NCBI RefSeq assembly: GCF_027579695.1
Contig: NC_083582.1
Coordinates: forward strand, 78,409,727-78,473,726
DNA length: 64,000 nucleotides
Direction of reading: 5' to 3'
From: Neoarius graeffei
Taxonomy: Eukaryota > Chordata > Actinopteri > Siluriformes > Ariidae
A model generated the notes under the pieces. That model was not told the origin of the DNA. It ran no database searches and worked only from the letters and a program-made list of their open reading frames with translations. Shown piece by piece: positions 1 through 64,000 of this stretch. Numbering within the stretch: position 1 is the stretch's first letter; each line of letters starts with the position of its first letter. The position numbers were made by a program, and so were the translations under genes.

Positions 1-162
1 CAAAACTGGAAAAGAGACACGTCGGAGATGTAAAACTTCTGTGCTAGCGAGTGACTGTGACAATTTGTTAACAAACATGGCCACCAGGTTTGCTTTGTTA
101 AATACAGAAGATTTTGAGAGAATTTTGAAAGTGAAAGACACACTGAACACCCAAAAAGAATG

Positions 163-196
<34 letters not shown>
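163..196. repeat. (TAA)n microsatellite, left of MITE
   Basis: About eleven TAA/ATA units lie directly against the left end of the 651-bp MITE. A matching tract starts again at its right end (848-882), so the MITE sits inside one trinucleotide array, or the array grew from the TA target on both sides. Confidence 0.95.
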
Positions 197-197
<1 letters not shown>

Positions 198-846
198 AAC
201 CCCAATTCCAAAAAAGTTGGGACACTGTGTAAACTGTAAATAAAAACAAAAATGTGATAATTTGCAAATCATGGAAACCCTATATTTCTTTGAAAATAGT
301 ACAAAGACAGCAGATCACGTGTTGAAACTGAGAAATGTTATTGTTTTTTGAAAAATATGTGCTCATTTTGAGTTTGTCAGCAACACGTTTCAAAAAAGTT
401 GGGACAGAGGCATGTTTACCACTGTGTTGCATCACCTCTACTTTTAACAACACTCTGTAAATGTTTGGGAACTGAGGAGAGCAATTGCTGGAGTTTTGAA
501 AGAGAAATGTCCCATTTTTGCACGATACACAATTTCAGTTGCTCAACAGTTCGGGTCTCCTTTGTCATACTTTGAGCTTCATACCAAATTACTTTTTTTT
601 AGCATTACACAACTTTTTCAGTCTTTTGTTGTCCCTGTCCCAAGTTTTCTGAAGCATGTTGCTGACATCAAATTCAAAATGAGCATATATTTTTCAAAAA
701 ACAATAAAATTTTTCAGTTTCAACATTTGATATGTTGTCTTTGTACTATGTTCAATGCAATATAGGGTTTCCATGATTTGCAAATTATCGCATTCTGATT
801 TTACTGATGTTTTACAGAGTGTCCCAACTTTTTTGGAATCGGGGTT

Positions 847-847
<1 letters not shown>
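197..847. mobile_element. TA-flanked non-autonomous DNA transposon (MITE) with long inverted repeats
   Basis: The left end CAACCCCAATTCCAAAAAAG is matched in inverse at the right end (to 847) with one mismatch in this stretch. The similarity runs inward with interruptions to about 420 on the left and 640 on the right, so most of the element can fold back. TA lies on both sides (195-196, 848-849), as expected for Tc1/mariner-type or other TA-duplicating DNA transposons. No transposase-like reading frame is left inside, and the short ORFs here are chance. The superfamily assignment is inference from TA and termini only. Confidence 0.8.

Positions 848-882
<35 letters not shown>
848..882. repeat. 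(TAA)n microsatellite, right of MITE
   Basis: A trinucleotide tract begins immediately after the right terminal inverted repeat of the MITE and mirrors the tract on its left side. Confidence 0.95.
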
Positions 883-902
883 TTGGCTGGCTTTTTTTCA
901 TG

Positions 903-983
903 GTATATCAGATATATTCCATTCAGCTACTCATCTTTGACTCGTTCAGTATCATGCTCGCTGAATGGAATATATCTGATAGA
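903..983. repeat. Imperfect palindrome (hairpin)
   Basis: The arm at 903-927 (core TATCAGATATATTCCATTCA) is repeated in inverse at 960-983, leaving a loop of about 32 bases. It looks like the core or end of another small foldback element. No coding content is visible. Confidence 0.75.
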
Positions 984-1077
984 CCACTCAACACCAGTCA
1001 ATATTATTTAAATATATGTCACTCAGATCCACGATATATTTCATTTGAAAAATTTAAGTTTTCCGACACGAGAAGAT

Positions 1078-2890
1078 AAACTTCATATCTTCAAGCCAAT
1101 GTGTGATTTTCTTTTTATTATATTGACACATTCACAAACAAAGAGTCCCCAAATTTATCAAAACAGTTCATTGATTTCCTCATGAGTCACAGATAGAGAT
1201 TTATGTCATGGTTTTGGTTCTCCATGTCCTGGATGGAACTTGGATGAAAAATACCAGTGGTGTATTTCCCACTAAAACACTTGTGTCCATATAATATTAA
1301 TGTTTCTCCCCAAACCTACATAAATTTTACTTTGCTACTCAAAATCTTTGGCAAACTCCAACTCTAGTTATGCATGTAACTGTGATTCTGTGAACCCTGG
1401 ATTTCCACCAGGGGCCCAGATACCTTCCTGTGTGTATGCATGCCAAAACCTTGCAACAAAGTCACAAAGAGATGCATTCTGCACTATTTGCAACAATTAC
1501 TGCTGCCATCTTTCCATTCCACCAATCCAACACAGGTTCCAAATGGCAAGGAAATAGCTTTCTATTTCACTCCTTCTAACTTCCAGGGGTGGTTTGAGAT
1601 ACCTGGAGAACATATGCCAATTTAGAGTGACAGGACTTGCTTTAGGACTACCCAGGAAGGTGCTCACAGATGACCTCCTCACTGAGGCTACTCAGAAGAG
1701 TGTGGTTAACCTTGTAAAATCTGGATAAAGTGCATGGTTGGCATTTCAAATCAGTATCCTACAAAGGCTCATAAGGAGGTTACTGAATGGACTTCATCCC
1801 AGGGGGAAATCCCATGTTGGCTCCTTGGGAACTTGGACTAAATGGTACTGTGATAACTGCTATTTACATCTTCGGTACAAAGTCTTCCAACCACAAATGA
1901 AAGCAGCAGTGTGAACCAAAGTTTTGTCAGCCATCTCAGAGTCTCAAGCAGAATCCTGTGGCATAGTTACAGAAGCCTGTAAAAGGTGGGAAGAATTAAC
2001 AATAGAGGAAGAACTGTGTAACCAATTGTAAGGTTGCTCAGATCTCCCAGAGAGAACCACAACTGGCTTGGCACTGGTGAAGAGGTCCACCTGTGCTTGA
2101 TCAAACTTTTCCTGGGTCTGGGGTACCTTCTCTGGGTGTCGTTACCACTCTCCTTATCTTGACAGTGGGAAACTGGTCACTTTCAGTGAGACCAGTCATG
2201 AATGAATCCACCTGAGGAGATTCTTTATAAGGCATCAAGAGGTGCTTGACTTCCTTCTTTCCTGGTGATTGGCATCACTATCACAATATTGCCTGCTTAA
2301 TTCCAGCTAGCTGATATGTTCTGACCTTAAATCAAAGGGCCAAATGCCTCTTACCCCTGTGGCACGACACTCATCAGTCTGTAAGGCAGGCATTTGTATT
2401 GATTACCACTGTCCATTAGAACAACATTCCCAACTGGACTTCTGTTCGGAATGCCCTGCATTACCAGTTTGCCAAGGACACTGTCTTTGGCATTTGGGGT
2501 CTAGACATAGGCTGAGAACACAATTCTGAAATACCTGAAGTTCCAGCAAGTCTGGGAGGATCACTGATCCACCTGCCATCATAAATCCTAGCATCCTCAA
2601 CAGATGCCATTTCTGCAGATGATGGCCAGGCTGAATTTTGATTGGCAAGCATAACATTGAGTGGTTAGCATTCTCAAAAAAATTAGCCTCATGTCAGTTA
2701 ATTGCATGGTGAGGAAGCGCTTTGCTGAGCTCACTGTAACCAAGTGCTGTAATGAAGGTCAAGGAGGGTGGAGGTGTTGTGGATAATCTGCTCTTTGGTG
2801 GGGGTCCACAGGAGCCATCAGGGGAGATAAGGCTTGGTCTGCTTATGATTGATTTAGACACAAATTAATTTTTCACCGTGGCATAGTGAA
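1078..2890. other. Unassigned sequence, no recognisable gene
   Basis: About 1.8 kb with only short open frames on both strands. Around 2400-2660 the minus strand has overlapping open frames rich in Cys and Pro, and base composition is higher in GC than the flanks, so an old decayed coding element is possible. I recognise no conserved motif and assign no function. Confidence 0.4.
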
Positions 2891-2893
2891 CCC

Positions 2894-3055
2894 TGTTACA
2901 ACAGGTGTAATGTGAAATGGTTTATTTGGTGCTGTTGGTTACACTGGGCCAGACTCTGAGACATAGGTCAGCAGTCAGCACAGGGGATATCCAGGCCAGA
3001 CCCAATGTAACCAACAGCACTGAATAAGCCATTTCACATTGCACCTGGTGTAACA
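2894..3055. repeat. Foldback element, arms of about 55 bp
   Basis: The left arm (2894-2950) carries GTGAAATGG and GTTGGTTACA. The right arm (2998-3055) carries the inverse, TGTAACCAAC and CCATTTCACA, with a few mismatches. The loop is about 48 bases. The shape is that of a miniature foldback transposon, but no clear target duplication is seen. Confidence 0.8.
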
Positions 3056-3506
3056 TCCTTGAAATGGTCAATCTTGAGGCACTGGGCCTAGCTGGTGTCC
3101 ATCTTTGACTTCAAAGAGATTCAGACAGTGACTGTATCAGTGCAAGTACTGAAGCATGGTTACACACTTACTATAGTGTGAAATATTTATGTCACTGTGC
3201 TGTATCATATGTAGTGTCATGACATGACGTGGGGCACATTTTCAGCAGTGAAATAGGTTTATAAGAAGAAATCTAAAAATTCAGTTGGAGGATTCTATAT
3301 GGAACCTTTAAAGCTTTGACAATATGTGCAACCCAAAAACTTATAATGGTTCTAGATTTAGCACTGTGGGTACTTAGGTGTGATATACACTAATTGTGGT
3401 AAAGTAAATTAGGTGACGCAAAGGGCCTGGCATACCTTACACTCTCAGCAAAAAGGGTACTAAACTGTACCAATCTTGCCATCCGTGTGGAGTCCAGTGT
3501 GGACAG

Positions 3507-3652
3507 TTTAAAGGTACACTTTATTGACATTCCAGGGTAAAAAATGCATGCTAAAGATACATAAAGTGACCTTTAATGGCTACCAAAGGTACACTTTATG
3601 TATCTTTAGCATGCATTTTTTACCCTGGAATGTCAATAAAGTGTACCTTTAA
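3507..3652. repeat. Near-perfect palindrome, arms of about 63 bp
   Basis: Starting with TTTAAAGGTACACTTTATTG, the left arm to about 3579 is repeated in inverse at 3587-3652, with almost no mismatch and a loop of only about ten bases. It lies just inside the left end of the TIR element beginning at 3438 and could extrude as a cruciform. Confidence 0.9.
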
Positions 3653-3669
3653 AGCTTTAAACTATAATT

Positions 3670-3890
3670 GCCATCCATTTACATTACATTACATTAATTA
3701 TATTAAGCAGATGCTCTTCTTCAGAGCGACATACAACATACCCACAGCAGCCTGTGGAGCAGCTAGGGATTAGGTGCCTTGCTCAAAGGCACTTCAGCCA
3801 TTCCTGCTCGTCCAGGGAATCAAATTAGTGACCTTTTGGTCCGAAAGCTGCTACTCTAACCATTAGGCCAGGGCTTCCCCAAAACCATTA
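3670..3890. mobile_element. SINE-like dispersed repeat, copy 1
   Basis: The block from CATTACATTACATTA through CCATTAGGCCAGGGCTTCCC matches a second block at 10830-11022 in order and spacing. Shared segments include GCGACATACAACATACCCA, TGCTCAAAGGCACTTCAGCC and CTAACCATTAGG. The arrangement resembles tRNA-related fish SINEs. Family naming would need a repeat library. Confidence 0.7.
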
Positions 3891-4007
3891 AATCATTTAA
3901 TGCTCTCCTGAAATCATATGTTAAGGTACATCATATCCATGTTTATAGATGGGAGGTACTTATTACTGGGAGGAAACATAAGGGTACCACCTCAGTGATA
4001 AAGTATA

Positions 4008-5610
4008 CAGTGGTGCTTGAAAGTTTGTGAACCCTTTAGAATTTTCTATATTTCTGCATAAATATGACCCAAAACATCATCAGATTTTCACACAAGTCCT
4101 AAAAGTAGATAAAGAGAACCCAGTTAAACAAATGAGACAAAAATATTATACTTGGTCATTTATTTATTGAGGAAAATGATCCAATATTACATATCTGTGA
4201 GTGGCAAAAGTATGTGAACCTCTAGGATTAGCAGTTAATTTGAAGGTGAAATTAGAGTCCAGTGTTTTCAAACAATGGGATGACAATCAGGTGTGAGTGG
4301 GCACCCTGTTTTATTTAAAGAACAGGGATCTATCAAAGTCTGATCTTCACAACACATGTTTGTGGAAGTGTATCATGGCATGAACAAAGGAGATTTCTGA
4401 GGACCTCAGAAAAAGCGTTGTGATGCTCATCAGGCTGGAAAAGGTTACAAAACCATCTCTAAAGAGTTTGGACTCCACCAATCCACAGTCAGACAGATTG
4501 TGTACAAATGGAGGAGATTAAAGACCACTGTTACCCTCCCCAGGAGTGGTCGACCAACAAAGATCACTCCAAGAGCAAGGCGTGTAATAGTCGGCGAGGT
4601 CACAAAGGACCCCAGGGTAATTTCTAAGCAACTGAAGGCCTCTCTCACATTGGCTAAGGTTAATGTTCATGAGTCCATCATCAGGAGAACACTGAACAAC
4701 AATGGTGTGCATGGCAGGGTTGCAAGGAGAAAGCCACTGCTCTCCAAAAGAACATTGCTGCTCATCTGCAGTTTGCTAAAGATCATGTGGAGAAGCCAGA
4801 AGGCTATTAGAAAAATGTTTTGTGGATGGATGAGATCAAAATAGAAATTTTTGGTTTAAATGAGAAGCGTTATGTTTGGAGAAAGGAAAACACTGCATTC
4901 CAGCATAAGAACCTTATCCCATCTGTGAAACATAGTGATGGTAGTATCATGGTTTGGGACTGTTTTGCTGCATCTGGGCCAGGACGGCTTGCCGTCATTG
5001 ATGGGACAATAAATTCTGAATTATATCAGCGAATTCTAAAGGAAAATGTCAGGACATCTGTCCATGAATCTCAAGAGAAGGTGGGTCATGCAGCAAGACA
5101 ACGACCCTAAGCACACAAGTCGTTCTACCAAAGAATGGTTAAAGAAGAATAAAGGTAATGTTTTGGAATGGCCAAGTCAAAGTCCTGACCTTAATCCAAT
5201 GGAAATGTTGTGGAAGGACCTGAAGCAAGCAGTTCATGTGAGGAAACCCACCAACATCCCAGAGTTGAAGCTGTTCTGTATGGAGGAACGGGCTAAAATT
5301 CCTCCAAGCCGGTGTGCAGGACTGATCGACAGTTACCAGGAACGTTGAGTTGCAGTTATTGCTGCAAAAGGGGGTCACACTAGATACTGAAAGCAAGGGT
5401 TCACATACTTTTGCCACTCACAGATATGTAATATTGGATCATTTTCCTCAATAAATAAATGACCAAGTATAATATTTTTGTCTCATTTGTTTAACTGGGT
5501 TCTCTTTATCTACTTTTAGGACTTGTGTGAAAATCTGATGATGTTTTTGATCATATTTATGCAGAAATATAGAAAATTCTAAAGGGTTCACAAACTTTCA
5601 AGCACCACTG
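4008..5610 (+). mobile_element. Tc1-type DNA transposon, copy 1 (full length, dead)
   Basis: A 1603-bp element runs from CAGTGGTGCTTGAAAG to its inverse CTTTCAAGCACCACTG, with TA on each side (4006-4007, 5611-5612). The inverted repeats extend well over 100 bp and include GTGAACCCTTTAGAATTTTC. Three other copies are at 5945-7548, 38457-40061 and 58288-59894. It is inserted inside the TIR element 3438-5646. Confidence 0.97.
4375..5390 (+). pseudogene. Tc1 transposase pseudogene, copy 1
   Basis: The product would be a cut-and-paste DDE transposase that binds the element ends and inserts at TA. Visible in order are the paired-type helix-turn-helix region (KTISKEFGLHQSTVRQIVYK), a second helix-turn-helix, and the catalytic stretches WMDEIKIE (first Asp), [10 protein letters not shown] (second Asp) and SPDLNPMEMLW (Glu). 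It is disabled by a TGA at codon 3, a one-base deletion near 4750 (SKRTLL instead of SKKNIA), a TAG near 4808 and a further frame break near 5068. The first two stops and the deletion are shared with copy 2. Confidence 0.95.
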
Positions 5611-5944
5611 TATGTACAGTTCAGTACCCTTTTTTCTCAGAGTGTACACTCTTGGCCTGTTCGGTAATGGGAAAGCATTACTTTTCTGAAACCTGATATC
5701 TCAGTACTATTCCAATAGAACTGCACAGTGAATTCAGGGGAATTTTTGGGTACTTGTTAAAGCTCCTTGGCTTACTAAAACGGTTTCATTTTCTTAAAAA
5801 AAAAAAGCTTCACCTTTTCTGAAAAGGAAACATAGTCGAAGGTAGAAAGGGAAAGGGAACTTGAGGTTGGACTGGAGGCTGTCTGAACTTTTCTGAAAGG
5901 GAACATCGTTGAAACATAGTTGTAAGGTAACCCGTGTAAGCATA

Positions 5945-7548
5945 TAGTGGTGCTTGAAAGTTTGTGAACCCTTTAGAATTTTCTATATTTCTGCATAAAT
6001 ATGATCAAAAACATCATCAGATTTTCACACAAGTCCTAAAAGTAGATAAAGAGAACCCAGTTAAACAAACGAGACAAAAATATTATACTTGGTCATTTAT
6101 TTATTGAGAAAAATGATCCAATATTACATATCTGTGGGTATGTATGTGAACCTTTGCTTTCAGTATCTGGTGTGACCCCCTTGTGCAGCAATAACTGCAA
6201 GTAAACGTTTCCAGTAACTGTTAATCAGTCCTGAACACCGGCTTGGAGGAATTTTAGCCCGTTCCTCCGGACAGAACAGCTTCAACTGTGGGATGTTGAT
6301 GGGTTTCCTCACATGAACTGCTCGCTTCAGGTCCTTCCACAACATTTCCATTGGATTAAGGTCAGGACTTTGACTTGGCCATTCCAACACATTACCTTTA
6401 TTCTTCTTTAACCATTCTTTGGTAGAACGACTTGTGTGCTTAGGGTCGTTGTCTTGCTGCATGACCCACCTTCTCTTGAGATTCAGTTCATGGACAGATG
6501 TCCTGACATTTTCCTTTAGAATTCGCTGATATAATTCAGAATTTATTGTCCCATCAATGACGGCAAGCCGTCCTGGCCCAGATGCAGCAAAACAGTCCCA
6601 AACCATGATACTACCACCACCATGTTTCACAGATGGGATAAGGTTCTTATGCTGGAATGCAGTGTTTTCCTTTCTCCAAACATAACGCTTCTCATTTAAA
6701 CCAAAAATTTCTATTTTGATCTCATCCATCCACAAAACATTTTTCTAATAGCCTTCTGGCTTGTCCACATGATCTTTAGCAAACTGCAGATGAGCAGCAA
6801 TGTTCTTTTGGAGAGCAGTGGCTTTCTACTTGCAACCCTGCCATGCACACCATTGTTGTTCAGTGTTCTCCTGATGATGGACTCATGAACATTAACCTTA
6901 GCCAATGTGAGAGAGGCCTTCAGTTGCTTAGAAGTTACCCTGGGGTCCTTTGTGACCTCGCCGTCTATTACACACCTTGCTCATGGAGTGATCTTTGTTG
7001 GTCGACCACTCCTGGGTAGGGTAACAGTGGTCTTTAATCTCCTCCATTTGTACACAATCTGTCTGACTGTGGATTGGTGGAGTCCAAACTCTTTAGAGAT
7101 GGTTTTGTAACCTTTTCCAGCCTGATGAGCATCAACAACGCTTTTTCTGAGGTCCTCAGAAATCTCCTTTGTTCATGCCATGATACACTTCCACAAACAT
7201 GTGTTGTGAAGATCAGACTTTGATAGATCCCTGTTCTTTAAATAAAACAGGGTGCCCACTCACACCTGATTGTCATCCCATTGTTTGAAAACACTGGACT
7301 CTAATTTCACCTTCAAATTAACTGCTAATCCTAGAGGGTCACATACTTTTGCCACTCACAGATATGTAATATTGGATCATTTTCCTCAATAAATAAATGA
7401 CCAAGTATAATATTTTTGTCTCATTTGTTTAACTGGGTTCTCTTTATCTACTTTTAGGACTTGTGTGAAAATCTGATGATGTTTTCGGTCATATTTATGC
7501 AGAAATATAGAAAATTCTAAAGGGTTCACAAACTTTCAAGCACCACTG
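5945..7548 (-). mobile_element. Tc1-type DNA transposon, copy 2 (full length, inverted)
   Basis: A 1604-bp element of the same family as copy 1 lies on the opposite strand, with TA at 5943-5944 and 7549-7550. It starts 334 bp after copy 1 ends, so together they form a very large inverted repeat. Termini match copy 1 apart from single-base changes, including the first base of the left end. Confidence 0.97.
6160..7181 (-). pseudogene. Tc1 transposase pseudogene, copy 2
   Basis: The C-terminal 191 codons (6160-6735) are open and hold all three catalytic regions: [18 protein letters not shown] and SPDLNPMEMLW. Upstream, the frame is broken by the same one-base deletion and the same TAG as in copy 1, and codon 3 is TGA. 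The subfamily-specific residues VWDCFAASGPGRLAVIDGTI are also shared with copy 1 and differ from copy 3. It therefore descends from an already broken ancestor or a sister copy. Confidence 0.95.
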
Positions 7549-7770
7549 TACCTTTACGGCTTACAGGGGTTACCTTACAAGGGAACCATAAAGCTTACTT
7601 GGACTGGATGACCCAAGTATCCTTAATTATTTTAGATTTAGTGCTGTGCACAGCTATTTGTGATCATCACCAGATGTAGTAAATGATGTGGATGCAATAT
7701 CCAGATCAGTCATTAAGTGGATCCATTATAAGGATCCCAGTGCATAACATGGCCCAGAAATCCTACTGTC
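7549..7770. other. Short unassigned spacer
   Basis: Unique-looking AT-rich sequence between the second Tc1 element and the next TIR element. Nothing recognisable is seen. Confidence 0.4.
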
Positions 7771-7779
7771 CCACATTGA

Positions 7780-7814
7780 AAAATAAATAAATAAATAAAT
7801 AAATAAATAAATAG
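7780..7814. repeat. (AAAT)n microsatellite
   Basis: Tetranucleotide array of about eight units within the left terminus of a TIR element. A (CT)n tract follows at 7993-8015, next to the SINE tail. Confidence 0.9.
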
Positions 7815-8019
7815 GGACTAAACTGTACCGGTGTTTCTCAGTACCTTCAAATGGTCCTTCGTTTTGGACCATTTGTAAACATACAGTATGCTGCATTACC
7901 ATTGTTATTGATGGGGAAGGTTATTCATTAAAGGTACAAAAAAAAACAACATCCCATTGAAGATACCAACCCAGTAAGTGGCAAAGGTACAGTCTCTCTC
8001 TCTCTCTCTCTCTCTGGCA

Positions 8020-8358
8020 TATCACTGCAGTGATGTGGCCACTCTGACAGCTTCAGCTATCAAAGTCTCTAGGGAAGAATTACAGTAGTGGTTTCCCATT
8101 GCCTTCTACTGGATTATTATAGAGGTTGTCTCCTCTCAAACATTCTCACACACACCCACGATCAATTTCGAGTCACCAGTTAACCTAACCTGCATGTCTT
8201 TGGACTGTGGGGGAAACCGGAGCACCTGGAGGAAACCCACGCGGACACGGGGAGAACATGCAAACTCCACACAGAAAGGCCCTCGCCAGCCACGGGGCTC
8301 GAACCCGGACCTTCTTGCTGTGAGGCGACAGCGCTAACCACTACACCACCGTGCCGCC
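8020..8358 (-). mobile_element. DANA-like tRNA-derived SINE
   Basis: On the minus strand the unit begins GGCGGCACGGTGGTGTAGTG and continues through the RNA polymerase III-like head (GGTTCGAACC-type B box region) to GTTTGCATGTTCTCC, GTGGGTTTCCTCCAGGTGCT and CAGTCCAAAGACATGCAG. The same blocks recur at 17070, 28619, 41749, 45288 and 52483. It ends next to a (CT)n tract. It is non-coding and depends on LINE enzymes for movement. Confidence 0.9.
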
Positions 8359-8476
8359 AAGTGTAGTACCTTTATTTTTTCTGAGTGTCCCCTGTCCCAT
8401 TGGAGAGGAACATGGAGAGATTTGTACCAAGCTGATGGAGTTGGAGCACTGTGATTTCTGGGAGGGCCCAGTGCTG

Positions 8477-8479
<3 letters not shown>

Positions 8480-8507
<28 letters not shown>
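8480..8507. repeat. (TG)n microsatellite
   Basis: About thirteen TG units just upstream of the CpG-rich 5' region. A (CT)n tract follows at 8612-8632. Confidence 0.95.
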
Positions 8508-8512
<5 letters not shown>

Positions 8513-8559
8513 AGCCTGGAAAGGAGGGCAGGAAGCGCCCCCACCCGCACACCAAGAGA

Positions 8560-9145
8560 TCCAATAGGCTCTTCCAGACTACCAGGCTGAGTTAAAACTA
8601 CTGCAGCACCCCTCTCTCTCTCTCTCTCTCTCCCCCAAACACACGCTCGCGTGTTCCTTCAGTCTCTCCCACCCCTCTCTCACTCCGACTCTCTGCAGGA
8701 TCGGGACGGATCCATCATGTCCGCGGTGCGTCTCAGAGCCTCTCCGGGAAACTAAAGCGCGCACCGGTTCAAAGTGCGGGTGGTTTTTTGTTTGCTTGTT
8801 TGTTTGTTTGCTTTTGGTGTTTTATCTGGAGCTCGGAGAGGACGCAGAGAAACGCCAGGTGAAGCACATCATGCGTGGAGGATTTTAGTGGATTTCTGAG
8901 TGCGTTTCTGAAGCGCGGCATCATGTCTCCGAGATAAGCGCGCCTTTCTCTTCGCGTGTGCGCGTTTGAGAGACTGTGTGTGCGCGGGAGCGCGTGCGCG
9001 CGCGCGAGTGTGTGTGTATGTGTGTGATGTTACCTTGTGGAAGGTGTGCAACGGGAAAGAGGCTGGTTGGACTCGACATCTGCAACTGATCTTCTGCCGT
9101 GTTTCTGGAGCACCATGTCCCTGGAATGAAGGAAGAAAACCAAAC
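8560..9145 (+). promoter_or_regulatory. CpG-rich 5' region / probable 5' UTR with three uORFs
   Basis: CG dinucleotides are much denser here than in the surrounding AT-rich repeats (for example GCGCGTGCGCGCGCGCGAG near 8990). Three short upstream ORFs precede the proposed start: 8717-8755 (13 codons including stop), 8871-8888 and 8923-8937. These would be expected to dampen translation of the main frame. No clear TATA box is seen, which fits a CpG-island promoter. The transcription start is not determinable. A longer in-frame ATG at 8966 exists, but its product would be low-complexity. Confidence 0.55.
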
Positions 9146-9206
9146 ATGGATATAATCTGGGAAATACTGATCATCCTTCAAGCCAATTTCGTCGTTTGTA
9201 CAACAG
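9146..9206 (+). CDS. Probable first coding exon: signal peptide of an unidentified host gene
   Basis: The ATG at 9146 has a strong context (AAACATGG). It opens a 20-codon stretch, MDIIWEILIILQANFVVCTT, plus one base, followed at 9207 by the splice donor GTAAGT. The peptide has an acidic start, a hydrophobic core and small residues at the end, as in a secretory signal peptide, so the product is likely secreted or membrane bound. The exon ends in phase 1, common for signal-peptide exons of cell-surface genes. The frame is open back to an ATG at 8966, but that extension is low-complexity and partly encoded by (TG)n, so 9146 is preferred. I do not recognise the protein family from 20 residues. 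No convincing exon 2 is in the window. Confidence 0.6.
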
Positions 9207-9892
9207 GTAAGTTTACGCAGCGCGCGCTTGGGTGCTTGGATGAAGGATGGAGACTGATTTGATCTGATTTTCCTTACCTTGAAAAAAAAAGTTAAAATGC
9301 GCGTAAAGATGTTCAAAATGAAAGATCTGAGATGCACCTTGGATTCTGGACTGCAGATTCTGGAATGCCGACTGCTCCTGTAATCACAGATTAGATGATG
9401 GGATTTTTTTTTTATGGAGAATGGATGGGTTAGTATTCACTTTATAAGTGCGAGATTGGTTTTTTTGTTCCCCATCAAATATTCCTGCTTTACGCACTTT
9501 TGCGCATCCTCCCTCTCCATGTCTTTATCTTTATCATCCTCTATCCGTTATGCAATCCGTTTATATAAACAAATCAACAAAATGTCAAAAGAAAAAAAAA
9601 ATCTTATAAGGGCACTGTGGAGTGACAGACCCTCCTCATGATCATCATCATCACTACACGTCCATCCTCACAGCGTCTCTTGAAAACTTATGGGTTTTAT
9701 TTCTCAGAGACAGCATGCTGGGACAGCATTCCAAAAAGCCCTGTGAGTGCTGCGGGGATGCGCTGGATTTATTTTATTTAGCCTCGATTTATTTCGTGTA
9801 CTTCCTCCCTGTTATAAACTCTAGAGTGGGGACTTGATCACAGTCCCGTATCGACAGTGTTGGAGCCTTAAAGCAAGATACTGTATTGTCCC

Positions 9893-9893
9893 A

Positions 9894-9928
<35 letters not shown>

Positions 9929-9930
9929 TT

Positions 9931-9961
<31 letters not shown>
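9893..9961. repeat. (CT)n followed by (GA)n: self-complementary microsatellite
   Basis: About thirteen CT units, a short CACACA spacer and about thirteen GA units face each other, so the strand can fold into a hairpin. Confidence 0.9.
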
Positions 9962-10132
9962 CGCACCCATCTGTAGCAGCAGAAATAACTCTTAATAGCC
10001 AGCCAAGTCTGAATGTGATCCAAGTGCGCACTAAACAGGAATAACGCACGAACCCACCCCTGTACCGGGTTCTGGACTTGTTCCGGTTCCGCACTTCCAC
10101 ATCCTCCGAAACACACCCGACTGGAAGGATGG

Positions 10133-10133
<1 letters not shown>

Positions 10134-10214
<81 letters not shown>
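10134..10214. repeat. Compound (CT)n(GT)n microsatellite
   Basis: A CT tract passes directly into about 25 GT units. This polypurine/polypyrimidine and alternating purine-pyrimidine DNA can adopt non-B structure. Confidence 0.95.
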
Positions 10215-10215
<1 letters not shown>

Positions 10216-10269
10216 GGATTGTAAAAGATATTGGACCTTCAGAAAATGGATTTTTTAAAATACTGTTAA

Positions 10270-10311
<42 letters not shown>
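10270..10311. repeat. (TTA)n microsatellite
   Basis: About thirteen TTA units. A (CA)n tract followed by poly(A) lies at 10661-10697. Confidence 0.95.
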
Positions 10312-10829
10312 CTGATCCATGTTTGTTCTCAAGACTTTGTGCTGACCCCCCCCGTTTCTTTTAAACCGGCTCCGGCAAAGCCACACCCTTGCTCATTCCG
10401 ACGCTGTGATTGGTCAGTTTCCGACACGCATGAAGGATTTCAGACAGATGAAGCAGGTTGACTGAGATTATTGCTTTTGAGTTGCCTATCCTATCAGAGA
10501 TCTGTGGTCTAAAAGAAACAGGCTATTGTTTGTTTATTGACATCTTGGCCTGAACAATTAAAATATTTAATATTATGGAATTTCTAAGTATGGGAAGCAC
10601 TGCTTGGAATCTTGCCTGTAGGGACACACTGGTTTTTCACAGAGACACTCTGACATCTCGCACACACACACACACACACACAAAAAAAAAAAAAAAACTC
10701 TATTAAAGGAGCTGTCCAGCATCCTGTCACATATTAGTCCATTAGCAGCAAGGGACAATTTCAGCCAATATCATACAGTTATTTCAATGCATGTCTAAGG
10801 CAGTCAATAAATAAATAAATCAATAAATA

Positions 10830-11022
10830 GATGCATTACAGTCTTTTAGCAGACACTTTTATCCAGAGTGACATACAACATACCCAGAGCAGCCTGGGAA
10901 GCAGTTGGGGGTTCGGTTCCTTGCTCAAAGGCACTTCAGCCATTCCTGCTGGTCCAGGGAATCAAACTGGCAACCTTTTGGTCTCTAAGCTGCTTCACTA
11001 ACCATTAGGACATGGCTTCCCA
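10830..11022. mobile_element. SINE-like dispersed repeat, copy 2
   Basis: Same block order as 3670-3890: GAGTGACATACAACATACCC, then TTGCTCAAAGGCACTTCAGC and ending CCATTAGGACATGGCTTCCC. A long tetranucleotide array follows immediately, as is common for SINE 3' tails. Confidence 0.75.
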
Positions 11023-11023
11023 T

Positions 11024-11057
11024 GGCAGGCAGGCAGGTAGGTAGGTAGGTAGGTAGG

Positions 11058-11156
<99 letters not shown>
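11024..11156. repeat. Compound (GGCA)n(GTAG)n(ATAG)n array
   Basis: Tetranucleotide tail of the preceding SINE-like block. It drifts from GGCA through GTAG to about 24 uninterrupted ATAG/GATA units. A TTTA array lies at 11310-11340. Confidence 0.95.
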
Positions 11157-11841
11157 TCAGCCATTAACCTGTATTTGGTTTATTAACAGACCTATAAATA
11201 AATTAAATTAAATCAAATTAACTACTTGACTCTCTTCACATCCACAATCATGTCCAGAGAAACATGATCACTGGGACTGACACACTGACATTTCATTTTG
11301 TATTCCTCCTCATTTATTTATTTATTTATTTATTTACTTACTTATTCATTCAGGTGGTCTGTGATCACCAGACACAGATCAACTGCCGCTGTCTGCTGAA
11401 ATACACTGTAATGACATCTCTAAACGAGAGGCATAAACTACAATTCAAGCCAGTAAAATGCACAAGGAGTCGTATTTCCTGTTTATTCTGCAGCATGCCA
11501 CTGATTGGTGAGTAATGGTGAAGACAGAGTATGGAGCGTCACCTCATTCTGAAGTTGTGCTGAATGGTTGTGCAGTTGTAGCATATGGCTTGTGTTGAAC
11601 TGGTGCATGTGACCGACTGTGTAACTCAGCAACAGACGCTTCCAGAGTCTTGCTTAGTCACTGTGATGATGCTAATATCAGATCAATATCTAATCTAATT
11701 TAATCTAACTTGTGTGTTTTCTTAAAAAACTGAGGACATTGGATTTGTCTCAAAGGCATCCATGTTCCTGCACGGATCTCATCATGGATGTGAACTAATC
11801 ATCTGAAACTAAATCTCAGCAAGACCGAGCTGCTGTATGTA
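11157..11841. other. Unassigned sequence
   Basis: AT-rich DNA with a (TTTA)n tract at 11310-11340. The open frame around 11264-11515 is partly encoded by that tract and has no recognisable domain. Confidence 0.4.
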
Positions 11842-12095
11842 CGCTAACTGAGCACTTTATTAGGAACACCTGTACACCAATTCACTCATGGAATTATCTA
11901 ATTAGCAACTCATAAAACCGTGCAAATACGGGATGGCAGATTGATGTAATATTCACATCAACCGTCAGAATGGGGCAAAATGTCATCCTGGCGATTGTGA
12001 CCATGGCATGATTGTTAATTTCAGTATTTCTATAACTGCTGATCTCCTGGGATTTTCACACACAACAGTTTCTAGTTTACTCAGAATTGTGCCAT

Positions 12096-12141
<46 letters not shown>

Positions 12142-13472
12142 AGTGAACAGCAGTTGTACAGACAGAAATGCCTTGTTGATGAGAGAGGTCAACGGAGAAT
12201 GGACAGACTGGTTCAAGCTGACAGAAAGGCTCCAGTAACTCAGATATCTACTCTGTACAGTTAAGCATCTCAGAACACACAGCACGTTGACTCTTGAGGC
12301 AGATGAGCTACAACAGAAGATCACATTGTGTTCCACTCCTGTCAACCAAGAACAGAAAGCAGAGGCTGGAGTGGGCACAGGATTACCAAAACTAGACAGT
12401 TGAAGATTGGAACCAGAATGTCAAGGGTGTAGTATCTCATCTGGCCTGCCATCAAAACAACCATGACAACCAAAACATCAAACAGAACTGAAATGTGACA
12501 ATGTGAGAGAGGACCAACCTCCACAACAAACTGTTTACAACAGGAACATCAACAAACAAATGACCAAGTTTTGTTCCCTGAGGGAAGATCGACCCAAAAC
12601 ATCGACCAGAACTGAAATCGGATGAGAAATGAGAGAGGAGATACAATTCTAGTGAGAGGCCTGGAAAATTTGTTAATTTGGCTTCATTACTAACTTGTTA
12701 GCAAAAAAAAAATTGACAAAAGAATGACCAAGTTTTATGCAGAGTGATGAGTTCTTTCAAACAAAACAATCAGAACGGAAATCCATGGAGAACTGATGGA
12801 GGAGATACGATTTAACTGAATTGTGGATGACGGACGCCACGCCATGGCAACAGCTCATTGGCCTTATGGACAGGTGAATTAAAAATCTAGCTTGGTTTGA
12901 TGAATCTTGATTTCTGCTGAGACACAAACTCAGAATTTGGTGCCAAGAACATGAATTCATGGACCCAGCATGCCTTGTCATCAGTCCAATCTGATGGAGG
13001 TGGTGTAATGGTGTGGGGAATATTTACTAGTCACACTTTGGGTCTGTTAATCCCAATCAATTATCTTTTGAATTCCACAGCCTATATGAGTGTTGTTGCT
13101 GACCGTCCCTTCATGGCTACAGTTTACCCACCATCTCATAGCTCCATGTCACAAAGTAAAAGTTGCCTCACACTAGAGTCATGAACAAGACAATGAGTTC
13201 AGTGTTCTTCCAAGGTTTCCCCAGTCACCACATCTGAATCCAATAGAACGCCTGTGGTATGTGGTAGAACTGGAGATTTGCAGCATGAAAGTGCACTTGA
13301 AAAGTCTGCAGGAATTGTGTGATCCAATCATATCAACATGGACCAGAATCTCAAAGGAATGTTTCAAACATCTTCTCGAATCAACGCCACCAAGACCTGA
13401 GGCTGTTTCAAGAGCAAAGGGAGGCCTGACCCAGTAATAATATAGTGTTCCTAATAAAGTGTCCAGTGAGTG
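11842..13472 (+). mobile_element. Degraded Tc1-like element, second family
   Basis: The left end CGCTAACTGAGCACTTTATT and right end (inverse CACTCACTGGACACTTTATT) flank 1631 bp, with TA at 11840-11841 and 13473-13474. Two shorter relatives with the same termini are at 16665-17587 and 38439-40630. A (GA)n array sits at 12100-12138. From about 12430 to 12870 the middle carries three imperfect copies of a block containing AAAACATC-(A/G)A-CAGAACTGAAAT, unlike a transposase gene. This suggests a secondary insertion or local duplication. Confidence 0.75.
12880..13435 (+). pseudogene. Tc1-like transposase remnant
   Basis: Pieces of a DDE transposase C-terminal half can be read across frames: FDES-FLLRHKLRIW near 12898 with the first catalytic Asp region, then GGGVMVWGIF near 12990, then SPHLNPIERLW near 13220 with the catalytic Glu, then the C-terminal WTRISKECFKHLLES and KGG. 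The region around the second Asp is lost or unreadable. Several frame changes make it non-functional. Confidence 0.75.
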
Positions 13473-13474
13473 TA

Positions 13475-13749
13475 TATCACCATGTCAAGAACAAAACTTG
13501 TCCAGAGCGGGCTCATGTGAAGGCCCAAATTTCTTCTACATTCTCCTGGGCTTGGTTCTGAAGTCATTCAGAGGAGACATCTCAGCAGCTTTCCAGCACA
13601 TACAGTTTGATAAGTCAGATTTTCCAATGATGTGGTTGAAACTGGGTGAAAATGACACTTCTGACCTCCAAACAATGCTAAATGTGCTCAAATCCAATAA
13701 CAGCAACATTATTTTCAAACATAAGGGCAGGACAGTCTACAGCGATTGA
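13475..13749 (+). other. Unrecognised open frame next to Tc1-like element
   Basis: A frame open for about 90 codons reads with plausible codon use (for example ILLGLVLKSFRGDISAAFQH) and ends at TGA 13747-13749. It has no clear start, splice signals or family motif that I recognise. It could be a fragment of a decayed gene or chance. Confidence 0.2.
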
Positions 13750-14243
13750 TCAATCGATCTATTATTCAGTGATATTCATGCTCAGACGCACGCATCCATT
13801 TTTTTCCCCCTGATTCTGGATTAATGTTCCATGAACATGTCCCAGTTTTGTTGGAAATTGGGGGATGATTTATTGCCACTATCAAGGCTGCGTTTTCTTT
13901 ATGCCTTTCACATTATCACGATATTTGTCTACAGGTGAAGTTTAGTCAGCATTCTGAGGACCAAGAGTAAGAAGAATAAGAATCTCTCAGCGTGTTTGGA
14001 CGCATGACCTGGAAATCATAGTGATCGATATAATCTAAGTAGATGTTCCATGTTTCACCTCAAGCATCCATCATGACAGATCGTATTCTCTCCACATCTC
14101 TGAGCCTGTTCTACTGATTCCTTTCATTTCACTGGATGATTTATTCAACTCAAACTTTAGAGGTGATCTTGGTTCTTTCTGCTTGACACTTGAATAGTAG
14201 ACAATGATCTAGAATAATTTTAAAAAGCTATTTTATTAATATT
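13750..14243. other. Unassigned AT-rich sequence
   Basis: No reading frame, inverted repeat or known repeat recognised. Confidence 0.4.
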
Positions 14244-14860
14244 TCACAGTTATTCCATGAAATTGAGTCGTACATGAGCTGATAGCATGGACAATGAGAT
14301 TGAGTGGAATAACTGTTATTCTATCCACATTCACTGGATTTTGAGAAACAGAACATTTTTATTTTTTGCAATTTGTGAAAAATGTGGTAATAATTCTTGA
14401 AAAATTAAAATAAAAAAGACATATTTTACCATCAAATACTTTTATTCCATATTTTGTTGCTTTTTTTTTGTTTGTTTTCGAGTAGAGTTTTTATTTCCTC
14501 CTCGGTTGGTTCAGCAACACGCTCTGCCATTTTCTTTTTCTTCTTCTTTCAGGATTTTGTGGTGGTTGGCAAACCAACTTAAAGGTGCATTACCACCGCC
14601 GACTGGGCTGGAGTGTGGAACAGGAGACACTGGGGGGGGGGGGGGGGGGGGGGACTATTCTTTTAGCTATTTCTGATTCTTTTAAATCATTGATAACAAA
14701 TTGATATATCTGACTTGATGTGCTCCACCATTTTGTTTTTTCTCTACTCATGGTATATGAGCTGATATCTTAGCAGTAGATAGCCAATCATATGCAATTG
14801 CTCATATGCAGTGAATGTGGAGAGAATAAAACAGAATATTCAGAATCTACAAAGTTTCTG
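14244..14860. mobile_element. Dispersed foldback-type repeat, family A, copy 1
   Basis: The repeat begins CAGTTATTCCATGAAATTGAG, read inversely about 50 bases later (GATTGAGTGGAATAACTG). It continues with TCTATCCACATTCACTGGAT and ends with the inverse AGTGAATGTGGAGAGAATAA. Shared landmarks in the other copies (22226-22800 minus, 42058-43085 plus) are CCATTTTGTTTTTCTCTACTCA and GAGCTGATA. It is non-coding and contains the 22-G run. Confidence 0.7.
14632..14653. repeat. Poly(G) run of 22
   Basis: An uninterrupted G tract lies inside repeat family A, at a place where the 42-kb copy has no G tract. A related run of 21 G occurs at 26536-26556. Confidence 0.9.
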
Positions 14861-15633
14861 ACAATTTTGACCAATAAAGCTTTTTGAGAATGACTCTTGT
14901 GTTCTCGGAAGGCAGGTATGCTACACAGATTGCTGTTACAATCCCTGTTATTGTATTATGGGGATAAAATATGAGTCGCAGTGGGAGTTAACATCATGCA
15001 GGAGCTCCAGGTCAGGATCAGTGCTTCTCTTCAGAGTGCAATGTGTCCTGCTTTCTGTCCTTGAAGCCACAGAGGGCAGTGATCGCTCAGTCTTTTTTTG
15101 ACTGAAATATAGTGAATATTTACTTGAGCAAGATGAGTAACCATCAACTGTTCCTTTTTTTTTTTTTTTACTTTAACAACCTCTAGATGAATGACAAATT
15201 AAAGGAAAACCAGTGGCTCTGTTATGCTGTCAGGCTATAGGGGGCGCTTTATTTATTTTGTTCACTGCCGTGATTTGGCTCCAAGTGTTTTTTTTTACAC
15301 TTAGACTGAAGCATCAAGTGCAAATCAATACTGCAGTTCTTCTGACTGGTCACCATTATCCTGCAATGAAATGTTTCTCTCTTGGTGGGCGTGGCCTCTT
15401 CCAGGATGGCTCCACCCCCATCAGGAAGACACAAGATCTCAGTGAATGGGGATGAAAATGGTGTAAATCGTATGCAATGGACTTGGCCTTCACACTCACA
15501 AGACCTCAACCCAGTGGGAGATCTTGGAGTGATGACAACACTTTACTTCTTTTGGATATTATTTTATGTCTTCTGCATTTGTATTTTTTTTTAAATGAAA
15601 TTCATAAATTCATCTTCAAGATTGTCTGGAAAG
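14861..15633. other. Unassigned sequence
   Basis: Short open frames only. Around 15480-15530 the words CACAAGACCTCAACCCAGTGG resemble the transposase motif QDLNPVGD, so a tiny Tc1 remnant is possible. Confidence 0.35.
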
Positions 15634-16365
15634 TAGTGTTGCACCGATACCATTTTTTTGGCCTCGATACCGATACCTATACCTGGCTGTGCAGTACCGG
15701 CCGATACCGATACCATACCGATACCACTCCGTTTGAAATGTGTGTATATATATATATATGAAGAGCTGCATACTTGGATGTAAAATCATTGCTATCATGG
15801 CTTTGTCAGGCTGCTGCTTACCTTTGTGAAACAGGAAAAAGACTAATACAAAGTGAATCCAGTAGAAACTCTTTGTGTTCGTTCACATGTTTCATCTTCA
15901 AATGTTTTATCAGGTTCGAGGTATTGAAACTGGCCGATTTAACTCCACCTCTCGAAACTTTCAGGGCGCAAATCTTGCATGTAGCCATTGTACTCGCCGG
16001 AGTTTCTATGCTGAAATATATCCAGACCGCCGACATTTTCTTCTCGTGGTTTGTTTTTCCTCCGTATGAAAAAGCTGCCCCTGTATTGGCTAAGAGCGGC
16101 TATTGGCCAGCTCTCATTGGTCTGGAGCAGGTCAATAGCAATAGCTGCTTGGCGTGCTTGGCAGGCATGCACAGTGATCACGTGTGATCACACAACACAG
16201 AGTGTAGTGAGTGTCGGGAGAGAGAAGGCTGCGTTCAAGTGTCATACTAGCATCGGTAAATGGTATCGGCACCCTATTTCTTGCTACTCGCCAATACCGA
16301 TACCACCATTTTAGTGCCAGATCGGGGCCCCGGCCGATACTGGTATCGGTATCAGTGCAACACTA
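15634..16365 (-). mobile_element. hAT-type element with 8-bp target duplication
   Basis: The left end TAGTGTTGCACCGATACC and right end GGTATCAGTGCAACACTA are inverted, and the 8-bp direct repeat CTGGAAAG flanks both sides (15626-15633, 16366-16373). An 8-bp duplication is the hAT signature. The 732-bp interior keeps only the zinc-finger exon of a transposase, on the minus strand. The termini are rich in alternating GATACC/GGTATC words that form subterminal repeats. Confidence 0.93.
15818..16000 (-). pseudogene. BED zinc-finger fragment of hAT transposase
   Basis: A minus-strand frame contains TCKICALKVSRGG, then FNTSNLIKHLKMKHVNEHKE. The C-x2-C pair and the spaced His residues (H-x4-H) are those of a BED-type finger, the DNA-binding N-terminus of hAT transposases. 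The catalytic and dimerisation parts are absent, so it cannot act as a transposase. The 72-codon frame runs 16036 to 15818. Confidence 0.8.
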
Positions 16366-16373
16366 CTGGAAAG

Positions 16374-16664
16374 CAAGTTTCCAGAGGAACCACGGCAGAT
16401 CCTCAGAGATACATAGATCACAAAGGTTTATTATTATTATTATTATTAGTTTGCATCAAACATTATTATAAGGTTAATTAGATGATTAAAAGGTGAATTA
16501 TTTAGTCGGCTGTCTCGACAGCTAACTAACTGGTTTCTGTGTTTTATTTTCCTCCATTTAAAATTGGCTTTAAGCCACTTACTGGGCATTTGGGAAATAC
16601 TCTACTGGCAAAACTGAAACAGATTTTTTTTTTTTTCAGAGTTAGAAAATACTTTAAGTATATA
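16374..16664. other. Unassigned spacer with short (TTA)n
   Basis: Contains a short TTA array at 16426-16447 and a poly(T) tract. Nothing else recognised. Confidence 0.4.
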
Positions 16665-17587
16665 CACTCATTGGCCACTTTATTAGGCCATACCCATCCA
16701 TGCACCTGCTGTTCTCTGCAGTTCTGTAATCAGCCGATCCCTCGCCAGCAGCACGATGCATCAAATCCCACAGATACAAATCAGGAGCTTCAGTTAATGT
16801 TCACAATGTTCAAACATCTGAACGGGAAACATTGTGATCTCACAGTGTGACTTTCTCTCACTGTGGTCTGGGTGTTGGTTTGATCCAGATAGACTGGTTT
16901 GAGTATTTCAGAAGCTGCTGATCTCCTGGGGTTTTCACACACAACAGTCTCTAGAGTTTACACAGAATGGTGCAGAAAACAAAAAACACTGAGTGAGTGA
17001 GCGACAGTTCTGTGGGTGGAAACAAACGCCTTGTTGATAAGTGAGGTCAGAGGAAAATGGACAGATTGGACAGGCGGCATGGTGGTGTAGTGGTTAGCAC
17101 TGTCGCCTCACAGCAAGAAGGTTCTGGGTTTGAGTCTTTCCGTGTGGAGTTTGCATGTTCTCCCCGTATCTGTGTGGGTTTCCTCCAGGTGCTCTGGTTT
17201 CCCCCACAGTCCAAAGACATGCAGTTAGGTTAACTGGCTACACTAAATTGCCCATAGTTGTGAATATCTGATGAGCAGTATGGCAGCTGCCAGCGACGCA
17301 TTTGTATGCCTTCAACTTGGCCATGTTGAGCTGCATCCTTCATAATTGAGCTGTAAGAAATGATGATTCCAGCGCTATTGAACTAATGGAAATGGTGCTA
17401 TATAAGTATATCAGTATCTGATTGGTTTGAACTGCCAGGCAGAATTATAGCAACTCTTTACAACCGTGGTGAGCAGAAAAGCATCTCAGCATGCAACAGC
17501 AGAAGAACACATTGGGTTCCACTCCTGCAGCCAAGAACAGGGATCTTAGAACCAACAACAAGTTCCTATTAAAGTGGCCAGTGAGTG
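16665..17587. mobile_element. MITE of the second Tc1-like family, with a SINE inside
   Basis: The termini CACTCATTGGCCACTTTATT and the inverse GTGGCCAGTGAGTG are flanked by TA. The body matches 40062-40630 almost base for base (for example CCTGCTGTTCTCTGCAGTTC and GATCTCACAGTGTGACTTTC). It carries no transposase. The SINE at 17070-17419 interrupts it. Without the SINE the MITE is about 570 bp. Confidence 0.85.
17070..17419 (+). mobile_element. DANA-like SINE inside MITE
   Basis: The tRNA-like head GGCGGCATGGTGGTGTAGTG with TCGCCTCACAGCAAGAAGG is followed by GGAGTTTGCATGTTCTCC and CCACAGTCCAAAGACATGC. A six-base direct repeat GATTGG flanks it (17064-17069, 17420-17425). The uninterrupted MITE copy at 40 kb reads straight through this point, confirming the insertion. 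Confidence 0.92.
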
Positions 17588-18236
17588 TAAAAGCTATAAG
17601 ATTTGTTTAAATTCACCATCCTACATTTTTTTACAAAATGTTTCAAACTGAATGTTATATTAAACTCATCAACAATTGTCAGCGAGCATGCACTCCTCTA
17701 TTTAAAAAAAAAAGTATTTTGAATTTCTCATCAATTTAAACCAGTATGAACTAGAAGGACACTCAGTAGAGTTCATGCCTCAACCAAGCCACATATTATC
17801 AACATCAAAATCAAATCACTTGAACCAAGAATAATACTAAAGCTGTCCACGAAATGTAATCAAAATCCATGCACTACTTTTTGAGTTACACTGGGGAAAA
17901 TAAATAAATAAATAAATAAAGAAAGAAAGAATCCTGGGTCCACATACATATCCAGATTTGCATCAAAATCTAGTCAATTGTTCCTTGGCCCATGGCTCAC
18001 TTTTCCTCCAAATCTCCTCAAAATCCATTCACTATTTTTTGAGTTACATTGGGAAAAGTTAAACAAACAAACAAACAAACAAACTGAGGTGGAAACATAA
18101 CCTGCTCCAACAAAGTTGGTGGAGGTAATAAAAAAGAAAACAACTTCAGGTTGATTAAACGACTCAGAAACCACAGCAATTTGCCAATGATCACATCTTT
18201 GTTTTACAAAAGATCACCATGTTGTATGTTTTATCC
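17588..18236. other. Unassigned AT-rich sequence
   Basis: Short AAAT and AAAC arrays at 17898-17925 and 18061-18083. Two similar sentences (about 17850-17900 and 17985-18060) with AATCCATTCACTATTTTTTGAGTTACA look like an old tandem duplication. No gene. Confidence 0.4.
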
Positions 18237-19190
18237 GTTTGCTTCTATGCCGTGACACCCCTCCTGGCCGTTAACAAGGTGTTGTATCTGACCAGGTGGG
18301 TGGAGCACAGAAGCACGGCAGGCCAGAACTGAGTTCTCAAAACTCTTTTATTTTTAAAGATACGGTATATATAGCTTTTCAGCCAGCTGCACCACCAGTG
18401 CACACTCGCTCTCTCACACACACATTTCTGGTCGGGAGAGAGACCTCTTCCTCCGCTCTCCCTCTCCTCTTATAGGGCGCGGTCACTGGGGAAGACACAC
18501 AAACACAGGTTAATTCCCATCAGGTGCAGTGATTCCACTACTTACCTTCCCTGACTCCACCCTCCATTCACAGACTGACACTTGGCCACGCCCCCGCTGC
18601 CACACAAGGGATCTCCAGAGGACCCAGTCCTGTGCTTTTCCCTCTATCTGAGTCCAGGTGTACCCCAGCCTCCTGACGTCTGTCTGGAGATCTCTTTGCC
18701 GGGTGTTCTTTGGCTGACCTCTTCTCCTCTTCTCTTGAGGGTTCCAAGTCAAGGCTTGTCTGGTGATGTTTGTCGCTGGGTTTTCGTAACATGTGCCTGA
18801 TCCATCGCCATCTTCTTCTTCCAATTTCTTCTTCCATTGGTATTTGCTGTGTTTTCAACCAAAGATTGTTGTTACTGATCCTTTCTGGCCAATGTATCTT
18901 CAGGATCGTTCTTAGGCAGTTGTAGATGAAAGTCTGTACTTTATTGATTATGTTCTTTGTCATTCTCCAAGTCTCTGAACCATAAAACAATACTGATTTT
19001 ACATTTGAATTAAATAGCCTTATTTTTGTTTGTTCTTGTAATATACTTGAGCTCCAGATATTTTTGAGCTTTAAAAATGCAATGCTCGCCTTCCTTATTC
19101 TTGCTTTGACATCTGCATCTGTACCACCCTGTTTCTCGATGTTACTCCCCAATATCCGTTTGCAGCTACATTTAATGTTGCACACTTCTG
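18237..19190 (-). pseudogene. LINE ORF2 C-terminal fragment, split by a solo LTR
   Basis: The minus strand reads as the post-RT C-terminal region of a non-LTR retrotransposon: [40 protein letters not shown], then [15 protein letters not shown] and [18 protein letters not shown] across a frameshift near 18800. The ORF tail continues after the LTR to a stop at about 18237. Endonuclease and catalytic RT domains are missing, so it is a 5'-truncated copy. The exact clade is unsure; the FYGSETW and GRPKNT-type motifs occur in several APE-type clades. Confidence 0.85.
18280..18604 (-). mobile_element. Solo LTR (325 bp) with 5-bp target duplication
   Basis: On the minus strand it starts TGTGGCAGCGGGGGCGTGG and ends ACAACA. 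The 5-bp repeat CAAGG lies on both sides (18275-18279, 18605-18609). It contains a TATA-like CTATAAG and a poly(A) signal AATAAA in the right order. Removing LTR plus one duplication restores the LINE frame around it. The same LTR family ends the Ty3/gypsy element at 57208-57520 and forms the inverted pair at 36459-37142. Confidence 0.92.
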
Positions 19191-20139
19191 AAACAAGTTA
19201 ATTCCACTAATGTTATAGCAGCGATAAACAGTCATTCCCTCACCAGCCTCTCTTTTTTTTATCTTCAAGCCAGTAAGATGAAAAAAAACAGCTTGTCATG
19301 TTAAAGAAACCAGAAAGTACAAACCTTCACTCATTGATTTCTGTGTTCTCTATTATTAAGCTGAGAACATCTAAAGCATCCATCAGACAAGCCTTTGTGT
19401 ATGCGCTGTTACGATAGAAATGATACCGTATTACAAGAAGCGCATCAATATAAACCTGCAATTTGTACCAGCACTATGATCAGAGCTGCTGTTAGAGAAA
19501 ATCTATCAACACTTTGTGACAAACCAGAATCGAGAAGAATCAGAAGGAACCAGAATAAACCGAAGTGCAAAAAGTGAAATGGCTATGTGTCGGGCAGAAA
19601 GGTCTCAGCACTGTATGATATTGAGTTTTATAAAAATTAACCAGAAATGAGAAGCTGAGCTTGTAGATGAACAATCTCTTCTCTAGTATCAGTTATCAAC
19701 AACCTCATGTAAGTATCTCTCTCTCTCTCTCTCTGGTAAATATAGGCATATACTGTAGGTAATAAGAACAGTCTGTGCAAAGCTGAAGTGTTTGTTTTCA
19801 TGTTCTGAGGCCACAGCATCATATTTATAATATGAAAACATAAGTTAATCTACATCAACACTGTAGTTCTTGTACATTGCACTTTATTCTGATAAATAAT
19901 CCCTGATAAAGCCATGATTTCATCCATTACCTCCACTGAGCATCGAGATTTAACACATACACATCACATTGATTTTCAGCAACTCAAATACTCGGAAGCG
20001 CATTATCAGCCTCGTTTCATCATTTGTCATAAATTATTAAGTTGTTTTGATGGTGGAGATGTAGAGAAGCATCAGATGAAACATAACATCAAATTAAATT
20101 CAGCAATTTGTGCTACAGTAGCTCTTCTGTGGGATTGGA
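19191..20139. other. Unassigned sequence
   Basis: Only short frames. A (CT)n tract is at 19712-19735. No recognisable repeat or gene. Confidence 0.4.
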
Positions 20140-20370
20140 CCATATGGGCTAGCCTTGACGCTCCATGGACATCACTGAGCCTTCGACACCCATGACCCTG
20201 TCACCGGTTCACCGGTTGTCCTTTGGATCCTTGGACCACTTTTGCTCAGTACTAACCATTGCATACGGGGAACACCCTACAAGATGGGCCATTTTGAAGA
20301 TGCTCAGACCCAGTCATCTCACCATCACTATCTGGCCCTTGTCAAAGTCACTCAGATCCTCAAGGCTCAC

Positions 20371-22129
20371 TCACAACCCACCATACGTGCTACTATGGGT
20401 GGTCTACAGTAAAAAAAAACTGGCAAAACTGTGCTTGAGACTTGCGCGATGCTTGCGTGTGTTCAACGCCGTAGAAGGTCGCAGACTGACCGTGGAGACT
20501 TTTGGTCCTACGCATGCAAATTCTATGGGTCTGGCGAAAAATCAAGAGTGCATACCCTATGTGCGGGACCTGTACTCCTTTTGTACACCTGAACCAAGTC
20601 AGCAGCGCGGCTAGCAGGGGCTTTGTGATGACAGTAAGATGCACGAGTGACGCACGGTCATTGTATGAGTGACGTGCCTCAGAAGTACTACACAAGTATT
20701 CCACACTTGCCATTTGTGCGGCCCCCAAGACAGAAGTACATCTCACTTTCTACCCCTATGTGTGGCGTCACGCAGCACACACGACCTACACACGACACGA
20801 GGGACAAGACTCTGGGTTTATATATTGGGGGAGGAACCAAGGAACAGATCATGTAACGTGTAGCATTGTAGAAGGGAAGAAGATGGCTGTCGCCATACCA
20901 CCGCAACGACTGAGGGAGTTGGACCCTTATAGGCAGATGATAGAAGCTGAGGAGCAGCATGAAGCGATATTGTTCTTCAGCTGAAAGACAGATGCAGAAT
21001 GCTGCAGACATGCTGGTTTTAAACCCACTCCTGGCTTGCGTCACACACAAGTTATGAGTAATAATAATAATAATAATAAGTTGAATTTATATAGCGCCTT
21101 TCAAAAAACCCAAGGACGCTTTACAATTATAGACAAAGAAAAAATAAATTAAAAATAAAGGGAAAAAAAATAAATAAAAAATAATAAATAAATAAATAAA
21201 AAGTAAAAAGTCCACCAAGTAGGGGTCAGGATGTAATTCCCGTGGTGTAGCAGCCACAGTCCCACCAAAAAGCGCATGAAAACGAGTCCCACATCTCCAG
21301 CACCGCCGCCGTGACGCCGTCAGCAACATCGCTCAAACACCACGCCGTGGATCCACAAAGCGAGCAGAGAAGCTCCGCCACGCAGAGCGCTGGTGTGTCC
21401 CAAACCGCCTGCACAGCCGCTGCGACGCCACCGAGCAACATCACTTGGAACATCACGCCAAGCGTTAAAGCACAGAGCGCTGGACAACCACGATGTTAAA
21501 TGAGCAACGAGCTCACTGCAGTCCACAGCTGGGAGCGCAGGCATCAACCATGGCGAACCAAGGCCTGGAGGGACCCAACACCCAAAACTGGGTCCGGAGC
21601 TACACCACAACCGGTGGAGAAAACACTCAAGCAAACATCAAACTACACAAACACAAAAAAAATGAAAATTGAAAAAGAAAGAAAATAAAATTAAAAAAGC
21701 TCTGGTGAGAAGCGGCAGCCAGAATGCGCACGACGTACTCTCAACCGGAAACGGAAACGAAAAAAAAAAGATGACCTGTGTGAGTGATTGTAATGTGCTA
21801 ATCATGTGCATCACACACGCTTCACAAGTGCGGCCTGTACTCCTAGCGCAGGAAACTGGTAAAATGCAAGTCTCACACACTCCATACTCACTGAACACAC
21901 ACTGATCACGTGCGTCAGACATACGCTTTCCACGGGCTAACAGCGCAACTTTTCCCACGCCTCGAGGAAGTCAGGCATGCAACCTGTACTTGACAAGTAC
22001 TTTGCCCGTACTCCTCCCCCAAACTTTCCCCCGGGTTCACTGCGACCCTGCGGCATGGTTGCGAACTACCAAACCCTGCGACCCGTGCGTGTCCAAAGCA
22101 CTTATGGCGGGTTGTGAGTGTGGCTTTAG
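20371..22129. mobile_element. Unclassified TIR element inserted in the dispersed repeat
   Basis: The left end CACTCACAACCCACCATACG and right end (inverse CACTCACAACCCGCCATAAG) are inverted repeats of about 24 bp. The interior is GC-richer and carries a short frame starting MAVAIPPQRLRELDPYRQMI (20883-20984), preceded by a TATA-like stretch (TTTATATATTGG at 20818), plus a second nested repeat at 21059-21745. No catalytic motif is recognised. The target duplication is not clear. Confidence 0.55.
21059..21745. repeat. Nested dispersed repeat beginning with (TAA)n
   Basis: A short TAA array is followed by GAATTTATATAGCGCCTTTC, the opening of a repeat style seen widely in fish genomes, then AT-rich and GC-rich blocks. 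Its right limit is placed near 21745 by the change in composition. It is non-coding. Confidence 0.45.
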
Positions 22130-22225
22130 ACTCGCCCATTTTTCCTGCTTCCAACACATCAACTTCAAGAACTGACTGTTCTCTTGCTGCCTAATAAACC
22201 CCGCCCCTCGACAGGTACCACTGTA

Positions 22226-22800
22226 ATGAGATCATCAATGTTATTCTCTCGACATTCACTGAATATGAGCAATCACACATTCTGATTGGCTACTCTACTA
22301 CTAGGATATCAGCTCATATACCGTGAGTAGAGAAAAACAAAATGGCGGCGTGTTGTTGAACCAACCGAGGACAAAATAAAAACTCTACTTGAAAACAAAA
22401 CCCCAAAAAACACAAAAAAAGCCACCAAATATGGGATAAAAGTAGATAGGCTCCAGCTTGCCTGCGACCCTGGAGAACAGGATAAAGCGGTTAGTGATAA
22501 TGAGATGAGATGAGAATTATTGTTATAGAATTTTTCACAAATTGTTCCTGTCATTTCACCGGTTTGTTTACATTCTTTATCTTTAAGCATTAAAATTTGC
22601 TGAATTTTTTTAGATTGATTCAAAAGCTCAAAAAAGTTTGAAAATGACAAAACTGAAATGTCCAAGGAAGAATCAAATAAATGTCTAAAGCTGTTCTATA
22701 CCTCGACACGACAGCAAGATGGCACTTTCTACAAAACAACAACACTAAAGTCAATTTCTGCTGCCATCGATATGTTTTTCAGAAGTCCGCCTAATTAAAA
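22226..22800 (-). mobile_element. Dispersed repeat family A, copy 2 (inverted)
   Basis: Inverse of the 14-kb and 42-kb copies: CATTCACTGAATATGAGCAA, CTATCTA-type TACTAGGATATCAGCTCATA, then GAGTAGAGAAAAACAAAATGG. A 60-bp SINE tail fragment (GGCTCCAGCTTGCCTGCGAC to ATGAGATGAGATGAG, 22451-22516) interrupts it. Confidence 0.65.
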
Positions 22801-22904
22801 AAGGCCCATGAGTAAAATAATTTTAACAGGAAGTAGTAATGATATTTCATCATGATAATGATAAGTCAACCAATTATCATCAGAAGTCACATCATTAGTG
22901 GAAT

Positions 22905-23875
22905 GGTGTCCACTTGATTTCAAGTCAAAGTGTCACATGACTTCAATATAAATCTACCCATTTCCTGGAAGAGCCTAGAGTTTGAGAACATATCAAAACG
23001 AACAGCAACATGAAGCCCAGGGCACAAAGTTCTGGAAACATATGAGGGTGAGTAAAGTGAAAAGCTTTTTATGCCTCTGTGAGTCTTTCTGCCTTCTAGG
23101 TATTTATTTATTTATTTAGTAACTGAAAAGCATGCTCAGTTGGGTTGAGGTCAGGTGACTGACTTGGCTGTTTAAGAACATTCCGTTTCTTTGCCTTGAG
23201 AAGATATTCATTTGCTTTCACAGTATGTTTTATGTTGTTCTCCATCTGTCCTCTGACGCTCTCTTCTATCATTTTTGGAGCATTTGACCGAATCTGAGCA
23301 GAAACTATCTCTACATACACTTCAGAGTTCATCCTGCTGCTTCTACCAGCAGTCACATCATCATTAAACACCAGTGACCCAGTTCCACTGGCAGCCGTAC
23401 ATGTTCATGTCCACCGGATTGGACAGATGATGTGGTCTACCATGGATCATGAGACCTTCCTTTTCCTTCTCCATACTGTACTCTTCTCTTCCCCCTCATC
23501 CTGGTACAAGTTAATCTGGGTTTCATCTCTCCAAAGAATCTTGTTCCAGAACTGGGCAGGCTTTCTAGCAAAGTCTAATCTGGTCTTTCTGTTCTTGAGT
23601 GTTACCAGTGGTTTGCATCTTGAGGAAAACTGTCAATATGTACATTCATCAAGGTGTCTCTTGATTCTAGACATTGACAGTGACACGCCTAACTCCTCAA
23701 GAGTGTTTTTGACTTGACTTGGGAAACATCAGGGTTTGGTATACAAAATTTCAAACATCCTACAGAGCATGATTGAATCCATTATTTAAAAATGGAAAGC
23801 AGAGGTCACAACTGTGACCATGCCAAGAGAAACTCATCCACCAAACTCGGATATATTTACCATGTTAGCTCAAGG
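22905..23875. pseudogene. Scrambled Tc1-like transposase pieces on both strands
   Basis: 22905-23041 and 23725-23875 read as the plus-strand N-terminal part of one Tc1-like element (GAACAGCAACATGAAGCCC; then ATCATTAAATCCATT-like GAATCCATTATTTAAAAATGG). Between them the minus strand (23717 to 23108) encodes the catalytic half of a Tc1-like transposase: WRDETQINLY with the first Asp, and [10 protein letters not shown] with the Glu. The order N-part, inverted C-part, N-part cannot come from one simple inversion. Insertion of a truncated element is more likely. Confidence 0.7.
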
Positions 23876-24559
23876 AAATTAAATGAAAACTTAAACTGCT
23901 TCTGTTATTAGTACTAATATGATCTGAACCCGACGATAATGGGTATTCTTGATGTATAAACTAGAGATTAGTTCACAACTATTAATTATATTTCTTGAAA
24001 ATCAGGATGTTTACCTGTTTCTAGGAAGAACTTTCTAAAATGCTAAGCTTTGAAATTGTATCTAATAATGTGCCATGGTAATAATATTTGGTGACAATGT
24101 TTTCTGAAACCTTTTTTCTTTTTTGTGAATGATTAAAAACAGAATTAATTAAGTCACACTAGGGAAATAAAGGCTTTATGGAACATGTCTAAAAGGTGAT
24201 TCATCAAATTCCTGCTTTCTTCATGACTCTAATGTTGAGATGCTCCTGTATATCTGATCGCATATCAACCATTGTGAGTGAAACAATCAAGTACTCTCAA
24301 AAGAGTAAATCATTCAATTGTGACAAGTTTAAAAATCGATATTTCTCTTATTATCTTCTTAGAGAATAGTCTCTTTGCCTCCCATCATGCTCTGCCTTGT
24401 TATTCATGTCGATCTTTTGTGAACTTTGGAATGGTCCATTAACCCAGTTTTTCCTCAATTCCTGTTTGGTTTTATGACAGTCTCATTTACATTCTTTTCG
24501 ATTGCTCAGATGCAGCTTGAGAGTGGATCTAAATTCTTAGCCATATGTTAATGTAATTA
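23876..24559. other. Unassigned AT-rich sequence
   Basis: No gene, inverted repeat or recognisable dispersed repeat. Confidence 0.4.
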
Positions 24560-24650
24560 CAATGTCTTACAAAAGTATTCATCCCCCTTGGTGTTTGTCC
24601 TGTTTTGTCGCATTACAAGCTGGAATTAAAATGGATTTTTGAAGGGTTAG

Positions 24651-25215
24651 TGTAATGCGGCTGTAACAAACCAGACACTCACGGACGATGAATGAACTCA
24701 AGGTTTTAATAAGCACAATGGAAAAAGACAATGTACAAAAGCCAGGCCAGGTCAATACCGAGAGATCCAAAACAGTAACAAATCGTGGTCAGGAAACGGG
24801 CAACAGTCCAAGAACCGGGAATCAGAAAAACACAGGCAATCTAAACACAAGGGCTAGGCAAATCGTAATCGGAAAACAGGCGAGGATCGAGAAACTGGGA
24901 AGTAAGAGAACCGAGCAAACAAACAGAAGAGCTAGGCAAAACAGGTCATACACAGGAATACAATCAGAATAATAACACTCAGTAGGCTCACAAAATGTAG
25001 AGGCAATACTGGGCAAAGAACACAACAAACAAAGGGGTATACAGTAAATACATACATAAAGAAAAAGGTACAGGTGATGATGATTAGAACTCAGGGGAGC
25101 CACTCCTAGGAAGTGGCTCCAGGTTGGCTGACGGACTGCACGTGGTAGTGACTAGTGTGTGAGGGGGATTGTGGAAGTGGAGTCCTGAGTGTTGGGTGAA
25201 CCCGGGAGCGTGACA
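24651..25215 (-). mobile_element. Solo LTR (565 bp) with 5-bp target duplication
   Basis: On the minus strand it runs TGTCACGCTCCCGGG to GCATTACA. The pentamer GTTAG is repeated on each side (24646-24650, 25216-25220). Near its 3' end lies ATTAAAACC, a poly(A)-signal variant. It is inserted in the left subterminal region of the Tc1-like element. It differs from the TGTGGCAG LTR family elsewhere in the window. Confidence 0.9.
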
Positions 25216-25525
25216 GTTAGCACCATTTGATTTACACAACATGCCGACCACTTTAAAGGTGCAAATTGTTGTTTTATTGTGACACAAACAATAATTAAAA
25301 TAAAAAAACCCAGCAATCTGGAGTGTGCATAAGTATTCACCCCCTTTTGTATGAAACCCCCTAAATAAGAGCTGGTCCAACCAATTCACTTCATAAGTCA
25401 CATAATTAGTTGAGTAAGCTCCACCTGTGTCCAATCAAAGTGTCACATGATCTGTCACATGATGTCTGTTTAAATCAACCTGTTCTGGAAGGACCCTGAA
25501 TCTGTTACACTACTAAGCAAACAAC

Positions 25526-26522
<997 letters not shown>

Positions 26523-26525
26523 CTT

Positions 26526-26535
<10 letters not shown>

Positions 26536-26556
<21 letters not shown>
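26536..26556. repeat. Poly(G) run of 21 preceded by poly(T)
   Basis: A T run passes directly into 21 G inside a Tc1-like element. It is a strong G-quadruplex candidate and a known trouble spot for assembly. Confidence 0.85.
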
Positions 26557-26769
26557 TGAATACCTATGCACACTCCAGATTTCTGTTTTTTTTTTTCATC
26601 GTAATTATTGTTTGTGTCACAATAAAACAACAATGTGCACCTTTAAAGTGGTCGGCATGTTGTGTAAATCAAATGGTGCTAACCCTCCAAAAATCCATTT
26701 TAATTCCAGCTTGTAATGCGACAAAACAGAACAAACACCAAGGGAGATGAATACTTTTGTAAGACACTG

Positions 26770-27668
26770 TATAGAAATGGAGTGTCAAGGTTTCATGTGA
26801 CTCCAGTATATTATACTGTATCTGCATTGTGGTGCATTGTATGACTTTAAATTCCCTGTTGTTTTCAAACTGACAAATTCTGTTAAGTCACATGATTAAC
26901 TCGTTGATCCATTCTTCTCTATCCAGAGTATGGCCGTGTTTCTGAGAGATGCTAATGTGCTCGGTAAATGCAGTGCACTTGTATCGGCTCAATTTGTCAC
27001 TTTTGTATTACTGTCAGTTCTCTGACTCAAACAAATGATGCTTTTGAGCACACAGTCCTCCTGAAATGATCAGCTGTAGAGCCACAATATTGAGCAGGGA
27101 TTCCTGAGACCGCTTTAAAGTCTGTTTCTAAACACATTACGCATGTTAGAAAATGCAACAGTTGCTGAAAACATGAGAAAAGACTGTGAACTATGTACTG
27201 AATTGTGGACTTGGACTGTGAAACAGTTTCATCATTTTTGTGTTCAGGGTTTTTGGGCGGGTCAGAAATCATGGCTTGACGATGCACTGGAGCCATACTT
27301 GGCATATTCCTGCCCATAACACTGTAACATTATAAAAATCAGAGCTGCATTAGTATCAGTGGTTCTCCAACTGAAATGAAAATCATTAGACATACTACAG
27401 CCAACAGTTTGTAGCTAGCGATGCCTTTGTGAACATGTCAGGGAACACTGGCATGCTGGTGTTCCCTGGTTCAAGTCCTGACTCACACTTGAGCTGTTCA
27501 TCTGTTGGATTGTCCGTACTATTTCATCTATCCTTCTCTTGCATTTTGTTTCCCTACAGGTTTTAGGTTTGAGCCCTTTCAGGGGCTAACAGACCTCATG
27601 ATGTGCTTGGTGCATACAAAATATCTATTTTTGTAGCACCTTTATGTTACTCACAAAACAAAAATGAT
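26770..27668. other. Unassigned sequence
   Basis: No domain-bearing frame or repeat recognised. Confidence 0.4.
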
Positions 27669-27863
27669 AAAATGGACAGTGTTGGGCAGTAACATGTTCC
27701 TCAGTAATTTGCTATTGTAATTCAAATACTTTCCACAGTAATGAGTAATGTAATGGATTACAATTTCTAAAATGGTAATTATATTGCAGTTACCAATCCA
27801 AGTATCACCTCGTTACCTGAACTCAATTTGAATTTTGTCTGAGCTAGGCTATCTTACTGTGAC

Positions 27864-28420
27864 ATGAATGTGCAGCTGGTCAGACAAACAATGATGGAGG
27901 ATGAGCTCATGCTAGTGGAAGAGAAATTTGCTTTACGAAGTTGGAAATACTGCCCTGAGTTTGAATTTGTGACAACCAGAGATGCAAAGAATACTGTCGT
28001 CCGTTGTAAACTCTGTCAGTTGAGCAATAAAATGCTTTCAACTGTGAAAAATACATCATCGAGTTTATTGAAGCATCTGATGTTGCAACACAGTAGTATG
28101 AAACTTGTGGGAAAAAAAAAAACACAGGCGCTGATAGGGATGCATATACGTACTCTGGGTAAACAACCACAACTGCACTTCAGAACAGAAAACGGTGGTT
28201 GAGAGAAGTTACGTGGAAAGGATGTGAATAAGCTCATTGCTGACTATATCATTACCTGTTTCCACTGTTGACTCACCACATTTCGACGCCTTGTAGAGAA
28301 AATACCCACAAAGAGCAGTGCTAGGCTGCTACAGAGAAAGACGTTTGCTGACGACTTCGAGAGCGAATATGTGCTGATGGAATCTAATTTGAAGGCCACA
28401 CTCAGAGAGGTACTGTAAGC
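27864..28420 (+). pseudogene. hAT transposase N-terminal pseudogene
   Basis: The frame 27864-28202 encodes 112 residues with a BED-type finger at about residues 47-78: RCKLCQLSNKM, then SSSLLKHLMLQHSSM (C-x2-C and H-x4-H). After the stop, other frames continue the family sequence (FRRLVEKIPTKSS and RKTFADDFESEYV). The catalytic RNase-H-like domain and the C-terminal dimerisation region are missing. It probably bound element ends once; it is now dead. Confidence 0.85.
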
Positions 28421-28618
28421 TTTGAAGTACTCTTCCAGAAGACTGATTGGACCCTGTGTCTTTGCTAGTGAACAGGAGAGCCATCAGGCCAAATATGGGC
28501 CTTTAGCATACCTGTGAGGAATTTGTGAACCTCAATAGACTTTTGTTCCAATAAAGTGGATTAATTTGTAAAATGAGCTCAGCAGGTTGTATGGCACTTT
28601 TTCAGAAGGAAGCTAGCA

Positions 28619-29013
28619 GAAGAAGAAGAAGCAGAACAACAGCAATAGCAACTTTATTCATCACATGCACACTTCTGAAATTCCTCTCTGCATTTAACCC
28701 ATCTGAAGCAGTGAACACACACGAGCAATGAGCACACACACGTACCCAGAGCAGTGGGCAGTCATGCTAACAGCGCCCAGGGAGCAGTCAGGGGGTTCGG
28801 TGCCTTGCTCAAGGGCACCTCAGCCTAAGGCCACCCCATGTTAACCTAACCACACATCTTTGGACTGTGGGGGAAACCGGAGCACCCGGAGGAAACCCAC
28901 GCAGACACGGAGAGAACATGCAAACTCCACACAGAAAGGCCCTCGCCGGCCGCTGGGTTCGAACCAAGAACCTTCTTGCTGTGAGGCGGCAGTGCTAACC
29001 ACTACACCACCAT
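28619..29013 (-). mobile_element. DANA-like SINE, reverse orientation
   Basis: On the minus strand it has the tRNA-like head TGGTGTAGTGGTTAGCACTG, then GGAGTTTGCATGTTCTC, CCACAGTCCAAAGATGTG, a body with TGCCCACTGCTCTGGGTACG, and a (TTC)n-type tail. The same long form occurs at 45288-45645 and 52483-52843. Confidence 0.9.
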
Positions 29014-29342
29014 AATGTACCTAATTACTCTTCCTGAGTAACTTGCCCAACACTGATAATGGATGAATAAATAAGTTATAAAAATAAACCTTTCTGGTGG
29101 AGTGCAGAGGATGGCTGTGAGTTTGATCTGTGACAATACAAACAAATAAAACTATCTGAAAAAGTGACAATGTTTTGTTCATGTTATTTATTGATAGCCT
29201 GACATTATTTGAGCGAGGTTATACTTGTCAGTAGTACATATTGCTAACTTGGGAGAAAAATAGGACACTGTTGCAGACTGAGAGGAATGAGTTTGATTCT
29301 CAGGGAGGTCAGTGTCCTCTGGGTCTGGTGCTCAAACACGTG

Positions 29343-30917
29343 CGTGTCAAGTCAAGTCAAGTTTATTTGTACAGCGCTTTTAACAATAGACATTGTTGGA
29401 AAACAGCTTTACAGAATTTGAATAGCTTAAAACATGAGCTAATTTTATCCCTAATCTATCCCCAATGATGAAGCCTGTGGCGATGGTGGCAAGGAAAATC
29501 TCCCTCAGATGACATGAGGAAGAAACCTCGAGAGGAACCAGACTCAAAAGGGAACCCATCCTCATTTGGGCAACAGCAGACAGCCTGACTATAACATTAA
29601 CAGTTTTAACATGAAATCAGTTTCGTTGATGTTATAAACTCTTCACTGATGGAAACTTGAGTGCAAAACTGTTCATGATAACTGCAGTCCTAAAGTTAGC
29701 AAGTCAACTGTAGTCCTCAGCCATAAAAGCATTACTGTAAGTGTCCAGAGTGTCTTCCAAGTGTGACTTTCAACTGTCCACATGGGGCCGTCCTCTACAG
29801 GAGCGATGTGATGAGACTCCAACCAGACACAGAGCACCAGGATGGATCAGGCAGGTCCGAGGAGCAGAAGAGGTTCAGCATCTCGATCTCAGGATTGACA
29901 TATAACTCAGAGGGACAGGGTTTTTGTTTTTTTTGGGGGGTGGGAGAGAAAACGCAGGTTGTTAGGTACTGTACATGTAACACTAAAAAGTGCACAGTGC
30001 TTCATTGCAAGAGTCATTTTTTTTTTAATATTTATTTTTGAGCGAGTAAACCCAAGGCAAGAATCAAACCATGTTTCAGGAGTTACCGGTACAGGACATG
30101 TGCAGTAACCACCAGACTACCAAGACCCGCAGTTTCATCTGCTCCTGCACTGAAAAAGTAACCTACCATATAGAATTTACCCAATAAATCTGAGGTAACA
30201 ATTTGCATTGACTTGTTTGGGGTAGATTTATTTCCATATATTGAGTATAAAATAACTGAAATAAAAAGCTATGAAATACTTAAATTGGGTAAAATTTACC
30301 TCACATTTATGTATCTATTCTACAGCTACTTTCTCACTGAAATTGGGAAGCGCAGTACAAAAGCTTCACACATCATTTCAAGATTTTTTTTTATGAGAGA
30401 AGCGCCATCTAATGGCGACACCGTGGAATCGAATGAATGGGCGTGTTTAGAATTAAAATAGGGGAGGAAGGGGGGTCTGAGCCATTCATGGCAGCCGCCT
30501 GGTGTTCAGCTGGGAACTGCACGGCAGTCGCATGGCAGTCGCATGGCGTGCGGTTGGAATGGGAAAAATTCAATTGCTGCTACTGTATGCCCAATGTCAC
30601 CTGAATAAGTAGGAACAGTATACATATTGCACTGAGTACAAGCAGGGACTCCGGCAACTAACTATGACAGCATAACTAAACGGGGAGAGCCAGAAGGTAA
30701 CACAGGCATGAGGGAGCCCCGGGACATAAAGCAGCAGCCACTACACCGTCAACAAACTCGAGTGAGCAAGCGAGTGGGGACTGACAGCATCCATACATCC
30801 CAGTTTACCAACACACTCTGTCTGAGGATCCTCCAGATCTGCACCTTTACCTCATAAACACCATCAACACAAGGCTGGACTAAACAGATATGTTTTTACT
30901 CGAGACTTAAACGTTGA
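29343..30917. repeat. Long dispersed repeat, family B, with a 607-bp insertion
   Basis: It begins with repeated GTCAA, then GTTTATTTGTACAGCGCTTT. It continues through GAGGAAGAAACCTCGAGAGG and CAAAAGGGAACCCATCCTCA to about 29966 and resumes at about 30588 (GCCCAATGTCACCTGAATAA) to the LTR at 30923. This wording is very common in fish genomes. I see no protein-coding content. Confidence 0.6.
29974..30580. mobile_element. 607-bp insertion flanked by TACTGTA
   Basis: The heptamer TACTGTA occurs at 29967-29973 and again at 30581-30587, and the flanking family-B repeat continues across it. The insert has no obvious inverted termini. It has an A/T-rich centre and a GC-richer right part with repeated GCAGTCGCATGG. 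Its class is unknown. Confidence 0.5.
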
Positions 30918-30922
30918 GACTG

Positions 30923-31339
30923 TGTCAGTAACGGCGCTGAAAACACAAGTTTGGAGCAGCCTCCCAACATGGCCGCTCTGGACTACAAGTCCCAAGGGTC
31001 ACAGCGCCCTCTGTCACCTGACTGTTAATCACTCCACCTGTCTCTCATCCAGTGATTACCAGGTCACCTGTATAAGCTCAGCTTTCACTTCCCTACTTCA
31101 TAAAGTATTGTCTAGTACCCTGTGTCTAACTTTACCGAGCCGTTTGGGTTCCACCTAATTTCCAGTGTATGACCCGTGCTTGTGTTTAGTCTCGACCTCA
31201 TCTCATTGTTTTCCCTTCATTGCATTGTTTGCTGATCAACTGACCCTTGCTCATTTCCGGACTACGGTTCTTGCTCTTCAATTTGGCTCAGCGTGCTGTT
31301 TGCGAAGTTCCCAGTCTCCCCTGCACCTGCACTCTGACA
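30923..31339 (+). mobile_element. Probable solo LTR of gypsy type
   Basis: It runs TGTCAGTAACGGCGCTG to CACTCTGACA. The interior has ATGGCCGCTCTGGACTACAA and CAGCGCCCTCT, like the LTR of the chromovirus at 34054-37735, and a TATAAG box near 31070. The flanking pentamers GACTG and GTACG do not agree well, so the right limit is tentative. Confidence 0.5.
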
Positions 31340-32080
31340 GTACGGCTGTACAACTCTAAGGCCGATAGCAAATTTGACAGTTGAGAGAGCCTGCACCTTT
31401 CCGATGATTGGGTGTGGTTTCGGTCCCTTCACCCAGGGACACGCCCCCAGCATCTCAGATCAGGCAGTACTGCTCAGTTTTTCATGATTTACATTTTTTT
31501 AAACTATTAGGTTTAGACTGTGTAGTGTTCACCATGCAAGTCCCTGTGAATGATCTGTTACTATAGAAATGTATTCAAACAGGAAGCTTCACATAAACAT
31601 GTGATTTGTAGCTGTCCTGCTGCTGGTGTAGAAAAGAAACCCACAAGAAATATCTGTGTACCTAAAGTGCTAAAGATAAATATATAGTGCATGGAGAGAG
31701 GGATGAGAGAAATCATTACAGTTCAATCAAGGCATGTTTCTGTCAAGAACACATTGTTTTCAATCACAAATAAGATCGCGGCAAAAAAAAAAGTCCTGGT
31801 ATTTAGAGATGTGACATTTACAAGTGCCAGTTTAGCTTTTACTTATAGGGTTTGGCTGGACTTCTCTGCTTGAAAGTGTCATTAATCAAGTTTTCCTCAC
31901 TGCTTTTCAGTAATAACAATGTCACGGAGTGCAGGTAATTCCCATGAAGCTTCAAAATGGTTAAGATGTAGGAGTAACGATCGACTCATTTCTGCATTGG
32001 ATTTCATGTTCTTGTCTGGATGAGCAGGAAAACTGGTTACTGGTTTTCTGTGAAATTCCACTTTCAGTCGTTATTTCTAT
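31340..32080. other. Unassigned sequence
   Basis: No recognisable gene or repeat, only short frames. Confidence 0.4.
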
Positions 32081-32084
32081 TTAA

Positions 32085-33176
32085 ATTGCTAGTCTTACAA
32101 AAATGACATCATAAAATCCCGGGGTTTCTGTGTGTGATCTGCTCAAATAGGTTGTAAAGTTCACTGATAATAATAAAAAAAAAAAAAAAAATTGGTTCAA
32201 TAAATAATTTTTTGCATTTGAATTCTGTTCCAAAAATCACTAAAAGCTTGTCCACCATTAGATCGCAGCGATTTATTGGTCAGTGGTGCTGCATGTGTGA
32301 TGTCATCTGCGCCACTGACTTCTTTTGTAAAGCTCTCTACACAACTTTACGACAACAAGGACGAAGAAGCAGTGACTCAGAGTGAGCATGTTTCGGTTTG
32401 CTTTTAGATCAGTAATTATCTGATGTCTATGTAATTATTCTATTTGGCCACATAGAAACTACCTGAGGACGTTATTGATCTGACAAAGGACAACTAATCA
32501 ATTCATGCAACAGGCTAAACACAAGCTGGATACTTCCTGTGCGGTGGTGAGCTCTTTGGGACGGTGTTTCTGACTTTTGTTTCCAGATGGTAGGAACTGC
32601 TCTGCGTACGAGACGTTGCTCAAATCCTACTCTGTGAACATGCCTCACAAATATATCTTTTTCAGAATGTATGGAGCCGACACCAAACCGTCCTGTCGAC
32701 TTGAAGTTACCTCTCTTTATCTGTACAAATCAAACCCATTCAATTCCGTAAGTGTCCTGCCGACTTTGGGCTACAATGGATTGGAATTCCATTGTTTTTT
32801 TGTTTTGTTTTTTAAATCTGCTACATTTGAACAGTCTTGAATGACACCTCTTAGGAGACATGCTTTTGTTTTAATTTTGTTTTGGAATAAAAAAAAAAAA
32901 AATTAAAAACGTGCTACGCTTTGCAAAGCAGACGAAGCCAGAAGTGCCACAAACTTTTAATCATTGCGTGTATGATGTCACTTCCTTTGAATTAACAGTA
33001 ACTTATCAGGAACACATTCATCTAATAGTGGACTCAAAGAGCCAAACTTTACCAACTGAATAGAACATGTTCCTGGTCTCGTATTAAAATACAATTTAGA
33101 CAGTAAACTATTGAACATGTCTAGTTTTATAAGGTATAATTTCCAGGAGTGATGTAATTTTCGTAAGACTAGCACT
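32085..33176 (+). mobile_element. TTAA-flanked transposon with degenerate THAP-like domain (Kolobok-like)
   Basis: TTAA is present on both sides (32081-32084, 33177-33180). The termini ATTGCTAGTCTTACAAAAAT and (inverse right) AGTGCTAGTCTTACGAAAAT match over about 27 bp with few differences. TTAA duplication is known for piggyBac and Kolobok. The THAP-like remnant inside favours Kolobok. The catalytic region is missing, so it is non-autonomous. Confidence 0.75.
32586..32749 (+). pseudogene. Decayed THAP-like zinc-finger segment
   Basis: The frame reads NCSAYETLLKSYSVNM, then IFFRMYGADT, then CRLEV. Position by position it resembles the start of a THAP finger (C-S-A-Y-G-C, S-F-F-R-F-P, later C and H). 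The second zinc Cys is lost and the C-terminal His is not visible. It has apparent acceptor and donor signals (TTTGTTTCCAG before, GTAAGT after) and could be mistaken for a host exon. Its position inside a TTAA element argues against that. Confidence 0.5.
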
Positions 33177-33180
33177 TTAA

Positions 33181-34048
33181 AAAGAGCTGGATCCATCACT
33201 GCACAAGTAATGTTTTGTCATTTTGGTTACATCAGTATTTTATTAGCTGACAGGCTGTCAGTCATAATCGATCACCAAATTAATCATTATCGGTTTGATT
33301 TTACTTAAAGACTGTACTCAGTTGCTGAATTAAACATAGTTTAAGCCAATACTGACATGATGTATTCAGATTCCATATGAAGAAGCTTGTATGTCTGTCT
33401 AACTAGAAGTAAAACAGGAGAATGAAACGATGCACAGTCACATCAAAAGCTGCTTAAAGATCTTTATTTCTTTTACCATTTTCTATTCTTTTTTTTTAGA
33501 ATAATTGTGATTGAGTGGGCTGTTCTTCAGTAGAGAGGCCAAAATTACGAAATTATTAACTTGTCAACTCAGTGATATTGCTAAAGTATGGAATCCAAGG
33601 CAAAATGTACTGAAAATCATATTTAAAAAAAAAAATCACACAATTATAGCAATGTTGCTTCAGAGAAATCTCGGTTTGAATTTGAAGAAATGAATGTTCA
33701 GTTTTTTCTGATATAATTCCATTACTGACTTTTCTTTCCTCATAAAAGATTTTGCGTTCAGAGTTAAACATAGACAATTTTTCTATGCATTTTTAGGGTA
33801 AAAAGATACCTCACATTTTTTTTTTATTTTATTTAATACCATTATCTTGAGTACTGCAACTTAAAAAAAAAAATTCCAACATTTTGCTGTGAATGTGATT
33901 CCGTTACCAAAGAACTACCCAAATTATAACTATAAATTAAACACACTAGTTATTCAGTGACAAAGAATAATGATAAACATTACACTCAATTTGTAACTGT
34001 ATTCCTGATGAAGCTTTACACACTGCATATCTCAACCAACTTCATGAG
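33181..34048. other. Unassigned AT-rich sequence
   Basis: Many A and T runs. No gene or repeat recognised. Confidence 0.4.
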
Positions 34049-34053
34049 CTTTT

Positions 34054-34469
34054 TGTGAGTCTGCAGGCAGTTATGGATATATGTGCGGTGGAAGACAGCT
34101 TTAGAATAGCAAACCAAGCCAAAACGAGAGACAGGGATCATAGTCAAAGAACAAGCTAGGGTTGGGCGATCGGCGAACAGAGTAACATGGGCAAAACAGA
34201 AATTGAGGAAACGAAAAAGCACTAGCAATGGTCAAATAGGCAGAAAGGCAGTCAAAGAATAACAAGGCTTGGTATGTATGGAAAAACCAGAATGATACTT
34301 CACAATGTGTGCTTGTGTGACTGGGGTTTAAATACTGAGACAGATGATGAGGAAATGAATGTCAGCTGAGAGTCAGAAGGCAGGAGATAGAGGGCGCTGT
34401 GTGTGCTGGGAGTTGTAGTCCGAGCTGTCCATGTTTGTAGTCTGCTCATCTCCAGCTGGTTTACTGACA
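34054..34469 (-). repeat. 3' LTR of the chromovirus (416 bp)
   Basis: On the minus strand it begins TGTCAGTAAACC and ends GACTCACA. It has a TATTTAAA promoter-like box and ACAACTCCCAGCACACACAG. The first 235 bp match the 5' remnant at 37501-37735. Confidence 0.92.
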
Positions 34470-34484
34470 GAGGCCCCCAAGGAG

Positions 34485-35735
34485 CTACCTCCGGGAGCTA
34501 TACTCTTTCGGGGGTGTCCTCGACCTCTGGGTGCTGGTATGCTGGGCGTGGAAGTCTTGCTTGATCAGAGGGTCGAGGATGTCCTTGGACTTGACCCAAT
34601 TTTGTTCTTCCGACCCATACCCTTCCCAATCTACCAGGTACTCGATCTGGCTGCTTCTTTGCCTGGAGTCGAGGATTTTGTTGACCTGGTAGGTGGGTTC
34701 CCTGTCGAGATTCAGAGAAGGGTGATCTTGAGTGGGTGTGTTGTTGGAGAGTGGACCTGGGATGACAGGTTTGAGATTGGAGACGTGGAAAATGGGAGAG
34801 ACTCTGCTGTGCAGTGGAAGTTCTAGACGATATGAGACATTGTTGATGCACCGTAACACCTTGAAGGGTCCGATGTTGCGTGGTTGTAGTTTCTTACAGG
34901 CATGTGTCTCTCATAGGTTCTTAGTTGCCACCCATACTCGATCACCAGGAAGATAGGTGGGAGTCTGTCCTCTGTGTCGATCGGCATACATCTTGTACTT
35001 GACACAGATGACCTCTAGCCGCTGATGGACCTCTTCCCAAATGGTTTGGCTGCACTGGAACCACTTGTCTACTGCCTGTATCTGATTGGGTGCATCGTCC
35101 CAGGGGAACAAGGGTGGTTGGTAGCTGAGTATGCACTGGAAAGGTGTTAGCTGAGTCGCAGAATGCTTTAGGGAGTTCTGCACATACTCGGCCCATGGCA
35201 GGAAACGTGCCCAGTCCCCCTGGTTGCGCATGCAGTAGATTCACGGGAAACAGCCGATTTCCTGGTTGACCCATTCTACCTGCCCATTGGACTGGGGTGG
35301 TAGCCGGATGTGAGGCTAACGGACACCCCCAATCTCTCCATGAAGCAGGACCAGAACTTGGAGATGAATTGTGGGCCTCAGTCGCTGACGATGTCTTCAG
35401 GGATGCCGTAGTATCGGAATACTTGTTGGAAAAGAAGCTCAGCCATTTGGGTGGCCATAGGGATACCCGGAAGAGGGATGAGCCTCAAGGCTTTCGAGAA
35501 CCGGTCAATGGTGACCATGATTGTGATATTGTTTTGTAATGAAGGAATGTCTGTGATGAAGTCAGTCGCCAAGTGTGACCAGGGTTGCTGCGGGACAGGT
35601 AGTGGCATGAGTTTGCCGGCTGGAGGAGCTCAAGGAACCTTGGCCTGGGCACAGTCGGAACAGGAAGAGATGAGCCAGTTGATTTCGGTCAGCATGTTGT
35701 CCCACCAGTACCTATTCTTCAGTATCTGGTAGGTA
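34485..35735 (-). pseudogene. Chromovirus integrase and chromodomain
   Basis: The integrase would insert the element DNA into chromatin, and the chromodomain would target it to modified histones. Minus-strand pieces in order are: [18 protein letters not shown] with the first catalytic Asp; [30 protein letters not shown] with the second Asp; [13 protein letters not shown]; the C-terminal [11 protein letters not shown]; then [16 protein letters not shown]; and the chromodomain [14 protein letters not shown] with [16 protein letters not shown]. The HHCC zinc region lies just upstream, near 35740-35780. Frame breaks occur near 34910, 35230 and 35380. Non-functional. Confidence 0.92.
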
Positions 35736-35739
35736 CGTT

Positions 35740-36458
35740 AACTGTTGGGGTGACCAGTGACAGGAGAGGAGTGCGCCCAGGTGATGAGTTTGCTGCGTAG
35801 ATGTGCTGGCACAAAGAGAAGACCAGCTGGGATGTGGTTAGGTACAGATTGTGGTTGAGACTTACGGATTTCACTGTCCAGATCCCATGTGATGGATTGT
35901 ACAAAGTGCTGTGTCAGGATGATGGATTGAGGTTCTGTGTCTTTGGGAGATGGTTCTACAGCCTGGGACAAAACATCTGCCTTGGTGTTCTTGGACCCTG
36001 GTCGGAAGGAGATAAAGAAGTTTAAAACGGGTGAAGAACACCACCCACCTGGCCTGACGTGGAGTCAACCTCTTGGCCTTCTTGAGATACTCTAGGTTCT
36101 TATGGTCAGTTAGGATGATGAATGGATGAGTTGCTCCCTCCAACCAGTGTCGCCATTCCTCCAAGGCTAGTTTGATGGCCAGCAGCTCGCGATTGCCCAC
36201 ATTGTCATTCCTCTCGGCAGGGGTTAGCTTCTTGGAGAAGAAAGCCGTTGGGTGTAGTTTCGGCTTTTCCCCAAACAGCTGGGACAAGATGGCTCTGACT
36301 CCTGTGTCAGAGGCATCTACCTCCACGACAAATGGTTTCATGGGGTCTGGATGCTGAAGAATCGGAGCCGACATGAAGGTGGTTTTCAGCTTGGTGAAGG
36401 CTTCTTCTGCCTGAGGATTCCATCAGAGGCACTTGGGACCTTTATTCAGGAGAGTGGT
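35740..36458 (-). pseudogene. Chromovirus RNase H and integrase N-terminus
   Basis: The frame 36374-35871 encodes [19 protein letters not shown] (first RNase H Asp), [20 protein letters not shown] with the catalytic Glu, and [20 protein letters not shown]. The integrase zinc finger follows with WAHSSPVTGHP. One frame shift near 35970 separates the two. The left flank (to 36458) supplies the end of the RT-RNase H linker ([12 protein letters not shown]). Confidence 0.92.
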
Positions 36459-36958
36459 TGTGGCAGCGGGGGCGTGGCCAAGCAGCAGTCTGTGAATGGA
36501 GAGCGGGGTTGGGCAAGGTAAGTGGCTAAGTCATTCCACCTTCTGTCAATTAATATGTGGGTGTGTGTGTCTCTGTTTGTTACAGGGACGGAGCATAAAA
36601 GGGGAGAGAGAGAGCAGAGAAAGGGAGTTCTCTCCCCAACCACAATGCACGTGTGTGAGTGAGTGATGAGAGGAAGCAAGCAAGTTGAAAAGTCCGAATA
36701 AAAGTATTCGTATAAATATCAACTCTCGCCTGCCATGCTTCTGTGCTTCTGGGTTTCGGCACCACTGTAACACTTCCTGATGTGGGTGGAGCACAGAAGC
36801 ACCGCAGGCAAGCGTTGATATTTATACGAATACTTTTATTCGGGCTTTTCAGCTTGCTTGCTTCCTCTCATCACTCACTCACTCACTCACTCACTCACTC
36901 ACTCACTCACATGCATTGTGGTTGGGGAGAGAGCTCCCTTTTTCTGCTCTCTCTCTCA

Positions 36959-36991
<33 letters not shown>

Positions 36992-37142
36992 CTTTTATGC
37001 TCCGTCCTTATAACAAACAGAGACACACACACACACACACACACACATTAATTGACAGCAGGTGGAATGACTTAGCCACTTTCCTTCCCCAACCCCACCC
37101 TCCATTCACAGACTGCTATTTGGCCACACCCCCACTGCCACA
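36459..37142. mobile_element. Palindromic insertion: two LTRs facing each other around a PBS
   Basis: Reading plus, 36459-36747 is an LTR of the TGTGGCAGCGGGGGCG family without its last bases. Reading minus, 37142-36766 is a full LTR ending TGTTACA. Directly after the latter comes GTGGTGCCGAAACCC (36765-36751), placed and worded like a tRNA primer binding site. Thus both outer ends are U3 ends. Flanks are GTGGT and GTGTT, a four-of-five match. Both arms carry TATA-like CATAAAAGG and AATAAA. Confidence 0.88.
36887..37047. repeat. (CTCA)n, (CT)n and (CA)n arrays within one LTR arm
   Basis: Three simple-sequence tracts have expanded in the right arm of the palindrome (36887-36910, 36949-36982, 37022-37047). 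The left arm has only short equivalents, so the arms differ in length by about 90 bp. Confidence 0.9.
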
Positions 37143-37500
37143 GTGTTCAATGGAGCGGCCAAGGTGCTGAAGTTCCTGATGAAACAGTGGTAGAAGTTGG
37201 CAAAACCTAGAAATCTCTGGAGGTCCTTGACTGATTTAGGTTGGGGCCACAAGGTAACAGCTGAGACTTTGAGTCCATGCTGACCCCTTCCCAGCTAATG
37301 ATGTAGCCCAGGAAGGAGATCTTGTCTTGGTGGAATTCGCATTTTTCAGCTTTGACGGAGAGGTGGTTCTCCAGCAACCGTTTGAGGACAGTTCTGACAT
37401 GGCCCTGATGACTGGGGAAATCTGAGGAATAGATCAAGATGCCATCTATGTAGGCAATGACTTATTTTCCCAGCATGTCCCACAGCACGTCATTGATGAA
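37143..37500 (-). pseudogene. Chromovirus reverse transcriptase fragment
   Basis: The minus strand reads CLFQSFINDVLWDMLGK, then [12 protein letters not shown] (the YxDD box with the second Asp changed to Gly), then [20 protein letters not shown] and FLGYIIS. These are the palm end, thumb and connection of RT. Everything upstream is deleted up to the LTR. A stop in the palm region and the YIDG change make it inactive. Confidence 0.9.
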
Positions 37501-37735
37501 ACTTTGGAACAGGCAGTCCGAGAATAACAAGGCTTGGTATGTACAGAAAAAAACAGAACAATACTTCGCAATGTGTGCTTGTGTGACTGGGGTTTGAATA
37601 CTGAGACAGGTGATGAGGAAATGAATGTCAGCTGAGAGTCAGAAGGCAGGAGATAGAGGGCACTGTGTGTACTGGGAGTTGTAGTCCAAGCTGTCCATTT
37701 TTGTAGTATGCTCGTCTCCAGCAGGTTTACTGACA
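37501..37735 (-). repeat. 5' LTR remnant of the chromovirus
   Basis: The first 235 bp of the LTR match 34235-34469. It breaks off at GACTGCCT, where RT sequence begins. Confidence 0.9.
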
Positions 37736-37740
37736 CTTTT

Positions 37741-38438
37741 ATGTAAAGCTCTTGAACAGGCAAAGCTCCTCATGTCTTCTCTTCGGTTCGAAAAGAAAAC
37801 TACTTTTATATTGTTTCATTAATTTCAGATAATAAGGTAAAGGTTTGAGAAACTTTAATGAAATCATAGTGTTAGTTTCTTTTCAAATTTGTGTTTTTGC
37901 AAATTTAGTACCTGTCCGTTGGTCGTATTCATTTTTACACACGGTCTCATACGGTGTTCAAACCTCATGTTGCCCTTACCTGTACTTGCACTTTTAGGAA
38001 GAAACACCCCAAAAAAGCATATTTATTAAAGCAAACATGCAAAGCAGAGGTTACTTTGCTCATGTGAAGGAAATAATCCTCCTTAGCTCCTGTGATCAAG
38101 TTTTCACATTTTTACAGAACCTACATGAACCTTAACCTAAAGGATTAGTGTTTAAGCCTTATAATTGGTCATGCAACATGATTTGATCATGTATTTTCAA
38201 AGTGGTGGATAAAAACGAACACTGAACTTTCACCTGAGCTCAGGATCGAACCTGAGCCACTGCTGTGTGAATATCCTCGTTATAATTTATAATGTAACTG
38301 GATCACATTAATCCTATTTAAATCATCACACTCACACAAGATAATTCGAACTAGTAATTAAAACATGTTTCAATTAAATTTACAATATAAATGAAATCGT
38401 GTCTTGATGAAAACCTAAATATTTTTAGGCAAACTATA
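37741..38438. other. Unassigned AT-rich sequence
   Basis: No gene, repeat or inverted structure recognised. Confidence 0.4.
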
Positions 38439-38456
38439 CACTCACTGGCCACTTTA

Positions 38457-40061
38457 CAGAGGTGCTTGAAAGTTTGTGAACCCTTTAGAATTTTCTATAT
38501 TTCTGCATAAATATGACCTAAAACATCATCAGATTTTCACGCAAGTCCTAAAAGTAGATAAAGAGAACCCAGTTAAACAAATGAGACAAAAATATTATAC
38601 TTGGTCATTTATTTATTGAGGAAAATGATCCAATATTACATATCTGTGAGTGGCAAAAGTATGTGAACCTTTGCTTTCAGTATCTGGTGTGACCCCCTTG
38701 TGCAGCAATAACTCCAACTAAACGTTTGCGGTAACTGTTGATCAGTCCTGCACACCGGCTTGGAGGAATTTTAGCCCGTTCCTCCGTACAGAACAGCTTC
38801 AACTCTGGGATGTTGGTGGGTTTCCTCACATGAACTGCTCACTTCAGGTCCTTCCACAACATTTCCATTGGATTAAGGTCAGGACTTTGACTTGGCCATT
38901 CCAAAACATTCACTTTATTCTTCTTTAACCATTCTTTGGTAGAACGACTTGTGTGCTGAGGGTCGTTGTCTTGCTGCATGACACACCTTCTCTTGAGATT
39001 CAGTTCATGGACAGATGTCCTGACATTTTCCTTTAGAATTTGCTGGTATAATTCAGAATTCATTGTTCCATCAATGATGGCAAGCTGTCCTGGCCCAGAT
39101 GCAGCAAAACAGGCCCAAACCATGATACTACCACCACCATATTTCACAGATGGGATAAGGTTCTTATGCTGGAATGCAGTGTTTTCCTTTCTCCAAACAT
39201 AACGCTCCTCATTTAAACCAAAAATTTCTATTTTGGTCTCATCCGTCCATAAAACATTTTTCCAGTAGCCTTCTGGCTTGTCCACGTGATCTTTAGCAAA
39301 CTGCAGACGAGCAGCAATGTTCTTTTTGGAGAGCAGTGGCTTTCTCCTTGCAACCCTGCCATGCACACCATTGTTGTTCAGTGTTCTCCTGATGGTGGAC
39401 TCATGAACATTAGCCAATGTGAGAGAGGCCTTCAGTTGCTTAGAAGCTACCCTGCGATCCTTTGTGACCTTGCCGACTATTACACGCCTTGCTCTTGGAG
39501 TGATCTTTGTTGGTTGACCACTCCTGGGGAGGGTAACAGTGGTTTTGAATTTCCTCCATTTGTACACAATCTGTCTGACTGTGGATTGGTGGAGTCCAAA
39601 CTCTTTAGAGATGGTTTTGTAACCTTTTCCAGCCTGATGAGCATCAACAATGCTTTTTCTGAATTCCTCAGAAATCTCCTTTGTTCATGCCATGATACAC
39701 TTCCACAAACGTGTGTTGTGAAGATCAGACTTTGATAGATCCCTGTTCTTTAAATAAAACAGGGTGCCCACTCACACCTGATTGTCATCCCATTGATTGA
39801 AAACACCTGACTCTAATTTCACCTTCAAATTAACTGCTAATCCTAGAAGTTCACATACTTTTGCCACTCACAGATATGTAATATTGGATAATTTTCCTCA
39901 ATAAATAAATGACCAAGTATAATATTTCTGTCTAATTTGTTTAACTGGGTTCTCTTTATCTACTTTTAGGACCTGTGTGAAAATCTGATGATGTTTTTAG
40001 GTCATATTTATGCAGAAATATAGAAAATTCTAAAGAGTTCACAAACTTTCAAGCACCACCG
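38457..40061 (-). mobile_element. Tc1-type DNA transposon, copy 3
   Basis: A 1605-bp element of the same family as copies 1, 2 and 4, with TA at 38455-38456 and 40062-40063. It is the best preserved copy. Confidence 0.97.
38677..39693 (-). pseudogene. Tc1 transposase, copy 3: two nonsense codons, no frameshift seen
   Basis: From 39567 to 38839 the frame is open for 242 codons. It includes the second helix-turn-helix region, WTDETKIEIF (first Asp), QQDNDPQHTSRSTKEW (second Asp) and SPDLNPMEMLWKDLK (Glu). The breaks are TGA at codon 3, shared with copies 1 and 2, and TGA right after KDLK where copies 1, 2 and 4 have CAA or CGA. Both look like CGA-to-TGA changes, the usual result of CpG deamination. 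The sequence after the second stop still encodes the normal C-terminus. Confidence 0.95.
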
Positions 40062-40630
40062 TATTCGGAACACCCATCCATCCCCCTGCTGTTCTCTGCA
40101 GTTCTGTAATCAGCCGATCCCTCGACAGCAGCACGATGCATCAAATCCCACAGATACAAATCAAGAGCTTCAGTTAATGTTCAAAATGTTCAAACATCAG
40201 AACGGGAAACATTGTGATCTCACAGTGTGACTTTCTCTCACTGTGGTCTGGGTGTTGGTTTGATCCAGATGGACTGGTTTGAGTATTTCAGAAGCTGCTG
40301 ATCTCCTGGGGTTTTCACACACAACAGTCTCTAGAGTTTACACAGAATGGTGCAGAAAACAAAAAACACTGAGTGAGTGAGCGACAGTTCTGTGGGTGGA
40401 AACAAACGCCTTGTTGATAAGAGAGGGTCAGAGGGAAATGGACAGATTGGTTCGAGCTTTTTTTTGCCTGGAAGGATATAGTAACTCATATAATCACTCT
40501 TTACAACCATGGTGAGCAGAAAAGCATCTCAGCATGCAACAGCAGAAGAACACATTGGGTTCCACTCCTGCAGCCAAGAACAGGGATCTTACAATCAACA
40601 ACACGTTCCTTTTAAAGTGGCTGGGGAGTG

Positions 40631-40675
40631 TACACCATGTTCTTTAAAATTTTCAGTGTAGGGATCTGGATATTG

Positions 40676-40718
<43 letters not shown>

Positions 40719-41748
40719 GGATGTTTGGAGAGAAATCTCTTGGTTCCTGACCAACATAATGAGATTTTCCCAGAGCAATGGCTGTATTTGTCCAAGCAGC
40801 GCTGAAAGAAAATGATTGTGTGTCCAGAGGGCATGGGATTGATCTTAGCTAACGATAGCCGCCACTACTTGAGTTCAGTTGTCCTTAATAATTAAAATTA
40901 CATTATTCAGGAATTTAACAGTGCAATGGTATAATCATGGAAGCCAAATGGCTGTGTCCCAAATGGGGCAGTTCTGGTCTCGTGGTCCTCATTTGTAAAA
41001 TAAGTGATTAAACCAATATGGGATCAATTACCTCATTTATATAACTGCATAATTACCTCATCTATATCATAGCTACACATTTTCAACAGAACTACTGAAT
41101 GAAGACAGCTGACTTCATCACTTCTTTTTTATGAACTGATCATGAGCTTCATTTTTCTTTACATGGAAAATGAAGATTAAGTTTTCATTGGGCACTGCAA
41201 CCAATTATTCCTAATTATCACTCACTTTATAGCTGATGGAAACAATCTGCATGGACGTTTGAGTGAATAATGACACTGAGTCTGGAACTCTGTCAGGATC
41301 TCTGAACGGCCGGATGGTGAGCCATCGTTAAAGCACCTCACTGAGCACAAGAAGCAACATTCTGGGATGTGATAAAACTTTGAGTGGTTTTCTAAATGCT
41401 TGCTTTTACACTCTCGTTCCCTTGATCAATTCTATAAGTCTGCACTTCAATGATGTGACCCAGAATGTGGACTTTGGGACAGGGCCTTAGGGGAGGAGGT
41501 AGTTGGAGTGTTAATTTAACTAGTACTTGTCTAAAGACCTCAGCATGCTATATGTGGAGATGATGACTGCAATGAGGGTTGCGTCAAATATGAAACCTTT
41601 GTGACCTTACAAACTTTCGTAGTCTGTGTGGCTTTATATTGGTTTTTGTTAGGTGGCACTAGTAAAAGTTCAGAACAATTTCTTTGACTACAGGAAGAAG
41701 ATAGGGATGTACATGAAAATGCTAGAAGACAAGGAAGAGGAATAACAA
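40631..41748. other. Unassigned sequence with (TG)n
   Basis: A (TG)n array lies at 40677-40714. Otherwise no gene or repeat is recognised. Confidence 0.4.
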
Positions 41749-42036
41749 GCCTCACAGCAAGAAGGTTCTGGGTTCGAACCTCATGCCCAACAGGGGCCTT
41801 TCTGTGTGGTGTTTGCATGTTCTCCTCATGTCTGCAGTTCAGAGGCATGCAGATTAGGTAAAACCCCCAGCCACTGGGGTTGCACAAACCAGTGCATACT
41901 TTGTGCCATTCCAAAGCCTGGCTAGATTGGGGATGGTTGTGTCAGGAAGGGCATCTGGTGTAAAAACCTATGCCATATCAAATATGCTGAACAGATCTGC
42001 TGTGGCAACCCCTAACGGGAGCAGCTGAAAGAAAAA
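41749..42036 (+). mobile_element. Tripartite SINE: tRNA-like head plus both ends of the RTE LINE
   Basis: 41749-41865 has the DANA-like head (CCTCACAGCAAGAAGG and GTTTGCATGTTCTCC). 41868-41978 (CCAGCCACTGGGG to CTATGCCA, including GTCAGGAAGGGCATC) matches the 5' terminus of the RTE LINE at 55816-55716, minus strand. 41993-42036 (GCTGTGGCAACCCC and GGGAGCAGC) matches the LINE 3' terminus at 52398-52348. The 5' end of the head looks truncated. Confidence 0.8.
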
Positions 42037-42057
42037 TAAGGTTCAAAGAGATATAAA

Positions 42058-43085
42058 TATTTAACAGTTATTCCCGGAATCGAGTCGTATATGAGCTGAT
42101 GGGTGACGAGGCACGTAGCACCGAGTTGTCTATAATTCATGTATGATGAGATTGAGTGGAATAACTGTTTTATTCTATCCACATTCACTGGATTTTGAGA
42201 AACCGAGCTTTTTTTTTTTTCAAATTCAATAAAAAAATCTTTATACAAAATGTCCAACAAAATCATTTCTGCTTAGAATGTAAACAAACCAGTGAAATGA
42301 AAGGAGCAATTTGTGAAAAATGCGATAATAATAATTCTTGAAAAATAAAAAGATATATTCTTACCATCAAATACTTTAATTTCATATTGTTGTTTTTTTA
42401 TTTTTTTGGGTTTTGTTTTCAAGTTGAGTTTTTTTTTTCGTCCTCAGTTGGTTCAGCAACACACGCTGCCATTTTCTTCTTCTTTTGGGTTTTTGTTGGT
42501 TGGCAAATCAACTTAAAGGTGCATTACTGCCACCTTTAATGGGTATGTGGGCTTGTGGTAAGCCTCACGGATTAATGACTGTGCCTTGCATAGTTGGGGT
42601 AGATTGAGCTCCTTAGCTACAGTACAGTAAAAGCAATCAATCTACCGTAGGAGAAGGAAAACTCCAAAATTGATACCCTCTTCCAACATGCCCTAAGTCA
42701 GCAAGGAAGAGTATGGCTGATGAAACTAATATGAAATATGTCAAATAATATAGACTTCGATGATATAAATTCCCTGAATGCTCTTGCCAAAGATCGAGAT
42801 CTATGGAAGCAACTATCTCATGTTACAGTAGTGCGCATTCTGCCACAGGTGGAGATGGTGGTTAATGATGACTGCCACTGACTGGGCTGGAGTGTGGAAC
42901 AGGAACTATATTCTTTTAGCTTCTGTTTCTTTTAAATCCTTGATAACAAAGTGATGTATCTGACTTGATGCTCTCCGCCATTTTGTTTTTCTCTACTCAC
43001 AGTATATAAGCTAGTAGTCGAGTAGCCAATCAGAGCATGCAATTGCTCATATCCAGTGAATGTGGATAGAATAAAAGGTGATCTA
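42058..43085. mobile_element. Dispersed repeat family A, copy 3, with LINE fragment inside
   Basis: It begins CAGTTATTCCCGGAATCGAG and ends near GTGGATAGAATAAA. It aligns with the 14-kb copy up to GGTGCATTACTGCCACC (42537) and again from GACTGGGCTGGAGTGTGGAA (42884). Confidence 0.7.
42540..42880 (+). pseudogene. Small LINE 3'-end fragment
   Basis: Within family A copy 3, a frame at 42755-42830 reads FDDINSLNALAKDRDLWKQL, similar to the last residues of many LINE ORF2 proteins (AxDRxxWR). The fragment is absent from the 14-kb copy at the same place. It is too short to name the clade. Confidence 0.5.
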
Positions 43086-43690
43086 CAGTATGAGATCATT
43101 ACATATATTGAGATTTGAGGATGGCAAGCTTTGCATGCTCGAACTTGGGCATAACTAGTTTGAAATGACCAATTACAGCATGTTCAATCAGCCACCATGT
43201 GCTTGACATAGCAAGTACGGTAAAGCCTCCACACATCATCCCACATCAGCTCCCCAATTACACCATGTCTTTCCTGGAAGCCAGCTAACAACATTATCTC
43301 AGCATTAACAATGCTGAGCCCTTCAGAATTGTTTGTGAGTACATAGTTAATTGGATCCCATGATTCATCATCTCATTCATCAAATTTTAGTACTGGAGCC
43401 AAGCTCCACCCACTTGCCCTTTCTTAGTGCTCAGGCCCTGTATCATATGCTCTGGTTCCAACTTGTTAACATGCTAGGATAATGAGAAGGGAAGCATTTC
43501 ATGGTACATTGTTTGTTTGTATACTGAATAAAGGAATAAATCCATTTTGGGATGTGCTGTTATAGGAAAATAATCAGTGGTGTGATTCACCCTGATGCTG
43601 AGCAGAGTTACAGTTGCAAGCCTAAAGTTGATCATTTTCCAATAATAATAATTTTCCATTGTCTGTCTGGCGTTGTCCACATTTCATGAA
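43086..43690. other. Unassigned sequence
   Basis: No recognised gene or repeat. Confidence 0.4.
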
Positions 43691-43999
43691 AATTGCTTCT
43701 TCTCTCTCAATTCTTCACTGATTTTTATTCTTTTTGGCAGGAAGGTAGGTCTGCCTGGGGTGCATATAGCTTTGACCTAAATTTGCATAATTGCAATTAA
43801 TAATGAAGATATGGAGTAATTAAGCCTTAACAAGCAGTTTCCACACATCACTTCTCTAATTTTTCACTGATTTTGATTCTTTCTGGCATGAAGGTGATGA
43901 TGGACTGAGTCATCGCAAACGACAAATTTCTTCTCCCATTCATTTAACGGTGGTGTCTGCGATGACTGACTGAGGAGTCCAATGCATGAGGCACACATG

Positions 44000-46900
44000 C
44001 GTTGACAGACATCGCAGATGTGGTGATGAGATGGGGGTGATGATGATGGTGGTGAAATGGTGGCTTGTGGGGCTGTTGCCTGGGCAGCAACTGCTCTCTG
44101 TTGTCAAAGACACTGTTCTGTTAGTCTGGCAGTCCTTTGAGCTTCAAACACTTCACAGCCGTCGTGGCAGATCTTACGCCAATAAGTGCGGCCACAGGCC
44201 TTTCTTTCCCAGGATGCAGGGTCGACGTCATAGGCCTTCAGGGTGGCTTTCAGAACATCTTTGTAGCATTTGCGATGCCCTCCCTGAGGCCTTCTGCCTG
44301 ATGCCAGCTCTCCAAACATTCAGGCTTTGGGGATTCTTTCATCTCCCATACGCGTCATGTGACCAGACCAGCGGAGTTGAGCTCGGGTGATGAAAGCCTC
44401 TACGCTCGTGATGTTGCAACGCTCAAGAACAGTGGTGTTGGGGACTTTGTCCTTCCAAGTTATATTGCAAATCTTGCATAGGCAACATTGGTGAAACTAC
44501 TCAAACTCCTTGATGTGGCATCAATATTGCATCCATGTTTCGCAGCCATAGAGCAGAGTGCTGAAGACCACAGTTCTGTAAATTTGAATCTTCATGCTCA
44601 AGCATATCACATGATCAGACCAGAGGCGGTGTTGAAGTCGTCCATAGGAAGAACTCGCTTTGCTAATGCGTGCGGTTTTCTCCTCAATCTTGGCATTTTG
44701 TGAGACAATTCCCCCAAGGTAGCAAATTTTTTTCTACAGACTTCAGCGGTTCTCCACAGATGATTATGGATTGAGTACACAGAGGTGACCCAGGTCTTGG
44801 TTGGTGAAGGACTTCTGTCTTGCTGATGCTGATGCTGAGGCCATATCTGCTACATGCTCTAGAAAAGGCATCGACAATGTGCTGGGCATCTTCAAGAGTA
44901 TGAGCAATCGGAGCACAGTCATCTGCCTAGAGAAGTCTCGAAGCAGCATATGAGACCTTGGTTTTTGCTTGGAGTTGTTTCAAGTTGAAGATGCTTCCAT
45001 CATTTCTGAAGCGGATCATTATGCCTGTGTCACAATCCTTGAAAGCATCATGCAGCATGGCAGAAAACATAATGCTAAATAGCAAAGGAGCCATGACACA
45101 TCCTTGCTGACTTTGAATGAGGCAGAGATGGATTCACCATGAATCACACATCCAAGCATGCCTTTGTGAAAGGACCGAATGATGTTGACAATCCGAGTGG
45201 GGCAACTAGCCTTTTTGGGCACTTTCCAGAGGCCTTCCCAGCTGACTGAGTTGAAGGCTTTTGTGAGGTCAACAAAGACCATAAAGAAGAAGAAAAAAAA
45301 AACCTTTATTCATCACATGCGCATTTCAAGCATATTGAAATTCATCCTCTGCATTTAACCCATCTGAAGCAGTGAACACACACACACTCAGAGCAGTGGG
45401 CAGCCACACCAGAGCACCATCAGGTACCTTGCTCAAGGGCACCTCAGCCCAAGGCCACCCCATGTTAACCTAACTGCATGCCTTTGGATTCTGGGGGAAA
45501 CCAGAGCACCCGGAGAAAACCCACGCAGACACAGGGAGAACATGCAAACTCCACACAGAAAGGCCCTCGCCGGCCGCTGGGTTTGAACCCGGAACCTTCT
45601 TGCTGTGAGGCAACCGTGCTAACCACTACACCACCGTGCCACCCCTAGTCTGGGTTCCCTATTCTGCTCAATGCATTTTTCTTGCACTTGTATTGCCGAG
45701 AAGAGCATGTCTATGGTGCCTTGTAAGGCACGGAACCCACATTGGCTCTCTGGGATGACCTGAGCGATGGTGTCAGTGAAGCAGTTGATGAGTTTTGCAA
45801 GGATCTTGCCTGCAATGGATAGGAGCGAGCTCCCACGAAGATTGCCACAGCTGTGTCTGTTTCCTTTGAGCTTGTAGAGGTGTACAATGAGTGCATCCTT
45901 GAAGTCTTTTGGGGCAGTCTCTTTTTTTTCCCAGATGGAATGAAACAGATGAGTGAGCTGGACTGCCATGATGTCTCTGCCACTCCTGTAGATCTCTGTT
46001 GGTATCCCATCTGCACCAGCTGCTTTTCCTTTGGAGAACTGGTTAATGGCCTTGGTGGTCTCAGCTACTGAGGGAGGATTGTTGAGCTCTTCATAGATGG
46101 GTCTTTGTGGGAGTTGGTTAATGGCTTCATCTGATTTGGTCGACACCTGGTTCAAGACTCCGTTGAAGTATTCAGCCCAGCGGGCTAATATACCAGCTTG
46201 GTCCTTTTATAAGCATTTGTCCATCAGCTGTGTAGAGTGGTGTGCTGCCACGAGAGGTAGGTCCATACACCGCCTTCAGTCCAGTGTAGAAAGCTTTGGT
46301 GTCTTTCCTGTCAGAAGCTGACTGCAAGTCAGCAGTTCGTTTTCTCCACCATCTGTCTTTCATCTCCTGCAAGACGGCCTGTGCTTCTCTCTTGAGGCTG
46401 AGGTAAGTATCTCTCTTGCTCTGGGATACCTTGTCCATTTATGTAACTCATATGGGCATGGTGCAGTCAGTCCAAGAGGTTGAGGGCTGTGGCGTTGTTT
46501 TCATCAAACCAGTCGCGGTGTGTGCATTTCACAAAACCCAAGACTTCTTCTGCAGACTGATTATATTGCATCTCGGAGTGTGCTCCAGTGATCCTCAACA
46601 GTCAGACCCTCAGTATTGATCCTGTTGAGCCCACTTTCAGTTTTCTCATGCAGTTGGATTCTCACTGTAGGGGAAGAGAGCCTGCTGACATCCAGCTTCT
46701 TTGTCAGTGCTGTAAGAACCCTATGTCCTGATGCCTTGAAGGAAAAAGCTATGGTGGTGTGGAGCAGATGGTGGTCAGAGAGACAAGTAGAACTCAGCAT
46801 GGCTCTGGTGTGGTGGACTTCTCTGACATTCCTCTGATGGACTATGGCATAGTCAATCTGGTGCTAATGTCCAGACCTAGGGTGCATCCATGTAGTTTTC

Positions 46901-47500
46901 CTAGCAGTGCGCTGTTGGAATAGGGTGTTTGTGATGGCAAGCTGATGTTGTGAGCAGGTTGTAAGGAGAAGGATGCCATTTGAGTTTTCCTTTCCAATGC
47001 CGTGTCGACCAATGACCTTGTCCCAAGCAATATAGTCTTTGCCAACTCTAGCGTTGAAGTCACCCAGTAGCACAAGTTTGTCAGAGTGAGGGGTAGCCTG
47101 GATGAATCTAGCCAGTTCCCCATAGAACTGCTCCTTGGACTCATCAGTGTGGGTCATGGTGGGAGCGTAGGTGCTAATTTAGGTGACATAGCCAGTGTGC
47201 AGGTGACGTGTCATCAGGCGCTCATTTATTCCATGTGGCACAGAGTCCAGGAGGCTGAGAACGATTCTTGATGGCGAAGCCAACTCCGGCTTGTCTTGGT
47301 TCATTTTCAGGTCGTCCAGAATAGAAGAATGTATATCCAGCTCCATGTTCTGTGAAATGTGAGCTTCTTGGTAAACAAGTTCGCTGAGGGCTGCAATGGC
47401 TATGTTGTAGCACTGAAGTTCCTGAGCCACAATGGCTGTATGGCATTCCAGACTGTTTGGATTGTCTTGCAACGCTCAAATGTTCCATGCTGCCAAGTGA
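44000..47500 (-). pseudogene. LINE ORF2: endonuclease and reverse transcriptase, broken
   Basis: Minus-strand segments in order: TAIVAQELQCYNIAIAALSE (start of APE); KLVLLGDFNARVGKDY (47080, catalytic Asp/Asn); CLSDHHLLH (46790, APE SDHH); GKAAGADGIPTEIYRSG and GKILAKLINC (RT fingers, 46155-45650); FVDLTKAFNSVS (45280, RT motif A); the ADD box near 44920; then GELASGRRPQGGHRKCYKDV and DPASWERKACGRTYWRK (C-terminal). A SINE separates motif A from the fingers, and about eight frameshifts or stops occur. It would copy its own RNA by target-primed reverse transcription. It is inactive. Confidence 0.92.
45288..45645 (-). mobile_element. DANA-like SINE inside LINE reverse transcriptase
   Basis: Long form with tRNA-like head at 45645 (GGTGGCACGGTGGTGTAGTG), GGAGTTTGCATGTTCTCC, TGCCCACTGCTCTGAGTGTG and a (TTC)n tail. 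It splits the RT domain of the host LINE. Confidence 0.92.
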
Positions 47501-48560
47501 ATATTTGCCTTTCTGTTTCTACTGCAGGGTTGGATGACCAGACTGTCACAGTCAATGGCCAAGTCGGAGTGGAACCAGCTTTGTTTAGGGGCTCTTTTAT
47601 AGCCCTCACTCTGGCGGGAGAAGGCAGTGCTGTCCCTAAATAGGGCTGCCTTGTCGTCCTAGCAGGATATGAACAGGGACATTGTTCCAGGTCATCCCCT
47701 GAGTGACCATCACACCAGAACCACCATGCATGTGGATTCGTGACTGGAGACTCCCAGGACCATCCCCTCCCTGCCTCTGTCGCCACTTGTCCCTCACCGC
47801 AGGACTTTAAATTAAAGGATGAGGATGAAATGGCAGGGAGAACTACCTTCACAGTGATGGATTAAAGTGGCAATGGGGTGTGCAATCCCAGCCTCACCCT
47901 CCCTTCCTGACAATCAGCAGTGGGTACAGGTTCGGAAGCCAAAACATGTATCCGCTGGGTGGAGGCGCAGCAGCTGGCCAGTATCCTTCTTCAGAGGACT
48001 GCCCTCACAGTAGCTTGCAGTTGCTGGGACTTGGCTTTGGAGTTTCCTCCTCCTAGGATGGTTGTTGGACAGAGCTGAAGAGTCCATCCTACCCTGTTAT
48101 TTAAACCATAGCTGGCACTCTAAACAGGCATGACTGCCCTGGGTCAGGGCAGACCTGGGAGTGATGGCAACTAAGGGGTCACTCCACATTCCCCACAGCC
48201 ACAAGAATCCCTGCTTGGAACCCTTGCCATCAGATGCAGTTTTGCGTCATACCCAGGACAATGGTTTCTGGCATGAAGGTAGAGGTAACGAGGGTACATA
48301 TGACTTCTACCCAGATTTGCTTCATTACAATTATGAATGAAGTTATGGACTAAGTCTTAATGAGCAGTTCAACAAAAATTGCTTCTTCTCAGTCAATCCC
48401 TCGCCATTTTGGATTCTTTCTGGTAAATAGGGTGGATATCACTTCTATATATAGCTTGTATATTGTGTATATAGCTTACAACATTTATTGCACAAGGTGG
48501 CCCACTTTAGATCGTTCCTTCTGGACTAGACGGGGCCAGAGTGAGCTACGCCCTCATTAA

Positions 48561-49776
48561 TGCTGTATTATTATTATCAGAGCAATTTGCCAATGACTAT
48601 GGTTAATGTCTTAAAGAACACATCATACTTTATTTTATCCATTTGTCGTGACATTTAATGTGTTGGAGCATCTGCAAAACAAGTAGTTTCCTGTTATCAC
48701 TTGCACTATAGCAGGTACATATACAGTTTTCTGTCTTAAAGGTAACGACAAACATCGTTATTCAGGTTATTAAAAAAAGGCATAAAGCTGAAAGGCATCA
48801 CTCCTGAGACTTTGCAGTGTCAAGAAAATCTTTACAAAGTGAAGAAACACTGAAGAGTCCTTCCATTAACATTAGATCTCATAAAAGAAAACATCACGCT
48901 GTTTAAAAATTCTACTTTTTGTTTTTGTTCAGTAAAAACGCATTGCAGTCTGTTAATGTGGTGCCTGCTATACAAGTCCTTGTAAATTAGTTGTTACCAT
49001 AGAAACTGATGCGGTTAACAAAAAATGAATCAACACTTTCTGACCAACAATATTCAGTAACTCAGCAATGCTGTGGTGGAAATGACAAAGGGCCATGTGT
49101 CTGTAAAAGTCTCCCTCCTGCAGAGTCATCCTCCGAGAACTAATCTTAGAACAAGGCACATCGTGTAAACTCAAAATGGCAGCTCCTCAGGAACATGTCC
49201 AAGCACTCGTGCTGGAAAAGAACTTCTCTGTTTGAAATTTGAGATTTCAATTTTGATTTTTTTCCCTTCAGGTCATGATGAAATTCTGTCTTTGTTATAG
49301 AAGTTAATATCACATAATAAATGTTAAATCTGAAACAAAGTCCCAGAAGCAAGGCTGGTTTAAGTGGCTGACTCGGACTGTCGAGATTTTGTGCTTTTCT
49401 TTTTTTTCCTCATCACTGTACCATGACATTTCAAGCCAATTAGAAAGGAAATTGGACAGTAAATCCAGTTAGTCCATTAATGAAGTCCTCCAGTAATAAT
49501 TACAACACAATAGTGTCTAATTCCTCCAAAGAGCAGCTTTCATATTGCAATAGTGAGAAATATTTTACAGCAGCATTATGGAAGAGAAATTTTCATGCAT
49601 GTTTTACTGATCTCGAGTGTTTAAGTATTTAGCTTAGTTGATTTTTTTTCAAGTTATATTGCATCTGTGTGGAGACAAATTGAATATCCTAATTAATTTC
49701 CACATTTTACAGTCATGCTTGGAAAAAGTAGTAGAATTTCATATATATAAAGGAATTAGACACACACTCTACCAGT
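48561..49776. other. Unassigned AT-rich sequence
   Basis: No gene or recognisable repeat. Confidence 0.4.
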
Positions 49777-51970
49777 AAAGACTTAGACAACCTTTATTGT
49801 CATTCAGTATGCAACAAGTGTACACAGAACGAAATTTCGTTGCAGTTTGGCTCAGCACAGAATTAAATATGAAGTATATTAAATTAAATTATGCAGCAGC
49901 AAAAATATTATAAAGTGACCTGTGGAATTAGGAAATGTTCAAGTTATAAATAGAAATTCGGATTTGGAGTTCAGCAGTTTGGTGACCTGGGGGAAAAAGT
50001 TGTTACAGACCCTGGCGGTCCTGCACCTAACGTTGCGGAACCTGTTTCCAGAAGGGAGAACAGTCTATAGCGAGGGTGTGAGGGGTCACTGATGATGTTT
50101 CTGGCTCGAGACATGCAGCGCCTTGGTGCAATGTCCTGAATGGAAGGAAGAGAAGTCCCAGTGATTTTCTCCGCTGTCCTCACCACTCCTCACATTCTTC
50201 CAGTCAGAGGCGCTGCAGCCTCCACACCACACAGAGATGCAGCTGGTCAGAACACTCTCTATGGTGCTTCTGTAGAATGTAGTGAGGATGGGCGGGCGCA
50301 GGTGAGCTCTCCTCATCCTATGCAGGAAGTGCAGATACCCTCTTGACCAGTGACGTGGTGTTCACAGACCAGGTGAAGTTGTCAGTGATGTGCACCCCCA
50401 GGAACTTGGTGCTATTGACCACCTCCACGGCCATGTTGTTGATTAGAAGTGGAGTGTGGCTGGGCTGGTTTTTCCTGAAGTCAACAATTATCTCTTTAGT
50501 TTTGTTCAGGATCAGGTTGTTTTCCCTGCACCAACCCACCAGCTGCTCCACCTCCTCTCTATAGGCCAGGTTGTTGTCATTCCTGATGAGGCCCACCACT
50601 GTTGTGTCATCCGCAAACTTCACAATGTGGTTGCTAGCAGCCCTGGGGATGCAGTCGTGTGTCATCAGAGTGAACAGCAGAGGGCTCAGGACACAGCCCT
50701 GAGGGGAGCCTGTGCTGAGGGTTAGGACACTGGAGGTGTTCTGCCCGACCCGCACTGACTGTAGTCTTTCAGTGAGGAAGTCTAGCAGCCAGTTGCACGG
50801 GGGGTGCTGAAGCCCAGGGGTCCCAGTTTGTTCACCAGATGCTGTGGAATGATGGTATTAAATGCTGAACTGGAATCCAGGAACAGCATCCGCATGAATG
50901 TTCTTCTCCAGGTGTGCAAGGCTCAGGTGAAGAGCGGAGGAGATGGCATCTTCAGTGGAGTGGTTTGGCCAGTAGGCAAACAGGAAGGGGTCGAATGTGG
51001 GAGGGAGCCTGGAGGTGATGTGCTCCTTTACCAGCCTCTCAAAGCACTTCATCATAATGGGAGTAAGTGCAATGGGTGGTAGTGATTGAGTGATGAGGTT
51101 TTTTGGCACTGGGATGATGATGGCAGTCTTGAAACATGATGGAACTTTGGCTTGATCCAGTGAGGTGTTGAAGATGTCCTTTAGAACATGAGCCAGCTGG
51201 TCTGCACATTCCCTGAGCACCCGATCAGGAATATTATCAGGGCCCGGGGCCTTCCATGTGTTAACTCTCCTCAGAGTCCTCTGCACCTCAGCTGTATCAA
51301 GACAGAGTGCCTTTTCATCCTGATGGGGAACAGCTTTCACTGCAGGAGTGCTATATAGTGCCTCAAACCTCCCAAAGAAGTTATTGAGTTCATTGAGGAA
51401 GTCCACGTCATCACACTCGGGAGGGGCTATCCTGTAGTTTGTGATAGCCCATATGCCTTTCCACATATCCCTGATGTTGGTGGTGTCGTGGAAAAAGTCC
51501 TGGATTTTTTTGACTGTGAGCACGCTTTACTAATCTGATGGCACGGTTCAAGTTGGCTCTCGCTGTTCTCAGTGCCTTCTCTACGCCAGACTTGAAGGCT
51601 GAGTTCCGTGCCTTTAGTATTTTGCGTACTTCATAAGTCATCCAGGGCTTTTGGTTGGCTCGGGTGGTGATGCTCTTTATGTCGCTGACATCCTCCATGC
51701 ATTTGTTGATGTAGGCTGACACAGACATGGCATACTCATCTATGTTAATATGATTATGGTAAGTGGCGGCTGCTTTGAACATGTCCCAGCCCATGCACTC
51801 AAAACAGTCCCGTAGTGCCTCCATAGCCCCCTCAGACCACACCCTCACCTGCCTCACTGTAGGTTTTCCTCTGATCAACAGGGGCTTATATGCAGGGATT
51901 AGCATAATGGATAAATGCTCAGAAGAGCCAAGGTGGGGGCGGGGGGCTGCTCTGAATGCATGACCAACTC
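49777..51970 (-). mobile_element. 5'-truncated L2-type LINE
   Basis: It starts (minus) inside the APE domain at about 51970 and runs to a 3' end near 49777 (TGACAATAAAGGTTGTCTAA). Gene order and motifs resemble L2/CR1-clade fish LINEs. A target duplication was not found. Confidence 0.85.
49971..51960 (-). pseudogene. L2-type LINE ORF2 (RT), few breaks
   Basis: Segments: HLGSSEHLSIMLIPAYKPLL (end of APE, SDH changed to SEH); SITTRANQKPWMTYEVRKIL; NTWKAPGPDNIPDRVLRECA and FKTAIIIPVPK (RT fingers, 51523-50858); [14 protein letters not shown] (motif B); [15 protein letters not shown] (50630, catalytic FADD); [29 protein letters not shown]; then VVRTAEKITGTSLPSIQDI. The main breaks are near 51520, 50857-50755 and 50318. 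APE N-terminus and ORF1 are absent. Confidence 0.93.
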
Positions 51971-52347
51971 CCCTCAAAACACATTAAAGAAAATTTCCAG
52001 AAGCATTAAATGAGCATACGAAGAAATGGCTTTATATGCTGTGCCCACTATGAGAATATGAAGTAATGGTTTTACATGCTGTCCTCGCTGTAGATAAAAC
52101 TGTGTCCTTCATCTTCACTAAATCCTCAATATCTCTGTAAATGTTTCATGACATTTGTCTTGTAAATTAATTCATTACATCAAGCATAAAGATGCTCCAG
52201 CAGCAAAATACTAGTAAATGACTCAAAACAAAGTCATCTCGCACACTTCATATTCTCAAATATCGGGTTATTGTGAACATCTGTGCAGATGTTGTTGCTG
52301 ATGTTCATAGTTAATTGGTTTTAAGTGTGTTATACAGTGATCCAAGT
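51971..52347. other. Unassigned sequence
   Basis: Spacer between two LINEs. Two similar phrases (ATATGAAGTAATGGTTTTACATGCTG and AAGAAATGGCTTTATATGCTG, near 52015-52080) suggest a short duplication. Confidence 0.4.
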
Positions 52348-52482
52348 TCTTCTTTTGGCTGCTCCCGATTAGGGGTCGCCACAGCGGATCTTGCGTTTCC
52401 ATCGCTCCTTGTCTTCAGCATCCTTCTCTACCACACCTGCCACTTTCATGTCCTCTCTCACCACATCCATGTATCTCCTCTT

Positions 52483-52843
52483 TGAAGAAGAAACCTTTAT
52501 TTGTCACATGCAGACTTCAAGCATGGTGAAATTCATCCTCTGCATTTAACCCATCTGAAGCAGTGAACACACGTGCACACACGCTCAGAGCAGTGGGCAG
52601 CCACACCAGAGCGCCCGGGGAGCAGTCAGGGGTTCGGTACCTTGCTCAAGGGTACCTCAGCCCAAGGCCACCCCACATCAACCTAACTGCATGTCTTTGG
52701 ATCATGGGGGAAACCCAGGCAGACACAGGGAGAACACGCAAACTCCAAACTCCACACAAAGGCCCTCGCTGGCCGCTGGGTTCGAACCCAGAACCTTCTT
52801 GCTGTGAGGCAACCGTGCTAACCACTACACCATCATGCTGCCT
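52483..52843 (-). mobile_element. DANA-like SINE in the RTE 3' region
   Basis: Long form, minus strand, tRNA-like head at 52843 and (TTC)n tail at 52483. Flanks TCTCCTCTTT and TTCCTCGTTT are a likely imperfect target duplication. Confidence 0.88.
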
Positions 52844-52845
52844 TC

Positions 52846-55704
52846 CTCGTTTTCATTTGTCTGGCAGCTCCATCCTCAACATTCTCCTTTCCACATGCTC
52901 TGCATCTCTTCTCAGGATGTGCCCATACCATCTCAGTCTCATCTCTCTTAGCTTAATTCCCAAGCTCTCCACATGTGCTGTCCCTCTGATGTGCTCGTTC
53001 CTTATCCTGTCCAACCTTGTCACTCCCATCGCAAACCTTAACATCCTCAACTCCGCCACCTCCAACTTTGCCTCCTGTCTCTTCATTAAGGGTACGGTCT
53101 CCAATCCATACATCACAGCTGGTCTCACTACTGTCTTATACATCTTACCTTTCACTTCTGCTGGGACTTTCCGATCACAAATGACTCCCAAAATCCTTCT
53201 CCAACTGCTCCACCCTTCCTGCACTCTCTTTCTCACCTCACTATCGCAGCCCCCATTTTCCTGCACAGTTGACCCCAGGTACTTGAATTCACCAACTTTC
53301 TTTACGTCTACTCCTTGCATCTTCACTACACTCTCATCCCCATTCTCATTGATGTACATGTATTCTGTTTTGCTACTGCTCACCTTCATTCCTCTTCATT
53401 CCAATGCATCCCTCCATCTCTCCAAACCCAACTCAACTTCCTTTCTACTTTCACCACATATCACAATATCATCTGCAAACATCATGTTCCATGGTGACTC
53501 TTGCCTCACTTCGTCCGTCAAGCTATCCATCACTATGGCAAACAAAAAAGGACTCAAAGCAGATCCTTGATGGAGTCCCACCTTCACCTTGAACCATTCA
53601 GTCATTCCAACTGCACACCTCACTGCTGTTTCACTGTTCTCATACATGTCTTGCACCACTCTAATATACTTCTCATTCACTCCACTCTTTCTCATACAAT
53701 ACCATAACTCATCTCTCGGCACTCTATCGTATGCCTTCTCCAGTTCTACAAACACACAATGTAGCTTTCCTGTACTTCTCCATTAACATTCTTAAAGCAA
53801 AAATTGCATCCAACGTGCTCTTCCTTGGCATAAACCCGTACTGCTGTTCACAGATTGCTACCTCTCTTCTCAATCTCACCTCCAATACCCTTTCCCATAG
53901 CTTCATGCTGTGGCTCATCAGTTTTATTCCTCTGTAATTACTGCAGCTCTGTACATCTCCCTTATTCTTGTATATTGGGACTAGCACACTCTCCATTCAT
54001 TTGGCATTTTCTCATTCTCTAGGATCTTATTAAACAATCTCGTTAGGAACTCCACAGCCATCTCACCCAAACATTTCCAAGCCTCAATCTGGATACCATC
54101 TGGTCCGACTGCTTTCCCAGTCTTCATTCTTTTCATGGCTGCCCTCACCTCATCCTTACTAACCAACTCTGCTTCCTGATTTGCTGTCTCCAATGAATCT
54201 GACCTTTTCTCTCTTGGATTCTCTTCTTTTAATAAATCCTCAAAGTACTCTTTCCACCTTCTTAATACACTCTCTTTGTTTGTCAGCATATTTCCATTTA
54301 CATCTTTCATCACTCTTACTTGCTGTACATCCCTCACTTCCCTGTTTCTCTGCCTAGCTAGTCTGTACAGGTCTTTCTTTCCTTCTTTGGTCTCCAGTCT
54401 TTTGTACAACTCCTGGTATGCATCTGCTTTCGGCTTCGCTACAGCTCTTTTTGCCTTCTGTCTCATCTCTCTGTATAACCCCCTGCTTTCCTTGTCTCTC
54501 TGCTCATCCCAATTCTTCTTTGCTAGCCTCTTCTCTTTTATAATTTCCTGCACTTCTTTGTCCCACCACCATGTCTCCTTGTCTTCCTTCCTCCTTCCCG
54601 ATGACCACCCTAGCACCTTCCTTGCTGCCTCTCTTACTTGTACAGCAGTAGTATTCCAATCTTCTGGCAGACTTCCATGACCACTCAATGCTCGTCTCAT
54701 TTCTTCCCTAAACTCCTTCTGATGTTCAACCTCTTTTAGTTTCCACCACTTAATCTTCGGCTCCACTATTTCACGCTTCCTCTTTTTCACTTTCAATCTC
54801 ATCCTGCACACGACCACTTGATGTCTAGCTACACTCTCCCCTGCCAACATTTTACAGTCTCCAATCTCCTTCAGGTTACCCCTTCTGCAGAGTATGTAGT
54901 CCACCTGTGTAGATCTTCCTCCACTCTTAAACGTCAGCCTGTGCTGCTCTTTCTTCTCGAAGTATGTATTGACTATTGCCAAATTCACCCTCTTTGAAAA
55001 ATCAACCACCATTTGCCCTTCCACATTTCTCTCTCTTACACCATATCTGCCCATCACATCCTCATCCCCTCTGTTTCCCTCACCAGCATGTCCGTTGAAA
55101 TCTGCTCCTATCAGCACATGCTCCTCCCTCGGAATACTTTCTACCACTTAATCCATCTTTTCCCAGAAAGACTCTCTCTTCATTCTCACATCCAACCTAT
55201 GGGGCATATGCACACAGCATTGATTACCGCTCCTTGAATCTCCAACTTCATGCCCATCACTCTATCTGACACCCTCTTCACATCAATCACACTGTTGACC
55301 AACTCTCCCCTCAAAACAATACCAACACCATTTCTCTTTCCATCGACTCCATAATAAAACAACTTGCATCCATCTCCAATGTTCTTGGCCTTGCTTCCTT
55401 TCCACCTCGTCTCCTGCACACACAAAATGTCCAACTTCCTTCTTTCCATCATACCTGATAACTCTCTCGCTCTGCCAGTCAATGTTCCCACATTCAGTGT
55501 TCCTACCCTCAATTCTAAGCTCCTTCCCTTCCATCTTTCACGCTCTCTCCTAACATGCCTCCCCCCTTTCTTTCTCCTTCTCCATTTTGGCACAACAGTA
55601 GCACACTTTCCACCAGCACCCTGTTGACCAACAGTACCAGAGGCGGTTGTTCTTAACCCGGGCCCTGGCCGATCTGGTATGGTATTTCTCTTTTCATTCC
55701 ACAT
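52846..55704 (-). pseudogene. RTE ORF: APE endonuclease plus reverse transcriptase, lightly damaged
   Basis: The polyprotein nicks target DNA and reverse transcribes element RNA. Segments: VGTLNVGTLTGRARELSGMM and ILCVQETRWKGSKA (APE Glu) in 55704-55186; VLIGADFNGHAGEGNRG, STQVDYILCRRG and GKAVGPDGIQIEAWK in a 388-codon frame 55147-53981; LVPIYKNKGDVQSCSNYRGI and QYGFMPRKST; VELEKAYDRVPRDELWY (RT motif A); GSALSPFLFAIVMD; WNMMFADDIVICGES (FADD, 53485); EFKYLGSTVQENGGCDSE and LRWYGHILRRDAEHVERRML. Only about four frame breaks or stops occur, so this is the youngest-looking LINE here. Confidence 0.95.
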
Positions 55705-55904
55705 GTTAGAATTGGCACAGTTTTATGCTGGATGCCCTTCCTGACGCAACCCTCTCCAATTTATCCAGGCTTGGGACTGGCACCAAGAGTACACTTATGC
55801 ACCCCCAGTGGCTGGATTTATACGGTGATCTAAGTAATTTGTCTAAAATCAGTCCTGTATCACAGGTCACATGCTTGTACTTTCTTGTACTTGGTAAGGT
55901 CTTC

Positions 55905-56640
55905 ACATTTAGTCTGCCTGCTCGCAATCCAGTTTTAATGAACTTAGGAGGCATCTCCAAGAACTCCTGTCCATAGCAGCATGAATGGCTGTGGAGATGT
56001 CGCAGTAGTCACCGAACAGTTGCCTGACGTCAGCAGCAATAGTTTGCAGAATGCTAAGATGTGAGCGGCCAATGCTGCGGTGACCATGGGAGGGAGTCCA
56101 GCCCAGTAGATATTTAGGGAGTTGGGCAGTCTCCATCGGAGCGACATGCCCAAAGTAGCGCAATCTGTTCACCTGGATAAGCATACAAAGCTTACAACAG
56201 GCAGTCTGAGCACAAAATTCCCCATAAGTGATGCGATCTTGCCAATGTACTTTAAGGATTCTTCGCAAACAGGAATTCTGGAAGCTTTCAAGGCGATGTA
56301 CATGCCATTTTTTCAGAGCCCAAGTGGGGGAGCTGTACAACAGCAGTGAGAGCACACCACTCTCAAGGATCTTTACCTTTGTGGTAAGGATAATCCCGTG
56401 GTTTCTCCAGATGTTATTTAGAGAGTTGAATGCACCCGATGCTTTGCTGATCCTAACATTGATTTCCTTGTCAAGGGAGCCGTCACTGGAGATAATAGAG
56501 CCAAGGTATCTGAAATGGTTCACCTGCTCCAGAGGTTTGTTATCCACTGTGAGGTCAAGGACTTCATCCTGCTGAAAGGGATGTTGACTGTGGAGTTTGC
56601 CAATCAGCATGTTGGTCTTTTTGGATAGCCACTGAGGTCA
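55905..56640 (-). pseudogene. 5'-truncated LINE fragment with intact 233-codon C-terminal frame
   Basis: Minus-strand frame 56610-55909: PLEQVNHFRYLGSIISSDGS, INVRISKASGAFNSLNNIWR, CLRRILKVHWQDRITYGEF, then RLRYFGHVAPMETAQLPKYL. This is the thumb and C-terminal region of an APE-type LINE of a clade other than the RTE next door. Catalytic RT motifs are absent. The frame is undamaged despite truncation, suggesting a fairly recent insertion. Confidence 0.88.
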
Positions 56641-57207
56641 CATGCAAAGCACAAGGTTTGGCCGCTCTGAAGCCGGAGGTAATACATCAATCCTATATTT
56701 AGGTTCTTTTAAACATTTTAATCATTTAAACATGTATTGCTTTCACTAAACGTCTACTCCAAGGATGATCCTTGTTGATACCCATTGTGGTATTGCCACG
56801 AGAATCTGTTTTAGACCCAATTTTGTGCTTCAGTACACAGGATTGGTGATTTTAGGGCTGCATTCAGAAATACTGACTTAAATTCAAAAGTTAGGTCAGC
56901 ATGTACACTGGGGAAAGTTCCTCATATTCGGAGGTGGGTTATGCACACACACACACGCACTTACTTTTCTGGGCTCCTCAATCAGATTATGCAAATCTCC
57001 TGTGTGTAGATTACACCTCTCGGGTTGCCAGGAGCACCCAAGACAGGGTTTTCTTACAATACAATCAAGAAAACCACCTTTAAACACTTAAGCAGTAGGA
57101 AATAAGGCCAAACCAGTGGAAACTGACCAGTAATTTTTGCATTTGTCTGTCTGTATTTCAAAAACATTGGACCGGATGGCCCATGAACAATTGTAAAGAT
57201 ATGGGTC
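56641..57207. other. Unassigned spacer with short (CA)n
   Basis: Contains ACACACACACACAC at 56943-56956. No gene recognised. Confidence 0.4.
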
Positions 57208-57520
57208 TGTAGAAACGTTCTGGATGTGGGTGGAGCACAGAAGTATGGCAGGCTGTTATTTGCTTCTGAGTTTTCTTTATTTCTGCTTTTCAGCACAACT
57301 CTGTCCCTTGGGGACAAACTCATACACACAGACTATCATTGTGTTCTGGTCCCCAATCTCCCTTCCTCTATTCCTCTCACTCCTTTTCTAGGGCAGACTC
57401 ACTGTAAGAGACACACAAACACACGTTAATTGACAACAAGTGTAGCGATACGACCACTCACCTTCCCCAACTCTGCCCCCCATTCACAGACTGATGCTGG
57501 GCCACGCTCCCGCTGCCACA
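57208..57520 (-). repeat. 3' LTR of the Gmr1-like element (313 bp)
   Basis: On the minus strand it runs TGTGGCAGCGGGAGCGTGG to CTACA, with a poly(A) signal AATAAAG. It starts right after CCATGGGGGTA, a polypurine tract. It is the same family as the solo LTR at 18280-18604 and the arms at 36459-37142. Confidence 0.9.
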
Positions 57521-57534
57521 TACCCCCATGGACC

Positions 57535-57890
57535 ACCTTGAATTTGAATGGCTGGAGGGCAAGATACCAACGGGTGATCTGTGCGTTGGCATCCTTCATG
57601 CGGTGGAGCCACTGGAGGGGCACGTGGTCCAAACAGAGGGTGAAAGGGCATCCCAGCAGGTAGTACCGAGGGTGAGGACTGCCCACTTGATGGCTAGGCA
57701 CTCTTTCTGTATTGTGCTGTACCTGCCTTCCCATATTGACAGCTTCCGGCTAATGTACAGCACAGGACGTTCCTCCCCCTCCACCTTCTGGGACAGAACG
57801 GCCCCCAGTCCTCTGTCCGATGCGTCCGTCTGTAAAATAAAGGGGAGAGAAAAGTCAGGGGAGTGTAACAGTGGCCCCCCCACACAGTGC
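57535..57890 (-). pseudogene. Gmr1-like RNase H
   Basis: Minus-strand frames read LQTDASDRGLGAVLSQ (first catalytic Asp), ERPVLYISRKLSIWEGRYST and KECLAIKWAVLTL (catalytic Glu), then HVPLQWLHRMKDANAQITRW and LQPFKFKVVH. A frameshift occurs near 57655. After KVVH the frame passes into the LTR, so the C-terminal end appears deleted up to the polypurine tract. Confidence 0.9.
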
Positions 57891-57900
57891 AGCCTTTACC

Positions 57901-58287
57901 CTAGAGAAAGCCTGTTGGCATTGCCGTCCACTGGACCGGATCTGATGCTCCCTTTTTAGTGAGATCAGTCAGTGGGCTGGTGATGTCTGAATAATTAGGT
58001 ATGAACCTACGATAGTATCCAGCCAGCCCCAGGAACTGTCTCACCCCCTTTATGGTCTTGGGCCTCGGGCAGGCCGCAATCGCTGCTGTCTTATTGATTT
58101 GGGGACGCACCTACCCATGGCCCAAGTGGAAACCCAGATACCGTACTTCCACCTGCCCAATTGCACACTTCTTTGGGTTAGCTGTGAGACCTGCATGCCT
58201 CAGCGACTTTAGGATGGCCCTAAGGTGTTCGAGGTGCCGCGGCCAATCATTGCTCTAGGTGATATCATCGAGATATGCAGCTGCATA
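57901..58287 (-). pseudogene. Gmr1-like RT, second half
   Basis: The minus strand starts at the catalytic box AYLDDI (58280), continues with HLEHLRAILKSLRHAGLT and KCAIGQVEVRYLGFHLG, then IKGVRQFLGLAGYYRRFIPN and SPLTDLTKKGA. These are palm end, thumb and connection. Stops lie after the YLDD box and near 58113. The upstream half continues at 61038 beyond two insertions. Confidence 0.92.
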
Positions 58288-59894
58288 CAGTGGTGCTTGA
58301 AAGTTTGTGAACCCTTTAGAATTTCCTATATTTCTGCATAAATATGAACTAAAACATCATCATATTGTCACACAAGTCCTAAAAGTAGATAAAGAGAACC
58401 CAGTTAAACAAATGAGACAAAAATATTATACTTGGTCATTTATTTATTGAGGAAAATGATCCAATATTACATATGTGAGTGGCAAAAGTATGTGAACCTC
58501 TAGGATTAGCAGTTAATTTGAAGGTGAAATTAGAGTCAGGTGTTTTCAATCAATGGGACGACAATCAGGTGTGAGTGGGCACCCTGTTTTATTTAAAGAA
58601 CAGGGATCTATCAAAGTCTGATCTTCACAACACATGTTTGTGGAAGTGTATCATGACACGAACAAAGGAGATTTCTGAGGACCTCAGAAAAAGCATTGCT
58701 GATGCTCATCAGGCTGGAAAAGGTTACAAAACCATCTCTAAAGAGTTTGGACTCCACCAATCCACAGTCAGACAGATTGTGTACAAATGGAGGAAATTCA
58801 AGACCATTGTTACCCTCCCCTGGAGTGGTCGACCAACAAAGATCACTCCATGAGCAAGGTGTGTAATAGTCGGCGAGGTCACAAAGGACCCCAGGGTAAC
58901 TTCTAAGCAACTGAAGACCTCTCTCACATTAACATTAGCCAATGTTCATGAGTCCACCATCAGGAGAACACTGAACAACAATGGTGTGCATGGCAGGGTT
59001 GCAAGGAGAAAGCCACTGCTCTCCATAAAGAACATTGCTGCTCATCTGCAGTTTGCTAAAGATCATGTGGACAAGCCAGAAGGCTACTGGAAAATGTTTT
59101 GTGGACAAATGAGATCAAAATAGAACTTTTTGGTTTCAATGAGAAGCGTTATGTTTGGAGAAAGGAAAGCACTGCATTCCAACATAAGAACCTTATCCTT
59201 TCTGTGAAACATGGTGGTGGTAGTATCATGGTTTGGGCCTGTTTTGCTGCATCTGGGCCAGGATGGTTTGCCATCATTGTTGGAATAATGAATTCTGAAT
59301 TATACCAGCAAATTCTAAAGGAAAATATCAGGACATCTGTCCATGAACTAAATCTCAAGAGAAGGTGAGTCATGCAGCAAGACAGCAACCCTAAGCATAC
59401 AAGTCATTCTACCAAAGAATGGTTAAAGAAGAATGAAGTTAATGTTTTGGAATGGCCAAGTCAAAGTCCTGACCTTAATCCAATCGAAATGTTGTGGAAG
59501 GACCTGAAGCGAGCAGTTCATGTGAGGAAACCCACCAACATCCCAGAGTTGAAGCTGTTCTGTATGGAGGAACGGGCTAAAATTCCTCCAAGCCGGTGTG
59601 CAGGACTGATCAACAGTTACCGCAAACGTTTATTTGCAGTTATTGCTGCACAAGGGGGTCACACCAGATACTGAACGCAAAGGTTCACATACTTTTGCCA
59701 CTCACAGATATGTAATATTGGATCATTTTCCTCAATAAATAAATGACCAAGTATAATATTTTTGTCTCATTTGTTTAACTGGCTTCTCTTTATCTACTTT
59801 TAGGACTTGTGTGAAAATCCGATGATGTTTTAGGTCATATTTATGCAGAAATATAGAAAATTCTAAAGGGTTCACAAACTTTCAAGCACCACTG
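58288..59894 (+). mobile_element. Tc1-type DNA transposon, copy 4
   Basis: A 1607-bp element with TA at 58286-58287 and 59895-59896, inserted in the RT of the Gmr1-like element a few codons before its YLDD box. Confidence 0.97.
58653..59674 (+). pseudogene. Tc1 transposase pseudogene, copy 4
   Basis: Unlike copies 1-3, codons 1-5 read MTRTK, so the early TGA is absent. Helix-turn-helix text is intact to KITP, where AGA has become TGA (58851). A one-base loss near 59093, Asp to Asn at the first catalytic site (WTNEIKIELFG) and TGA near 59368 follow. QQDSNPKHTS has also lost the second Asp. SPDLNPIEMLW keeps the Glu. It was independently inactivated. Confidence 0.95.
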
Positions 59895-59908
59895 TAGGTG
59901 GTGTGGGG

Positions 59909-61037
59909 AAAAGACTGCGGAATGCATTTGAACAAGGGGGGGCCACAATCGCAAGAGGGTGTCACCGAAATGTTAGGTCGGACATGATGCATATAGGCTA
60001 CCTTATACACGGACACGCACGTAATGCTATCAGTCATGACAGCCAGCACAGAACCGCGCAGATTAAAATGCACAAGAAAAGCACCTCGGTGGTCGGTGGT
60101 AACTCAACTTAAACTGCTTGCTTGTACCAGTACTAAAGCACTATAGATAGAAACACTGAACACAGAGAAGTGCACTCGGCGGTGCTCGGTCAGAGGAAAG
60201 TATGGGAATATGCCTGCAGTTTTGTCAGAGCTGCGTGTGTGTCCGCGCGCGCGAGTGCGCGTCTGTGTGTGTGCGTGTGTGTGTGTGTGTGTGCGTTTCC
60301 ACAATATGCCAGCACATAACTGCGCAGAATAAAATGCCAAAACAGCCAACATTAATAACCCCAGCATCAGTTATGACTTTAGTCCACAATATGCCAGCAC
60401 AGAAGTGCGCAGAATAAACTGCCAAAACAGCCAGCAGCACAGAAGGCTATACATAGATTAATCCATTGGTCATGACTTTAGCCCACAACATGCCAGCACA
60501 TAACTGCGCAGAATAAAATGCTAAGACAGCTAACAGTACACAACAAAAACACCTCGGTAGTAGGCTAACTCAACTTAAACAACTCTTGTATCAGTACCAA
60601 TGCAGTATAGAAACATTGAAAACAGAGGAAGCAGTGCACTCGGCGGTGCTAATAGAAGTAACCAATGACTTACCCTTAAAACTTCCCAAAGGCCTGCCTG
60701 CATCTGTCATTGGCCTGCACACTACAAACAATGATGTCTACTACCACAATCACAACTTCCGTGTGGTGTTTTTTCAGCGCTGCACTGTGCTGTGTACATT
60801 TTGCAACATTTCACGCACGACGTATACACGTTGCTCAACGTCAAAAAATATTGGTTTAGGAAATGTTTAAGCAAATGTTTGATTAAATTACAGCATGGGT
60901 TGGGTTTAAGTTCAATTTTGTCGACATGTTTTGAGTTGAAAAACACTCGCAGGCCAACATTTTATTTTTTTTTAAAATAATTTTCAAAAAGTTACCCAGG
61001 CCACGGCCCCCCTGGCCTGGGCGGTTCCGCGGTCTAT
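59909..61037. mobile_element. Unclassified TIR element with 9-bp target duplication
   Basis: GGTGTGGGG flanks it (59900-59908, 61038-61046). The ends AAAGACTGCGGAA and (inverse) ATAGACCGCGGAA are short imperfect inverted repeats. The interior has a (GT)n array and an internal duplication (60036-60190 versus 60490-60650). The duplication length fits Mutator-like elements or hAT with one extra matching G. No transposase was found. Confidence 0.7.
60030..60650. repeat. Internal repeats and (GT)n in the unclassified element
   Basis: The words CAACTTAAAC, ATAGAAACA and GTGCACTCGGCGGTGCT occur in the same order at 60086-60190 and 60553-60650. A unit with CCACAATATGCCAGCACA and TGCGCAGAATAAA recurs at about 60298, 60390 and 60485. 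A (GT)n tract lies at 60232-60296. Confidence 0.8.
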
Positions 61038-61430
61038 GGTGTGGGGTCAGAGAACCCTGTCCATGAACCGCTGGAATGTCACGGGAGCCACAAATAACCC
61101 AAAAAGAAGTGTGATGAACTGGTGTAAGCCAAACGGTATGGAAAAGGCTGTTTTCCCTTGGGATAGAGGAGTCAAGGGGATCTGCCAATATCCCTTTGTC
61201 AAATCCAGTGTCAAATAAAAACGAGCCGTGCCTAATCGATCGAGCAGCTTGTCAATGCGAGGCATTGGGTATGCGTCAAATTTAGACACTGCGTTGACTT
61301 TTCTATAGTCCACACAGAACTGGACCGACCCATCCTTCTTGGGGACCAGGACCACTGGGCTGCACCAGTCACTGTGGGACTCCTCGATTATGCCCATTTT
61401 GAGCATGGCCTTGAGTTCATCCCTGACCAC
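61038..61430 (-). pseudogene. Gmr1-like RT, first half
   Basis: The minus strand reads VRDELKAMLKMGIIEES, SDWCSPVVLVPKKDGSVQF, VDYRKVNAVSKFDAYPMPRI, ARFYLTLDLTKGYWQIPL (first catalytic Asp) and FGLFVAPVTFQRFMDRVL. It is one open frame of 127 codons, then a stop just before the 9-bp duplication of the next insertion. Confidence 0.95.
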
Positions 61431-62100
61431 CTTTTTTTGTGTTCGGGCAGGCGGTAAGGGCAGCTGTGCACTACCACCCCCGGGGGCGTCTCATTGTGGT
61501 GTTCTATGAGGTGGGTGTGGCTGGGCAGGGGCGAAAACACATCAGAAAATTCGTTCTGCAACTGGGCTACCTCTGTGAGTTGGGCCGGGGAGAGATGGTC
61601 TCCACAAGGGACTGGAGTGGTTGGCGATGTCAATTTTCTTTTTTGAACCTCCGGCCCCAGCTCCGCCTTCTCCGGGATTACTGACACCAACGCCACAGGG
61701 AGCTCCTCATTCCAACGTTTTAACAGATTGAGGTGGTAAATTTGCAATGCCCCACCCCTGTCTATTCGTCTCACCTCATAGTCGACGTCCCCAGCTCGCC
61801 GTATGACCTCGAAGGGCCCTTGCCACTTGGCGATCAATTTGGAGCTTGACATGGGCAATAATACGAGTACTTTGTCCCCCAGTGTGAACTCTCTAAGGCA
61901 CGTTCCCCTGTCATACAGTTGGATTTGATGTTCTTGCGCCTGCTGCAAATTCTCCTGGGTTAAGTGTGTGAGTGTGTGGAGTTTTGTGTGCAGGTCGAGA
62001 ACGTATTGAATTTTGTTCTTACTCGATGAAGGTCCCTCCTCCCAATTTTCACGCAGCACGTCCAAAATGCCACGCGGCTTACGCCCATATAATAATTAAA
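61388..62100 (-). pseudogene. Integrase C-terminus fused to RT N-terminus in one frame
   Basis: A 225-codon frame. Residues 58-100 hold the integrase C-terminal domain (REFTLGDKVLVLLP and AKWQGPFEVIRRAGDVDYEV, a GPF/Y-type motif), residues 100-125 the tail IYHLNLLKRWNEE, and residues 159-210 the RT approach (QLQNEFSDVFSPLPSHTHLI and PYRLPEHKK). Because both parts are in one uninterrupted frame, the order is original and not a rearrangement. A one-base shift separates it from the next RT frame. Confidence 0.93.
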
Positions 62101-62121
62101 ACGGTGAAGAACCTGTGGAGG

Positions 62122-62349
62122 TGTTAGGGTCCAACCCAGTCTGAACAGTCCTTATTTCTCGAGACCCCCGATGCCTTTGTGCCCCTCGGATCCGGGACAA
62201 AATACCGTGAGAGAAACAGACCAGGAAAACCAGAAAGGTTTCACAGCCAGTTTATTCACAGTCACTTTGTCGAAATGAAAACATTTTTGAAAACATTTTA
62301 TAGCATCCATTTATCTCTGTGTTTATGTTTTGTCTACATATGTACGCAA

Positions 62350-62394
<45 letters not shown>

Positions 62395-63500
62395 GTCAGC
62401 CTATGACATCAGCTATGTTCGTCTCCTCACTTGCGTGCAATTGAGGGGACCTTGATCTGGAAATAATAATAATAATCTCCATCAGTATGTGTGTATAAAT
62501 CTTGAATCAATCATAATATAATAACATTTCTGATCATATGACATGATAGCAAGGTACAGACAGATTTTAAAGGTCTCTGCTTACGTACACCCCTTCAGGT
62601 CAGATATAACATAGGGCATGGAATTTTTAAACACAGATAATATGTCTAGTCTACGAAGTCTATTCAAAGAAGGTCAAATACATCAGAAATTAATGAGTTT
62701 ACACAGAAAAGGATCTAATAGCTAACATATTAAAACCATAATTTCTTAACACATGAATGTGTGCTAAGTCAGTAAATTACATCTTGATTTCATCAATATA
62801 TATAGTAAGACAATCATAAGCAAAATAACAAATAACAATATGTCTTTAACAATGTTAAAACAAAGAATGTTATAAGAAAGTAAACAAAAAAATAAGAACA
62901 AACTTAAACAAGAAAGTCATACGAAACATAAGAAAAATGAGAATATGTCTGGCAAACCAACTAACAGGATTCAGAATTAAACTCATAACAAAAACCAAAA
63001 ACTAAATTAGTTTAATGCTTTTAAACTAAAAACCTTATAATCATAAAGTCTTAACAACCCTAAATTATATTCTGTAATTATAAAACTAACTTAAAACTAT
63101 AAAACTAACATTAATCACTAAATGCAGCTTTAATTCTACCATTCAATCATTTCAACTTCAGATACAACATTAAAGAAGCTGGTTTACTCGAACACTCTTA
63201 AATCACAATCCTAGCTATAAAACTAAGTTGAATCATGGCTTTAAATTTAACCTTTAATCCCTATGTAGCTGCGAGTGTGTGTGGGTCGATCTGACATCAA
63301 AACAGACCTTGGCGGATCTTTCAGACACATCTCTGATCAAAAATACACATTTCATATCAAAATAAACAAAATGTTCCCAAGCAATGTCCAGCCGAGACAT
63401 AAGGTCATTTCAACTAATAATATAATTTTGTCACAAAATAATTTGCTAACTTCTTGGCCAAGAATTAATAAACCTACATATAATAAAACCTAACCTAACA
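62122..63500 (-). mobile_element. Solo LTR, 1379 bp, with 5-bp target duplication
   Basis: The plus strand starts TGTTAGGGTCCAACCC and ends CCTAACCTAACA. GGAGG lies on both sides (62117-62121, 63501-63505). Read minus, a poly(A) signal (GAATAAACTGG near 62255) is close to the 3' end, so it is probably a minus-strand LTR. It carries a (GT)n array at 62352-62391 and is very AT-rich. It interrupts the Gmr1-like integrase. It has no coding content and no relation to the other LTRs. Confidence 0.85.
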
Positions 63501-63910
63501 GGAGGCTTGCGGTACCTCTTGTACTGCAAATAACAGGGGCTCGAGCCACTTTTCCCAATTACGTGCGTCTTCACTTACGAACTTCCAAATTATGTTTTTG
63601 AGAGTTCGATTAAAATGTTCCACTAAGCCATCAGTTTGTGGGTGATAGACACTGGTGCAGATAGGCTTAATCCCCAGTAACCCATACAGTTTGCGCAGTG
63701 TGCATGACATAAATGTAGTGCCTTGGTCTGTCAGGATTTCTTTCGGAATCTCGACCCGGGAGATAAAGCGGAAGAGCACTTCCGCAATACTGTGTGCTGA
63801 GATATTGCGGCGAAGCACTGCTTCTGGATATCGCGTTGCATAGTCCACCAGAGCTAAACTAAAGCGATATCCCCATGCTGACCGATCTAATGGCCCGGAG
63901 TTGTGCAAAG
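63501..63910 (-). pseudogene. Gmr1-like integrase core
   Basis: The minus strand reads GPLDRSAWGYRFSLALVDYA, IPKEILTDQGTTFMSC (second catalytic Asp), YHPQTDGLVEHFNRTLK (catalytic Glu) and WEKWLEPLLFAVQEVPQ. The first catalytic Asp would lie just before GPL and is not preserved. Upstream sequence (63911-64000) no longer matches integrase, so a deletion or another insertion begins there. Confidence 0.93.
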
Positions 63911-64000
63911 AAATGCTGTAAAATAAAGATTCCTTTATCTTTATAAATGTTTCTACATAAAAAAAAAAAAAATCTGTAAAGTGTAGTAAACAGTAATAAG

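Follow-up and report, generated by a model that had tools for sequence, protein, structure and literature searches.

The window analysed here, a stretch of 64,000 nucleotides from the ariid catfish Neoarius graeffei, carries on its minus strand, from 63897 to 57208, an integrase core, an integrase C-terminal domain, a reverse transcriptase (RT), an RNase H and a 3′ LTR in succession (Table 1). Pfam matched rve in the frame at 63495-63995(-) (E 9e-09), Integrase_p58_C at residues 93-127 of the frame at 61388-62095(-) (9.9e-10), RVT_1 at 61047-61490(-) (3.2e-14), RT_RNaseH_2 at 57596-57895(-) (2.7e-23) and RT_RNaseH at 57426-57749(-) (4.6e-08). No Pfam match was returned for the RT N-terminal stretch of the fused frame, which was identified from matching database proteins that extend into RT, or for the frame at 57901-58110(-), which aligns with the RT tail in other copies. 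A single frame joining the integrase C-terminal domain to the RT N-terminus had been proposed at 62065-61388; the fusion was confirmed and the frame corrected to 62095-61388. RT, RNase H and LTR follow in the order originally predicted, with the RT core in phase 2 relative to the fused open reading frame (ORF).

Table 1. Parts of the integrase-first element, its later insertions and the neighbouring chromovirus, in window positions.
Feature	Position	Strand	Evidence
Integrase core (rve)	63501..63897	-	Pfam and similarity to complete relative L052, starting at 63897
Later insertion, 1379-bp solo LTR, TGTTAG..CTAACA, 5-bp duplication CCTCC	62122..63500		Sequence comparison
Integrase C-terminal domain (GPF/p58_C type), then RT N-terminus, single open frame	61388..62095	-	ORF list, Pfam, genome matches
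RT core frame (RVT_1), phase offset relative to fused frame	61047..61490	-	Pfam
Later insertion, about 1.1 kb, between CCCCACACCA repeats	59909..61036		Boundaries by eye
Later insertion, Tc1-type DNA transposon	58286..59896	+	Domain search, end comparison
RT C-terminal part and connection	57901..58285	-	57901-58110 by match to copies; remainder by eye
RNase H	57521..57895	-	Pfam
3′ LTR, 313 bp, TG..CA	57208..57520	-	Sequence and similarity to L052
Chromovirus RT tail	37270-37145	-	Sequence match
Chromovirus RNase H	36422-35871	-	Domain search
Chromovirus integrase C-terminal SH3 and chromodomain	34910-34485	-	Domain search

The window copy is damaged, with no 5′ part in the stretch examined and with later insertions and stops in its remainder. 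Its similarity to the complete relative L052 stops at 63897 rather than at the originally predicted element boundary of 63910, and about 100 bp upstream of the LTR are missing relative to L052. The window LTR starts TGTGGCAGCGGGAGCG; the LTR sequence first reported, TGTGGCAGCGGGGGCG, belongs instead to the start of L052. The 6.7 kb past the similarity break (L051, L053) yielded neither gag nor protease nor an integrase N-terminal part, and the same query pieces strongly detect three other copies, so the window copy is either truncated there or interrupted by something longer. Among the insertions, the solo LTR sits within the integrase, and the Tc1-type element has matching 20-base ends with a transposase domain on the plus strand. 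The insert of about 1.1 kb in RT is bordered on both sides by a 10-bp direct repeat and has short imperfect inverted ends, all seen by eye, together with internal repeats detected by sequence comparison; it is possibly a non-autonomous DNA transposon.

The order of domains across the genome was investigated with the 235-aa fused frame as query, the best candidates alone being scored, so that the match count is a lower bound. All 150 scored matches (at least 150, the window included) start at residue 1 or 2 of the query and reach residue 226 or beyond. In 30 loci that were cut out (L009-L038, the first being the window copy, and L038 occupying the same place as L052 and counted once with it), the best matches placed integrase core, integrase C-terminal part, RT N-terminal part and RT in that order in every case; RNase H lay downstream within the stretch in 26 of them, with none in L009, L018, L020 and L021. 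L031 additionally carries an inverted integrase piece. A Neoarius graeffei database protein, P0011, runs from integrase core to RT in a single frame of 358 residues, and each of its 114 scored genome matches covers at least residues 5-346, some with internal stops; the match on contig C5 is at 100%. The fused frame also found 288 database proteins, and among the best 120 of these an integrase part was present in 118, an RT part in 71 and both in 69; integrase came first in 68 of these 69, with one exception. One protein with both parts, from cod (Gadus morhua; P0020), aligns with 94% of the query at 57% identity. As comparators, L049 and L054 have the order protease, RT, RNase H, integrase. 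L049 came from a first comparison set of 20 loci found by an RVT_1 search (L001-L008, L039-L050, some at shared places), and it alone among them matched the window RT pieces at 1e-4 and was kept for comparison. Among the copies examined, none of the window element's family has RT before integrase. The integrase-first order is family-wide and not an accident of the broken window copy. That the in-frame fusion excludes later shuffling, as had been argued, is less well proved by one copy than was claimed; the many copies make the point.

L052, a complete relative of 4960 bp, begins TGTGGCAGCGGGGGCG, ends GCTACA and is flanked on both sides by AGGTC, a 5-bp target duplication. Its LTRs (1939-2259 and 6574-6898) are 98.46% identical over 325 columns. 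Directly after the first LTR lies GTGGTGCCGAAACCCGGGA, the primer site, and a gene with a 3′ end complementary to it was found by pattern in the same genome and identified by ARAGORN as tRNA-Phe. Pfam domains follow in the order SCAN, zinc knuckle, aspartyl protease, H2C2, rve, Integrase_p58_C, RVT_1 and RNase H, the SCAN domain of gag (PF02023) scoring 6.9e-22 and the zinc knuckle weakly, at 0.0014, under its cut-off. The gag, primer-site and LTR-pair evidence all comes from this single copy. Pfam found no chromodomain in the frames of the window element or in L052; no copia-type RT model was listed for either, RVT_1 and gypsy-type RNase H being matched instead. These results bear on an alternative in which two adjacent or nested elements of standard order lie side by side, the integrase end of one happening to precede the RT of the other. 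The window does contain nested insertions, and the 5′ part of its copy was not found, as such an arrangement would allow; the junction, however, is one open frame that recurs in 150 of 150 scored matches, database proteins likewise have it in one frame, and in L052 two LTRs enclose a single integrase-then-RT set. On the strength of the one-frame junction, its recurrence and the two-LTR copy, the alternative of standard-order elements in tandem or nested was rejected, and we regard its probability as very small.

The preferred reading, a single element with integrase ahead of RT, leaves the frame offset to be considered. The phase offset of 2 seen in the window separates the two parts in 29 of the 30 loci, and L052 has overlapping reading frames, one of 1109 aa and one of 451 aa. 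Both observations would fit a subfamily in which a programmed frameshift close to the RT N-terminus divides gag-protease-integrase from RT-RNase H. The figure of 29, however, arose partly because the offset tail was included in the fused-frame query, which thereby favoured offset copies: none of its 150 scored matches lay in an open frame of at least 1300 aa. With the integrase part as the sole query, 18 of 150 did (17 in open frames of 1305-1513 aa and one more of 2570 aa). The four long-frame copies examined in part (L061-L064) all lack the offset. A tree of 34 copies, 29 with the offset and 5 without, intermingles both states and requires 5 changes between them, and some copy pairs are 97 to 99% identical yet of opposite state. 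A frameshifting subfamily is given very little chance, and the offset was dropped as a family trait, since single-frame copies exist and are intermingled with offset ones. An adenine run was seen by eye in the window sequence; we infer that the offset reflects recurrent slips in this run rather than a device of a subfamily.

Trees of RT (27 rows) and integrase (30 rows) both put the window copy with its genomic relatives and keep rows labelled integrase-first apart from RT-first rows, with support of 98 (starred) for RT and 92 (unstarred) for integrase, the RT-first rows numbering only 3 and 2, respectively, on long branches. For the integrase tree the tool warned of long branches meeting. Database rows were labelled integrase-first on the assumption that matching the fused query implies this order. 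Because of the few RT-first rows, the long branches and this assumed order, the trees agree with the integrase-first reading but do not carry it.

A chromovirus of standard order, also predicted originally, is indeed present on the minus strand of the window, as an RT tail, an RNase H and an integrase SH3 with chromodomain; the frames scanned yielded neither its RT core nor its integrase core. Inserted in it, at 36459-37142, are two Gmr1-type LTRs in head-to-head orientation (inverted identity 73% across 751 columns), with a copy of the primer site between them and flanking 5-mers, GTGGT and GTGTT, that differ by one base. A possible origin of this double LTR is aberrant reverse transcription, with insertion of the product through two U3 ends. 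With no more than 3 mismatches allowed, the motif at its junction occurs 691 times in the genome, counting the window, and 6 of these occurrences are exact. No inverted repeat was found within 1001 bases at any of five other motif sites examined (3 exact, 2 with one mismatch), and an amplified palindromic family was therefore not supported. The empty-site test of the double LTR gave no long open frame. Elsewhere in the window, a fragment at 18458-18604 is 78% identical to the window's Gmr1-type LTR, and long frames at 53981-55722, on the minus strand, resemble LINE endonuclease and reverse transcriptase by eye. The second RT-first comparator, L054 (G000:C3:60907700-60911900), encodes protease, RT, RNase H and an integrase with a weak MLV-type C-terminus in one frame of 1207 aa; many matches in its search list have frames of 1205 or 1207 aa, L054 alone having been examined, and it may belong to an endogenous retrovirus-like family.

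From the life cycle of LTR retrotransposons in general, an intact member of the family would be transcribed from its 5′ LTR and translated as a Gag-Pol polyprotein, which its own protease would cleave, releasing integrase from between protease and RT. Reverse transcription would then be primed by tRNA-Phe inside capsids, and the product would be inserted by the element's own integrase. The integrase-first order would shift the positions of cleavage sites and leave the steps of the cycle unchanged. The window copy cannot pass through such a cycle: the stretch examined has neither gag nor protease nor the integrase N-terminus, and insertions split what is left.

The Gmr1-like clade was reportedly first described by Goodwin and Poulter in 2002, going by the title of their paper, which PMC3587641 cites. 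According to excerpts of PMC8220671, PMC2774666 and PMC3587641, Gmr1-like elements are gypsy elements with integrase ahead of RT, and passages of PMC3424704 and PMC4592553 trace the SCAN domain to Gmr1-like gag or note its resemblance to it. The family has integrase upstream of RT within pol and an RT and RNase H of Ty3/gypsy type (RVT_1, RT_RNaseH_2, RT_RNaseH). L052 adds a gag with a SCAN-like capsid domain, LTRs, a primer site and a short target duplication; the window copy is without gag and has a 3′ LTR only. A chromodomain after integrase, the mark of chromoviruses, was not found, nor was the copia-type RT that marks Ty1/copia. The best solved structures by sequence were a Ty3-type RT and yeast Ty3, and among the names of the database matches listed none says Gmr1. 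The placement rests on marks in published descriptions of the clade rather than on a labelled Gmr1 sequence. An alternative, in which a standard-order element was privately rearranged and arrived at the copia-like order independently of Gmr1, we consider very improbable, given that the Gadus morhua protein shares the fused arrangement at 57% identity and that the L052 gag has the SCAN-type domain that parts of PMC3424704 and PMC4592553 report for Gmr1-like elements. The original prediction of a Gmr1-like element with copia-like pol order is thus supported by 30 of 30 loci, 114 of 114 P0011 matches, the SCAN domain of L052 and the trees. Taken together, these data make it almost certain that the window element is a damaged copy, lacking its 5′ part, of a many-copy Gmr1-like Ty3/gypsy family of Neoarius graeffei.

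An integrase-first order noticed by eye has thus been confirmed computationally as real and family-wide. Integrase before RT is already known as the published mark of the Gmr1-like group, and a many-copy catfish family joining that group adds a host rather than a principle. The group has a wider interest in that, according to excerpts of PMC3424704 and PMC4592553, the vertebrate SCAN domain arose from its gag. It is possible, and suggested here only tentatively, that Neoarius graeffei carries a very large and recent integrase-first Gmr1-like expansion with many single-frame copies; if so, it would offer a natural system for how a gypsy integrase leaves from between protease and RT. A search for Neoarius graeffei together with retrotransposon found no publication; mostly without subscription papers, it says little about the wider literature.

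Compared with known systems, the element shares with Ty1/copia the pol order of integrase before RT (parts of PMC8220671 and PMC2774666), whereas its RT and RNase H match gypsy-type models. Ty3/gypsy RNase H and integrase C-terminal domains are common to the element and to chromoviruses, including that of this window (about 34485-37270); in chromoviruses, unlike here, integrase comes last and is followed by a chromodomain. The Gmr1-like clade is resembled in integrase before RT, in gypsy-type RT and RNase H and, in L052, in a SCAN-like gag domain; the difference is that the host here is an ariid catfish, and the likeness is one by description. A frog has about 200 copies of Gmr1-like elements, according to a passage of PMC4131045. 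In Tetraodontiformes, the available text of PMC11117352 describes four such elements, Gmr1 to Gmr4, with LTRs of 337-518 bp, a single gag-pol frame of 1506-1634 aa and a length of 6058-6465 bp; beside these, L052 is shorter, at 4960 bp, and the likeness lies in its LTRs of about 320 bp and in the open frames of 1305-1513 aa found in 17 of 150 matches.
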